From: an uncultured Lentisphaerota bacterium
GTDB taxonomy: Bacteria > Verrucomicrobiota > Kiritimatiellia > CAIQIC01
Direction of reading: 5' to 3'
DNA: 33,956 bases
Assembly (NCBI GenBank): GCA_903889245.1
Contig: CAISWQ010000026.1
Location: 1-33,956 of the forward strand
This document shows positions 1 through 33,956 of this stretch, one piece after another; position 1 is the stretch's first letter, and each line of letters begins with the position of its first letter. The notes under the pieces were generated by a model. The model was not told where the DNA came from. It saw nothing but the letters and a program-made list of their open reading frames with translations, and searched no databases. The position numbers and the translations under genes were made by a program.

Positions 1-95
1 CTCCGGCCGATGGCGCGGCTGCTCCAGCCCAGCAGGTGCAGGCGGGCGATTTCCTGGCGTTCTTTTTCTGTCAACTGCGTGTACTCTCGCTTCAT
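1..95 (-). CDS. IS30-family transposase, N-terminal fragment (runs off left edge)
   Basis: Reading leftwards from the ATG at 95, the first 31 codons give a peptide beginning MKREYTQLTEKERQEIARLH and continuing to a WSSRAIGR segment. This is the helix-turn-helix (HTH_38) start of IS30-family DDE transposases, whose usual pattern is Y..LT..ER..I..L...G.S.R.IA. On the coding strand an AAGGAG ribosome-binding site lies about 9 bases before the ATG. The rest of the gene, including the DDE catalytic domain, is outside the window, so whether the element is intact is unknown. The start is well supported by homology and ribosome site. Confidence 0.8.
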   Translation of the reverse strand, partial: MKREYTQLTEKERQEIARLHLLGWSSRAIGR

Positions 96-114
96 GGACG
101 GGTCTCCTTGCGGG

Positions 115-134
115 GGTTGTTAGGTCCAACAACC
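115..134. repeat. Small hairpin upstream of the transposase gene
   Basis: GGTTGTT (115-121) and AACAACC (128-134) form a perfect 7-bp stem around AGGTCC. The word GTTAGGT also occurs twice, at 119-125 and 135-141. A further short inverted repeat (TGCAC at 163-167, GTGCA at 175-179) lies outward of it. These could belong to the end of the IS30-type element, but the matching right end is not in the window, so the boundary is not proven. Confidence 0.4.
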
Positions 135-211
135 GTTAGGTGTACCCGTCCGCTTTCGGTGGTGCACTTATTATGTGCATGCGGGACCTTGGAAAAACCA
201 GCCCCACGGCG

Positions 212-226
212 TTCCAAGCCTTGGAA
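212..226. repeat. Dispersed palindrome, copy 1 (TTCCAAGCCTTGGAA)
   Basis: This is a perfect 15-base copy of the window's dispersed palindrome (odd centre base) with TTCCAAG and CTTGGAA arms. It lies 74 bases upstream of the glycoside hydrolase start at 301. A half-site (CCTTGGAAAAA) lies just before it at about 187. Confidence 0.85.
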
Positions 227-300
227 ACTTTCCGCGGCTTTCCGCTTGCGCGCGGCAGCGGCGCGTGGTGAACTCGCCGCCGCGTTTCGGGAGCAGCCTG

Positions 301-1653
301 ATGAAACTACCTCTGTTGCTGGTGTGCGCCGCGGCGCTGGCCGCGCGCGCGGAGATGGTCGAGGCGTGGATGAACAACCGGAAGCCCGCGCCACAGCCGA
401 CGCGAACGCTGGCCGCGCTCTCCGGTTTCCAGCCGCCCGCCGCCGCGCCGCAACTCGATCCCTTCGGCGGCTGGGTCGGCGGCCCCAAGGGTTCCGCCGG
501 CACCGGCTTCTTCCGCGCGGAAAAAATTTCTGACCGCTGGTGGCTGGTGACGCCGGCGGGCCACGCGTTCCTCCACGTCGGCGTGGCCTCGGTCGCGCCC
601 GATAGCGGGCCGACGTTCAAGGCGGCGTTCGAGAAACTCTTTCGCGACCGCGCCGACTGGGCGCGGCAGACCGCGGCGTTGCTGCACACCAACGGTTTCA
701 ACGGCACCGGCAACTGGTCGGCCGATACCACGTTCGCGGAAGCACCGCAGCGCGTGGTCTATACGCGCGGCCTGAACTTCATGTCGTCGTTCGCGAAGAA
801 ACTCGGCCTCACGCACGTCGTACCCGGCCACACCGGCTATCAGGACGAGCTGATTCCGGTCTTTCATCCCGACTTCCCGAACTTCTGCGCGGAGTTCGCC
901 AAACAGCTCGCGACGACCCGCGACGATCCGTGGCTGCTCGGTATTTATTCCGACAACGAGCTCCAACTGCCCTCGCAGTCGCTCGACCGCTGGCTCAAGC
1001 GGCCGGGCGATGATCCCGGCCGCCAGGCGGCCGAGGCGTGGCTCGCCGCCCGGCGCGGCGACGCGAAAAAAATCAGCGACACCACGCGCGAGGAGTGGAC
1101 CGCGCACGTGATGGACCGCTATTACACTCTCGTCGGTGGCGCCATTCGCAAGGTGGACCCGCAGCACCTCTATCTCGGCTCGCGCCTGCACGGGCGCGAT
1201 GGGAAGAACGCGGCGCTCTGGAAGGTCGCGGGCCGGCATCTGCCGGTGATTGCGATGAACGTCTATGGCAACTGGACGCCGACCGAGGCCGTGCGCCAGT
1301 GGGAGCAGTGGTCGGGCCGGCCGATGCTGGCGACCGAGTGGTACGCGAAAGGCCACGACGTGGGCCTGGCCAGCAAAACCGGCGCCGGTTGGAATGTGAA
1401 AACGCAGCGCGACCGTGGCCTGTTCTACCAGCACTTCACGCTCGCGCTGCTCGAAGCACGCGGCTGTGTTGGCTGGCACTGGTTCAAGTATGCCGATAAC
1501 GACCCCGCCAACACGAAGGCCGACCCCAGCAACCTCGATTCCAACAAAGGTATCATCAACTGCCGGTACGAGCCCTACGCCGAACTCCTTGGCGCCATGC
1601 GGCAGTTGAATGCGCAGGTTTATCCTCTGACCACACATTTCGATAAGCGGTGA
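301..1653 (+). CDS. Secreted clan-A glycoside hydrolase, agarase/beta-galactosidase-like
   Basis: A 450-residue exported protein. A signal peptide occupies about residues 1-17 (hydrophobic LPLLLVCAAALAARA, then AE). The body resembles GH50/GH42-type TIM barrels: an N-terminal stretch with WWLVTPAGHAFLHVGV, then IYSDNEL with the likely acid/base Glu220, then ATEWYAKG with the likely nucleophile Glu346, and GWHWFKYADND on the last strand. These enzymes hydrolyse beta-linked polysaccharides such as agarose by a retaining mechanism. The true substrate cannot be read here. The start at 301 is preferred over the in-frame ATG at 175 because it gives a clean signal peptide; the extension would run through the palindrome at 212. 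No carbohydrate-binding module is evident. The family assignment is by motif only and could be another clan-A family. Confidence 0.65.
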   Translation: MKLPLLLVCAAALAARAEMVEAWMNNRKPAPQPTRTLAALSGFQPPAAAPQLDPFGGWVGGPKGSAGTGFFRAEKISDRWWLVTPAGHAFLHVGVASVAPDSGPTFKAAFEKLFRDRADWARQTAALLHTNGFNGTGNWSADTTFAEAPQRVVYTRGLNFMSSFAKKLGLTHVVPGHTGYQDELIPVFHPDFPNFCAEFAKQLATTRDDPWLLGIYSDNELQLPSQSLDRWLKRPGDDPGRQAAEAWLAARRGDAKKISDTTREEWTAHVMDRYYTLVGGAIRKVDPQHLYLGSRLHGRDGKNAALWKVAGRHLPVIAMNVYGNWTPTEAVRQWEQWSGRPMLATEWYAKGHDVGLASKTGAGWNVKTQRDRGLFYQHFTLALLEARGCVGWHWFKYADNDPANTKADPSNLDSNKGIINCRYEPYAELLGAMRQLNAQVYPLTTHFDKR

Positions 1654-1666
1654 CCAAAGGAGCCAC

Positions 1667-2359
1667 ATGAAAACAAAAGCCGTCCTGTCGTGCTGTGTAC
1701 TTGTTCTGGCCGGCACAGGGTTGCCGGGTTGTACCAGTGTGCGCCAAGCCCTGCCCGCATCCGCCAGCACCGCTTTGTCGGGCGAGGCCGCGCCGGCCGA
1801 GGGTTCCACGGTGCGCTCCGACCGGATGTTGATCTGGCGGGCATGGCTGTCGCTCGAAGTCTGGAACGTCAGTAACGCGGTAGCCCAGGCGACCGCCCTC
1901 GCCCAGCAACAGGGCGGCTTTGTGGAACAGAAATCCGGCGATGAGGAGGCGGCGGCCAGCGTGCGCCTGCGCGTGCCGGCCGCTAAGCTCAAGGCGGCGG
2001 TCGGCGCGCTGGAGGCCCTCGGCACCGTGACGCACCGCAACCTCTCCTCGGAGGACGTGACCGAGCAGTACGTGGATGTCGAGGCGCGGCTGAAGAACAA
2101 GCTCGCGCTGCGCGACCGGCTCAAGCAACTGCTCGACAAGGCGACCGGCGTCAAGGACGTGCTCGCCATCGAGACCGAACTCAACCGCGTGCAGTCTGAT
2201 ATGGATGCGATGACCGCGCGCCTGAAGGTGCTCAAGGGACAGGCGGACCTGGCAACGCTCGAGGTCAGCCTGACGCGCAAACCCGTGCTGGGTCCGCTCG
2301 GCTATGTCTGCCGGGGCCTGTGGTGGTGCGTGGAAAAACTTTTTGTGATCCGCGACTGA
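1667..2359 (+). CDS. DUF4349-type lipoprotein
   Basis: A 230-residue protein starting 13 bases after the glycoside hydrolase stop, with AAAGGAG just before the ATG. Residues 1-22 form a lipoprotein signal with lipobox LPGC (Cys22), so it should be membrane-anchored. Residues from about 50 carry the DUF4349 pattern: [20 protein letters not shown], then [18 protein letters not shown] and a long charged helix (about 145-200) likely to be coiled coil. Family members usually end in a transmembrane helix; here the C-terminus has only a short aromatic segment ([18 protein letters not shown]), possibly membrane-associated. The role of the family is unknown. Co-transcription with the upstream gene is likely from the spacing. 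Confidence 0.75.
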
Positions 2360-2441
2360 ACTTGCGCTTGCAATCGCGCGGCGGATGCGGCACAAAACCG
2401 CGCGGCGTTTGCGCCGATATTTTGAAAGGAAGTACGCAATT

Positions 2442-2663
2442 ATGGCTACCGGAACAGTCAAGTGGTTCAACGAGAAAAAGGGTTACGGCTTCATCATCCC
2501 CGACGGCATGGAATTGGACGTCTTCGTCCACTACAGCGTCATCCAGACCGAAGGCTTCAAGACCCTCGCCGAGGGCGAGAAGGTCCAGTTTGAAATGACG
2601 CAGGATGTCAAGGGCGCGCGCGCGACGGTCGTGCAGCGCCTGGGCGGCGGCACGCCGGCCTGA
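2442..2663 (+). CDS. Cold-shock domain protein
   Basis: A 73-residue single cold-shock domain (OB fold) that binds single-stranded nucleic acid, typically acting as an RNA chaperone. It begins [18 protein letters not shown], with RNP1 KGYGFI and RNP2 as VFVHY; the usual Phe residues are replaced by Tyr in both (KGFGFI and VFVHF in most members), a conservative change. The start is set by GAAAGGAAG at 2424-2432, ten bases before the ATG. An upstream extension in the same frame lacks any homology. The length is typical of CspA-like proteins. Confidence 0.95.
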
Positions 2664-2713
2664 AGCGCGCACCGCGCGCGCTCGCGGCTGGTGGAGGAGC
2701 CGGAGAAAACCAC

Positions 2714-3241
2714 GTGCAGGCTCGCAACATCGCCTTGCTCGGCTTCATGGGCACGGGCAAGAGTACCGTCGCCGCCCTGTTGGCGCGGCGGCTCGGGCGG
2801 CGCATCGTCGAGATGGATGCGGTCATCGAGCAACGCGCCGGCAAGCCGATTGCCGCCATTTTCGCCGAGGACGGCGAGCCCCATTTCCGCCACTTGGAGC
2901 GCGCGCTGATCCAGGAACTCGCCGCGCAACGCGGCCTGATCATCTCCTGTGGCGGCGGCATCGTGCTCAACCCCGACAATGTCCGCGATCTGGAGGCGGG
3001 CGGGCTCGTGGTCTGCCTGACCGCCTCGCCGCAGGTCGTACTCCAGCGCGTCGCCGCCGCAACCCACCGCCCGCTACTCGAAGGTGGTGACAAGGCCAGA
3101 AAGATCCTCGCTTTGCTCGCCAGCCGGCGCGCGCTCTATGACGCCGTGCCACATCGTATAGACACCTCCGCGCGCACGCCGGAAGAGATCGCCGATCTGA
3201 TCCTCGCGCTCTTCAGCCAGCCCGCGGCACAGCATAATTAG
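2714..3241 (+). CDS. aroK: Shikimate kinase
   Basis: A 175-residue cytoplasmic kinase that phosphorylates shikimate at the 3-hydroxyl with ATP, in chorismate and aromatic amino acid synthesis. The Walker A loop is GFMGTGKST (residues 10-18). The EMDAVIE segment matches the conserved D residue that binds shikimate. SCGGGIV is the conserved GGG substrate loop, and THRPLL the lid arginine. The start is GTG at 2714, preceded by GGAG at 2702-2705 and by a second GGAGGAG further upstream. Length fits the family. It lies 50 bases downstream of the cold-shock gene. Other aromatic pathway genes are not in the window. Confidence 0.93.
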   Translation: MQARNIALLGFMGTGKSTVAALLARRLGRRIVEMDAVIEQRAGKPIAAIFAEDGEPHFRHLERALIQELAAQRGLIISCGGGIVLNPDNVRDLEAGGLVVCLTASPQVVLQRVAAATHRPLLEGGDKARKILALLASRRALYDAVPHRIDTSARTPEEIADLILALFSQPAAQHN

Positions 3242-3348
3242 TCCACCAGCACCGGGCGATCTGCGGAAAGAGCAACAGGGACAACGGGCGCACGTGCAGC
3301 CGGAGGAGTTTTTCAGGCCGGTTTCGTCCACCGGCAGCCCCAGGAATT

Positions 3349-3369
3349 GCGCCGGGCGCAACCCGGCGC
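3349..3369 (-). terminator. Possible hairpin terminator after tRNA-Ala
   Basis: GCGCCGGG (3349-3356) and CCCGGCGC (3362-3369) form a perfect 8-bp stem with a 5-base loop. The stem starts 8 bases past the tRNA 3' end on the minus strand. There is no clear U-run after it, so it could be a processing or pause structure rather than an intrinsic terminator. Confidence 0.4.
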
Positions 3370-3377
3370 GCGAAGGC

Positions 3378-3453
3378 TGGTGGAGCGAGCGGGGTTCGAA
3401 CCCGCGACCCCCACGTTGCGAACGTGGTGCTCTCCCAACTGAGCTACCGCCCC
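3378..3453 (-). tRNA. tRNA-Ala (anticodon CGC)
   Basis: The reverse strand folds as a complete 76-base cloverleaf. The acceptor arm is GGGGCGG with TCGCTCC (two G-U pairs), the D arm GCTC/GAGC, the anticodon stem CCACG/CGTGG with loop TTCGCAA, and the T arm GCGGG/CCCGC with loop TTCGAAC. The anticodon CGC reads GCG alanine codons, which are abundant in the neighbouring genes. Discriminator A and the 3' CCA (3378-3380) are encoded in the DNA. Confidence 0.96.
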
Positions 3454-3588
3454 ATAAAAGCGGGCGAGCTTTTAGCATCCGCCCCCCGGCTTTGCAACAG
3501 GTTTTTCCCCAAAAAACGCTTGGCAGCGCGGCGGCGCTCGTGTATAGCCGTCCGCCGCTTTTGCAGGACAACCGAAGGGAAGTGCGAA

Positions 3589-4155
3589 ATGTATTCAGCG
3601 TCGGATTTGCGAAAAGGTTTGAAGATCGAGATGGATGGCGTGCCGTTCGACATCGTCGAGTATGAGTTCTACCGCCCCGGCAAGGGCCAGGCGATGTACA
3701 AGTGCCGCATCCGCAACCTCCTCAACGGCAACGTCACCGACAAGACGTTCCGCGAGGTGGACGCCATTGACCAGCCCGACCTCGAAGAGCGCGAGATGCA
3801 GTACTCCTATAACGATGGCGAGCACTACGTCTTCCTCGAAAACCGCACCTACGAGCAGATCACGTTGAGCCCGGACGTGCTCGGCAACGCGAAGTATTTC
3901 CTCCGCGAGGACATGACCGTCAAGGTCCTGTTCCACAACGGCCGCGCGATCGTCGTCAACCTGCCCGCCTACATCGAGAAGGAAGTCGTCGAGACCGAGC
4001 CCGGCGTGCGCGGGGACACCGCGACCAACGTCACCAAGCCCGCGAAGATTGACACCGGCTTCGAGATCAAGGTGCCGCTGTTCATCAACCAGGGCGACTG
4101 GGTCCGCATTGACACCCGCACCGGCGAGTACGCCGAGCGCGTGGCGAAGAAGTAA
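3589..4155 (+). CDS. efp: Elongation factor P
   Basis: A 188-residue translation factor that binds between the P and E sites and relieves stalling at consecutive prolines. It starts MYSASDLRKGLKIEMDG and has the usual length for the family. The tip loop of domain I is YRPGKGQA with Lys32, the equivalent of the E. coli Lys34 that receives beta-lysine. Domain II/III ends with DTGFEIKVPLFINQGDWVRI and TGEYAERV, the family signature. The ATG at 3589 is preceded by GAAGGGA; the longer in-frame reading from 3424 would cross the tRNA on the other strand and has no homology. The gene next door encodes the enzyme that modifies this lysine. Confidence 0.97.
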   Translation: MYSASDLRKGLKIEMDGVPFDIVEYEFYRPGKGQAMYKCRIRNLLNGNVTDKTFREVDAIDQPDLEEREMQYSYNDGEHYVFLENRTYEQITLSPDVLGNAKYFLREDMTVKVLFHNGRAIVVNLPAYIEKEVVETEPGVRGDTATNVTKPAKIDTGFEIKVPLFINQGDWVRIDTRTGEYAERVAKK

Positions 4156-4249
4156 GCCGACGCCGGAGGGCTGACACCTGAATTCCGCGGTTCAGCAATC
4201 CGGTACCGCGCTAACGCCGTTTCTGCCCGTCCTTGAACTGCGCAGCCGC

Positions 4250-5107
4250 GTGCTGCAAGCCATCCGCCGCTGGTTCACCGAGCACGACTTCATGGAGATT
4301 GAGACGCCGGTGCGCCTCGCCGCGCCTGCGCTTGAGCTGCACATCAACGCCGAGCCCGCGGGCGACCAATTTCTGCGCACCTCGCCCGAGCTACACATGA
4401 AGCGGCTGATGGCCGCCGGCGCGAAAAAAATCTTCCAGATGGGCCCCTGTTTTCGTCGCGGCGAACGCGGCTCACGCCACAACCCCGAATACACGATGCT
4501 CGAATGGTATCGCGCTGACGCCGGCTATGCCGAAATCCTGCTCGACACCAAATCGCTCCTGCTCGCCGTCGCGCGCGACGTGAAGGGCACGACCGATCTC
4601 GAATATCAGGGCCGCCCGCTCGCCCTCGCGCCGTTTTGGGAACGGCTGACCATCGCCGAGGCCTTCCTCCGCTGGGCCGGCTGGGATCCGGTGAAAAATT
4701 TTGACGCCGACCGCTTCGACCTCGACCTCGTCGAGAAAGTCGAGCCGCGCCTGCCACGCGAGACGCCCGTCATTCTCACCGACTATCCCGCCGCCGCCGC
4801 CGCGCTCTCGCGCCGCAAGCCCGGCAACCCCGCGGTCGCCGAGCGCTGGGAGCTTTATCTGGGCGGCATGGAAATTGCCAACGCCTATAGTGAGCTGACC
4901 GACCCGGTGGAACAGCGCGCGCGGTTCGAGGAATGCGCCGCGGCGCGCGCGAAGGCTGGGCGACAGGTTTATCCGCTCGACGAAAATTTTCTCGCCGAAC
5001 TGGGGCAGATGCCGCCGACCGGTGGTATCGCGCTCGGCGTGGACCGGCTCGTGATGATCCTCGCCGACCTTGCCACGCTGGACGAGGTTCTGCCGTTCCG
5101 CCTGTGA
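4250..5107 (+). CDS. epmA: EF-P beta-lysine ligase (GenX/PoxA type)
   Basis: A class II lysyl-tRNA-synthetase-like enzyme that attaches (R)-beta-lysine to the EF-P tip lysine, here Lys32 of the preceding gene. Motif 2 is at residues 62-90 (FQMGPCFRRGERG, then HNPEYTMLEWYRAD); motif 3 is GGIALGVDRLVMIL (258-271). The tRNA-binding OB domain of LysRS is absent, as expected. From GTG 4250 the protein has 285 residues, short for the family (about 325), and the first helix is clipped. An in-frame CTG at 4178 has GGAGGG (4165-4170) seven bases before it and adds 24 residues that restore the helix, so the real start may be CTG. EpmB, the lysine aminomutase partner, is not in the window. Confidence 0.92.
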   Translation: MLQAIRRWFTEHDFMEIETPVRLAAPALELHINAEPAGDQFLRTSPELHMKRLMAAGAKKIFQMGPCFRRGERGSRHNPEYTMLEWYRADAGYAEILLDTKSLLLAVARDVKGTTDLEYQGRPLALAPFWERLTIAEAFLRWAGWDPVKNFDADRFDLDLVEKVEPRLPRETPVILTDYPAAAAALSRRKPGNPAVAERWELYLGGMEIANAYSELTDPVEQRARFEECAAARAKAGRQVYPLDENFLAELGQMPPTGGIALGVDRLVMILADLATLDEVLPFRL

Positions 5108-5110
5108 GCT

Positions 5111-5191
5111 TTTCCAGGGCCTGGAAAAAAGCCGGATATTCCCCCCAAGGTTTGGAAGGGCCTGGGTACCGAGCTTTCCATCCTGGAAAAA
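5111..5191. repeat. Dispersed palindrome, copies 2-4 (one good, two degenerate)
   Basis: Copy 2 is TTTCCAGGGCCTGGAAA at 5111-5127, right after the epmA stop. Copy 3 (CCAAGGTTTGGAAGG, about 5146-5160) and copy 4 (TTTCCATCCTGGAAA, about 5176-5190) are decayed. Apart from these, the 273-base gap 5108-5380 shows no recognisable gene or RNA. Confidence 0.7.
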
Positions 5192-5380
5192 TCGGGAAAG
5201 GTTTCGTTTGCGCCCGGGCCTGAATTTCGGTAGCGTTCCCCCGGGTTTGGTGTGTTGAGAGTGGGGAAAGGGGGCGGTGGCGCGTTTGTGTCAGACGAAC
5301 AGGCGTGCTTTTAACAAGTCAAGCGGGACTCCGGACGGGTTTATCCAAACCCTTGGGAGCTGGCAAGTGAGTATTGGATC

Positions 5381-6577
5381 ATGAAAAAAGGGATGTGGAT
5401 GGCAGCGGTGGCCCTGGCTCTGTTGGCGGCCGGATGGGCCGTGGGCCGATTCGTCCGTGACACCGCTGCCGTGGTGCCACTGGCCCAATCCGTACAGATG
5501 CAGAAGAGGGCCGACCCAGGGCCCTGGGGCCGCATTGTTTATGATTATTCCATGATCGAGATGGCACCCGCCCTCTGGAAACATGTGCAGACAGCGCCGG
5601 TGGCCACAGAATGGAAAATACATGTTGCCAATCCTGAATCCATCCGGCAGCAATTGCTCGCCAGCGGCTTCAGTATGGAACAGACGCAAACCTTGATGGC
5701 CACCCTCACCCCTATCGCCGGCGGCTATGCGTTGCATCCTTCCGATGATTTAATCCTGGCACTGGCACCCCAGGTGCGGCGGGAATGGTACGCCTTGCTG
5801 GCGGTCGAGACGGACAATCCCGACTACGACTATCCAATCCGGTTCAGGCAGCGCAGCCCGGTTGGTTGGTTGGAGGATTCGGACGTGGAAGCCTCTGCCC
5901 TGGCCTTGGCCCGGCGTTTGATCTACACGTCCGGCGACCTGCAGTTGCTGGCGGATATGAATGTCCTGCACCGTAACATCCCCAACCCCGACACCCTGCG
6001 GCGGCTGGCGTGTGTGCTCTCGCGGGAAACCACCGTGCTGGCCTATTTGCTGGTGGGGCCGCAGGACAACCTTGACCAACTCGCCGAGTACTGGGGTTAT
6101 CCTGACCGGCAGGACGCGGTCCGCACACTCCTGCGCGCCACGCAACGCAGCGGTTTTGACCGGCCGATCCCTTTGTCCATGTTGCTGCCGCGCTTCGCCC
6201 GCGATCACATCCATCGCTACTGGCGGGCGGGCGATCCCGCCTGGCCGCATTGCCATTATACCTCTTTGAATTTCTACGCCGACCAGCCCGACGAGGGCTG
6301 CACCAACGATACCTATGCCGCCCAAATCGTCTTGCGTGATTATGTCACGGTGACCACGCAGCCGCGGCTGGGCGACCTGGTTCTCTTCCAGCGCGGCCCC
6401 AACGAGGCCATCCATTCCTGCAACTATATTGCCGATGGCATTGTCTTTACCAAGAATGGTGGTTCCCTGGGCCATCCTTGGATGTTCGCGCGGCTGGAGG
6501 ATGTGATGGAGTTCTATAGCTATCCCTCGCCGGTCAAGATTTCCTTCATGCGGCGGCGCGATCTGGCCGTCAAGTGA
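5381..6577 (+). CDS. Membrane-anchored or secreted protein of unknown function, paralogue A (NlpC/P60-like Cys/His pattern)
   Basis: A 398-residue protein with one N-terminal hydrophobic segment (about residues 5-22), so it is anchored or exported. The next gene is a paralogue of identical length; they share GPWGRIVYDYSMIEMAPALWK-like segments, CVLSRETTVLAYLLVGPQDNL, WGYPDRQDAVRTLLR and most of the C-terminal third. In that third, Cys291 (CHYTSLNF), a LGDLVLF strand and His345 (IHSCNYIADGIVFTKNGG) fall in the order seen in NlpC/P60 and related Cys-His peptidases or amidases (Cys on a helix, GD..., His on a strand, then a polar residue). That reading is an inference from pattern only. The start ATG at 5381 lacks a strong ribosome site but is confirmed by the match to the paralogue. 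Confidence 0.75.
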   Translation: MKKGMWMAAVALALLAAGWAVGRFVRDTAAVVPLAQSVQMQKRADPGPWGRIVYDYSMIEMAPALWKHVQTAPVATEWKIHVANPESIRQQLLASGFSMEQTQTLMATLTPIAGGYALHPSDDLILALAPQVRREWYALLAVETDNPDYDYPIRFRQRSPVGWLEDSDVEASALALARRLIYTSGDLQLLADMNVLHRNIPNPDTLRRLACVLSRETTVLAYLLVGPQDNLDQLAEYWGYPDRQDAVRTLLRATQRSGFDRPIPLSMLLPRFARDHIHRYWRAGDPAWPHCHYTSLNFYADQPDEGCTNDTYAAQIVLRDYVTVTTQPRLGDLVLFQRGPNEAIHSCNYIADGIVFTKNGGSLGHPWMFARLEDVMEFYSYPSPVKISFMRRRDLAVK

Positions 6578-6696
6578 CCTGTGTGACCGCCGTCCGTTGA
6601 CGACCTGCAACACCGACACAAAAGCATGAGCGCCGCCCCCATGGAAAAGCGTGCCGCCCGGTTGTGGTTCACGCGCAGGGACTGACCAAGACGCCG

Positions 6697-7893
6697 ATGA
6701 GGAAATACGGGGCATATATTTTAGGCGCACTACTCGTGGTGCTGGCAGGGTGGCACTTGGGCCGATCCATGCGGGACCCGCAAGACGTGATCCCTCTGGC
6801 GGACCTGCTACGACAGCAACAAGCCTGCAGGCCGGGACCATGGGGCCGCATCGTCTACGATTATTCCATGATCGAGATGGCGCCTGCGTTGTGGAAACAG
6901 GCGGAGGTCAAGCCCCCAGCCACAGCTTGGAAATTGCAGGTTTCCGGTGCGGAAGCAGTACGCCAGCAATTGTTGGCGGCTGATTTCACAACCGAACAGA
7001 CTCAAGAGTTGCTGGCGACGCTGACCCCAATGGCCGGGGGTTATGTTTTACATCCCACCGATGAATTCATTCTGGCCATGGAGCCGGAGGTCCGTCGCAA
7101 CTGGTACGCCCTCCTGGCGGGTGAACCGGGCAATCCCGATTACAGCCAGCCACCCCGTTTCCGGCAGCGGACTGATCTGACGTGGCTGCACCATGCGGAG
7201 GTTAATCCCAAGGCCTTGGCCATGGTCAAACGCCTAAGTTTCAGGGCAGGCAACCTGGATATCATGGCGGATATGCCCCTCCTGCAGCGCAACATCACCC
7301 AGCCGGAAACCCTGCGGCGGCTGACCTGTGTCTTGTCGCGCGAAACCACGGTACTCGCCTACCTGCTGGTGGGACCGCAGGACAATCTGGAGCAGCTTGC
7401 GAACTACTGGGGTTATCCCGACCGGCAGGACGCGGTGCGGACTTTGTTGCGCACCACGCTGCGAAGCGGCTTCGATCGTCCCGTGCCCATCTCCATGCTG
7501 CTACCGCGGTTTGCGCGCGACCGGGTGCACCGTTATTGGCACGCCGGGGATCCGCCCTGGCCGGACTGTAATTACACCGCGTTGAATTTTTTCAACACTG
7601 TGCCTGATGGCCGTTACACCGAGCCCGTCGCCATCACCGAAGCCTTCAACCGGGATTATGTCCCGGTGACCACCGCGCCCCAACTGGGCGATATCGTCCT
7701 CGTCCGGCGCGGTGCCGATGTATCCATCCACATGTGTAATTATATTGCTGATGATATCGTCTTCACCAAGAACGGGGGCGCGCTCGGCCGGCCCTGGATG
7801 TTCGCCCGCCTCGCCGATGTCATCGAGCATTACAGCTATCCGGCCCCGGTCCAGCTTCTCTTCGCGCGCCGGCGCGATCTGGCGCGGCCCTAA
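6697..7893 (+). CDS. Membrane-anchored or secreted protein of unknown function, paralogue B (NlpC/P60-like Cys/His pattern)
   Basis: A 398-residue protein, a tandem duplicate of the preceding gene, 119 bases downstream of it. An N-terminal hydrophobic helix lies at about residues 6-17. Alignment by eye is essentially gap-free from start to stop, with roughly half or more of the residues the same. The putative catalytic Cys291 (DCNYTALNFF) and His345 (IHMCNYIADDIVFTKNGG) fall at exactly the same positions. The extra Cys of paralogue A near residue 309 is missing here. The start is placed at ATG 6697 rather than GTG 6664 because this makes both N-termini and lengths coincide. I recognise no named family. 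A cell-wall or peptide hydrolase is possible but unproven. Confidence 0.75.
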   Translation: MRKYGAYILGALLVVLAGWHLGRSMRDPQDVIPLADLLRQQQACRPGPWGRIVYDYSMIEMAPALWKQAEVKPPATAWKLQVSGAEAVRQQLLAADFTTEQTQELLATLTPMAGGYVLHPTDEFILAMEPEVRRNWYALLAGEPGNPDYSQPPRFRQRTDLTWLHHAEVNPKALAMVKRLSFRAGNLDIMADMPLLQRNITQPETLRRLTCVLSRETTVLAYLLVGPQDNLEQLANYWGYPDRQDAVRTLLRTTLRSGFDRPVPISMLLPRFARDRVHRYWHAGDPPWPDCNYTALNFFNTVPDGRYTEPVAITEAFNRDYVPVTTAPQLGDIVLVRRGADVSIHMCNYIADDIVFTKNGGALGRPWMFARLADVIEHYSYPAPVQLLFARRRDLARP

Positions 7894-7902
7894 CCCGCCG
7901 CC

Positions 7903-7951
7903 CTTCCCAACCTTGGAAAAAACACCCGGTTCTTTTCCAGGCTTTGGAAAA
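7903..7951. repeat. Dispersed palindrome, copies 5-6
   Basis: Copy 5 (TTCCCAACCTTGGAAAA, 7904-7920) is imperfect. Copy 6 (TTTTCCAGGCTTTGGAAAA, 7933-7951) has one mismatch in the core. Both lie between paralogue B and the protease start at 7980. The TTG inside copy 6 creates a false upstream start for the protease. Confidence 0.8.
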
Positions 7952-7979
7952 CCGGCGCGGTGGAGTAAGGTTCCGCCGC

Positions 7980-9305
7980 GTGAAACTCCTCCGTCCCATT
8001 CTGCTGGGCCTGCTCGCCGGCGGCGCGCTGCTCGCCGGGCTGTGGCTGGGACGGATGCCGGCCGCGTTGCAACGCGGCACGCCCGCGCCGCGGCTGGAGA
8101 AGCGCGTCGTCACCCGCACCTTCCATCCGGCCGCCCGCCCACCACCCGCAGTCGCCGCCGCCGCGCTCCAGGCCGGGGAACCGCCGGCCGCGTCCGGCAT
8201 GAGCGCGGAAGAACGGCAACTGCTCAAGCTCCAGCGCAAGCTCGATAAGCCCGGCGCGAAGCCGAACGAGGCGCTGCTGAAATTCGGCTCGGCCGAGGCG
8301 CTACGCGCGTTTCTCGCCCGCGCCGAGAAGGCCGGCCTCAAGGTGCTCGGCCAGCTCGGCGGACTGAATGCCGCGCGCGTCGGCTACGAACAGCTCGGCC
8401 AGTTGCGCGATGCGCTCGGCGCCGAGGGCGAGGCCGAGATCACCATCGAGCCCAACTACTTCGCGCACGTCCCCGACATCCTGCAAAAGGAGGACCGGCC
8501 GTCGGGCGGCGGCACGGTCGAGTTCAACGGCGCGAGTTTTTTCCAGGCGCTGGGCGCGACGGGCGACCGTTCCGGCTGGGGCGTGGGCGTGATGGTCGCC
8601 GTGGTGGATAGCGGCGTGGAAAACCACCCGACCTTCGCCGAGCACCAGGTGACACACGTGGACCTGGTGAACGATGGCCAGCCGTTCGATGGCCACGGCA
8701 CGGCGATGGCCAGCCTCGTCGGCGGCGGCAACTGGCAGGCCGCGGGCGTCGCACCGGGCGTGCAGATTCTCGATATCCGCGTCGCCGACGCCAACGGCAG
8801 CAGCGATAGCTTCACGCTCGCGCAGGGCATCACGCAGGCCGCCGACTCCGGCGCGCACATCATCAACATCAGCCTCGGCTCCTACGGCGATAGCTTCGCC
8901 GTGCGCGAGGCGATTGCCCACGCGTTGAGCAAAGGCTCGGTCGTCATCGCTTCCGCCGGCAACGACGCCGCGGCGAATCTGTTGAGTTTCCCGGCCTCGT
9001 TGCCGAAGGTGATTTCCGTCGGCGGCGTGGACGCGAATTTCTCGCAGGCCTACTTTTCCAACTCCGGCCCGAACCTCGATCTCGTCGCGCCCGCGGTCGG
9101 CATCCGCTCGGCCTACGGCAAATCCTACGTCATCGTCGGCGACGGCACCTCGCAGGCGACCGCGCTCACGAGCGGCGTGCTCGCGCAGGCGCTGGCGAGC
9201 GGCGCGACGACCACCGCCAATGCGGCCGACTGGCTCAAGCAACACGCGAAGACGCTCGGCCTCGCGCCCGAACGCGGCGGCGCAGGCTTGGTACAGATCA
9301 AATAG
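7980..9305 (+). CDS. Exported subtilisin-like serine protease (peptidase S8)
   Basis: A 441-residue protease. The N-terminus has a hydrophobic export signal or anchor (about residues 4-23), followed by a Pro/Ala-rich and charged propeptide-like region to about residue 185. The S8 catalytic triad is clear: Asp210 in VAVVDSGV, His239 in DGHGTAMAS and Ser391 in DGTSQATALTSG; the oxyanion-hole Asn is in ASAGNDAA. The usual GTSMA(A/T)P around the serine is GTSQATA, a mild variation. The start is GTG 7980, with GGAGTAAGG at 7962-7970 and good spacing; a longer frame starts at a TTG inside the palindromic repeat and lacks a signal. It lies 9 bases upstream of the esterase gene, suggesting an operon. 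The target protein is unknown. Confidence 0.92.
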   Translation: MKLLRPILLGLLAGGALLAGLWLGRMPAALQRGTPAPRLEKRVVTRTFHPAARPPPAVAAAALQAGEPPAASGMSAEERQLLKLQRKLDKPGAKPNEALLKFGSAEALRAFLARAEKAGLKVLGQLGGLNAARVGYEQLGQLRDALGAEGEAEITIEPNYFAHVPDILQKEDRPSGGGTVEFNGASFFQALGATGDRSGWGVGVMVAVVDSGVENHPTFAEHQVTHVDLVNDGQPFDGHGTAMASLVGGGNWQAAGVAPGVQILDIRVADANGSSDSFTLAQGITQAADSGAHIINISLGSYGDSFAVREAIAHALSKGSVVIASAGNDAAANLLSFPASLPKVISVGGVDANFSQAYFSNSGPNLDLVAPAVGIRSAYGKSYVIVGDGTSQATALTSGVLAQALASGATTTANAADWLKQHAKTLGLAPERGGAGLVQIK

Positions 9306-9314
9306 GAGCTACCG

Positions 9315-10121
9315 ATGCAAACGAAAGGGATGCTCGCCGGCCTCGCGTTCAGCATCGTCAGCGCGCTGGCCGCCGAGCCGGCGGCAGAGCCCAAGGAAAC
9401 CAATTTTACGGTCGAGGGCGTGCCACGGACCGCGCTCATCTATGTGCCGGCCACCGCCGCAACGAACCCGACGCCGGTGGTTTTCGTCTTTCACGGCCAC
9501 GGCGGCACCGCGCGCGGCGTCGCGCGCAACATCGCCATCCAGCGCCAGTGGCCCGAGGCGATCTCCGTCTATATGCAGGGCCTGAACACGCCCGGCCGGC
9601 TCACCGACCCCGAAGGCAAGAAACCCGGCTGGCAGCACAGCGCCGGTGCGCAGGGCGACCGCGACCTGAAATTCTTCGACGCCGTCCTCGCCCAGCTCAA
9701 GAAGGATTACCGCGTGGACGCCCGGCGCATTTTCTCCACCGGCCACTCCAACGGCGGCGGCTTCACCTATCTGCTGTGGGCGACGCGCGGCGACGTGTTC
9801 GCCGCGGTGGCGCCCTCCGGTGCGGCCGCGCCGACGATGCTGAAGCAACTCAAACCCAAACCCGTATTGCACGTCGCCGGCGAGAAAGACCCGCTGGTGA
9901 AGTTCGCGTGGCAGAAGGCCACGATGGATTTCGTCCGCCAGCTCAACGGCTGCGCGACGGAAGGCAAGAAGCTGGGCGACTGTCACACGCTCTACGCCTC
10001 GACCCATGGCACGCCGCTCGTCACCTATATCTATCCCGGCGGCCACACCTATCCCACCGCCGCCACGCCGCTGATCGTGAAGTTCTTCCAGGAGCAGACC
10101 GCCGTCGCGCCGGCGAAGTGA
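9315..10121 (+). CDS. Secreted PHB-depolymerase/feruloyl-esterase-like hydrolase (LpqC type)
   Basis: A 268-residue secreted serine esterase of the alpha/beta-hydrolase fold. The signal peptide runs to about residue 20 (SALAAEP). FVFHGHGG forms the oxyanion loop, GHSNGGG carries the nucleophile Ser145, GEKDPLV the Asp, and GGHTYP the His. This arrangement matches the poly(3-hydroxybutyrate) depolymerase/LpqC family (COG3509), which also contains feruloyl and acetyl esterases (CE1-like). In a locus for glycan breakdown a side-chain esterase is more likely than PHB degradation; that is inference. The gene follows the protease stop by 9 bases with the ribosome site TAGGAG overlapping that stop, so the two are probably co-transcribed. 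Confidence 0.88.
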   Translation: MQTKGMLAGLAFSIVSALAAEPAAEPKETNFTVEGVPRTALIYVPATAATNPTPVVFVFHGHGGTARGVARNIAIQRQWPEAISVYMQGLNTPGRLTDPEGKKPGWQHSAGAQGDRDLKFFDAVLAQLKKDYRVDARRIFSTGHSNGGGFTYLLWATRGDVFAAVAPSGAAAPTMLKQLKPKPVLHVAGEKDPLVKFAWQKATMDFVRQLNGCATEGKKLGDCHTLYASTHGTPLVTYIYPGGHTYPTAATPLIVKFFQEQTAVAPAK

Positions 10122-10150
10122 TGCGGTTCGCGCTGGGTTCGGCTGGGTTG

Positions 10151-10172
10151 GCCGCGTTCTTACGAACGCGGC
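10151..10172. repeat. Hairpin of a second, GC-rich repeat type
   Basis: GCCGCGTTC, loop TTAC, GAACGCGGC make a perfect 9-bp stem 30 bases after the esterase stop. It could help terminate transcription, but lacks a T-run. It resembles the element at 10207-10228 in design (9-bp stem, 4-base loop). Confidence 0.6.
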
Positions 10173-10206
10173 TGCGTTCGGAAGAGTCGGCCCGCACTAT
10201 CATGTA

Positions 10207-10228
10207 GCCGCACTCGTCAGAGTGCGGC
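10207..10228. repeat. Hairpin of a second, GC-rich repeat type
   Basis: GCCGCACTC, loop GTCA, GAGTGCGGC form a perfect 9-bp stem. It has the same architecture as 10151-10172 with a different arm sequence. Confidence 0.6.
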
Positions 10229-10266
10229 CCGCTCAACCGCAAACCGCCGGCTGCAAAATGATCTCC

Positions 10267-10322
10267 TGTAGGCCGGACCTCTGACCCGGCGGCGGAACGC
10301 CGGCTCGGAGAACCGGCCTACA
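10267..10322. repeat. Long-range inverted repeat, GC-rich
   Basis: TGTAGGCCGG (10267-10276) pairs exactly with CCGGCCTACA (10313-10322). The sequence between contains further CCGGCG/CGCCGG pairing, so the RNA or single strand could fold into a branched hairpin. It looks like a REP-type extragenic element. No ORF of note lies in 10122-10562. Confidence 0.55.
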
Positions 10323-10363
10323 ACCAAGCCACACCGGGAGGGCGAGCGTACTCGCGAGCCGTC

Positions 10364-10503
10364 ATCCAAGGCCTGGAAAATTTCCCCGTTATTTTTCCAA
10401 GGCTCGGAAAAAATCCGGCGGAAACTTCCAAGCCTTGAAAAAATTTCTGCGGATTTTTCCAAGGCCTGGGAAAACCGGTGCTCCGTTTTTCCAAGGCTTG
10501 GAA
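10364..10503. repeat. Dispersed palindrome, copies 7-11 (five-copy cluster)
   Basis: Five copies occur within 140 bases. They are at 10365-10377 (TCCAAGGCCTGGA), 10392-10413 (core CCAAGGCTCGG), 10426-10443 (TTCCAAGCCTTGAAAAAA), 10454-10474 (core CCAAGGCCTGGG) and 10486-10503 (TTTTTCCAAGGCTTGGAA). Each differs at one or two positions, and most mismatches fall in one arm. This is the densest array in the window. It lies between the 3' ends of two convergent genes. Confidence 0.9.
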
Positions 10504-10505
10504 CC

Positions 10506-10549
10506 CCGGGCGAAATTTCACACCTTGCAAGGTGTGAAATTTCGCCCGG
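10506..10549. terminator. 44-bp perfect palindrome between convergent genes (possible bidirectional terminator)
   Basis: The arm 10506-10527 (CCGGGCGAAATTTCACACC then TTG) is the exact reverse complement of 10528-10549, giving 22 base pairs with no spacer. It begins three bases after the fifth palindrome copy and ends 13 bases from the stop of the minus-strand sulfatase. The position suits a two-way terminator for the esterase and sulfatase transcripts, though there is no T-run. It could equally form a cruciform or be a mobile REP-like unit. Confidence 0.75.
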
Positions 10550-10562
10550 CGCACGCGGGGGG

Positions 10563-12020
10563 TTACTTGTCGGCTTTATCCACGGCGCCGTCGCCGGCGT
10601 CGGGCGGCATCTTGTCGAGATCGCCTTTGCGCAGCTCGGCGAGCAGCGCCTGCAACTCCTGCACCTTCTGCGGCTCGGCGGCGGCGAGGTCCTTCGTCTC
10701 GTAGGGATCGGCGGTGACGTTATAAAGCTCCACGCTGGCGGCGGCCGCGGCTTTTTTCTTCTTCGCGTTGCCGCCCTTGCGGGCGATCAGCTTCCAGCCC
10801 TCGCGCAGCACGATGGCGCCGCTGGCGTGCGGGATATAGATGGTACGCGGCTCGGGCTTGGTGCTGGCGCCGGTCAGGAGCGGCCAGAGGTCGAGGCCAT
10901 CGAACTTCAGGTCGGCCGGTGGCGTCCAGCCGGCGAGCTTGGTGAGCGTCGGCATCCAGTCGGCGGCGTGCATGGGCGCGGCGACCTTGCGCGGCGCGAG
11001 GCGGCCGGGCCAGTTGGCGAACGCGCTGACGCGGACGCCGCCCTCGTAGAGCGTGTTCTTGTGGCCGCGCAATGGCAGGTTGCTGGAGAGCAGCGGCGAG
11101 TCCTTCACTTTGCCCACATAGGGATTTTTCCCGCCCGGCAGGCCGCCGTTGTCGGAGGTGAAGACGATCAGCGTATTCTCGCGCTGGCCGGTGGCTTCGA
11201 GCGCGGCGATGAACTCGCCGATCTTGGCGTCGAGCTGCGTGACGAACGCGCCCATGCGCAGGAGCGAGTCCTGCATCACGGGGTCGTCGTGGAATTTCAC
11301 GCCGGCGTAGCGGCGCTTGTACTGCTCCGGCGCGTCCACCGGGATGTGGACGGCGAAGAACGGGACGTAGATGAACCACGGCGCCGGCTTCGCGCGGATC
11401 CACTTGAACGCCTCCTGCGCGACGAGCTCGGTGGCGTTGCCTTCCTCGGCGAGGAACTTACCGTCGCGATGCCACGTGTCCTCGTAGGGGCCGGGGCGAT
11501 ACTTGTGCGTCCACGGATCCACCGCGCCGCAGAGCGCGCCGTAGCTGTGGTCGAAGCCGTAGTGGTTCGGGCCCCACTCGGCCTTGCCGCCGAGGTGCCA
11601 CTTGCCGCTGATGTGCGTCGTGTAGCCGCACTGCTTGAGCGCGGCCGGCAGGATCGGCGTGCCCGGCGGAAACGCGCGCGAGTTCGAGGGCATCAGTACG
11701 TGCGGGCCGAAGCGGCTCGTCCAGCGGCCGCTCATCAGCGCCGTGCGCGTCGGCGTGCAGACCGGCTGCACATAGTGGCGGTCGAGTTCCACGCCCTCCT
11801 TGACGAGGCGGTCGAGGTTCGGCGTCAGGAACTTGCTGCCGTGCCAGCCGACGTCGGCCCAACCGAGGTCGTCGGCGACGAGCAACAGGATGTTCGGTTT
11901 GCCTTTTTCCAAGGCTTGGAAACCGGAGGTGGCGCTTTTTCCAAGGCTTGGAAAAAACGCCGCGCCGAGCGCGCCCAGACCGGCCAGTTTCAGGAAGTCG
12001 CGCCGCGAGGTCGTCTGCAT
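10563..12020 (-). CDS. Tat-exported sulfatase with two palindromes inside its coding sequence
   Basis: A 485-residue family S1 (alkaline-phosphatase superfamily) sulfatase. It starts MQTTSRRDFLKLAGLGALGA, a twin-arginine signal, so it is exported folded. Residues 22-40 (FFPSLGK ... FQALEKG) are encoded by two copies of the dispersed palindrome. The sulfatase core starts KPNILLLVADDLGW (metal Asp pair). Cys88 in CTPTR is the site converted to formylglycine; SGKWHLG and FTSDNGG supply further active-site and metal ligands. The start ATG at 12020 has AAAGGA at 6-base spacing; upstream in-frame ATGs are less suitable. An internal KKKK run (GGNAKKKK) is unusual. It is divergent from the next sulfatase. 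The closest named activity is arylsulfatase-like; the substrate is unknown. Confidence 0.92.
   Translation of the reverse strand: MQTTSRRDFLKLAGLGALGAAFFPSLGKSATSGFQALEKGKPNILLLVADDLGWADVGWHGSKFLTPNLDRLVKEGVELDRHYVQPVCTPTRTALMSGRWTSRFGPHVLMPSNSRAFPPGTPILPAALKQCGYTTHISGKWHLGGKAEWGPNHYGFDHSYGALCGAVDPWTHKYRPGPYEDTWHRDGKFLAEEGNATELVAQEAFKWIRAKPAPWFIYVPFFAVHIPVDAPEQYKRRYAGVKFHDDPVMQDSLLRMGAFVTQLDAKIGEFIAALEATGQRENTLIVFTSDNGGLPGGKNPYVGKVKDSPLLSSNLPLRGHKNTLYEGGVRVSAFANWPGRLAPRKVAAPMHAADWMPTLTKLAGWTPPADLKFDGLDLWPLLTGASTKPEPRTIYIPHASGAIVLREGWKLIARKGGNAKKKKAAAAASVELYNVTADPYETKDLAAAEPQKVQELQALLAELRKGDLDKMPPDAGDGAVDKADK
11904..11956. repeat. Dispersed palindrome, copies 12-13, translated in frame
   Basis: Copies at 11904-11922 and 11936-11956, both with the perfect core TTCCAAGGCTTGGAA, lie inside the sulfatase gene. 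In the minus-strand frame the outer copy reads FFPSLGK and the inner reads FQALEKG. They are read in two different frames relative to the repeat. They fall between the Tat hydrophobic region and the first strand of the enzyme, a place tolerant of insertions. Confidence 0.92.
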
Positions 12021-12179
12021 ACCTGTTCCTTTCATTTGACGCTGGGCAGTATGCCATAGTCCGCCGTTTCGCCAAGCGCAGGGTGCGCCGAATTTGTTGC
12101 TTAGCACAAAGGGGGAACTTTGCTACAAAGCCAGCGTTCGGTGACGCCATCCGGGCGTGCCGGGGAAAGGACAGTTTCC
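12021..12179. promoter_or_regulatory. Divergent intergenic region between two sulfatase genes
   Basis: This 159-base gap must hold the promoters of both divergent sulfatase genes unless they are read from further away. I see no convincing -35/-10 pair. A small dyad (CAAAG 12107-12111, CTTTG 12118-12122) lies in it. Ribosome sites flank it: AAAGGA for the minus gene and GGGGAAAGGA (12162-12171) for the plus gene. No copy of the dispersed palindrome lies in this gap. Confidence 0.4.
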
Positions 12180-13547
12180 ATGAAGCGTGGCTTGGGAGCG
12201 CTGGTCGTGAGCGCCTGTATGGGCTTGAGTTGTGCGGCGGCGGAGAAGCCGAACATCCTGTTCATCGTTGGCGATGACATGGGCTATGCCGACGTCGGCT
12301 TCCATGGCTGCCAGGACATCCCGACGCCGCACCTCGATGCGCTGGCCAAGTCCGGCGTGCGGTGCACCAGCGGCTACGTCAGCGGGCCCTACTGCTCGCC
12401 GACGCGCGCGGGCCTGCTGACCGGCCGCTACCAGCAGCGGTTCGGGCATGAGTTCAATCCCAGCGGCCGCGACGGCCTGCCGCTGACGGAGACGACGCTC
12501 GCCAACCGGCTCAAGGCCGCGGGCTACGTCACCGGCTGCGTCGGCAAGTGGCACCTGGGCGCGGAACCGGCGCAGCAACCGCAGCGGCGCGGCTTCGACG
12601 AGTTCTTCGGCTTCCTCGCCGGCGCGCACAGCTACTTCGACGCCGCGGGCATCCTGCGCGGCACGGAGCAGGTCAAGGAACTGGATTACACGACCGACGC
12701 GTTCGGGCGCGAGGCGTGCGCGTTCATCGAGCGGCACAAGGCGCAGCCGTGGTTCCTCTACCTCGCGTTCAACGCGGTCCACACGCCGATGCACGCGACG
12801 GACCAGCGGCTCGCCCAATTCTCCGCCCTCGCGGACCAGACGCGCCGTGCCTACGCGGCGATGCTGTTCGCGATGGACGAGGCCATCGGCAGCGTCCTGA
12901 AGAAGCTGGCCGCGACCGGGCAGGACCAGAACACGTTCGTCATCTTCATCAGCGACAACGGCGGGCCGACGATGCCGGGCGTCACGGTCAATGGCTCGCG
13001 CAACGCGCCGCTGCGCGGCAGCAAGCGCACGACGCTCGAGGGCGGTATCCGCGTCCCGTTCGTGCTGGCGTGGCCGGGCCGCGTCAAACCCGGCGTCTAT
13101 GCGCAGCCGGTGATCCAGCTGGACCTGACCGCGACCGCGCTGGCGCTGGCCGGCGCGCCGACCGACAAGCTGGATGGCGTGAACCTGCTGCCCTATCTCG
13201 CCGGGGAAAAAACCGGCGCGCCGCACGACGCGCTCTACTGGCGCTTCGGCGAGCAGATGGCGCTCCGCGCCGGCGACTGGAAGCTCGTGCGCTACGACAC
13301 CAACGCCGACACGCGCACGGGCGCCGGCCGCCAGCCGGTGAGCGCCGCGAAGCTCTATCATCTGGCCGACGACCTTGGCGAAGCAAAGGACCTCGCCGCG
13401 GCGCAGCCGGAGAAGCTGAAGGAACTGCAGGCCATGTGGGACGCGTGGAATGCGACGCTCGTCGCGCCGCTCTGGGGCGGCCGTGGCGGCGGCGGCGATG
13501 GTGCCGCGCCCGGCGCGCCCGGCAGGAAGAAGAAGAAAAACCGGTGA
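12180..13547 (+). CDS. Secreted sulfatase with lysine-rich tail
   Basis: A 455-residue family S1 sulfatase. A Sec signal peptide ends near residue 20 (GLSCAAA). Core motifs are KPNILFIVGDDMGYADVG, Cys72 in YCSPTR (formylglycine site), VGKWHLG and FISDNGG. The C-terminus is a Gly-rich linker (about residues 433-447) followed by GRKKKKNR. Its closest relative in the window is the sulfatase at 19754, which shares RGFDEF(F/Y)GFL, TTHAFGREA-like and FLYLAFNAVHTPM segments. The start ATG has GGGGAAAGGA eight bases before it; in-frame extension upstream to 12120 lacks a signal peptide. It probably hydrolyses a sulfate ester of a glycan outside the cytoplasm; the substrate is unknown. Confidence 0.93.
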   Translation: MKRGLGALVVSACMGLSCAAAEKPNILFIVGDDMGYADVGFHGCQDIPTPHLDALAKSGVRCTSGYVSGPYCSPTRAGLLTGRYQQRFGHEFNPSGRDGLPLTETTLANRLKAAGYVTGCVGKWHLGAEPAQQPQRRGFDEFFGFLAGAHSYFDAAGILRGTEQVKELDYTTDAFGREACAFIERHKAQPWFLYLAFNAVHTPMHATDQRLAQFSALADQTRRAYAAMLFAMDEAIGSVLKKLAATGQDQNTFVIFISDNGGPTMPGVTVNGSRNAPLRGSKRTTLEGGIRVPFVLAWPGRVKPGVYAQPVIQLDLTATALALAGAPTDKLDGVNLLPYLAGEKTGAPHDALYWRFGEQMALRAGDWKLVRYDTNADTRTGAGRQPVSAAKLYHLADDLGEAKDLAAAQPEKLKELQAMWDAWNATLVAPLWGGRGGGGDGAAPGAPGRKKKKNR

Positions 13548-13617
13548 GGCCGGAACAAATTATCGGGCAAACACGATTCATCCTTGAGGAACACGATAGA
13601 TGGCTGTGCAGCGAGAA

Positions 13618-13689
13618 CCCGCCTTGCGGCGGGGCTACCAACGACACAGGATCCAGACGGCGTTGTTGGTAGCGCGCCCGCAAGGGCGC
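13618..13689. repeat. REP-like compound inverted repeat
   Basis: Two small hairpins (CCCGCC-TTGC-GGCGGG at 13618-13633; GCGCCC-GCAA-GGGCGC at 13674-13689) flank a longer stem, GCTACCAAC (13634-13642) with GTTGGTAGC (13665-13673). The whole 72-base unit is an imperfect inverted repeat. It lies between two sulfatase genes and resembles bacterial REP/BIME designs. Confidence 0.65.
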
Positions 13690-13745
13690 CGTTCAACAGG
13701 TGTTTATCGTGACCCTCAACCAGGCCAGGAAAAAGGAGCATGAAC

Positions 13746-15284
13746 ATGAAGCTGAAAGCAGGGTTGGTTGCGGGGCTGATCGGCGTCGCCGGCGCGGCGG
13801 CGGGCACGCCGAACATCGTCTTCATTTTTTCGGACGATCATTCGATCCAGACGATCGGCGCCTATGGCGCGCGGCTGTCGGAATTTTGTCGTCAGCAAAA
13901 TGTGACGCCGAACATTGACCGGCTGGCGGCGGCGGGCGCGCTGTTCCCGAACAGTTTTTGCGGCAACTCGATCTGCTCGCCGAGCCGCGCCTCGGTGCTG
14001 ACGGGTCTGCACAGTTCCTCCAACGGCGTGCCGACGCTCGGCCTGCCGGTGCGGGCGGGGACGTGGATGTATCCGGCGGCGGTGCGCGCGGCCGGCTACC
14101 AGACCGCCGCGCTCGGCAAGTGGCACCTGGGCAACACGCCGGCGAACACCGACTACTGGCGGCTGTTCCCGGGGCAGGGCAACTACTGGAACCCCACGGT
14201 GCTCGGTCCCGGCGGCGAGGAGAAGCTGACGGGCTACGCGACCGACCTGCTCACCGACCTCGGCCTCGCGTGGCTCAAGCAGCGCGACAAGAACAAGCCG
14301 TTCATGTTGCTGCTGCACCACAAGGCACCACACCGGCCGTGGGAGCCGCCGACCCGCTACTACCGCTGGCTCGCCGATGTGAAGATCCCGGAACCGCCGA
14401 CGCTGTTCGATGACTACCGCGGGCGCGGCACGGCGGCGCATGCGCAGAAGCTGGAGATCGGGCGCGACATGACGCTCGCCAGCGACCTGAAAGTGCGTGC
14501 CGGGAAAGGCGAGCACGCCGCCGAGTTCGAGGCCGCGTTCGGCACGCGCAACGCCGCGTTCGAGAAGGCGAAGCTGGAAGGACCGGCGCTGACGCGCTGG
14601 AAATATCAGGAGTACGTGAAGGACTACCTGCGCTGCGTGAAGGCGGTGGATGACAGCGTTGGCCGTGTGCTTGATTATCTGAAGGCCGAGGGGCTGGAGG
14701 AAAACACGGTGGTCGTCTATGCCTCCGACCAGGGCTTCTACATGGGCGAGCACGGCTGGTTTGACAAGCGGTGGATCTACGAGGAGTCGCTCCACATGCC
14801 GCTGATCATCAGGTGGCCCGGCGTGGTCAAGCCCGGCAGCCGCCCGACGCCGCTCGTGCAGAACATTGATTACGCCGCGACGTTCGTCGAGATCGTCGGC
14901 GGCAAAATTCCCGACGGCCTGCACGGTCGGTCGCTGGTGCCGATCCTGCGCGGCGAGACGCCGGCCGACTGGCGCAAGAGCCTCTATTATCACTACTATG
15001 ATCCCGGCCACGGCGTGATGAAACATTATGGCGTACGCACCGACCGCTACACGCTCGCCCATTTCTATCCTGTCAAGGAATGGGAGCTCTACGACCTGGA
15101 GAAAGACCCGCAGCAGCTCCGCAGCCTCCACGCCGAGTCCGCCTACGCGTCGACGTTGACCGGGTTGCAGGCCGAGTTGGAGCGGCTGCGGCAGCGTTAC
15201 GAGCCCGGCTTTGATCCGCAGGCGCCGGCGACGCCGCCGCCGGCCGAGGGCAGGAAAAAGAAGGCCGGCAAAAAGAAGCAATAG
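13746..15284 (+). CDS. Secreted sulfatase, N-acetylglucosamine-6-sulfatase/mucin-desulfating-like
   Basis: A 512-residue family S1 sulfatase with signal peptide (to about residue 19, GVAGAAAG). Motifs are TPNIVFIFSDDHSIQTIGAYG, Cys77 in CSPSR, LGKWHLG, HHKAPHRPWEPP, a DDYRGRGTAA segment and YASDQGFYMGEHGW followed by FDKRWIYEESLHMPLIIRWP. The HKAPHR...DDYxGR arrangement and DQGFxxGEHGWFDKR resemble N-acetylglucosamine-6-sulfatase-like (MdsA) groups, which suggests a glycosaminoglycan- or mucin-like substrate, but that is similarity only. The tail is Pro-rich then GRKKKAGKKKQ. ATG 13746 is preferred over ATG 13740 because AAGGAG (13733-13738) sits seven bases upstream of it and only one from the other. 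Confidence 0.92.
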   Translation: MKLKAGLVAGLIGVAGAAAGTPNIVFIFSDDHSIQTIGAYGARLSEFCRQQNVTPNIDRLAAAGALFPNSFCGNSICSPSRASVLTGLHSSSNGVPTLGLPVRAGTWMYPAAVRAAGYQTAALGKWHLGNTPANTDYWRLFPGQGNYWNPTVLGPGGEEKLTGYATDLLTDLGLAWLKQRDKNKPFMLLLHHKAPHRPWEPPTRYYRWLADVKIPEPPTLFDDYRGRGTAAHAQKLEIGRDMTLASDLKVRAGKGEHAAEFEAAFGTRNAAFEKAKLEGPALTRWKYQEYVKDYLRCVKAVDDSVGRVLDYLKAEGLEENTVVVYASDQGFYMGEHGWFDKRWIYEESLHMPLIIRWPGVVKPGSRPTPLVQNIDYAATFVEIVGGKIPDGLHGRSLVPILRGETPADWRKSLYYHYYDPGHGVMKHYGVRTDRYTLAHFYPVKEWELYDLEKDPQQLRSLHAESAYASTLTGLQAELERLRQRYEPGFDPQAPATPPPAEGRKKKAGKKKQ

Positions 15285-15370
15285 ACCGGCAGTCCACCGC
15301 GTTGTCTGCTTGGCGGTCGGCGGGAGCCGGCCGCCAGTTCATGAGCAAGCAAGTGAAAGGGAAGACCACC

Positions 15371-15694
15371 ATGAAGAAACTGATTCCGCTGGTGACAGGC
15401 GTGTGCCTGCTCATCATGCTGGCGCCCGTCGCGCTGGCGAAGGGCAAGAAGAACGCGGGGCCGACCACCGTGCCGTCGGACTGCTACGCGAAGTACGACA
15501 AGAACTATAACGGCACGCTCGATGCCGACGAGAAGGAAGCCATCCGCAAGGACTATGCGGCCGAGAAGGACGGCGCCTTGAAGTCCTACGACAAGGACAA
15601 CGATGGCAAATTGAGCGACGAGGAAATCGCCGCCATCCCGGCGACCAAGACCGTGGATGCGCCGGTCAAGAAGAAGAAGAAAAAGAACCAATAA
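15371..15694 (+). CDS. Small secreted EF-hand protein with lysine tail
   Basis: A 107-residue exported protein. The signal peptide is about residues 1-23 (hydrophobic LVTGVCLLIMLAPVALA). Two EF-hand calcium loops are visible: DKNYNGTLDADE (43-54) and DKDNDGKLSDEE (74-85), with Asp/Asn at positions 1, 3 and 5 and Glu at 12. The C-terminus is VKKKKKKNQ, like the tails of the flanking sulfatases. ATG 15371 is preceded by AAAGGGA. It lies between two sulfatase genes, and a sulfatase at 27195 carries an EF-hand pair of its own. It may bind calcium or help dock enzymes; no enzymatic role is expected. Confidence 0.88.
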   Translation: MKKLIPLVTGVCLLIMLAPVALAKGKKNAGPTTVPSDCYAKYDKNYNGTLDADEKEAIRKDYAAEKDGALKSYDKDNDGKLSDEEIAAIPATKTVDAPVKKKKKKNQ

Positions 15695-15786
15695 CGGTTC
15701 GCTGTTCCCATCATCGGCGTCGGCGCGGGCCTCCGCGCTGACGCCGGTTTCACTTTCTCCCTTAAATTCCCCAAAGGAGTCTCACC

Positions 15787-17100
15787 ATGCACCGTCTCGT
15801 GACGCTGATATGCGCCCTCCCGTCGCTGCTGCTGGCCACGCCGCTCCCGGCCGCGCCCGCCGCCAAACCCAATATTCTGTTCATCCTCTCCGATGACCAG
15901 GGCCTCGATGGCGTCGGCTGTTATGGCTCGGATCGTTTCCAGGGCAAGACGCCGAACCTCGACAAGCTGGCCGAGTCCGGCGCGCGCTTCACGCACTGCT
16001 ACTCGATGCCGCTGTGCGGCCCCTCGCGTTGCGTGATCAACACCGGCCGCTACACGTTCCGCTCCGGCGGCACCTCGAACCAAAACGCGGGCCAGCCCTC
16101 GTTCAACGATGAGCCCTCGCTCGCGCGCACGCTCAAGCAGGCCGGCTACGCGACCGGCATGGCGGGCAAGTGGCGGCAGGTGGGCGCCACGCCGGGCGAC
16201 TGGGGTTTCGACGAATGGCTCACCGACCCGACCGCGGGCGGCTGGTTCTGGCAGAAGAGCTACACCAAGAACGGCCAGCTCATCGAGAGCAAGCAGGACG
16301 TCTACTGCCCCGATGCGTGCATGGACTTTACCCTGGACTTCATCCGGCGGCACCGCGACCAGCCGTTCTATTTCTACTTCCCCACGCACCTGATCCACGG
16401 CCCGATCCTGAAGACGCCGGACAGCAAGGCCGGCACGCAGGATTATTACGAGGATAACGTCGCCTGCCTCGACAAGCAGGTCGGCCAACTCGTCGCCGAA
16501 CTGGAAAAGCTTGGCCTGCGCGAGAAGACGGTCATCGTCTTCACCGGCGATAACGGCACCGCGCGCTTCGGCGCCGACCGCTCGACGCTCGGTGGGCGCA
16601 GGATCAATGGCCAGAAGGGCACGCTGCTCGAGGGCGGCAGTCGCGTCCCGCTGCTCGCAAGCTGGAAGGGCACGCTGCCCGCGGGCAAGGTGTTGAACGA
16701 CCTCGTGGACTTCAGCGACTTCTTCGCCACGTTCGCCGAACTTGCCGGCGCGAAGATGCCGGAGGGCGTCAAGTTCGACAGCCGCAGCTTTGCGCCGCAA
16801 CTGCGCGGCGAGCCGGGTACACCGCGCGAGTGGATCTATGTCCAGCTCGGCGGGCACTGGTACGTCCGCGAGCAGGGCTACAAGCTGACCCAGGGCGGCG
16901 AGCTGTTTGACATGAGCGACGCGCCGTTCGTGGAGAAGCCCGTCGCCGCCGATGCCGGCGATGCCGCCAAGGCCGCGCGTGCCCGCCTGCAAGCCGTCCT
17001 CGACAAGCTCAACCCCGCCGCCGGGAAAAATTCCATGGCCGGCGAAGGGGCCAAGAAGGGCAAGGCCGGCAAGAAGAAGAAAAAAGCCGGCAAAGTCTAA
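15787..17100 (+). CDS. Secreted sulfatase with altered GKWH motif and lysine-rich tail
   Basis: A 437-residue family S1 sulfatase. Signal peptide to about residue 26. The core begins KPNILFILSDDQG; Cys77 in CGPSR is the formylglycine site; FTGDNGT is the C-terminal metal site. The conserved GKWHLG is GKWRQVG here: the lysine is kept but the histidine position is Arg, which may change substrate preference. It is shorter than the other sulfatases in the C-terminal subdomain and ends in an Ala/Lys tail (KKGKAGKKKKKAGKV). AAAGGAG precedes the ATG at good spacing. It is the last of four consecutive same-strand genes (12180-17100) whose products end in lysine runs. Confidence 0.9.
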   Translation: MHRLVTLICALPSLLLATPLPAAPAAKPNILFILSDDQGLDGVGCYGSDRFQGKTPNLDKLAESGARFTHCYSMPLCGPSRCVINTGRYTFRSGGTSNQNAGQPSFNDEPSLARTLKQAGYATGMAGKWRQVGATPGDWGFDEWLTDPTAGGWFWQKSYTKNGQLIESKQDVYCPDACMDFTLDFIRRHRDQPFYFYFPTHLIHGPILKTPDSKAGTQDYYEDNVACLDKQVGQLVAELEKLGLREKTVIVFTGDNGTARFGADRSTLGGRRINGQKGTLLEGGSRVPLLASWKGTLPAGKVLNDLVDFSDFFATFAELAGAKMPEGVKFDSRSFAPQLRGEPGTPREWIYVQLGGHWYVREQGYKLTQGGELFDMSDAPFVEKPVAADAGDAAKAARARLQAVLDKLNPAAGKNSMAGEGAKKGKAGKKKKKAGKV

Positions 17101-17337
17101 GGGTTCCGACCAGATCGAGCCATGGAGTGTTGGAGGAGCCGACTCTGCTTCAAAACTGGGAGTGGAGGACCACGCTCTGTCGTGGCCGGCAGAGAACATC
17201 GAAGGGCGGACGATGGCGGAAAGGGGAGCGCCCTAGCGGGCACGCTACGAACGGCGTTGTCAGGAAGCCGGGCCGTTCGCCAAGTGGGTTTCCGCTGTAC
17301 AAAGTTAAGTCGTGCTTCCAAGGAAAATCGGCTGGTA
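17101..17337. other. Intergenic spacer with a small hairpin, no gene seen
   Basis: The spacer between the sulfatase stop and the first palindrome copy has no convincing coding sequence. It contains CCACG (17170-17174) and CGTGG (17181-17185) around CTCTGT, and a palindrome half-site (TTCCAAGG) near 17316. An ORF that begins here and runs into the FAD oxidoreductase passes through the repeats and is not believed. Confidence 0.5.
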
Positions 17338-17388
17338 TTTTTTCCAAGGCTTGGAAAAATGCGCCGCGTTTCTTCCAAGGCTTGGAAA
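17338..17388. repeat. Dispersed palindrome, copies 14-15, abutting a start codon
   Basis: Copy 14 (17338-17359) and copy 15 (17373-17388) both have the perfect core TTCCAAGGCTTGGAA. Copy 15 ends two bases before the ATG at 17391. Its right arm (TTGGAAA) therefore occupies the ribosome-binding position of the FAD oxidoreductase gene. Confidence 0.92.
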
Positions 17389-17390
17389 TT

Positions 17391-19640
17391 ATGAAAAATA
17401 AAATCTGTGCGGTGGCCGGTGGATTGTGGCTCGCGGGCAGCGTGGCGCGTGCCGCCAGCGGTGTGCTGATCGAGGCGGAGTCGTTCGCCGACAAGGGCGG
17501 CTGGTCGGTGGACCAGCAGTTCGTCGAGCAGATGGGCTCGCCCTACTTGCTCGCCCACGGGCTCGGCAAGCCGGTGCAGAATGCCGCGACCAAGCTCACG
17601 CTAGCTGTCGCGGGCGATTACCGCGTCTGGGTTCGCACCAAGAACTGGGTGCCCGGCGACTGGCCCGCGCCCGGCCGTTTCAAGGTGCTGGTCAACGGCC
17701 AGCCGCTCGCGCCGGAGTTCGGTGCGCTCACGGGCTGGCAATGGCAGGACGGCGGCACGGTCAAGCTGGCTGCCGGCGAGGTGCGCCTCGAACTACAGGA
17801 CCTGACCGGCTTCGATGGCCGCTGCGACGCGCTCTATCTGACCGCCGACGCCGGCGACCGGCCGCCGGATGATTTGAAGAAACTCCGCGCGTGGCGCGAT
17901 CAACTCGCCGGTCTGCCCGCGGTCCCGCCCTCGGCCGGGCAATTCGATGTCGTCGTGGTCGGCGGCGGCATTTCCGGCTGCGCGGCGGCGCTGGCCGCGG
18001 CGGAGCAGGGTCTGCACGTGGCGCTCATCCACGACCGCCCCGTCCTCGGCGGCAACGCCAGCGGCGAAATCCGCGTCCACACCATCGGCATTACCGGCTA
18101 TGCGAGCCGCCTGCTCAAGGGCATCAACTCCGAACACTGGCCGAACGGTTCGGAGCGCGCGCTGGCCGATGACCAGAAGCGGCACGCGACGCTGAACGCG
18201 GCGACCAATGTCCACCAGTTCCTCGGCTGGCGCGCCTATGGCGTGGCGACCAACGGCAACCGCATCGCGCACGTCAACGCGCGGCATATCGAGACCGGCG
18301 AGGCCAAAGCGTTCGCTGCGCCGGTGTTCATTGATAGCACGGGCGATGGCTGGATCGGCTACTGGGCGGGCGCGGAATTTCGCTATGGCCGCGAGGCGCG
18401 CGAGGAATTCGACGAGGGCTGGGAGCAGCACGGCGAACAGTGGTCGCCCGCCGCGCGCGACAACCGCGTCATGGGCACCTCGCTCCTCTGGAACTCGGTG
18501 GCGGCGGCGACGCCGCAGACGTTCCCGGAGGTGCCGTGGGCCAAGGCGGTCGCCGGGAGCAACACCGCGGTCAAGGGCGAGTGGTTCTGGGAATTTTCGC
18601 GCAACGACCTCGACCAGATCGCCGACGCCGAGGAAATCCGCGACCACGTGCTGCGGGCGATCTACGGCTCGTTCGCCAACGCCAAGCAGAACCCGAAGTA
18701 CGTCTTTCACACGCTCCGCTTCGTCGGCTATGTCGGCGGCAAGCGCGAGTCGCGGCGGCTGATGGGCGACTATATCTACACGCTCAAGGACATGACCGAG
18801 GGCCGGACCTTCGCCGACGCCGTCGTCACCGAGACGCGCGAGGTGGACGTGCACTACCAGAAGAACTACAAGGACCAAAAGGTGCAGCAGGACTACCTTT
18901 CCACCGCGCTCTTCAAGAAAACGCCGCGCTACTACATCCCGTTCCGCAGCCTCTACTCGAAGAACGTCAGCAACCTGATGATGGCTGGGCGCAACTTCAG
19001 TTGCTCGCACATCGGGCTCGGCGGGCCGCGCGTGATGAACACCTGCGGGCAGATGGGCGCGGCCACCGGCTACGCGGCGGCGCTGATGAAGAAGTTTGGC
19101 ACCACGCCGCGCGGCGTCTATCAGGAGCACCTCGATGAACTCCTCAAGCTCGTGCGACCCGCCACACCCGACGAAGCCGAGACCGGCAAGGGCAAAAAAG
19201 CCCAGCCGCAGGTTCAGGTCCACGGGCCGGGCGATGAACTCCACCGCGTCCGCCAGCAGTTCCCGCTCGAATCGCTGCCGCCGCCGGTGCGCGAGGCCAC
19301 GGTGCTGATTGCGCCGCGCGGCAGCGCCGCCAAGCCCGCGCCCGGCTACCGCTTCGCCGTCAATACGCCGGTCGAGGTCTGGATCGCCGTGCATCAGCGC
19401 GGCAAACCCGCGCTGCCCGCCGAGTGGCAGAAGACCAAGGAGACACTGCTCTGGGGCGACGATGGCGATGTCCTCTATCGCCGCAGCTTCCCCGCCGGCG
19501 TCGTGACCATCCCCGGTCACAACGGCAAGGAAGGCAGCAACTATGGCCTGCCGCACCTGACCTTTGTGAAGCCGTCTGGCGTCGCACCCGCGGGCGGCCT
19601 CGTCATCTCGAACATCGCCGGCGAAGAAGCCGTGCACTGA
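17391..19640 (+). CDS. Secreted FAD-dependent oxidoreductase with N-terminal beta-rich domain
   Basis: A 749-residue protein. A Sec-type signal peptide covers about residues 1-21 (ending SVARA); no twin arginine is present. Residues about 24-160 (VLIEAESFADKGGW, WVRTKNWVPGDW) look like a carbohydrate-binding-type beta domain. From residue 184 a Rossmann motif DVVVVGGGISGCAAALAAAEQG-type begins (GGGISG at 191-196), followed by a family-typical VLGGNASGEIRVH and GLGGPRVMNTCGQMGAATGYAA. This is the FAD_oxidored (PF12831) group seen in many PVC and Bacteroidota glycan loci, sometimes labelled xanthan-lyase-like. The reaction is unknown. The start ATG lies directly after a palindrome copy; the longer frame upstream has no signal peptide. 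Confidence 0.85.
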   Translation: MKNKICAVAGGLWLAGSVARAASGVLIEAESFADKGGWSVDQQFVEQMGSPYLLAHGLGKPVQNAATKLTLAVAGDYRVWVRTKNWVPGDWPAPGRFKVLVNGQPLAPEFGALTGWQWQDGGTVKLAAGEVRLELQDLTGFDGRCDALYLTADAGDRPPDDLKKLRAWRDQLAGLPAVPPSAGQFDVVVVGGGISGCAAALAAAEQGLHVALIHDRPVLGGNASGEIRVHTIGITGYASRLLKGINSEHWPNGSERALADDQKRHATLNAATNVHQFLGWRAYGVATNGNRIAHVNARHIETGEAKAFAAPVFIDSTGDGWIGYWAGAEFRYGREAREEFDEGWEQHGEQWSPAARDNRVMGTSLLWNSVAAATPQTFPEVPWAKAVAGSNTAVKGEWFWEFSRNDLDQIADAEEIRDHVLRAIYGSFANAKQNPKYVFHTLRFVGYVGGKRESRRLMGDYIYTLKDMTEGRTFADAVVTETREVDVHYQKNYKDQKVQQDYLSTALFKKTPRYYIPFRSLYSKNVSNLMMAGRNFSCSHIGLGGPRVMNTCGQMGAATGYAAALMKKFGTTPRGVYQEHLDELLKLVRPATPDEAETGKGKKAQPQVQVHGPGDELHRVRQQFPLESLPPPVREATVLIAPRGSAAKPAPGYRFAVNTPVEVWIAVHQRGKPALPAEWQKTKETLLWGDDGDVLYRRSFPAGVVTIPGHNGKEGSNYGLPHLTFVKPSGVAPAGGLVISNIAGEEAVH

Positions 19641-19660
19641 CCAGTCGCGGCGGGATGGCT

Positions 19661-19742
19661 TTCCAAGGCTTGGAAAAACTACGCGTAAATTTTCCAAGGC
19701 TTGGAAAAAAGGCTGGCGAAAGTTTCCAATCCTTGGAAAAAA
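19661..19742. repeat. Dispersed palindrome, copies 16-18
   Basis: Three copies lie in the 113-base gap before the sulfatase at 19754. They are at 19661-19677 and 19690-19710, both with perfect core, and 19723-19742 (TTTCCAATCCTTGGAAAAAA). The last A-run merges into the AAGGAG ribosome site at 19741-19746. The frame of the sulfatase stays open through all three, which would read FQGLEK, FPRLGK and FQSLEK. Confidence 0.92.
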
Positions 19743-19753
19743 GGAGCACGCGC

Positions 19754-21109
19754 ATGAAGCTGCAAGAGTTGGTTGTGGCGGGTTTGCTCGGCGTCGCCGC
19801 CTTGGCGGCGGAAAAACCGAATGTGGTTTTCATCGTCGCCGACGATATGGGCTACGGCGATTGCGGCATACACGGCTGCAAGGATGTGCCGACGCCGAAC
19901 CTCGACGCGCTGGCGCAGGCCGGCGTGCACTTCCCGCAGGGTTACGTCACCGGCACGGTCTGCAGTCCCTCGCGCGCGGCGCTGATGACCGGGCGCTATC
20001 ACTATCGCGATGGCGTCTATGACTGGATCCCGCCCGGTAAGCCCGGCATGCACGCCGATGTGCCGACCGTGGCGCAGTACCTCCAGAAGGCGGGCTACCG
20101 CACGGCGGCGGTGGGCAAGTGGCATCTGGGCGAGGAGGAGGCGTGCCACCCGCTCAAGCGCGGCTTCGACGAGTTCTATGGCTTCCTCGGCGGTGGGCGC
20201 AGCTACTTCCCGGACAAGCCGGGCAAGGGCAAGGTGAACCACTACACGCAGATCCTCCGCGGGCGGGAGCCGGCGGTGGAAAAGGAGTACACGACGCACG
20301 CGTTCGGGCGCGAGGCGGCGGCTTTCCTCGCGCGCCAAAAGGGCCAGACCGGGCCGTTCTTCCTCTACCTCGCGTTCAACGCGGTCCACACGCCGATGGA
20401 GGCGCCCGATGATTACCTCGCGCGCTTCCCCGGCATCGAGGAGAAGAAGCGGCGCACCTACGCGGGGATGCTCTCCGCGATGGATGACAACATCGGCCGC
20501 GCGCTGAAGGCGCTGAAGGAGGCCGGCCTTGAGGAGAACACGCTCGTCTGCTTCATCAGCGACAACGGCGGGCCGATCGTACGCAACGCGCCGAATGCCT
20601 CGAAGAATACGCCGCTGCGCGGCGGCAAGGGCGAGACGTGGGAGGGCGGCATCCGCGTCCCGTTCTTCATGAAGTGGCCCGGCCACCTGAAGGCGGGCAC
20701 GACGTGCCCGCAGGTCGTGATCCAGATGGACCTGACGGCGACCGTGCTGGAGCTGGCCGGCGTACAGCGCGACGCGCAGTGGCCGCTGGACGGCGTCAGC
20801 CTGCTGCCCTTGCTGAACGGCGCGCAGCAGCGGCCGCACGAGACGCTGTGCTGGGAATATGGCAGGCAGTGGGCGATCCGGCAGGGCGACTGGAAGCTGA
20901 CCTATGCGCTGCCGACCAAGGAGGCCAAGGAGCCCATCCTCGGCCTCTTCGATTTGAGCCAGGACATCGGTGAGAGCCATGACCTCGCCGCCGCGCAACC
21001 GGAGAAGGTCAAGCAACTGCGGGCCGCGTGGGAACAATGGCGCAAGGATGTCATCGGCAGCACGCCCGCGCCGGAAGTGAAACCGAAGAAGGCGAACCAG
21101 TCGCCGTGA
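19754..21109 (+). CDS. Secreted sulfatase
   Basis: A 451-residue family S1 sulfatase with a signal peptide to about residue 19 (GVAALAAE). Motifs are KPNVVFIVADDMGYGDCG, Cys70 in VCSPSR (formylglycine site), VGKWHLG, LAFNAVHTPM and FISDNGG. It is closely related to the sulfatase at 12180, sharing long segments around RGFDEFYGFLGGGRSYF and the NAVHTPM stretch, so the two may act on related esters. The tail is basic (VKPKKANQSP) but shorter than those of the 12180-17100 group. AAGGAG lies seven bases before the ATG at 19754. It is followed after a single palindrome copy by the alpha/beta-hydrolase operon. Confidence 0.92.
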   Translation: MKLQELVVAGLLGVAALAAEKPNVVFIVADDMGYGDCGIHGCKDVPTPNLDALAQAGVHFPQGYVTGTVCSPSRAALMTGRYHYRDGVYDWIPPGKPGMHADVPTVAQYLQKAGYRTAAVGKWHLGEEEACHPLKRGFDEFYGFLGGGRSYFPDKPGKGKVNHYTQILRGREPAVEKEYTTHAFGREAAAFLARQKGQTGPFFLYLAFNAVHTPMEAPDDYLARFPGIEEKKRRTYAGMLSAMDDNIGRALKALKEAGLEENTLVCFISDNGGPIVRNAPNASKNTPLRGGKGETWEGGIRVPFFMKWPGHLKAGTTCPQVVIQMDLTATVLELAGVQRDAQWPLDGVSLLPLLNGAQQRPHETLCWEYGRQWAIRQGDWKLTYALPTKEAKEPILGLFDLSQDIGESHDLAAAQPEKVKQLRAAWEQWRKDVIGSTPAPEVKPKKANQSP

Positions 21110-21127
21110 TTCCCAAGGCTTGGAAAA
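21110..21127. repeat. Dispersed palindrome, copy 19
   Basis: TTCCCAAGGCTTGGAAAA begins at the base after the sulfatase TGA and ends 22 bases before the hydrolase start at 21150. It is the only notable element in this 40-base gap. Confidence 0.88.
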
Positions 21128-21149
21128 CTACCGGGGGCCGGAGGGAACG

Positions 21150-22877
21150 ATGAAACAAAGGCGATCATTGCTTGTGATCTTATGCGCGGTGCTCGCGCCT
21201 TGGGCCGGTGGCCAGACCGTACCGGCGAATCCCGTCGAACTCTGGAAGGACTACGATCCTGACAAGGGCGACTTCAAGGAAGAGATCGTTGTGCAGGCGA
21301 CGCAGAACGGAATTTATTTCCGCGATTCCTACATCAGCGCCTATGTGCTCGGCGAAGAGGTTCGCGTCTTCTGCAAGTATGCGGTCAAGGCGGGCGTGCA
21401 GAACGCGCCGGGGTTGCTGAATGTTCACGGCTGGATGGCGACGGCGAACATTGACCAGGGTTATGTGGATGAGGGCTGGGCCGAAATGTCGTTCGATTAC
21501 TGCGGCCGGAAGGAGGGTCGCCGGCATTTCACGCAGTATCCGGCGCAACTGAACTACGGCCGGATGGAAGGCAAGGTGATCCATGCCCGGTTGCTCGACG
21601 GGAAGGACATCACCGATCCGAGGCAGACCTCGCACTATCTCTGGTTTGCGATCCAGCGACGCGTATTGAGCTACCTGTGCGCGCAGAAGGAAGTGGATAC
21701 GTCGCGCATCGGCGCGAAGGGCTATTCCTATGGCGGCACGCTGATGTGGAACCTCGGCATGGATCCGCGCGTCAAGGCGATCGTCGCCTTCTTTGGCATC
21801 GGCTGGATCACCTATCACCGCGATCACGCGGTCTGGTTGTATAACGTGCCGTATCGGGAGCCGCCGCTGACGCCGGGCGAGAAGCTCTACCTCGCCACGG
21901 TTGAGTGCCAGGCGCACGCACCCTACATCACGGCGGCGTCGCTCTGGCTGACCGGTTCGAACGATCATCACGGCGGACACGAGCGCAGCGAGACGACGTT
22001 CAAGCTGTTCAAGGGAAACGTGCCGTGGTCGTTCGCCATCCAGGCGCGTGGTCATCACAACACCGAAAAGCTCGGCGATGACTGCAAGCTCTGGCTGGAA
22101 AAATATGTCCTCGGCAAGAACGTCGCGTGGCCGGAGCGCCCGAAGTCGGAACTCGCGCTCGGCAAGGACGGCGTGCCCGAACTCCGCATCACGCCCGCGT
22201 CGCCTGACCGTATCAGCGAAGTCCAGGTTTACGAAGCGCAGAAGGAGCCGAACAACATCGCCCGCGCGTGGCGCGATGTGCCGGCCGTGCGTGCTGGCAA
22301 CACGTGGGTCGCGAAGCTGCCGGTGCTGAAGGTGGATGCTTACGTCTTCGGTTACGCGAACATCCGCTACACGAACAACATCGTCGTGTCCTCGGACTTC
22401 ATGGCGGCCATCCCGGCGAAACTCGGCAGGGCTGTTGCCACCGACCAGCTCACCGACACCATCTCCGCCGGTACCGGCACGTGGAACGAGGTCGCGCCAG
22501 TCGAGGGCGTCGGCGGCGTGCAGGGTTTCCGCGCACTCAACCATGCGAAGGGGACGAAGAACGACCAGTTCGGCGATCCGCGCTGGCAGGCGCCGGCCAA
22601 AGCGGCGCTGGCCTTCCGTTTCTACTGTACCGAACCGCAGAAGCTGGTTCTGATCGCGGACGGGCAATTTGTCATGGACCTGGCGATCACCGCCTCCGAT
22701 CAATGGCAGAGCTTGGTCATTCCCGCCGGCAAACTCATCAATTCACGGACGCGACAGCCGATGGCGGAGTGGTCCAAGGTTTCCGAGGTCCAACTGAAAC
22801 CGCAGCAGGGTGCGGACATCACCAAGGTCATCTTTGCGGAATTCAAATGGTTGGCCAAGGGAACCAGGCTGCCATGA
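21150..22877 (+). CDS. Secreted alpha/beta hydrolase (acetylxylan-esterase/dienelactone-hydrolase-like) with C-terminal beta domain
   Basis: A 575-residue exported hydrolase. The signal peptide runs to about residue 22 (APWAGGQ). The alpha/beta-hydrolase core has LLNVHGW, the nucleophile elbow GYSYGG (Ser193) and a late His302 (RGHHNTEK), as in plant-wall acetyl esterases of the prolyl-oligopeptidase-like group. After about residue 345 come beta-rich segments (FYCTEPQKLVLIADGQFVMD and following) resembling a carbohydrate-binding module. ATG 21150 is preceded by GGAGGG. Its stop overlaps the next ATG (ATGA at 22874-22877), so the pair is translationally coupled. The likely role is removing acyl groups from a polysaccharide; the exact substrate is unknown. 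Confidence 0.78.
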   Translation: MKQRRSLLVILCAVLAPWAGGQTVPANPVELWKDYDPDKGDFKEEIVVQATQNGIYFRDSYISAYVLGEEVRVFCKYAVKAGVQNAPGLLNVHGWMATANIDQGYVDEGWAEMSFDYCGRKEGRRHFTQYPAQLNYGRMEGKVIHARLLDGKDITDPRQTSHYLWFAIQRRVLSYLCAQKEVDTSRIGAKGYSYGGTLMWNLGMDPRVKAIVAFFGIGWITYHRDHAVWLYNVPYREPPLTPGEKLYLATVECQAHAPYITAASLWLTGSNDHHGGHERSETTFKLFKGNVPWSFAIQARGHHNTEKLGDDCKLWLEKYVLGKNVAWPERPKSELALGKDGVPELRITPASPDRISEVQVYEAQKEPNNIARAWRDVPAVRAGNTWVAKLPVLKVDAYVFGYANIRYTNNIVVSSDFMAAIPAKLGRAVATDQLTDTISAGTGTWNEVAPVEGVGGVQGFRALNHAKGTKNDQFGDPRWQAPAKAALAFRFYCTEPQKLVLIADGQFVMDLAITASDQWQSLVIPAGKLINSRTRQPMAEWSKVSEVQLKPQQGADITKVIFAEFKWLAKGTRLP

Positions 22878-25792
22878 AACACGTCCTCGCGCTCCTCGCC
22901 GCGCTGCTGTTCGCCTCGCAGACTGCCGAAGCCATGGAGCTGAAATGTGGACGATTTTGTCTCTGGCTGGACGAGGGAAAGATGTCGCTGCGAAATCTGC
23001 CGGGCGGCGAGGAACTGCTCAACCGGCAGTCGCCGGGCGCCGGCTTCTATCTGCAAAACCCGGACGGCAAGCGCACGCCGCTGCCCAATATTTCATCGGG
23101 CGAAAACGGACGGTTCACGGCACGCACGGCGGATGGTCGGCAGGCGGTCAGCTTTGGCGTTGTCTCGCGGGAGCGGTATCTGGCGCTGCGCCTGGAGAAG
23201 CTCGAAGCGGAGCCCGGCGCGTCGCTGCACTGGGAGCTGAACGCTGATGCCCGCGTGCGCGTGACGGAACTTGACTACATGACCACCGTACAGAACGAGC
23301 CCTATGGCGTGCGCGTGCATTGGTCTGATCTCGCGCGCGGCGCGATGGGTGAGCCGCCGGGCGGTGTCGCGTTGTATGTGCGGCAGGATGACGCCGACGA
23401 GGACGAGACGCTGCTGCAAATCTGGGCGCAGGAAAAACTGCCGCATCCGAAAGTGGCGGGCGAATGGACGGTCGAGCGGGCGCGGCAGTGGGTTCAGCAG
23501 TGGCAGCAGCGTTTCGCCGACCGCAGCCAGTTGATCCTCGCGGGCAAAAGCATCGCCGAGCTGCACGAGGGCGTTGCCTTTGCGGAGCGGGCCGGCATCA
23601 AACAGATCTACCTGTTCACGGACACGTGGCGGACGGATCCGTTTTGGCCGAGCACCGATTTGAACTGGGCGGTCAACCGCGCCGTCTTTCCTCGCGGCGA
23701 AACCGACTTGCGGGAGTTTTCGGAGTTCGTGCGTAGCCGGGGCATGTACCTCGCGCTGCACTACGTCAGCGGTGGCATCGGGCCGCGCGATCCGGTGTAC
23801 GTTGGTCAGAAGCCCGACCGGCGTTTCGCCTCGTGGGGCGCGGGACGGCTGGCGCGCGCCGCGAGCGATGCGGACACGACGCTGGTGTTTCAGCCCGCCG
23901 CCGGCGTGGTTCCACCCGCACAACGCCAGCCGCCGTATCCAAAGTTTTTCGATTGGAAGATGCTCCGCGTCGGCGATGAACTCATCAGGTTCGGCGAGAT
24001 CGTTTGCGGGCCGGACGGCACGTGGACGGTGAAGCATGGCCGGCGTGGCGCGGGTTCGACGAAGGCGGCGCCCCATCCGGCCGGCGAGGACTGCGCCGGC
24101 CTGCTGCTGGCCTACGGGCAGAATCTGATCCCCGACAACAACTCGACGCTGCTTATCGAAGTCGCCACCAACTACGCCGGCCTGCTGAACCGTTGCGTCG
24201 TGGAACACGTGGAATTCGATGGCGCGGAGATTCATGGCCACGAAGGAAGCTGGGGCTACCGCAAATTCGCCACGCGTATCTATGAAGCGCTCGACCATCC
24301 GACGACAGCGCACGACAGTTCAGGCCGGCGCCCGGCGGCGTGGTTTGAGTATCGGCTGAATTCTTCGCGACAACTCATGCGCGGCAGTTGCGCTTACAGC
24401 CATGGCAACTACAGCGTGCCGGTGGCGCTCGCCACGCCGTCGCGGCCCGCGACGACACTCCTCGATGCGCACTTCACGCTGGCCCAGGGCAATCTCGGCG
24501 GCGCGCTCGGCATCAGCAAACCGGAGCCGATGTTCGGCGTGACGCCGCAAACGCTCAAGGTGCACGGATTGACGGAACAATTTCTCGACGCGCTGGCGAC
24601 GTGGAAGAAGGTGGATGCGTTGCTGACCGATGAACAGCGTGAGCGAATCAACGCTACCTTCAGTCATCCCAAGGGCGGGCAGACGAAGTTCAACCATCAT
24701 CTCTGTTCGCCCGTAGTGCCGGTGGCGCGGAAAGTCGGTGACCGCTTCGAGGTCGTGCCGACACGTGTGCTCACGCGCCGCACGGGGGACATCCTTTGGC
24801 AGCACGGCCAGGAACACGGCGCGATTTCGCCGCGGCAGTACCTCCGGCCCGGCGAGAAGTTCGTGCTCGAAAATCCTGATGCGCAGCAGCCGCTCCAATT
24901 CATCCTCCACGTCCTGCCAGCGTTCGATCCCAACGCCGCGGCGCTGACCCCGACGAGCGCGAAATCCGCGCCAGCCGAAAAGCCGGCCACGGATTTGTTC
25001 ACCGATGGCAACCAGGCGGCCGCCCCCGGCGCCGTGCGCCACGCCGATAACGTTCTGCTCCAGCCTGCCCATGCCGGGGTGCTTCACGCAGACGGCCCGA
25101 CCCGCGCGACGCTGGAAGCCGGCGCGCTCGTCCTGATGGCGTCCAACGCCACTGAGCGCGTGCAGCGCGCAACCGAGGCGTTGCCGTGGTGGAGCGCCGC
25201 GGTGGATATGACGCGGCGGCGCGGCCTCGGTATGTGGGTGACGGGCGATGGCAGCGGCGCGTTGCTGTTGGTGGAACTGGGCCATCGCGATTACGTGGTG
25301 CCGGTCGATTTCACCGGCCGGCGCTACATCGAGATTCCCAACGGCGAGGTCGCCTGGGCTAGCGGCGCGTGGGGCTGGCGGATGGAAACCAAGAGCACCG
25401 ATTATGCGAAGGTCCAGCGGGTGAAGATCGGTTTTGGTGAACTCCCGCCCGGCGTCCAAGCGCGCGTGAAGATCGAACGACTCACGGCGTTGGGGGAAAT
25501 CCCCGTTGCGCTGCAACAGCCCGTCGTGCGCGTCGGCAGCGGACAAATGCGCGTGCGCGGAGCTGTCCCGGGCGGGCACTACCTGCAATATGCCGGCGGC
25601 ACGCAGGCGGTTGTTTATGACGAGAACTGGCACCCGTGCGGTGAGCTTCCCGTCGAACCGGCAGGTTGCACGATGCCGGCCGGCCCGGTCGAGGTGAGCG
25701 TGAATGTCGAGCAGCCCGGTCCGGCGCCGTGGCTGGAGGTGCAGTTCCTCACAACCGGCCATCCGATTCCTGTGGGTAGGGGAGAAAAATGA
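22874..25792 (+). CDS. Large secreted protein of unknown family, possibly a TIM-barrel glycosidase
   Basis: A 972-residue exported protein starting in an ATGA overlap with the preceding hydrolase. The signal peptide is about residues 1-20 (hydrophobic LALLAALLFASQTAEA). An N-terminal beta-sandwich-like part (residues 20-210) is followed by segments reminiscent of glycosidase barrels: KQIYLFTDTWRTDPFWP (about 240), LREFSEFVRSRGMYLALHYVSGGIGPRDP (about 285) and EHVEFDGAEIHGHEGSWG (about 442), where Asp and Glu could be catalytic. The C-terminal third is beta-rich. I do not recognise a named family. Its coupling to two esterase-like hydrolases suggests it acts on the same glycan. The alternative is a binding or scaffold protein. 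Confidence 0.7.
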   Translation: MKHVLALLAALLFASQTAEAMELKCGRFCLWLDEGKMSLRNLPGGEELLNRQSPGAGFYLQNPDGKRTPLPNISSGENGRFTARTADGRQAVSFGVVSRERYLALRLEKLEAEPGASLHWELNADARVRVTELDYMTTVQNEPYGVRVHWSDLARGAMGEPPGGVALYVRQDDADEDETLLQIWAQEKLPHPKVAGEWTVERARQWVQQWQQRFADRSQLILAGKSIAELHEGVAFAERAGIKQIYLFTDTWRTDPFWPSTDLNWAVNRAVFPRGETDLREFSEFVRSRGMYLALHYVSGGIGPRDPVYVGQKPDRRFASWGAGRLARAASDADTTLVFQPAAGVVPPAQRQPPYPKFFDWKMLRVGDELIRFGEIVCGPDGTWTVKHGRRGAGSTKAAPHPAGEDCAGLLLAYGQNLIPDNNSTLLIEVATNYAGLLNRCVVEHVEFDGAEIHGHEGSWGYRKFATRIYEALDHPTTAHDSSGRRPAAWFEYRLNSSRQLMRGSCAYSHGNYSVPVALATPSRPATTLLDAHFTLAQGNLGGALGISKPEPMFGVTPQTLKVHGLTEQFLDALATWKKVDALLTDEQRERINATFSHPKGGQTKFNHHLCSPVVPVARKVGDRFEVVPTRVLTRRTGDILWQHGQEHGAISPRQYLRPGEKFVLENPDAQQPLQFILHVLPAFDPNAAALTPTSAKSAPAEKPATDLFTDGNQAAAPGAVRHADNVLLQPAHAGVLHADGPTRATLEAGALVLMASNATERVQRATEALPWWSAAVDMTRRRGLGMWVTGDGSGALLLVELGHRDYVVPVDFTGRRYIEIPNGEVAWASGAWGWRMETKSTDYAKVQRVKIGFGELPPGVQARVKIERLTALGEIPVALQQPVVRVGSGQMRVRGAVPGGHYLQYAGGTQAVVYDENWHPCGELPVEPAGCTMPAGPVEVSVNVEQPGPAPWLEVQFLTTGHPIPVGRGEK

Positions 25793-27030
25793 AAACCATC
25801 CAGGCGTTTGTGAAAATCGTCGGCCGGTTCGCCCTTCTAACTCTCGCGGCTCTGCCGGGCTTGGGCGCGGCCGACTTCGCGCAGGAGCGCGAGCAGGTGC
25901 TCGCGCTCGCCCAAATGACGGCGCCGCCCAAGACGCACGTCGCGGAAGGTTTCGCCGCGACGGGCGGGGTCAAGGCGCTCTTCTTCGAGGCGCTGCCGTG
26001 GAAAGGCAAGCCGACGCGCGTTTTCGCGTGGCTGGGTCTGCCGGAAAAGCGCGCGGGAAAAATTCCCGGCATCGTACTGGTCCACGGCGGCGGCGGCACG
26101 GCGTTCAAGGAGTGGGTCCAGAAGTGGAACGAGCACGGCTACGCCGCGCTCAGCATCGCGGTCGAGGGCCAGACCGATCAGCGCGTAGCCAAGGGCGCCG
26201 GGGCGACGGCGACGGGCTGGAAGCGGCACGAGTGGGCAGGGCCGGAGCGTTCCGGCATCTACGCCGACTCGGAGCGGTCGCTCAAGGAGCAGTGGATCTT
26301 TCACGCCTGCGCCGATGTCGTGCTGGCGAACTCGCTGCTGCGGTCGCTGCCGGAAGTCGAGGCCGGCCAGATCGGGCTCATGGGCATCTCGTGGGGCGGC
26401 GTCATCACGAGTACGGCCATCGGCATCGACACGCGATTCGCCTTCGCGATTCCCACCTATGGCTGCGGTCATCTGTTCGATGCCGACAATCAATACGGCC
26501 GGGCGCTTGGCAGCAATCAGCTTTATCGCGAAGTCTGGGACCCGATGGTGCGCCTCGCGCGCGCGCAACTGCCGGTGCTCTGGTTCTCGTGGCCGGAGGA
26601 CCAGCACTTCCCGATGGACTGCCTCGCCGCCTGCTGCCATGCCGCGCCCGGCCCGCGTCAGCTCGCGCTCATCCCCGGCATGCGGCACGGCCATCAAGCC
26701 GGCTGGAACCCGCCCGATAGCTATGCCTTTGCGGACAGCATCGTGCGCGACGGCAAGCCGTGGTGCGCGCAGGCGAAGGCGGAACTGGTGGGCGGCAAGG
26801 CGCAGGCCACCTTTGCCTCCGCAAAGACGCCCGACTGTGCCACGCTGATCAGCACCACCGGCACCGGCTTCACCGGTAACCGCAAATGGATTGAGTCGCC
26901 GGCCACCCTGGCGAAACAAGGCAACGCCTGGCGCGCCTCTGCGCCGCTTCCACCGGGCACCACGGCGTGGTATATGAACCTCCGCTGCGGCGCGTTGACC
27001 GCGAGTTCCGATTATCAGGAAACAAAATAA
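25789..27030 (+). CDS. Secreted alpha/beta hydrolase (acetylxylan-esterase-like)
   Basis: A 413-residue exported hydrolase, third gene of the coupled operon; its ATG overlaps the preceding stop (ATGA at 25789-25792) and GGGGAG lies just before it. The signal peptide runs to about residue 28 (LPGLGAA). VLVHGGGG is the oxyanion loop, GISWGG carries nucleophile Ser201, SWPEDQHFP probably the Asp, and MRHGHQAGW the His (His300 or His302). A short C-terminal beta domain follows (residues about 325-413). The arrangement resembles prolyl-oligopeptidase-like acetyl esterases found in glycan loci. Its N-terminal cap differs from the 21150 hydrolase, so this is not a simple duplicate. Substrate unknown. 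Confidence 0.82.
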   Translation: MKTIQAFVKIVGRFALLTLAALPGLGAADFAQEREQVLALAQMTAPPKTHVAEGFAATGGVKALFFEALPWKGKPTRVFAWLGLPEKRAGKIPGIVLVHGGGGTAFKEWVQKWNEHGYAALSIAVEGQTDQRVAKGAGATATGWKRHEWAGPERSGIYADSERSLKEQWIFHACADVVLANSLLRSLPEVEAGQIGLMGISWGGVITSTAIGIDTRFAFAIPTYGCGHLFDADNQYGRALGSNQLYREVWDPMVRLARAQLPVLWFSWPEDQHFPMDCLAACCHAAPGPRQLALIPGMRHGHQAGWNPPDSYAFADSIVRDGKPWCAQAKAELVGGKAQATFASAKTPDCATLISTTGTGFTGNRKWIESPATLAKQGNAWRASAPLPPGTTAWYMNLRCGALTASSDYQETK

Positions 27031-27114
27031 AAGGCCACACGGGCAGCGGACTTGCGCGTGCGAGGCCGAAGACTTGCAGCAAGCGCCGCGAAGCTGGGGT
27101 CGAAACGAAGGCGC

Positions 27115-27162
27115 TTTCCAATGGCTGGAAAAATATGTGGTGAGCGCTTCCAATGCTTGGAA
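27115..27162. repeat. Dispersed palindrome, copies 20-21 (TTCCAAT variants)
   Basis: TTTCCAATGGCTGGAAAAA (27115-27133) and TTCCAATGCTTGGAA (27148-27162) carry a T in place of the first G of the core. They lie 33 to 80 bases before the sulfatase start at 27195. Confidence 0.82.
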
Positions 27163-27194
27163 GCCTCGCTAACCCGGCGGAGAAAGGAAACATC

Positions 27195-28805
27195 ATGAAA
27201 CTCGCCATCACCCTCGCGCTCGCCCTGCTATGGGTGGCGCCGGCAACAGGCGCAGGCGACACGGCGCAGGGGGCGTCGCAACCGAACCTGGTTTTCATCT
27301 TCGCCGATGACTGGGGCTGGGGCGACCTGTCGTGTCACGGGCATCCGTGGTTGAAGACGCCGCACCTCGACCGGCTTGCGAGCGAGGGGATTGATTTCCA
27401 GCAGTTCAATGTGCTCAATCCGGTTTGCTCGCCCAGCCGCACGGCCCTCATGACGGGCAGGTACCCGGCGCGGTTCAGCATCCATCAGCATTTCGCCGCG
27501 CCGCCATCCAACGCCCAGCGGGGTATGCCGGACTGGCTCGACCCCAAGGCGCCGACGCTGCCGCGTTTCCTGAAGCAAGCGGGCTACCGCACGGCGCACT
27601 TCGGCAAGTGGCATCTCACGAATCGCGAGACGCACGGCGCGCCGGAACCTGCCGCCTACGGCTACGACGTCGCCAGCGTCTTTAACGGCGGCGCGGAGTG
27701 GCCGTCGGCCGACCTGCACGCCGCGGGCGATGACGCCGTCGCCTTCATCAAGGCGAACGCGAGCCGGCCGTTTTTCATCAACGTCTGGCTGCACGAAAGC
27801 CATACGCCGCATGTGCCCACGCAGGCATCCCTGGAACAGTGGAAGCATCTCGACGAGCAGAAGCAGGTCTATGCCGCCGTCATCACCGATGGCGACAACG
27901 CGGTCGGGAAGATTCTCGCGGCGCTGAAGGAGACCGGCGTCGAGGGCCATACACTCGTGCTGTTCTCCAGCGACAACGGCCCGGAGTGGACCGGCAAGAA
28001 TAAAAATTCCGGCGCTGTGGATGCGCACACCGGCGCGCGTGGCTACGACACCTACTACAGCATCGGCAGCACAGGCGGATTGCGCGGGCGCAAGCGCAGC
28101 CTGTTCGAGGGTGGTGTGCGCGTGCCGTTCATCGTGCGCTGGCCCGGCCACGCGCCGGCGGGCCTGAAGAACGGGAAGACGGTGGTGAGCGCGGTTGACA
28201 TGCTGCCGACGCTTTGCGCCGCCGCCGGCGTGAAGCTGCCGGATGATTATCATGGCGATGGTGAAAACCTTCTGGATGCTTTCCACGGAAAAGAAGCCGC
28301 GCGTACCCGGCCCATCTTCTGGGAATGGCGTGGTAATGATACGGAACCCGACTGGTGGCCGCGGCTGGCCGTGCGCGATGGCGCGTGGAAGCTGGCGATG
28401 ACCTACGACGCGCAGCGCGTCGAGTTGCACCAACTCATCGAAGACCGCGCGGAGGCGAAAGATACATCCAAGGAACATCCCGAGGTTGTGGCGCGCCTCG
28501 CCAAGCTGGCGCAGGATTGGAAGGCCACCTTGCCGGCCGCTCCCGATCCGGCCTGCTGCAGCACTTCTGACCATGCCGGGGCCGCAGGAAAGCCTGCCAA
28601 ACCCGCCGCCAGAAAAGTCACCCCGGAACAACGGGCCAAGGCTTTTGCACGATGGGACGTGAACAAGGACGGCGTGCTCATGTTCGATGAATACAAGTCC
28701 GGACTGAAAGGCGAATCCAACCTTGAAACGCGCTTCAAAAACTTCGATAAGAACGGCGACGGCAAGCTGACGCGCGAAGAATTCGTGGGCGCGCCGGCCA
28801 ACTGA
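27195..28805 (+). CDS. Secreted sulfatase fused to a C-terminal EF-hand pair
   Basis: A 536-residue protein. Signal peptide about residues 1-20. Sulfatase core: QPNLVFIFADDWGWGDL, Cys78 in VCSPSR, FGKWHLT and FSSDNGPEW. The body ends near residue 450; a short linker with CC (PACCSTS) and Lys/Ala-rich stretch follows. Residues 477-536 then hold two EF-hand calcium loops: DVNKDGVLMFDE (488-499) and DKNGDGKLTREE (518-529). Such fusions are uncommon in sulfatase families but occur in PVC bacteria. Calcium may help stabilise or anchor the tail. ATG 27195 has AAAGGAAA upstream; the earlier in-frame ATG begins inside a palindrome copy. Only 21 bases separate it from the next sulfatase gene. Confidence 0.92.
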   Translation: MKLAITLALALLWVAPATGAGDTAQGASQPNLVFIFADDWGWGDLSCHGHPWLKTPHLDRLASEGIDFQQFNVLNPVCSPSRTALMTGRYPARFSIHQHFAAPPSNAQRGMPDWLDPKAPTLPRFLKQAGYRTAHFGKWHLTNRETHGAPEPAAYGYDVASVFNGGAEWPSADLHAAGDDAVAFIKANASRPFFINVWLHESHTPHVPTQASLEQWKHLDEQKQVYAAVITDGDNAVGKILAALKETGVEGHTLVLFSSDNGPEWTGKNKNSGAVDAHTGARGYDTYYSIGSTGGLRGRKRSLFEGGVRVPFIVRWPGHAPAGLKNGKTVVSAVDMLPTLCAAAGVKLPDDYHGDGENLLDAFHGKEAARTRPIFWEWRGNDTEPDWWPRLAVRDGAWKLAMTYDAQRVELHQLIEDRAEAKDTSKEHPEVVARLAKLAQDWKATLPAAPDPACCSTSDHAGAAGKPAKPAARKVTPEQRAKAFARWDVNKDGVLMFDEYKSGLKGESNLETRFKNFDKNGDGKLTREEFVGAPAN

Positions 28806-28826
28806 ATCTCAACTCGGAGCGATGTT

Positions 28827-30905
28827 ATGAAAAAAGCGATCATTGTTCTCGCCTACCTGTTCGCAGCTCGGCTTGCGGTCTGCGCTGCTGCGCCCAACAT
28901 CGTCGTCATCCTGTCCGATGATTATGGCTGGGGCAGTTGCGGCTGCTATGGGGCGGACCCGAAGCTGGTGCGCACGCCGGCGATCGACCGGCTCGCGCGC
29001 GAGGGCCGGCGGTTCACCGACGCGAACACGACCTCGTCGGTCTGCTCGCCGACGCGCTACTCCGTGATGACCGGCCGCTACTGCTGGCGCACGTCGCTGA
29101 CCCACGAGGTACTCGGCACGTTCTCGCCGCTGCACATCGAGACGAACCGGCTGACGATGGCCTCGCTGCTCAAGGCGCACGGCTACCGCACGGCGGCGGT
29201 GGGCAAGTGGCACCTCGGCTACGGCACGAGCGATGGCTCGCCGAAGTGGCGTACCGACTACAGCGCGGAGCTGGCGCCGGGTCCGTTCGAGCTCGGGTTC
29301 GACTATCACTTCGGCGTGCCGAGCAATCACGGCGACCTGACCGGGGTCTTCGTCGAGAACCGCTTCGTCTACGGCCTGCGCGCGGGGAAAATCCCGGAGA
29401 ACATGAAGGTGCGCGTGCCCGATAGCGATGACTTCCAGGCCACCTACGGGCCGGCCGACATGGAGAACGCGCGCGGCAGCGCGAACATTCTTGCCCTCGA
29501 TGCGCCGCGCCGGAAAAACGAGCGCGTGATGAAGGTGCTCACCGACAAGGCGACGCACTGGATCGAGCAGCAGCCGAAGGACCAGCCGTTCTTCCTCTAC
29601 TTCACACCCGTCGCCGTGCACAACCCCGTGACGCCCGACAAGGACCTCGCCGGCCAGAGCGCCGCGGGCCTCTACGGCGACTGGATCCACGAGCTGGATC
29701 GCAGCGTCGGCCGGATTCTGGAAACGCTCGACAAGCAGGGTGTGGCGCAGAACACGCTGGTGATTTTCTCCAGCGATAACGGCGGCGTGAAGGAGCCGCA
29801 GAAGACTGATTCCCATCAGACCAAGGCATTGAACGCCGGGCTCGCCGTCACCGGCCCGTGGCGCGGCGGCAAGCATCACATCTGGGAGGGCGGCTTCCGC
29901 GTCCCGTTCCTCGTGCGCTGGCCCGGGCAGGCGGCCGCCGGCTCGGTCTGCCACGAGACGATCAGCCTCGCCGACCTCCTCGCGACCGCCGCCGCGATCG
30001 TCGGTGAAAAGCTGCCGGCGGCGAACAAGGGCGCCGAGGATAGCTATAGCATCCTGCCCGCGATCCGCGGCGAAAAATATTCCACGCCGCTGCGGCCGGA
30101 CATCATCGTCCATAGCTCCGATGGCGTCTTCGCCATCCGCAAGGGCCAGTGGAAATGGATCGAGGGCATCCCGGTCGAGGACATCAAGCCCGGCGCGCGC
30201 AAGGCCCGCGCCGATGAATATCACCCGCAGCTCTACGACCTGCAGGCCGATCCCGCCGAGACGAAAGACGTCAGCGCCCAGCATCCCGATGTGGTGAAGG
30301 AACTCGCCGCGCTGCTCGAGCGCTACCGCGAGGGCGGCTACAGCCGCGAGCTGCCGCCGCCCGTGGTCAAGCCCGCCGCGCCCACGCTGCCGCCGCTCGC
30401 CGCCAAGGCCGTGCTCGAGACCGCGTTCGATAAGGTCCCCGGCGCGCCCTGGGTGCTCGTGCGCGGCAAGTGGATCGCGAAGGATGGCGCGGTCTGGGGC
30501 AGCGAGAAGGGCGCCGACCAGTCCGCCGCCGCGCTGCGCTATCCCTTCCCGCAGACCGATGCCGATATCCAGTACGAGCTTTCGCTGCCGCCTGCCGCGG
30601 CCCACACGCTGCGCATCGCGAGCAAGGACAAGGATCAGGTTCTGCTGATCCAGATTTCCGCGCGCCGCGTCGCCGTCACCGACCAGGCCAGCGGCAAAAT
30701 CCTCGCGCAGGCGCCGGCGAAGTTCGCGGCCAGGACGTGGCTGCCCGTGCGCGCGTGCTTCCGCGGCAGCGTGCTGACCGTGCAGGTCGGCGAGGTCGTC
30801 GCCAAGGCGGAGTCCCCGCTCGTCGCCCTGCCGAAGACCGCCTTCGCCTTCATGGCCCACGGCGAGGACCTCGGCTTCCGCAAGGTCTGCGTCCACGCGC
30901 CATGA
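28827..30905 (+). CDS. Secreted sulfatase with C-terminal concanavalin-like domain
   Basis: A 692-residue protein, the longest sulfatase here. Signal peptide to about residue 21 (LAVCAAA). Motifs: APNIVVILSDDYGWGSCG, Cys73 in VCSPTR, VGKWHLGYG, FTPVAVHNPV and FSSDNGG. A Pro-rich linker (PPPVVKPAAPTLPPL, near residue 515) leads to a beta-rich domain of about 160 residues (LETAFDKVPGAPWVLVRGKW, LRIASKDKDQVLLIQI, FRGSVLTVQVGEVVAKAES). This resembles DUF1080/LamG-type glycan-binding folds. It may bind the polysaccharide while the N-terminal domain desulfates it; that is inference. GGAG precedes the ATG by seven bases. The gene closely follows the sulfatase at 27195, so both are likely one transcript. 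Confidence 0.9.
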   Translation: MKKAIIVLAYLFAARLAVCAAAPNIVVILSDDYGWGSCGCYGADPKLVRTPAIDRLAREGRRFTDANTTSSVCSPTRYSVMTGRYCWRTSLTHEVLGTFSPLHIETNRLTMASLLKAHGYRTAAVGKWHLGYGTSDGSPKWRTDYSAELAPGPFELGFDYHFGVPSNHGDLTGVFVENRFVYGLRAGKIPENMKVRVPDSDDFQATYGPADMENARGSANILALDAPRRKNERVMKVLTDKATHWIEQQPKDQPFFLYFTPVAVHNPVTPDKDLAGQSAAGLYGDWIHELDRSVGRILETLDKQGVAQNTLVIFSSDNGGVKEPQKTDSHQTKALNAGLAVTGPWRGGKHHIWEGGFRVPFLVRWPGQAAAGSVCHETISLADLLATAAAIVGEKLPAANKGAEDSYSILPAIRGEKYSTPLRPDIIVHSSDGVFAIRKGQWKWIEGIPVEDIKPGARKARADEYHPQLYDLQADPAETKDVSAQHPDVVKELAALLERYREGGYSRELPPPVVKPAAPTLPPLAAKAVLETAFDKVPGAPWVLVRGKWIAKDGAVWGSEKGADQSAAALRYPFPQTDADIQYELSLPPAAAHTLRIASKDKDQVLLIQISARRVAVTDQASGKILAQAPAKFAARTWLPVRACFRGSVLTVQVGEVVAKAESPLVALPKTAFAFMAHGEDLGFRKVCVHAP

Positions 30906-30978
30906 GGCAGTTGTGCGGGCAACAACCCGACGAATGCCACGCGTTGCAAGCTGCACACTTTTCGACTATATAACCGCC

Positions 30979-31308
30979 GTGATCCAAAACGCGTCAAGTT
31001 TTCCGTCCCTGCAAACGGTGCGCGCGGTAGTCAGCGCAGTTTGTGCGGATCAGCCCGTCGCGTGCGTGCAGGCCTTCGGCTCGCTCGTCAACGGCGTGCC
31101 GCACGCGGGAAGCGATGTGGACTTGCTGGTGGAATTCGAACCGCACTCGCACATCGGCTTGTTGGAGATGGGGGCGTTGAAGGAAGAGCTCGAAGAGCGT
31201 CTGGGGTGTTCCGTGGACCTCGTCAGCCGCGCGGCTGTCGAGAAAAGTCGCAACCCCTATCGCCGCCGCTCGATCCTCGCGGCCCCGGTGACCCTCTATG
31301 CCCGCTGA
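30979..31308 (+). CDS. mntA: MNT-domain nucleotidyltransferase antitoxin
   Basis: A 109-residue minimal nucleotidyltransferase. The signature GSX10DXD is exact: Gly34-Ser35, ten residues, Asp46-Val-Asp48 in the QAFGSLVNG ... SDVDLLVEFEP stretch. In characterised MntA/HepT systems the MNT protein inactivates the HEPN toxin by adding AMP units to a tyrosine. The stop overlaps the following gene by 11 bases, so translation is coupled. The start is taken at GTG 30979; no clear ribosome site is seen, and a longer frame to 30913 cannot be excluded. It is a small cytoplasmic protein amid exported enzymes, which marks the pair as a separate acquisition. Confidence 0.88.
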   Translation: MIQNASSFPSLQTVRAVVSAVCADQPVACVQAFGSLVNGVPHAGSDVDLLVEFEPHSHIGLLEMGALKEELEERLGCSVDLVSRAAVEKSRNPYRRRSILAAPVTLYAR

Positions 31309-31642
31309 CAAACAACCGGGACTGCTGCGCGACATCCTTGATTCGGCCAAGGCCATCCAGAAGTACATGGCTGGCGTTACGCACGAAAAATTCCTGGCCG
31401 ACACCGAGAAACAGGATGCCGTCCTGCGGCGTCTCGAGATTATCGGGGAAGCGGCCAGCCGGTTAGCGCCGGAAACACAGGCGCTGTTTCCGGATCTGCC
31501 CTTTCGCGCGATGCGGGGCATGCGGAATATCATCGCGCACGACTATGGTGAGGTTGACCTTGAACAAGTATGGACCACAGCCAGCACCGACCTTGATCAT
31601 TTGGTCGCCGTCCTGGATGGCTACTTCGCCAGCATTGGCTAA
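31298..31642 (+). CDS. hepT: HEPN (DUF86) RNase toxin
   Basis: A 114-residue all-helical HEPN protein. The catalytic motif RX4H with downstream tyrosine is exact: Arg76-NIIA-His81-Asp-Tyr83 (RNIIAHDY). In known HepT toxins Arg and His cleave RNA and the Tyr of RX4HXY is the residue modified by MntA. Other DUF86 features such as LRRLEIIGEAASRL (43-56) are present, and the length is typical. The ATG at 31298 lies 11 bases inside the mntA frame. All key residues are intact, so the system looks functional. Gene order is antitoxin first. Confidence 0.9.
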   Translation: MPADKQPGLLRDILDSAKAIQKYMAGVTHEKFLADTEKQDAVLRRLEIIGEAASRLAPETQALFPDLPFRAMRGMRNIIAHDYGEVDLEQVWTTASTDLDHLVAVLDGYFASIG

Positions 31643-31703
31643 CCAGTTCTGCGTGTTCGGTGGCGATAGTAGCTTCCTCAAAGTGCATATCTCATGAGGC
31701 CGG

Positions 31704-31783
31704 TTTCCAAGCCTTGGAAAATCCCGTGGAATTTTTTCCAAGGCCTGGAAAAAGCGGCGCGAAAATTTCCAAGGCTTGGAAAA
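31704..31783. repeat. Dispersed palindrome, copies 22-24
   Basis: Three copies lie in the 158-base gap before the sulfatase at 31801. They are at 31704-31721 (TTTCCAAGCCTTGGAAAA), 31732-31753 (core CCAAGGCCTGG) and 31766-31783 (TTTCCAAGGCTTGGAAAA). The last copy ends 4 bases before the AAAGGA ribosome site. Confidence 0.92.
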
Positions 31784-31800
31784 CGGAAAGGAATGAACAG

Positions 31801-33216
31801 ATGAAGAAATTGTTTTTGCTGGTAGCCTGGCTGGCCGGCAGCGCGTATGCGGCGCCGCCAAATATCCTGTTCCTGTTCGCCGATGACCAGCGCGCCGACA
31901 CGATCGCCGCGCTCGGCAATCCCATCATCCAGACGCCGAACCTCGACCGGCTCGCGCGGCGCGGCGTGGCGTTCACGCGCGCCTACATGCAGGGCGGCCT
32001 GCAGGGCGCGACGTGCGTACCCTCGCGCGCGATGCTGCTCTCCGGTCAGAACCTGTTCCACATAGATGAGAAGCTGATGCGCGACGAGACATGGCCCACC
32101 GCGTTCGGCCGCGCCGGCTACACGACGTTCATGAGCGGCAAGTGGCACAACGGCGTCCCCTCGCTGGCGAAAAGTTTCCAGATCGCGCGCTCCGTCTTCG
32201 CCGGCGGCATGACGGATCCGCTGAAGGCGAAGCTCTCCGACCTGGTGGACGGCAAGCTGACGCCGCCGCAGCTCGCGCCGCAGCACGCCTGCGCAATGTT
32301 CGCCGAGGAAGCCATCAAGTTCCTGCGCGCGCCGCAGGAGAAGCCGTTCTTCTGCTACGTGCCGTTCGATGCGCCGCACGACCCGCACATTGTGCCGGAG
32401 GATTTCAAGACGCGCTATCCCGCCGCGAAGATCCCGGTGCCGCCGAACTTCCTGCCGCAGCATCCGTGGGACAACGGCGAGATGAGCGTCCGCGACGAAA
32501 AACTGCTGCCGCATCCGCGTCCACCGGAACAGGTGCAGGCGATGCTCGCCGACTACTACCGCTACATCTCCTACCTCGACATGCTGATCGGCCGCATCCT
32601 CGACGCGCTCGAGGCCTCGCCGTACGCGCAGAACACGATCGTCGTCTTCGCCGCCGACTCCGGCGTCGCGCGCGGCAGCCACGGGCTGATCGGCAAGCAA
32701 AACGTCTACGAGCATTCCATGCGCGTGCCGCTGATCATCGCCGGCCCCGGCATCGCGGCGGGCCAGACCAGCGCGGCGATGTGCTACCTCTTCGATGTGC
32801 TGCCAACGCTCGGCAAGCTGTGCGGCGTCGCCGCGCCCAACCGCAGCGACGGCTTCGACTTCGGGGCCACGCTCGCCGATCCCGCCAAGCCCGCGCGCAG
32901 CACGATGCTTTTCGCCTACCGTCACGTCCAGCGCGCGATCCGCGACGACCGCTGGAAGCTGATCCGCTATCCGCTGGTGAACAAGACGCAACTGTTCGAC
33001 CTGCAGAACGATCCGAACGAAGTGACCAACCTTGCCGACCAACCCGAACACGCCGCCAAGGTGCAGGAACTGCTCGCGCTGCTGAAAAAGGAAATGGCCG
33101 CCGCCGGCGATAGCGTACCCTTGCAGATTGCCAAGCCACGGCCAGCGGCGTGGACACCACTGATCTCCAAGGGGGATCGTTCCAAAGCGCGCGCCGGCGT
33201 CCGACGTGAGGGGTGA
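31801..33216 (+). CDS. Secreted sulfatase with atypical DSG metal motif
   Basis: A 471-residue family S1 sulfatase. Signal peptide about residues 1-18 (WLAGSAYAA). Motifs: PPNILFLFADDQRADT, Cys72 in TCVPSR (formylglycine site), SGKWHNG and FDAPHDPH. The late metal site reads FAADSGVARGSHGLIGKQNVYEHSMRVP-like; related sulfatases have D(H/N/Q)G, so a ligand position is Ser here. Since the surrounding segment is otherwise well conserved, this is more likely a real variation than decay. ATG 31801 has AAAGGA (31786-31791) upstream. The last 15 residues are basic (SKGDRSKARAGVRREG). It follows the MntA/HepT pair and ends convergent with the Asp-box gene. Confidence 0.92.
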   Translation: MKKLFLLVAWLAGSAYAAPPNILFLFADDQRADTIAALGNPIIQTPNLDRLARRGVAFTRAYMQGGLQGATCVPSRAMLLSGQNLFHIDEKLMRDETWPTAFGRAGYTTFMSGKWHNGVPSLAKSFQIARSVFAGGMTDPLKAKLSDLVDGKLTPPQLAPQHACAMFAEEAIKFLRAPQEKPFFCYVPFDAPHDPHIVPEDFKTRYPAAKIPVPPNFLPQHPWDNGEMSVRDEKLLPHPRPPEQVQAMLADYYRYISYLDMLIGRILDALEASPYAQNTIVVFAADSGVARGSHGLIGKQNVYEHSMRVPLIIAGPGIAAGQTSAAMCYLFDVLPTLGKLCGVAAPNRSDGFDFGATLADPAKPARSTMLFAYRHVQRAIRDDRWKLIRYPLVNKTQLFDLQNDPNEVTNLADQPEHAAKVQELLALLKKEMAAAGDSVPLQIAKPRPAAWTPLISKGDRSKARAGVRREG

Positions 33217-33304
33217 AGTTGTTCGCCAGCCGGCAATACGGTCACAGCGTACTTCCCGCGCCGACAAATTATCTCCCCTCACGGTGCAGTCAGAACGCAA
33301 GGCA

Positions 33305-33956
33305 TCACCTTGGCGCCAGCCGGTTGGGCCGGTTCCAGCGGATGCGTGCCAGTAACAGATCGCCGCGGATGCCGTTCTTTGGCTGCCACTCGCCGACCGT
33401 CACCCACGACTCGTCGGGGCTGGCGTTCGTGATGTGGAAGTTGCCCATGATGGCGACGCGGTTGGGATCCTTGACGCCATCGCCGACGAGCGGCAGCACG
33501 ACGCGCTCGGTCGCGCGCAGCAGACAGAGCCGCTGCGGGTCCACCTGCGCGCACCACAGCGGCGCGCGCCAGCGCATCACGTTCACGTTCGTCGCGTCCT
33601 TGCGCGTATAGACGAGGAACAGCGCGTCGGAGTGCGTCAGCCAGTGCTGCTGCGTCGTGGACATCGCCAGCGCCTCGCCATCGTCGAAGGCCCACGCCTG
33701 CTTCGGCGACCACGCCAGGCCGTCGTCGCTCGCGCAAACGTAGCCGCGCTGGTCCTCGGCGCGCAGCGTCAGGAAAAAGCGTCCGCCAAACTGCGTCAGT
33801 GAAGGTTCCAGCAGGCCGCGCCCTTTTTCGTTGGTGACCGGTTCGCCGACGCGCTTGACCGTGAGCGTTTCGCCATCGAACGCGCAGCGCACGCCAGCGA
33901 CCGCACGCGGCAACTTTTTGTCATGACCGAAGGTGAATGCGAGCAGGATATCGCCA
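33305..33956 (-). CDS. Sialidase-fold (Asp-box) protein, C-terminal part (runs off right edge)
   Basis: Reading from the right edge, 216 in-frame residues end at the TGA at 33305-33307. A typical Asp box, SDDGLAWSP (S.D.G..W), is visible, together with repeated strand patterns ([46 protein letters not shown]) typical of six-bladed propellers. Such proteins include sialidases and other exo-glycosidases, or glycan-binding propellers. The catalytic Arg triad cannot be judged because the N-terminal part is missing; the frame is open through the edge, so the gene starts outside. It converges on the sulfatase at 31801 with an 88-base gap. Confidence 0.7.

Follow-up and report, generated by a model that had tools for sequence, protein, structure and literature searches.

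Two palindromes within a Tat-type sulfatase gene as part of a putative chromosome-wide array system in an uncultured Lentisphaerota bacterium

Introduction

The described elements closest to the one treated here are the GTAG/CGTC REPs and BIMEs, which share with it short, high-copy palindromes that lie between genes, cluster and sometimes fall within genes, and which have been reported in Verrucomicrobia (PMC3733652). An end tag defines the GTAG/CGTC REPs, and the GTAG type also comes with RAYT (Y1) transposases (PMC3733652). In contrast, our arrays carry no GTAG/CGTC end tag in a profile of 433 sites and have no link to Y1 transposase counts (none in genomes G041 and G054, 21 in G044). They also lack compensatory stem variation, a comparison whose power is lowered by the way sites were selected, and they combine helical phasing at 31/32 and 22 bp with even chromosomal spacing and an in-place origin within genes.

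The uptake sequences of Pasteurellaceae and Neisseriaceae are reported to arise from sequence already present, through point mutations in non-coding DNA and in coding DNA free of constraint (PMC1939737). Our element resembles them in gain by point mutation, seen here in AroB and QueA, whereas uptake sequences are neither palindromic nor set in phased arrays (PMC1939737). HIP1 of cyanobacteria is likewise a very abundant short palindrome within one bacterial lineage; it is an 8-mer tied to methyltransferases (PMC4390886), unlike the present element, which is 17 bp long, arrayed, for the most part intergenic and variable in its centre between genera. The HIP1-type scatter over coding and non-coding DNA is absent here, array density being about 36-fold lower in coding DNA. 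Because the centre bases differ between genera, the palindrome is unlikely to contain a site recognised by an orphan methyltransferase.

The sites of Noc (NBS) and MatP (matS) are examples of palindromes that are scattered over the chromosome, bind dimers and act at chromosome level; they have far fewer copies than our element and are not known to form three-turn arrays. Our arrays resemble them as dispersed palindromes. We found the element unreported in the open-access papers to which our literature search was limited.

The window analysed here is the whole of a 33,956-nucleotide stretch (contig CAISWQ010000026.1), contig 26 of a 5.26 Mb assembly. An earlier note on it had described two palindrome copies translated inside a sulfatase gene and had argued that the element is mobile.

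Results

Two palindromes in the leader of a sulfatase

The sulfatase read from 12020 to 10563 has the translation MQTTSRRDFLKLAGLGALGAAFFPSLGKSATSGFQALEKGKPNILLLVADD, with both palindromes in its first 40 codons. The 15-mer TTCCAAGGCTTGGAA lies at 11907-11921 and 11939-11953, 32 bases from start to start, and at both places it belongs to an exact copy of the 17-mer TTTCCAAGGCTTGGAAA (Table 1). The Tat signal scores 20.5 bits with TIGR01409 (cut-off 16.7); the Pfam Tat model gives 16.1, under its cut-off of 22.7. The sulfatase domain PF00884 starts at residue 42, after both copies. Thus the description of two copies, translated in two frames within the first 40 codons of a Tat-type sulfatase, is borne out. 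The observation that the 15-mer has no stop codon in any of the six frames is also correct by reading, in either orientation, though this is common for a 15-mer. A start codon downstream of the repeats, which had been named as a possible objection, is unlikely, since from the repeats to the sulfatase core this gene has neither an ATG nor a GTG, and the orthologues keep the Tat signal too.

Table 1. Features of the window.
Feature	Position	Strand	Remarks
Sulfatase gene	10563..12020	(-)	PF00884 from residue 42; N-terminal Tat signal TIGR01409
Palindrome copy 1 (N-terminal)	11938..11954	(-)	gene sense TTTCCAAGCCTTGGAAA; FPSLGK, phase 0
15-bp spacer between copies	11923..11937	(-)	gene sense AAGCGCCACCTCCGG; polar 'AA' end first; codes KSATSG
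Palindrome copy 2	11906..11922	(-)	FQALEK, phase 2; 32 bp from copy 1
Single exact 15-mer	212..226		upstream neighbour partly matched (inverted repeat I22)
Degenerate two-site array	5112..5157		2 + 3 mismatches; spacing 31
Degenerate two-site array	7904..7949		2 mismatches each; spacing 31
Five-site intergenic array, same element	10364..10503		spacing 31/31/31/32
Two-site array between genes	17341..17388		spacing 31
Three-site array	19660..19739		spacing 31/32; ends 14 nt before sulfatase start (gene 19754)
Two-site array	27115..27163		spacing 32; 31 nt before start of gene 27195
Three-site array	31704..31782		spacing 31/31; upstream of sulfatase starting 31801

Sulfatase-like genes number at least seven between 10563 and 33216 of the window, and several of them are closely preceded by arrays. 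Beside the five-site array, at 10262-10322, stands a longer imperfect palindrome, TGTAGGCCGG...CCGGCCTACA, which is REP-like of the GTAG type; sequence like GTAGGCCGCGTGACC adjoins other arrays as well, at C65:19417 and C65:25561. A tRNA gene on the minus strand (3381-3453) is the only Rfam match in the window, and the palindrome arrays have none.

Number, spacing and placement of arrays

The 5.26 Mb genome (G000) holds 691 exact copies of the 17-mer (343 + 348), whereas the reversed control has none, so its abundance is not due to chance. Palindromes stand in arrays of 2-6 with the consensus TTTCCAAGnCTTGGAAA, one array every ~4-5 kb. Array statistics come from 825 kb of G000, in which 433 sites fall into 175 arrays, 25 single sites counted among them. 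Neighbouring sites are 31 bp (n = 153) or 32 bp (n = 104) apart and almost never otherwise; these distances correspond to about three helical turns, and the 22 bp met in relatives to about two.

Arrays are mainly intergenic, with 1.0-1.5 per kb between genes against 0.037 per kb in coding DNA, densities that depend on heuristic gene calls. They are about equally frequent in tandem, convergent and divergent gaps and are thus indifferent to the direction of transcription. Along the contigs their spacing is more even (CV 0.63) than that of placements among the same intergenic gaps (0.83), and none of 2,000 such placements was as even as observed.

Array ends are polar: the 15-bp spacer that begins with AA, giving the 32-bp spacing, is last in 44 of 46 arrays, and this polarity showed no relation to gene direction. 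Spacers are alike beyond shuffled controls, yet their sequence conservation is weak. Among the 433 sites, half-sites vary independently, compensatory double changes being at expectation with no excess; because sites were chosen by mismatch count, some double changes were removed and the test lost power. The element therefore has the two marks of phased dimeric sites, independent half-sites and spacing by whole helical turns. Each site is flanked by a T-run on its 5' side and by an A-run, beyond which composition is near background. An intrinsic terminator was considered and rejected, given the arrays in divergent gaps and the 5' position of the T-run.

Within genes, 11 of 26 arrays lie in the first ~100 nt (P about 1e-6). 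This agrees with the signal and linker location pointed out for the focal sulfatase, and such crowding is consistent with a region in which the protein is under little constraint. The 32-bp spacing is favoured in genes (19 of 26 pairs, against 85 of 231 intergenic pairs; P = 0.0005). Several neighbouring genes at about 31,400-44,000 of contig C65 in G000 have N-termini apparently made of repeat DNA (RRVGDPAY...RPRDLTRRLFPSLGTLALLFFQALE), in which an array would make up the hydrophobic signal region.

Origin of the copies inside genes

The focal sulfatase has orthologues in the congeneric genomes G003 and G002 (82% identity), which align without gaps over both repeats and have three more residues beyond them; in G003 the two copies are degenerate (5 + 4 mismatches), 32 bp apart and in the same register. 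A second sulfatase lies at C16:88421. Its G002 orthologue retains the two palindromes, with 1 and 0 mismatches, around a spacer that has diverged; its G003 orthologue has a degenerate first palindrome and, in place of the second, a different repetitive linker. The pair at C65:140788 is retained in G001.

AroB of G000, G001, G002 and G003 bears palindromes 32 bp apart at two codon positions that all four share; those of G002 and G003 are more degenerate. The G001 protein is as long as AroB is throughout the class, which means that there was no insertion. At the first of the two positions, AroB of G007 and G042, genomes of other families, has a palindrome variant of its own. Around the second copy of G000 AroB, the alignment to solved homologues has a 7-residue gap on their side, but orthologues put the extra residues after the copy. 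In QueA the site is ungapped against solved homologues.

The ungapped orthologues, the length of AroB and the variants of other families at the same codons show that the copies in genes arose by substitution on compatible codons. Judged from these alignments, the in-gene sites are products of point mutation, not of insertion. The earlier note had allowed for an element inserted into, or grown within, coding DNA; the ungapped focal gene, AroB and QueA favour the second half of that statement and speak against the first. Nor did the orthologues reveal the exact insertion that the note anticipated: those at 82% identity have the linker without intact palindromes, the outcome it had named as telling against it. 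The gene at C13:28136 has three sites, and the sequence around them also resembles other repeat DNA. Some copying of array blocks between loci may have occurred.

Leaders of exported sulfatases

FPxLGK followed by FQxLEK, in the same phases, recurs in at least seven exported sulfatases in the 825 kb and in one on C12, with more in G001 and G002. Tat sulfatases lacking the pair have linkers that are, by reading, only 4-6 residues shorter. In an exploratory comparison, two pairs of sulfatase linkers have 14 of 15 spacer bases in common, with cores 60-65% alike, and so some local copying is possible. Swapping of whole leaders was rejected: leader DNA is equally alike in array and non-array sulfatases, so that copying is suggested by the 49-bp array block alone, in these two pairs. 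Five sulfatases of G003 and G002 (L246, L250, L022, L024, L031) have the same linker with a different repetitive coding module, LDSAGSTALTTGRGRPLDGARGRPN. Repeat DNA of various kinds may thus come to lie in the leader linker.

Distribution among relatives

Of 388 genomes from the phylum, 48 have the two-site array pattern when its centres are left free, 47 of them in the same class and one outside; the reversed control occurs in none of the 388. The half-sites TTTCCA/TGGAAA are conserved, and the centre differs between genera while the array pattern is unchanged. Spacings in one family (f4) are 22 (17), 30 (9) and 31 bp (24), the 22-bp spacing being at array ends. Exact 15-mers number 883, 435, 328 and 101 within one genus. 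In genus g53, G213 and G268 are rich in arrays and G093 and G155 are free of them. Orthologous intergenic arrays are of varying length and copy number, and an array present in G000 may be missing from a relative. An ab initio search of one array-poor genome (G037) found no replacement motif. In the other, G031, the usual arrays are missing and a rare variant, GTCCAAnnnTTGGAC, turned up, seven times in 172 kb of contig C3, with one pair 32 bp apart; the site may have diverged to this form.

Discussion

The reading that we favour, with a probability of roughly 0.55, is that the two copies in the sulfatase gene are one array of a chromosome-wide, helically phased platform for a putative dimeric, probably nucleoid-organising protein. 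Each palindrome would be bound by a dimer of one putative DNA-binding protein, adjacent dimers, all facing one side of the helix, would be in contact, and the complexes along the arrays would organise the nucleoid. Selection would act on the DNA site rather than on the peptide, and arrays would settle in the signal c-region and linker of exported sulfatases because these can tolerate FPxLGK/FQxLEK. Whole-turn spacing, independent half-sites, upkeep despite diverged spacers and even spacing argue for a dimeric protein that would bind neighbouring sites on one face of the DNA and for a role at the level of the chromosome. We count against this reading the quick change in 15-mer number within one genus, the differences among orthologous intergenic arrays and their absence from some relatives, the polar array ends and the likeness of spacers beyond shuffles, the last two of which block copying would also give. 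Even spacing could alternatively result if a mobile element showed target immunity.

The arrays could instead be mobile repeats of the REP, BIME or REPIN kind, block-copied by a transposase, with the sulfatase copies as tolerated insertions. Such an origin would suit composite arrays whose polarity ignores gene direction, the similar spacers of some arrays and of the two linker pairs, and the relatives that lack an array of G000. We nevertheless think it improbable: the gene copies examined (focal gene, AroB, QueA) show no insertion, G041 and G054 have arrays but no Y1 transposases, G000 has only weak ones and array-free G044 has 21, and for two arrays tested the best whole-genome matches are only 80-87% alike. 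Phasing by two or three turns, even chromosomal spacing and units without a GTAG/CGTC tag point the same way. The preference for mobility over a regulatory site, expressed before these comparisons, is therefore not upheld, as Y1 transposase counts are unrelated to array counts and the arrays are phased at 31/32 or 22 bp and evenly spaced.

A DNA-uptake or conversion-bias signal would accumulate by molecular drive through point mutation and would have no chromosomal function. The gains in AroB and QueA are of the kind reported for uptake sequences (PMC1939737). However, known uptake sequences are not palindromic and are often in genes (PMC1939737), whereas the present sites form phased, special-ended, mostly intergenic arrays, and we hold this explanation to be distinctly unlikely.

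As perfect inverted repeats, many of them near gene starts or ends, the palindromes might act as RNA hairpins, whether terminators, processing sites or mRNA stabilisers. Neither compensatory covariation nor an Rfam match accompanies them, G-U against A-C in the transcribed sense stands at 61 to 44 (P = 0.12), divergent gaps are equally populated, and the T-run is 5' of the palindrome and not 3', so that a role in RNA seems very doubtful. Selection might act on the peptide instead, FPxLGK-x6-FQxLEK being a motif of Tat/Sec leaders or linkers in exported sulfatases and the palindrome a by-product. This has in its favour that at least eight sulfatases of G000, and others of G001 and G002, share the peptide pair and its phases, but it is hardly credible when the same DNA arrays are mainly intergenic, occur in AroB and QueA in other phases, and are missing from some sulfatases with a Tat leader.

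Returning to the binding platform, it is tempting to extend it to one Verrucomicrobiota class, probably Kiritimatiellia. There, as a tentative proposal that we would not put at even odds, a scaffold of ~1,000 arrays with defined ends, one every 4-5 kb here, might let a putative protein polymerise and fold the nucleoid; the centre would drift, helical spacing would stay fixed, and the pressure would rewrite housekeeping codons.

If the platform reading is right, the element is a previously unreported site system, one that would organise the chromosome in a large environmental bacterial class. Its sequence rules (half-site, two- or three-turn spacing, polar ends and even distribution) would make the protein findable by pull-down. 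The sites would also rewrite protein in place, sulfatase leaders and an AroB helix having palindrome-dictated residues, and FPxLGK/FQxLEK peptides would be recognisable as a DNA effect rather than as a protein motif.
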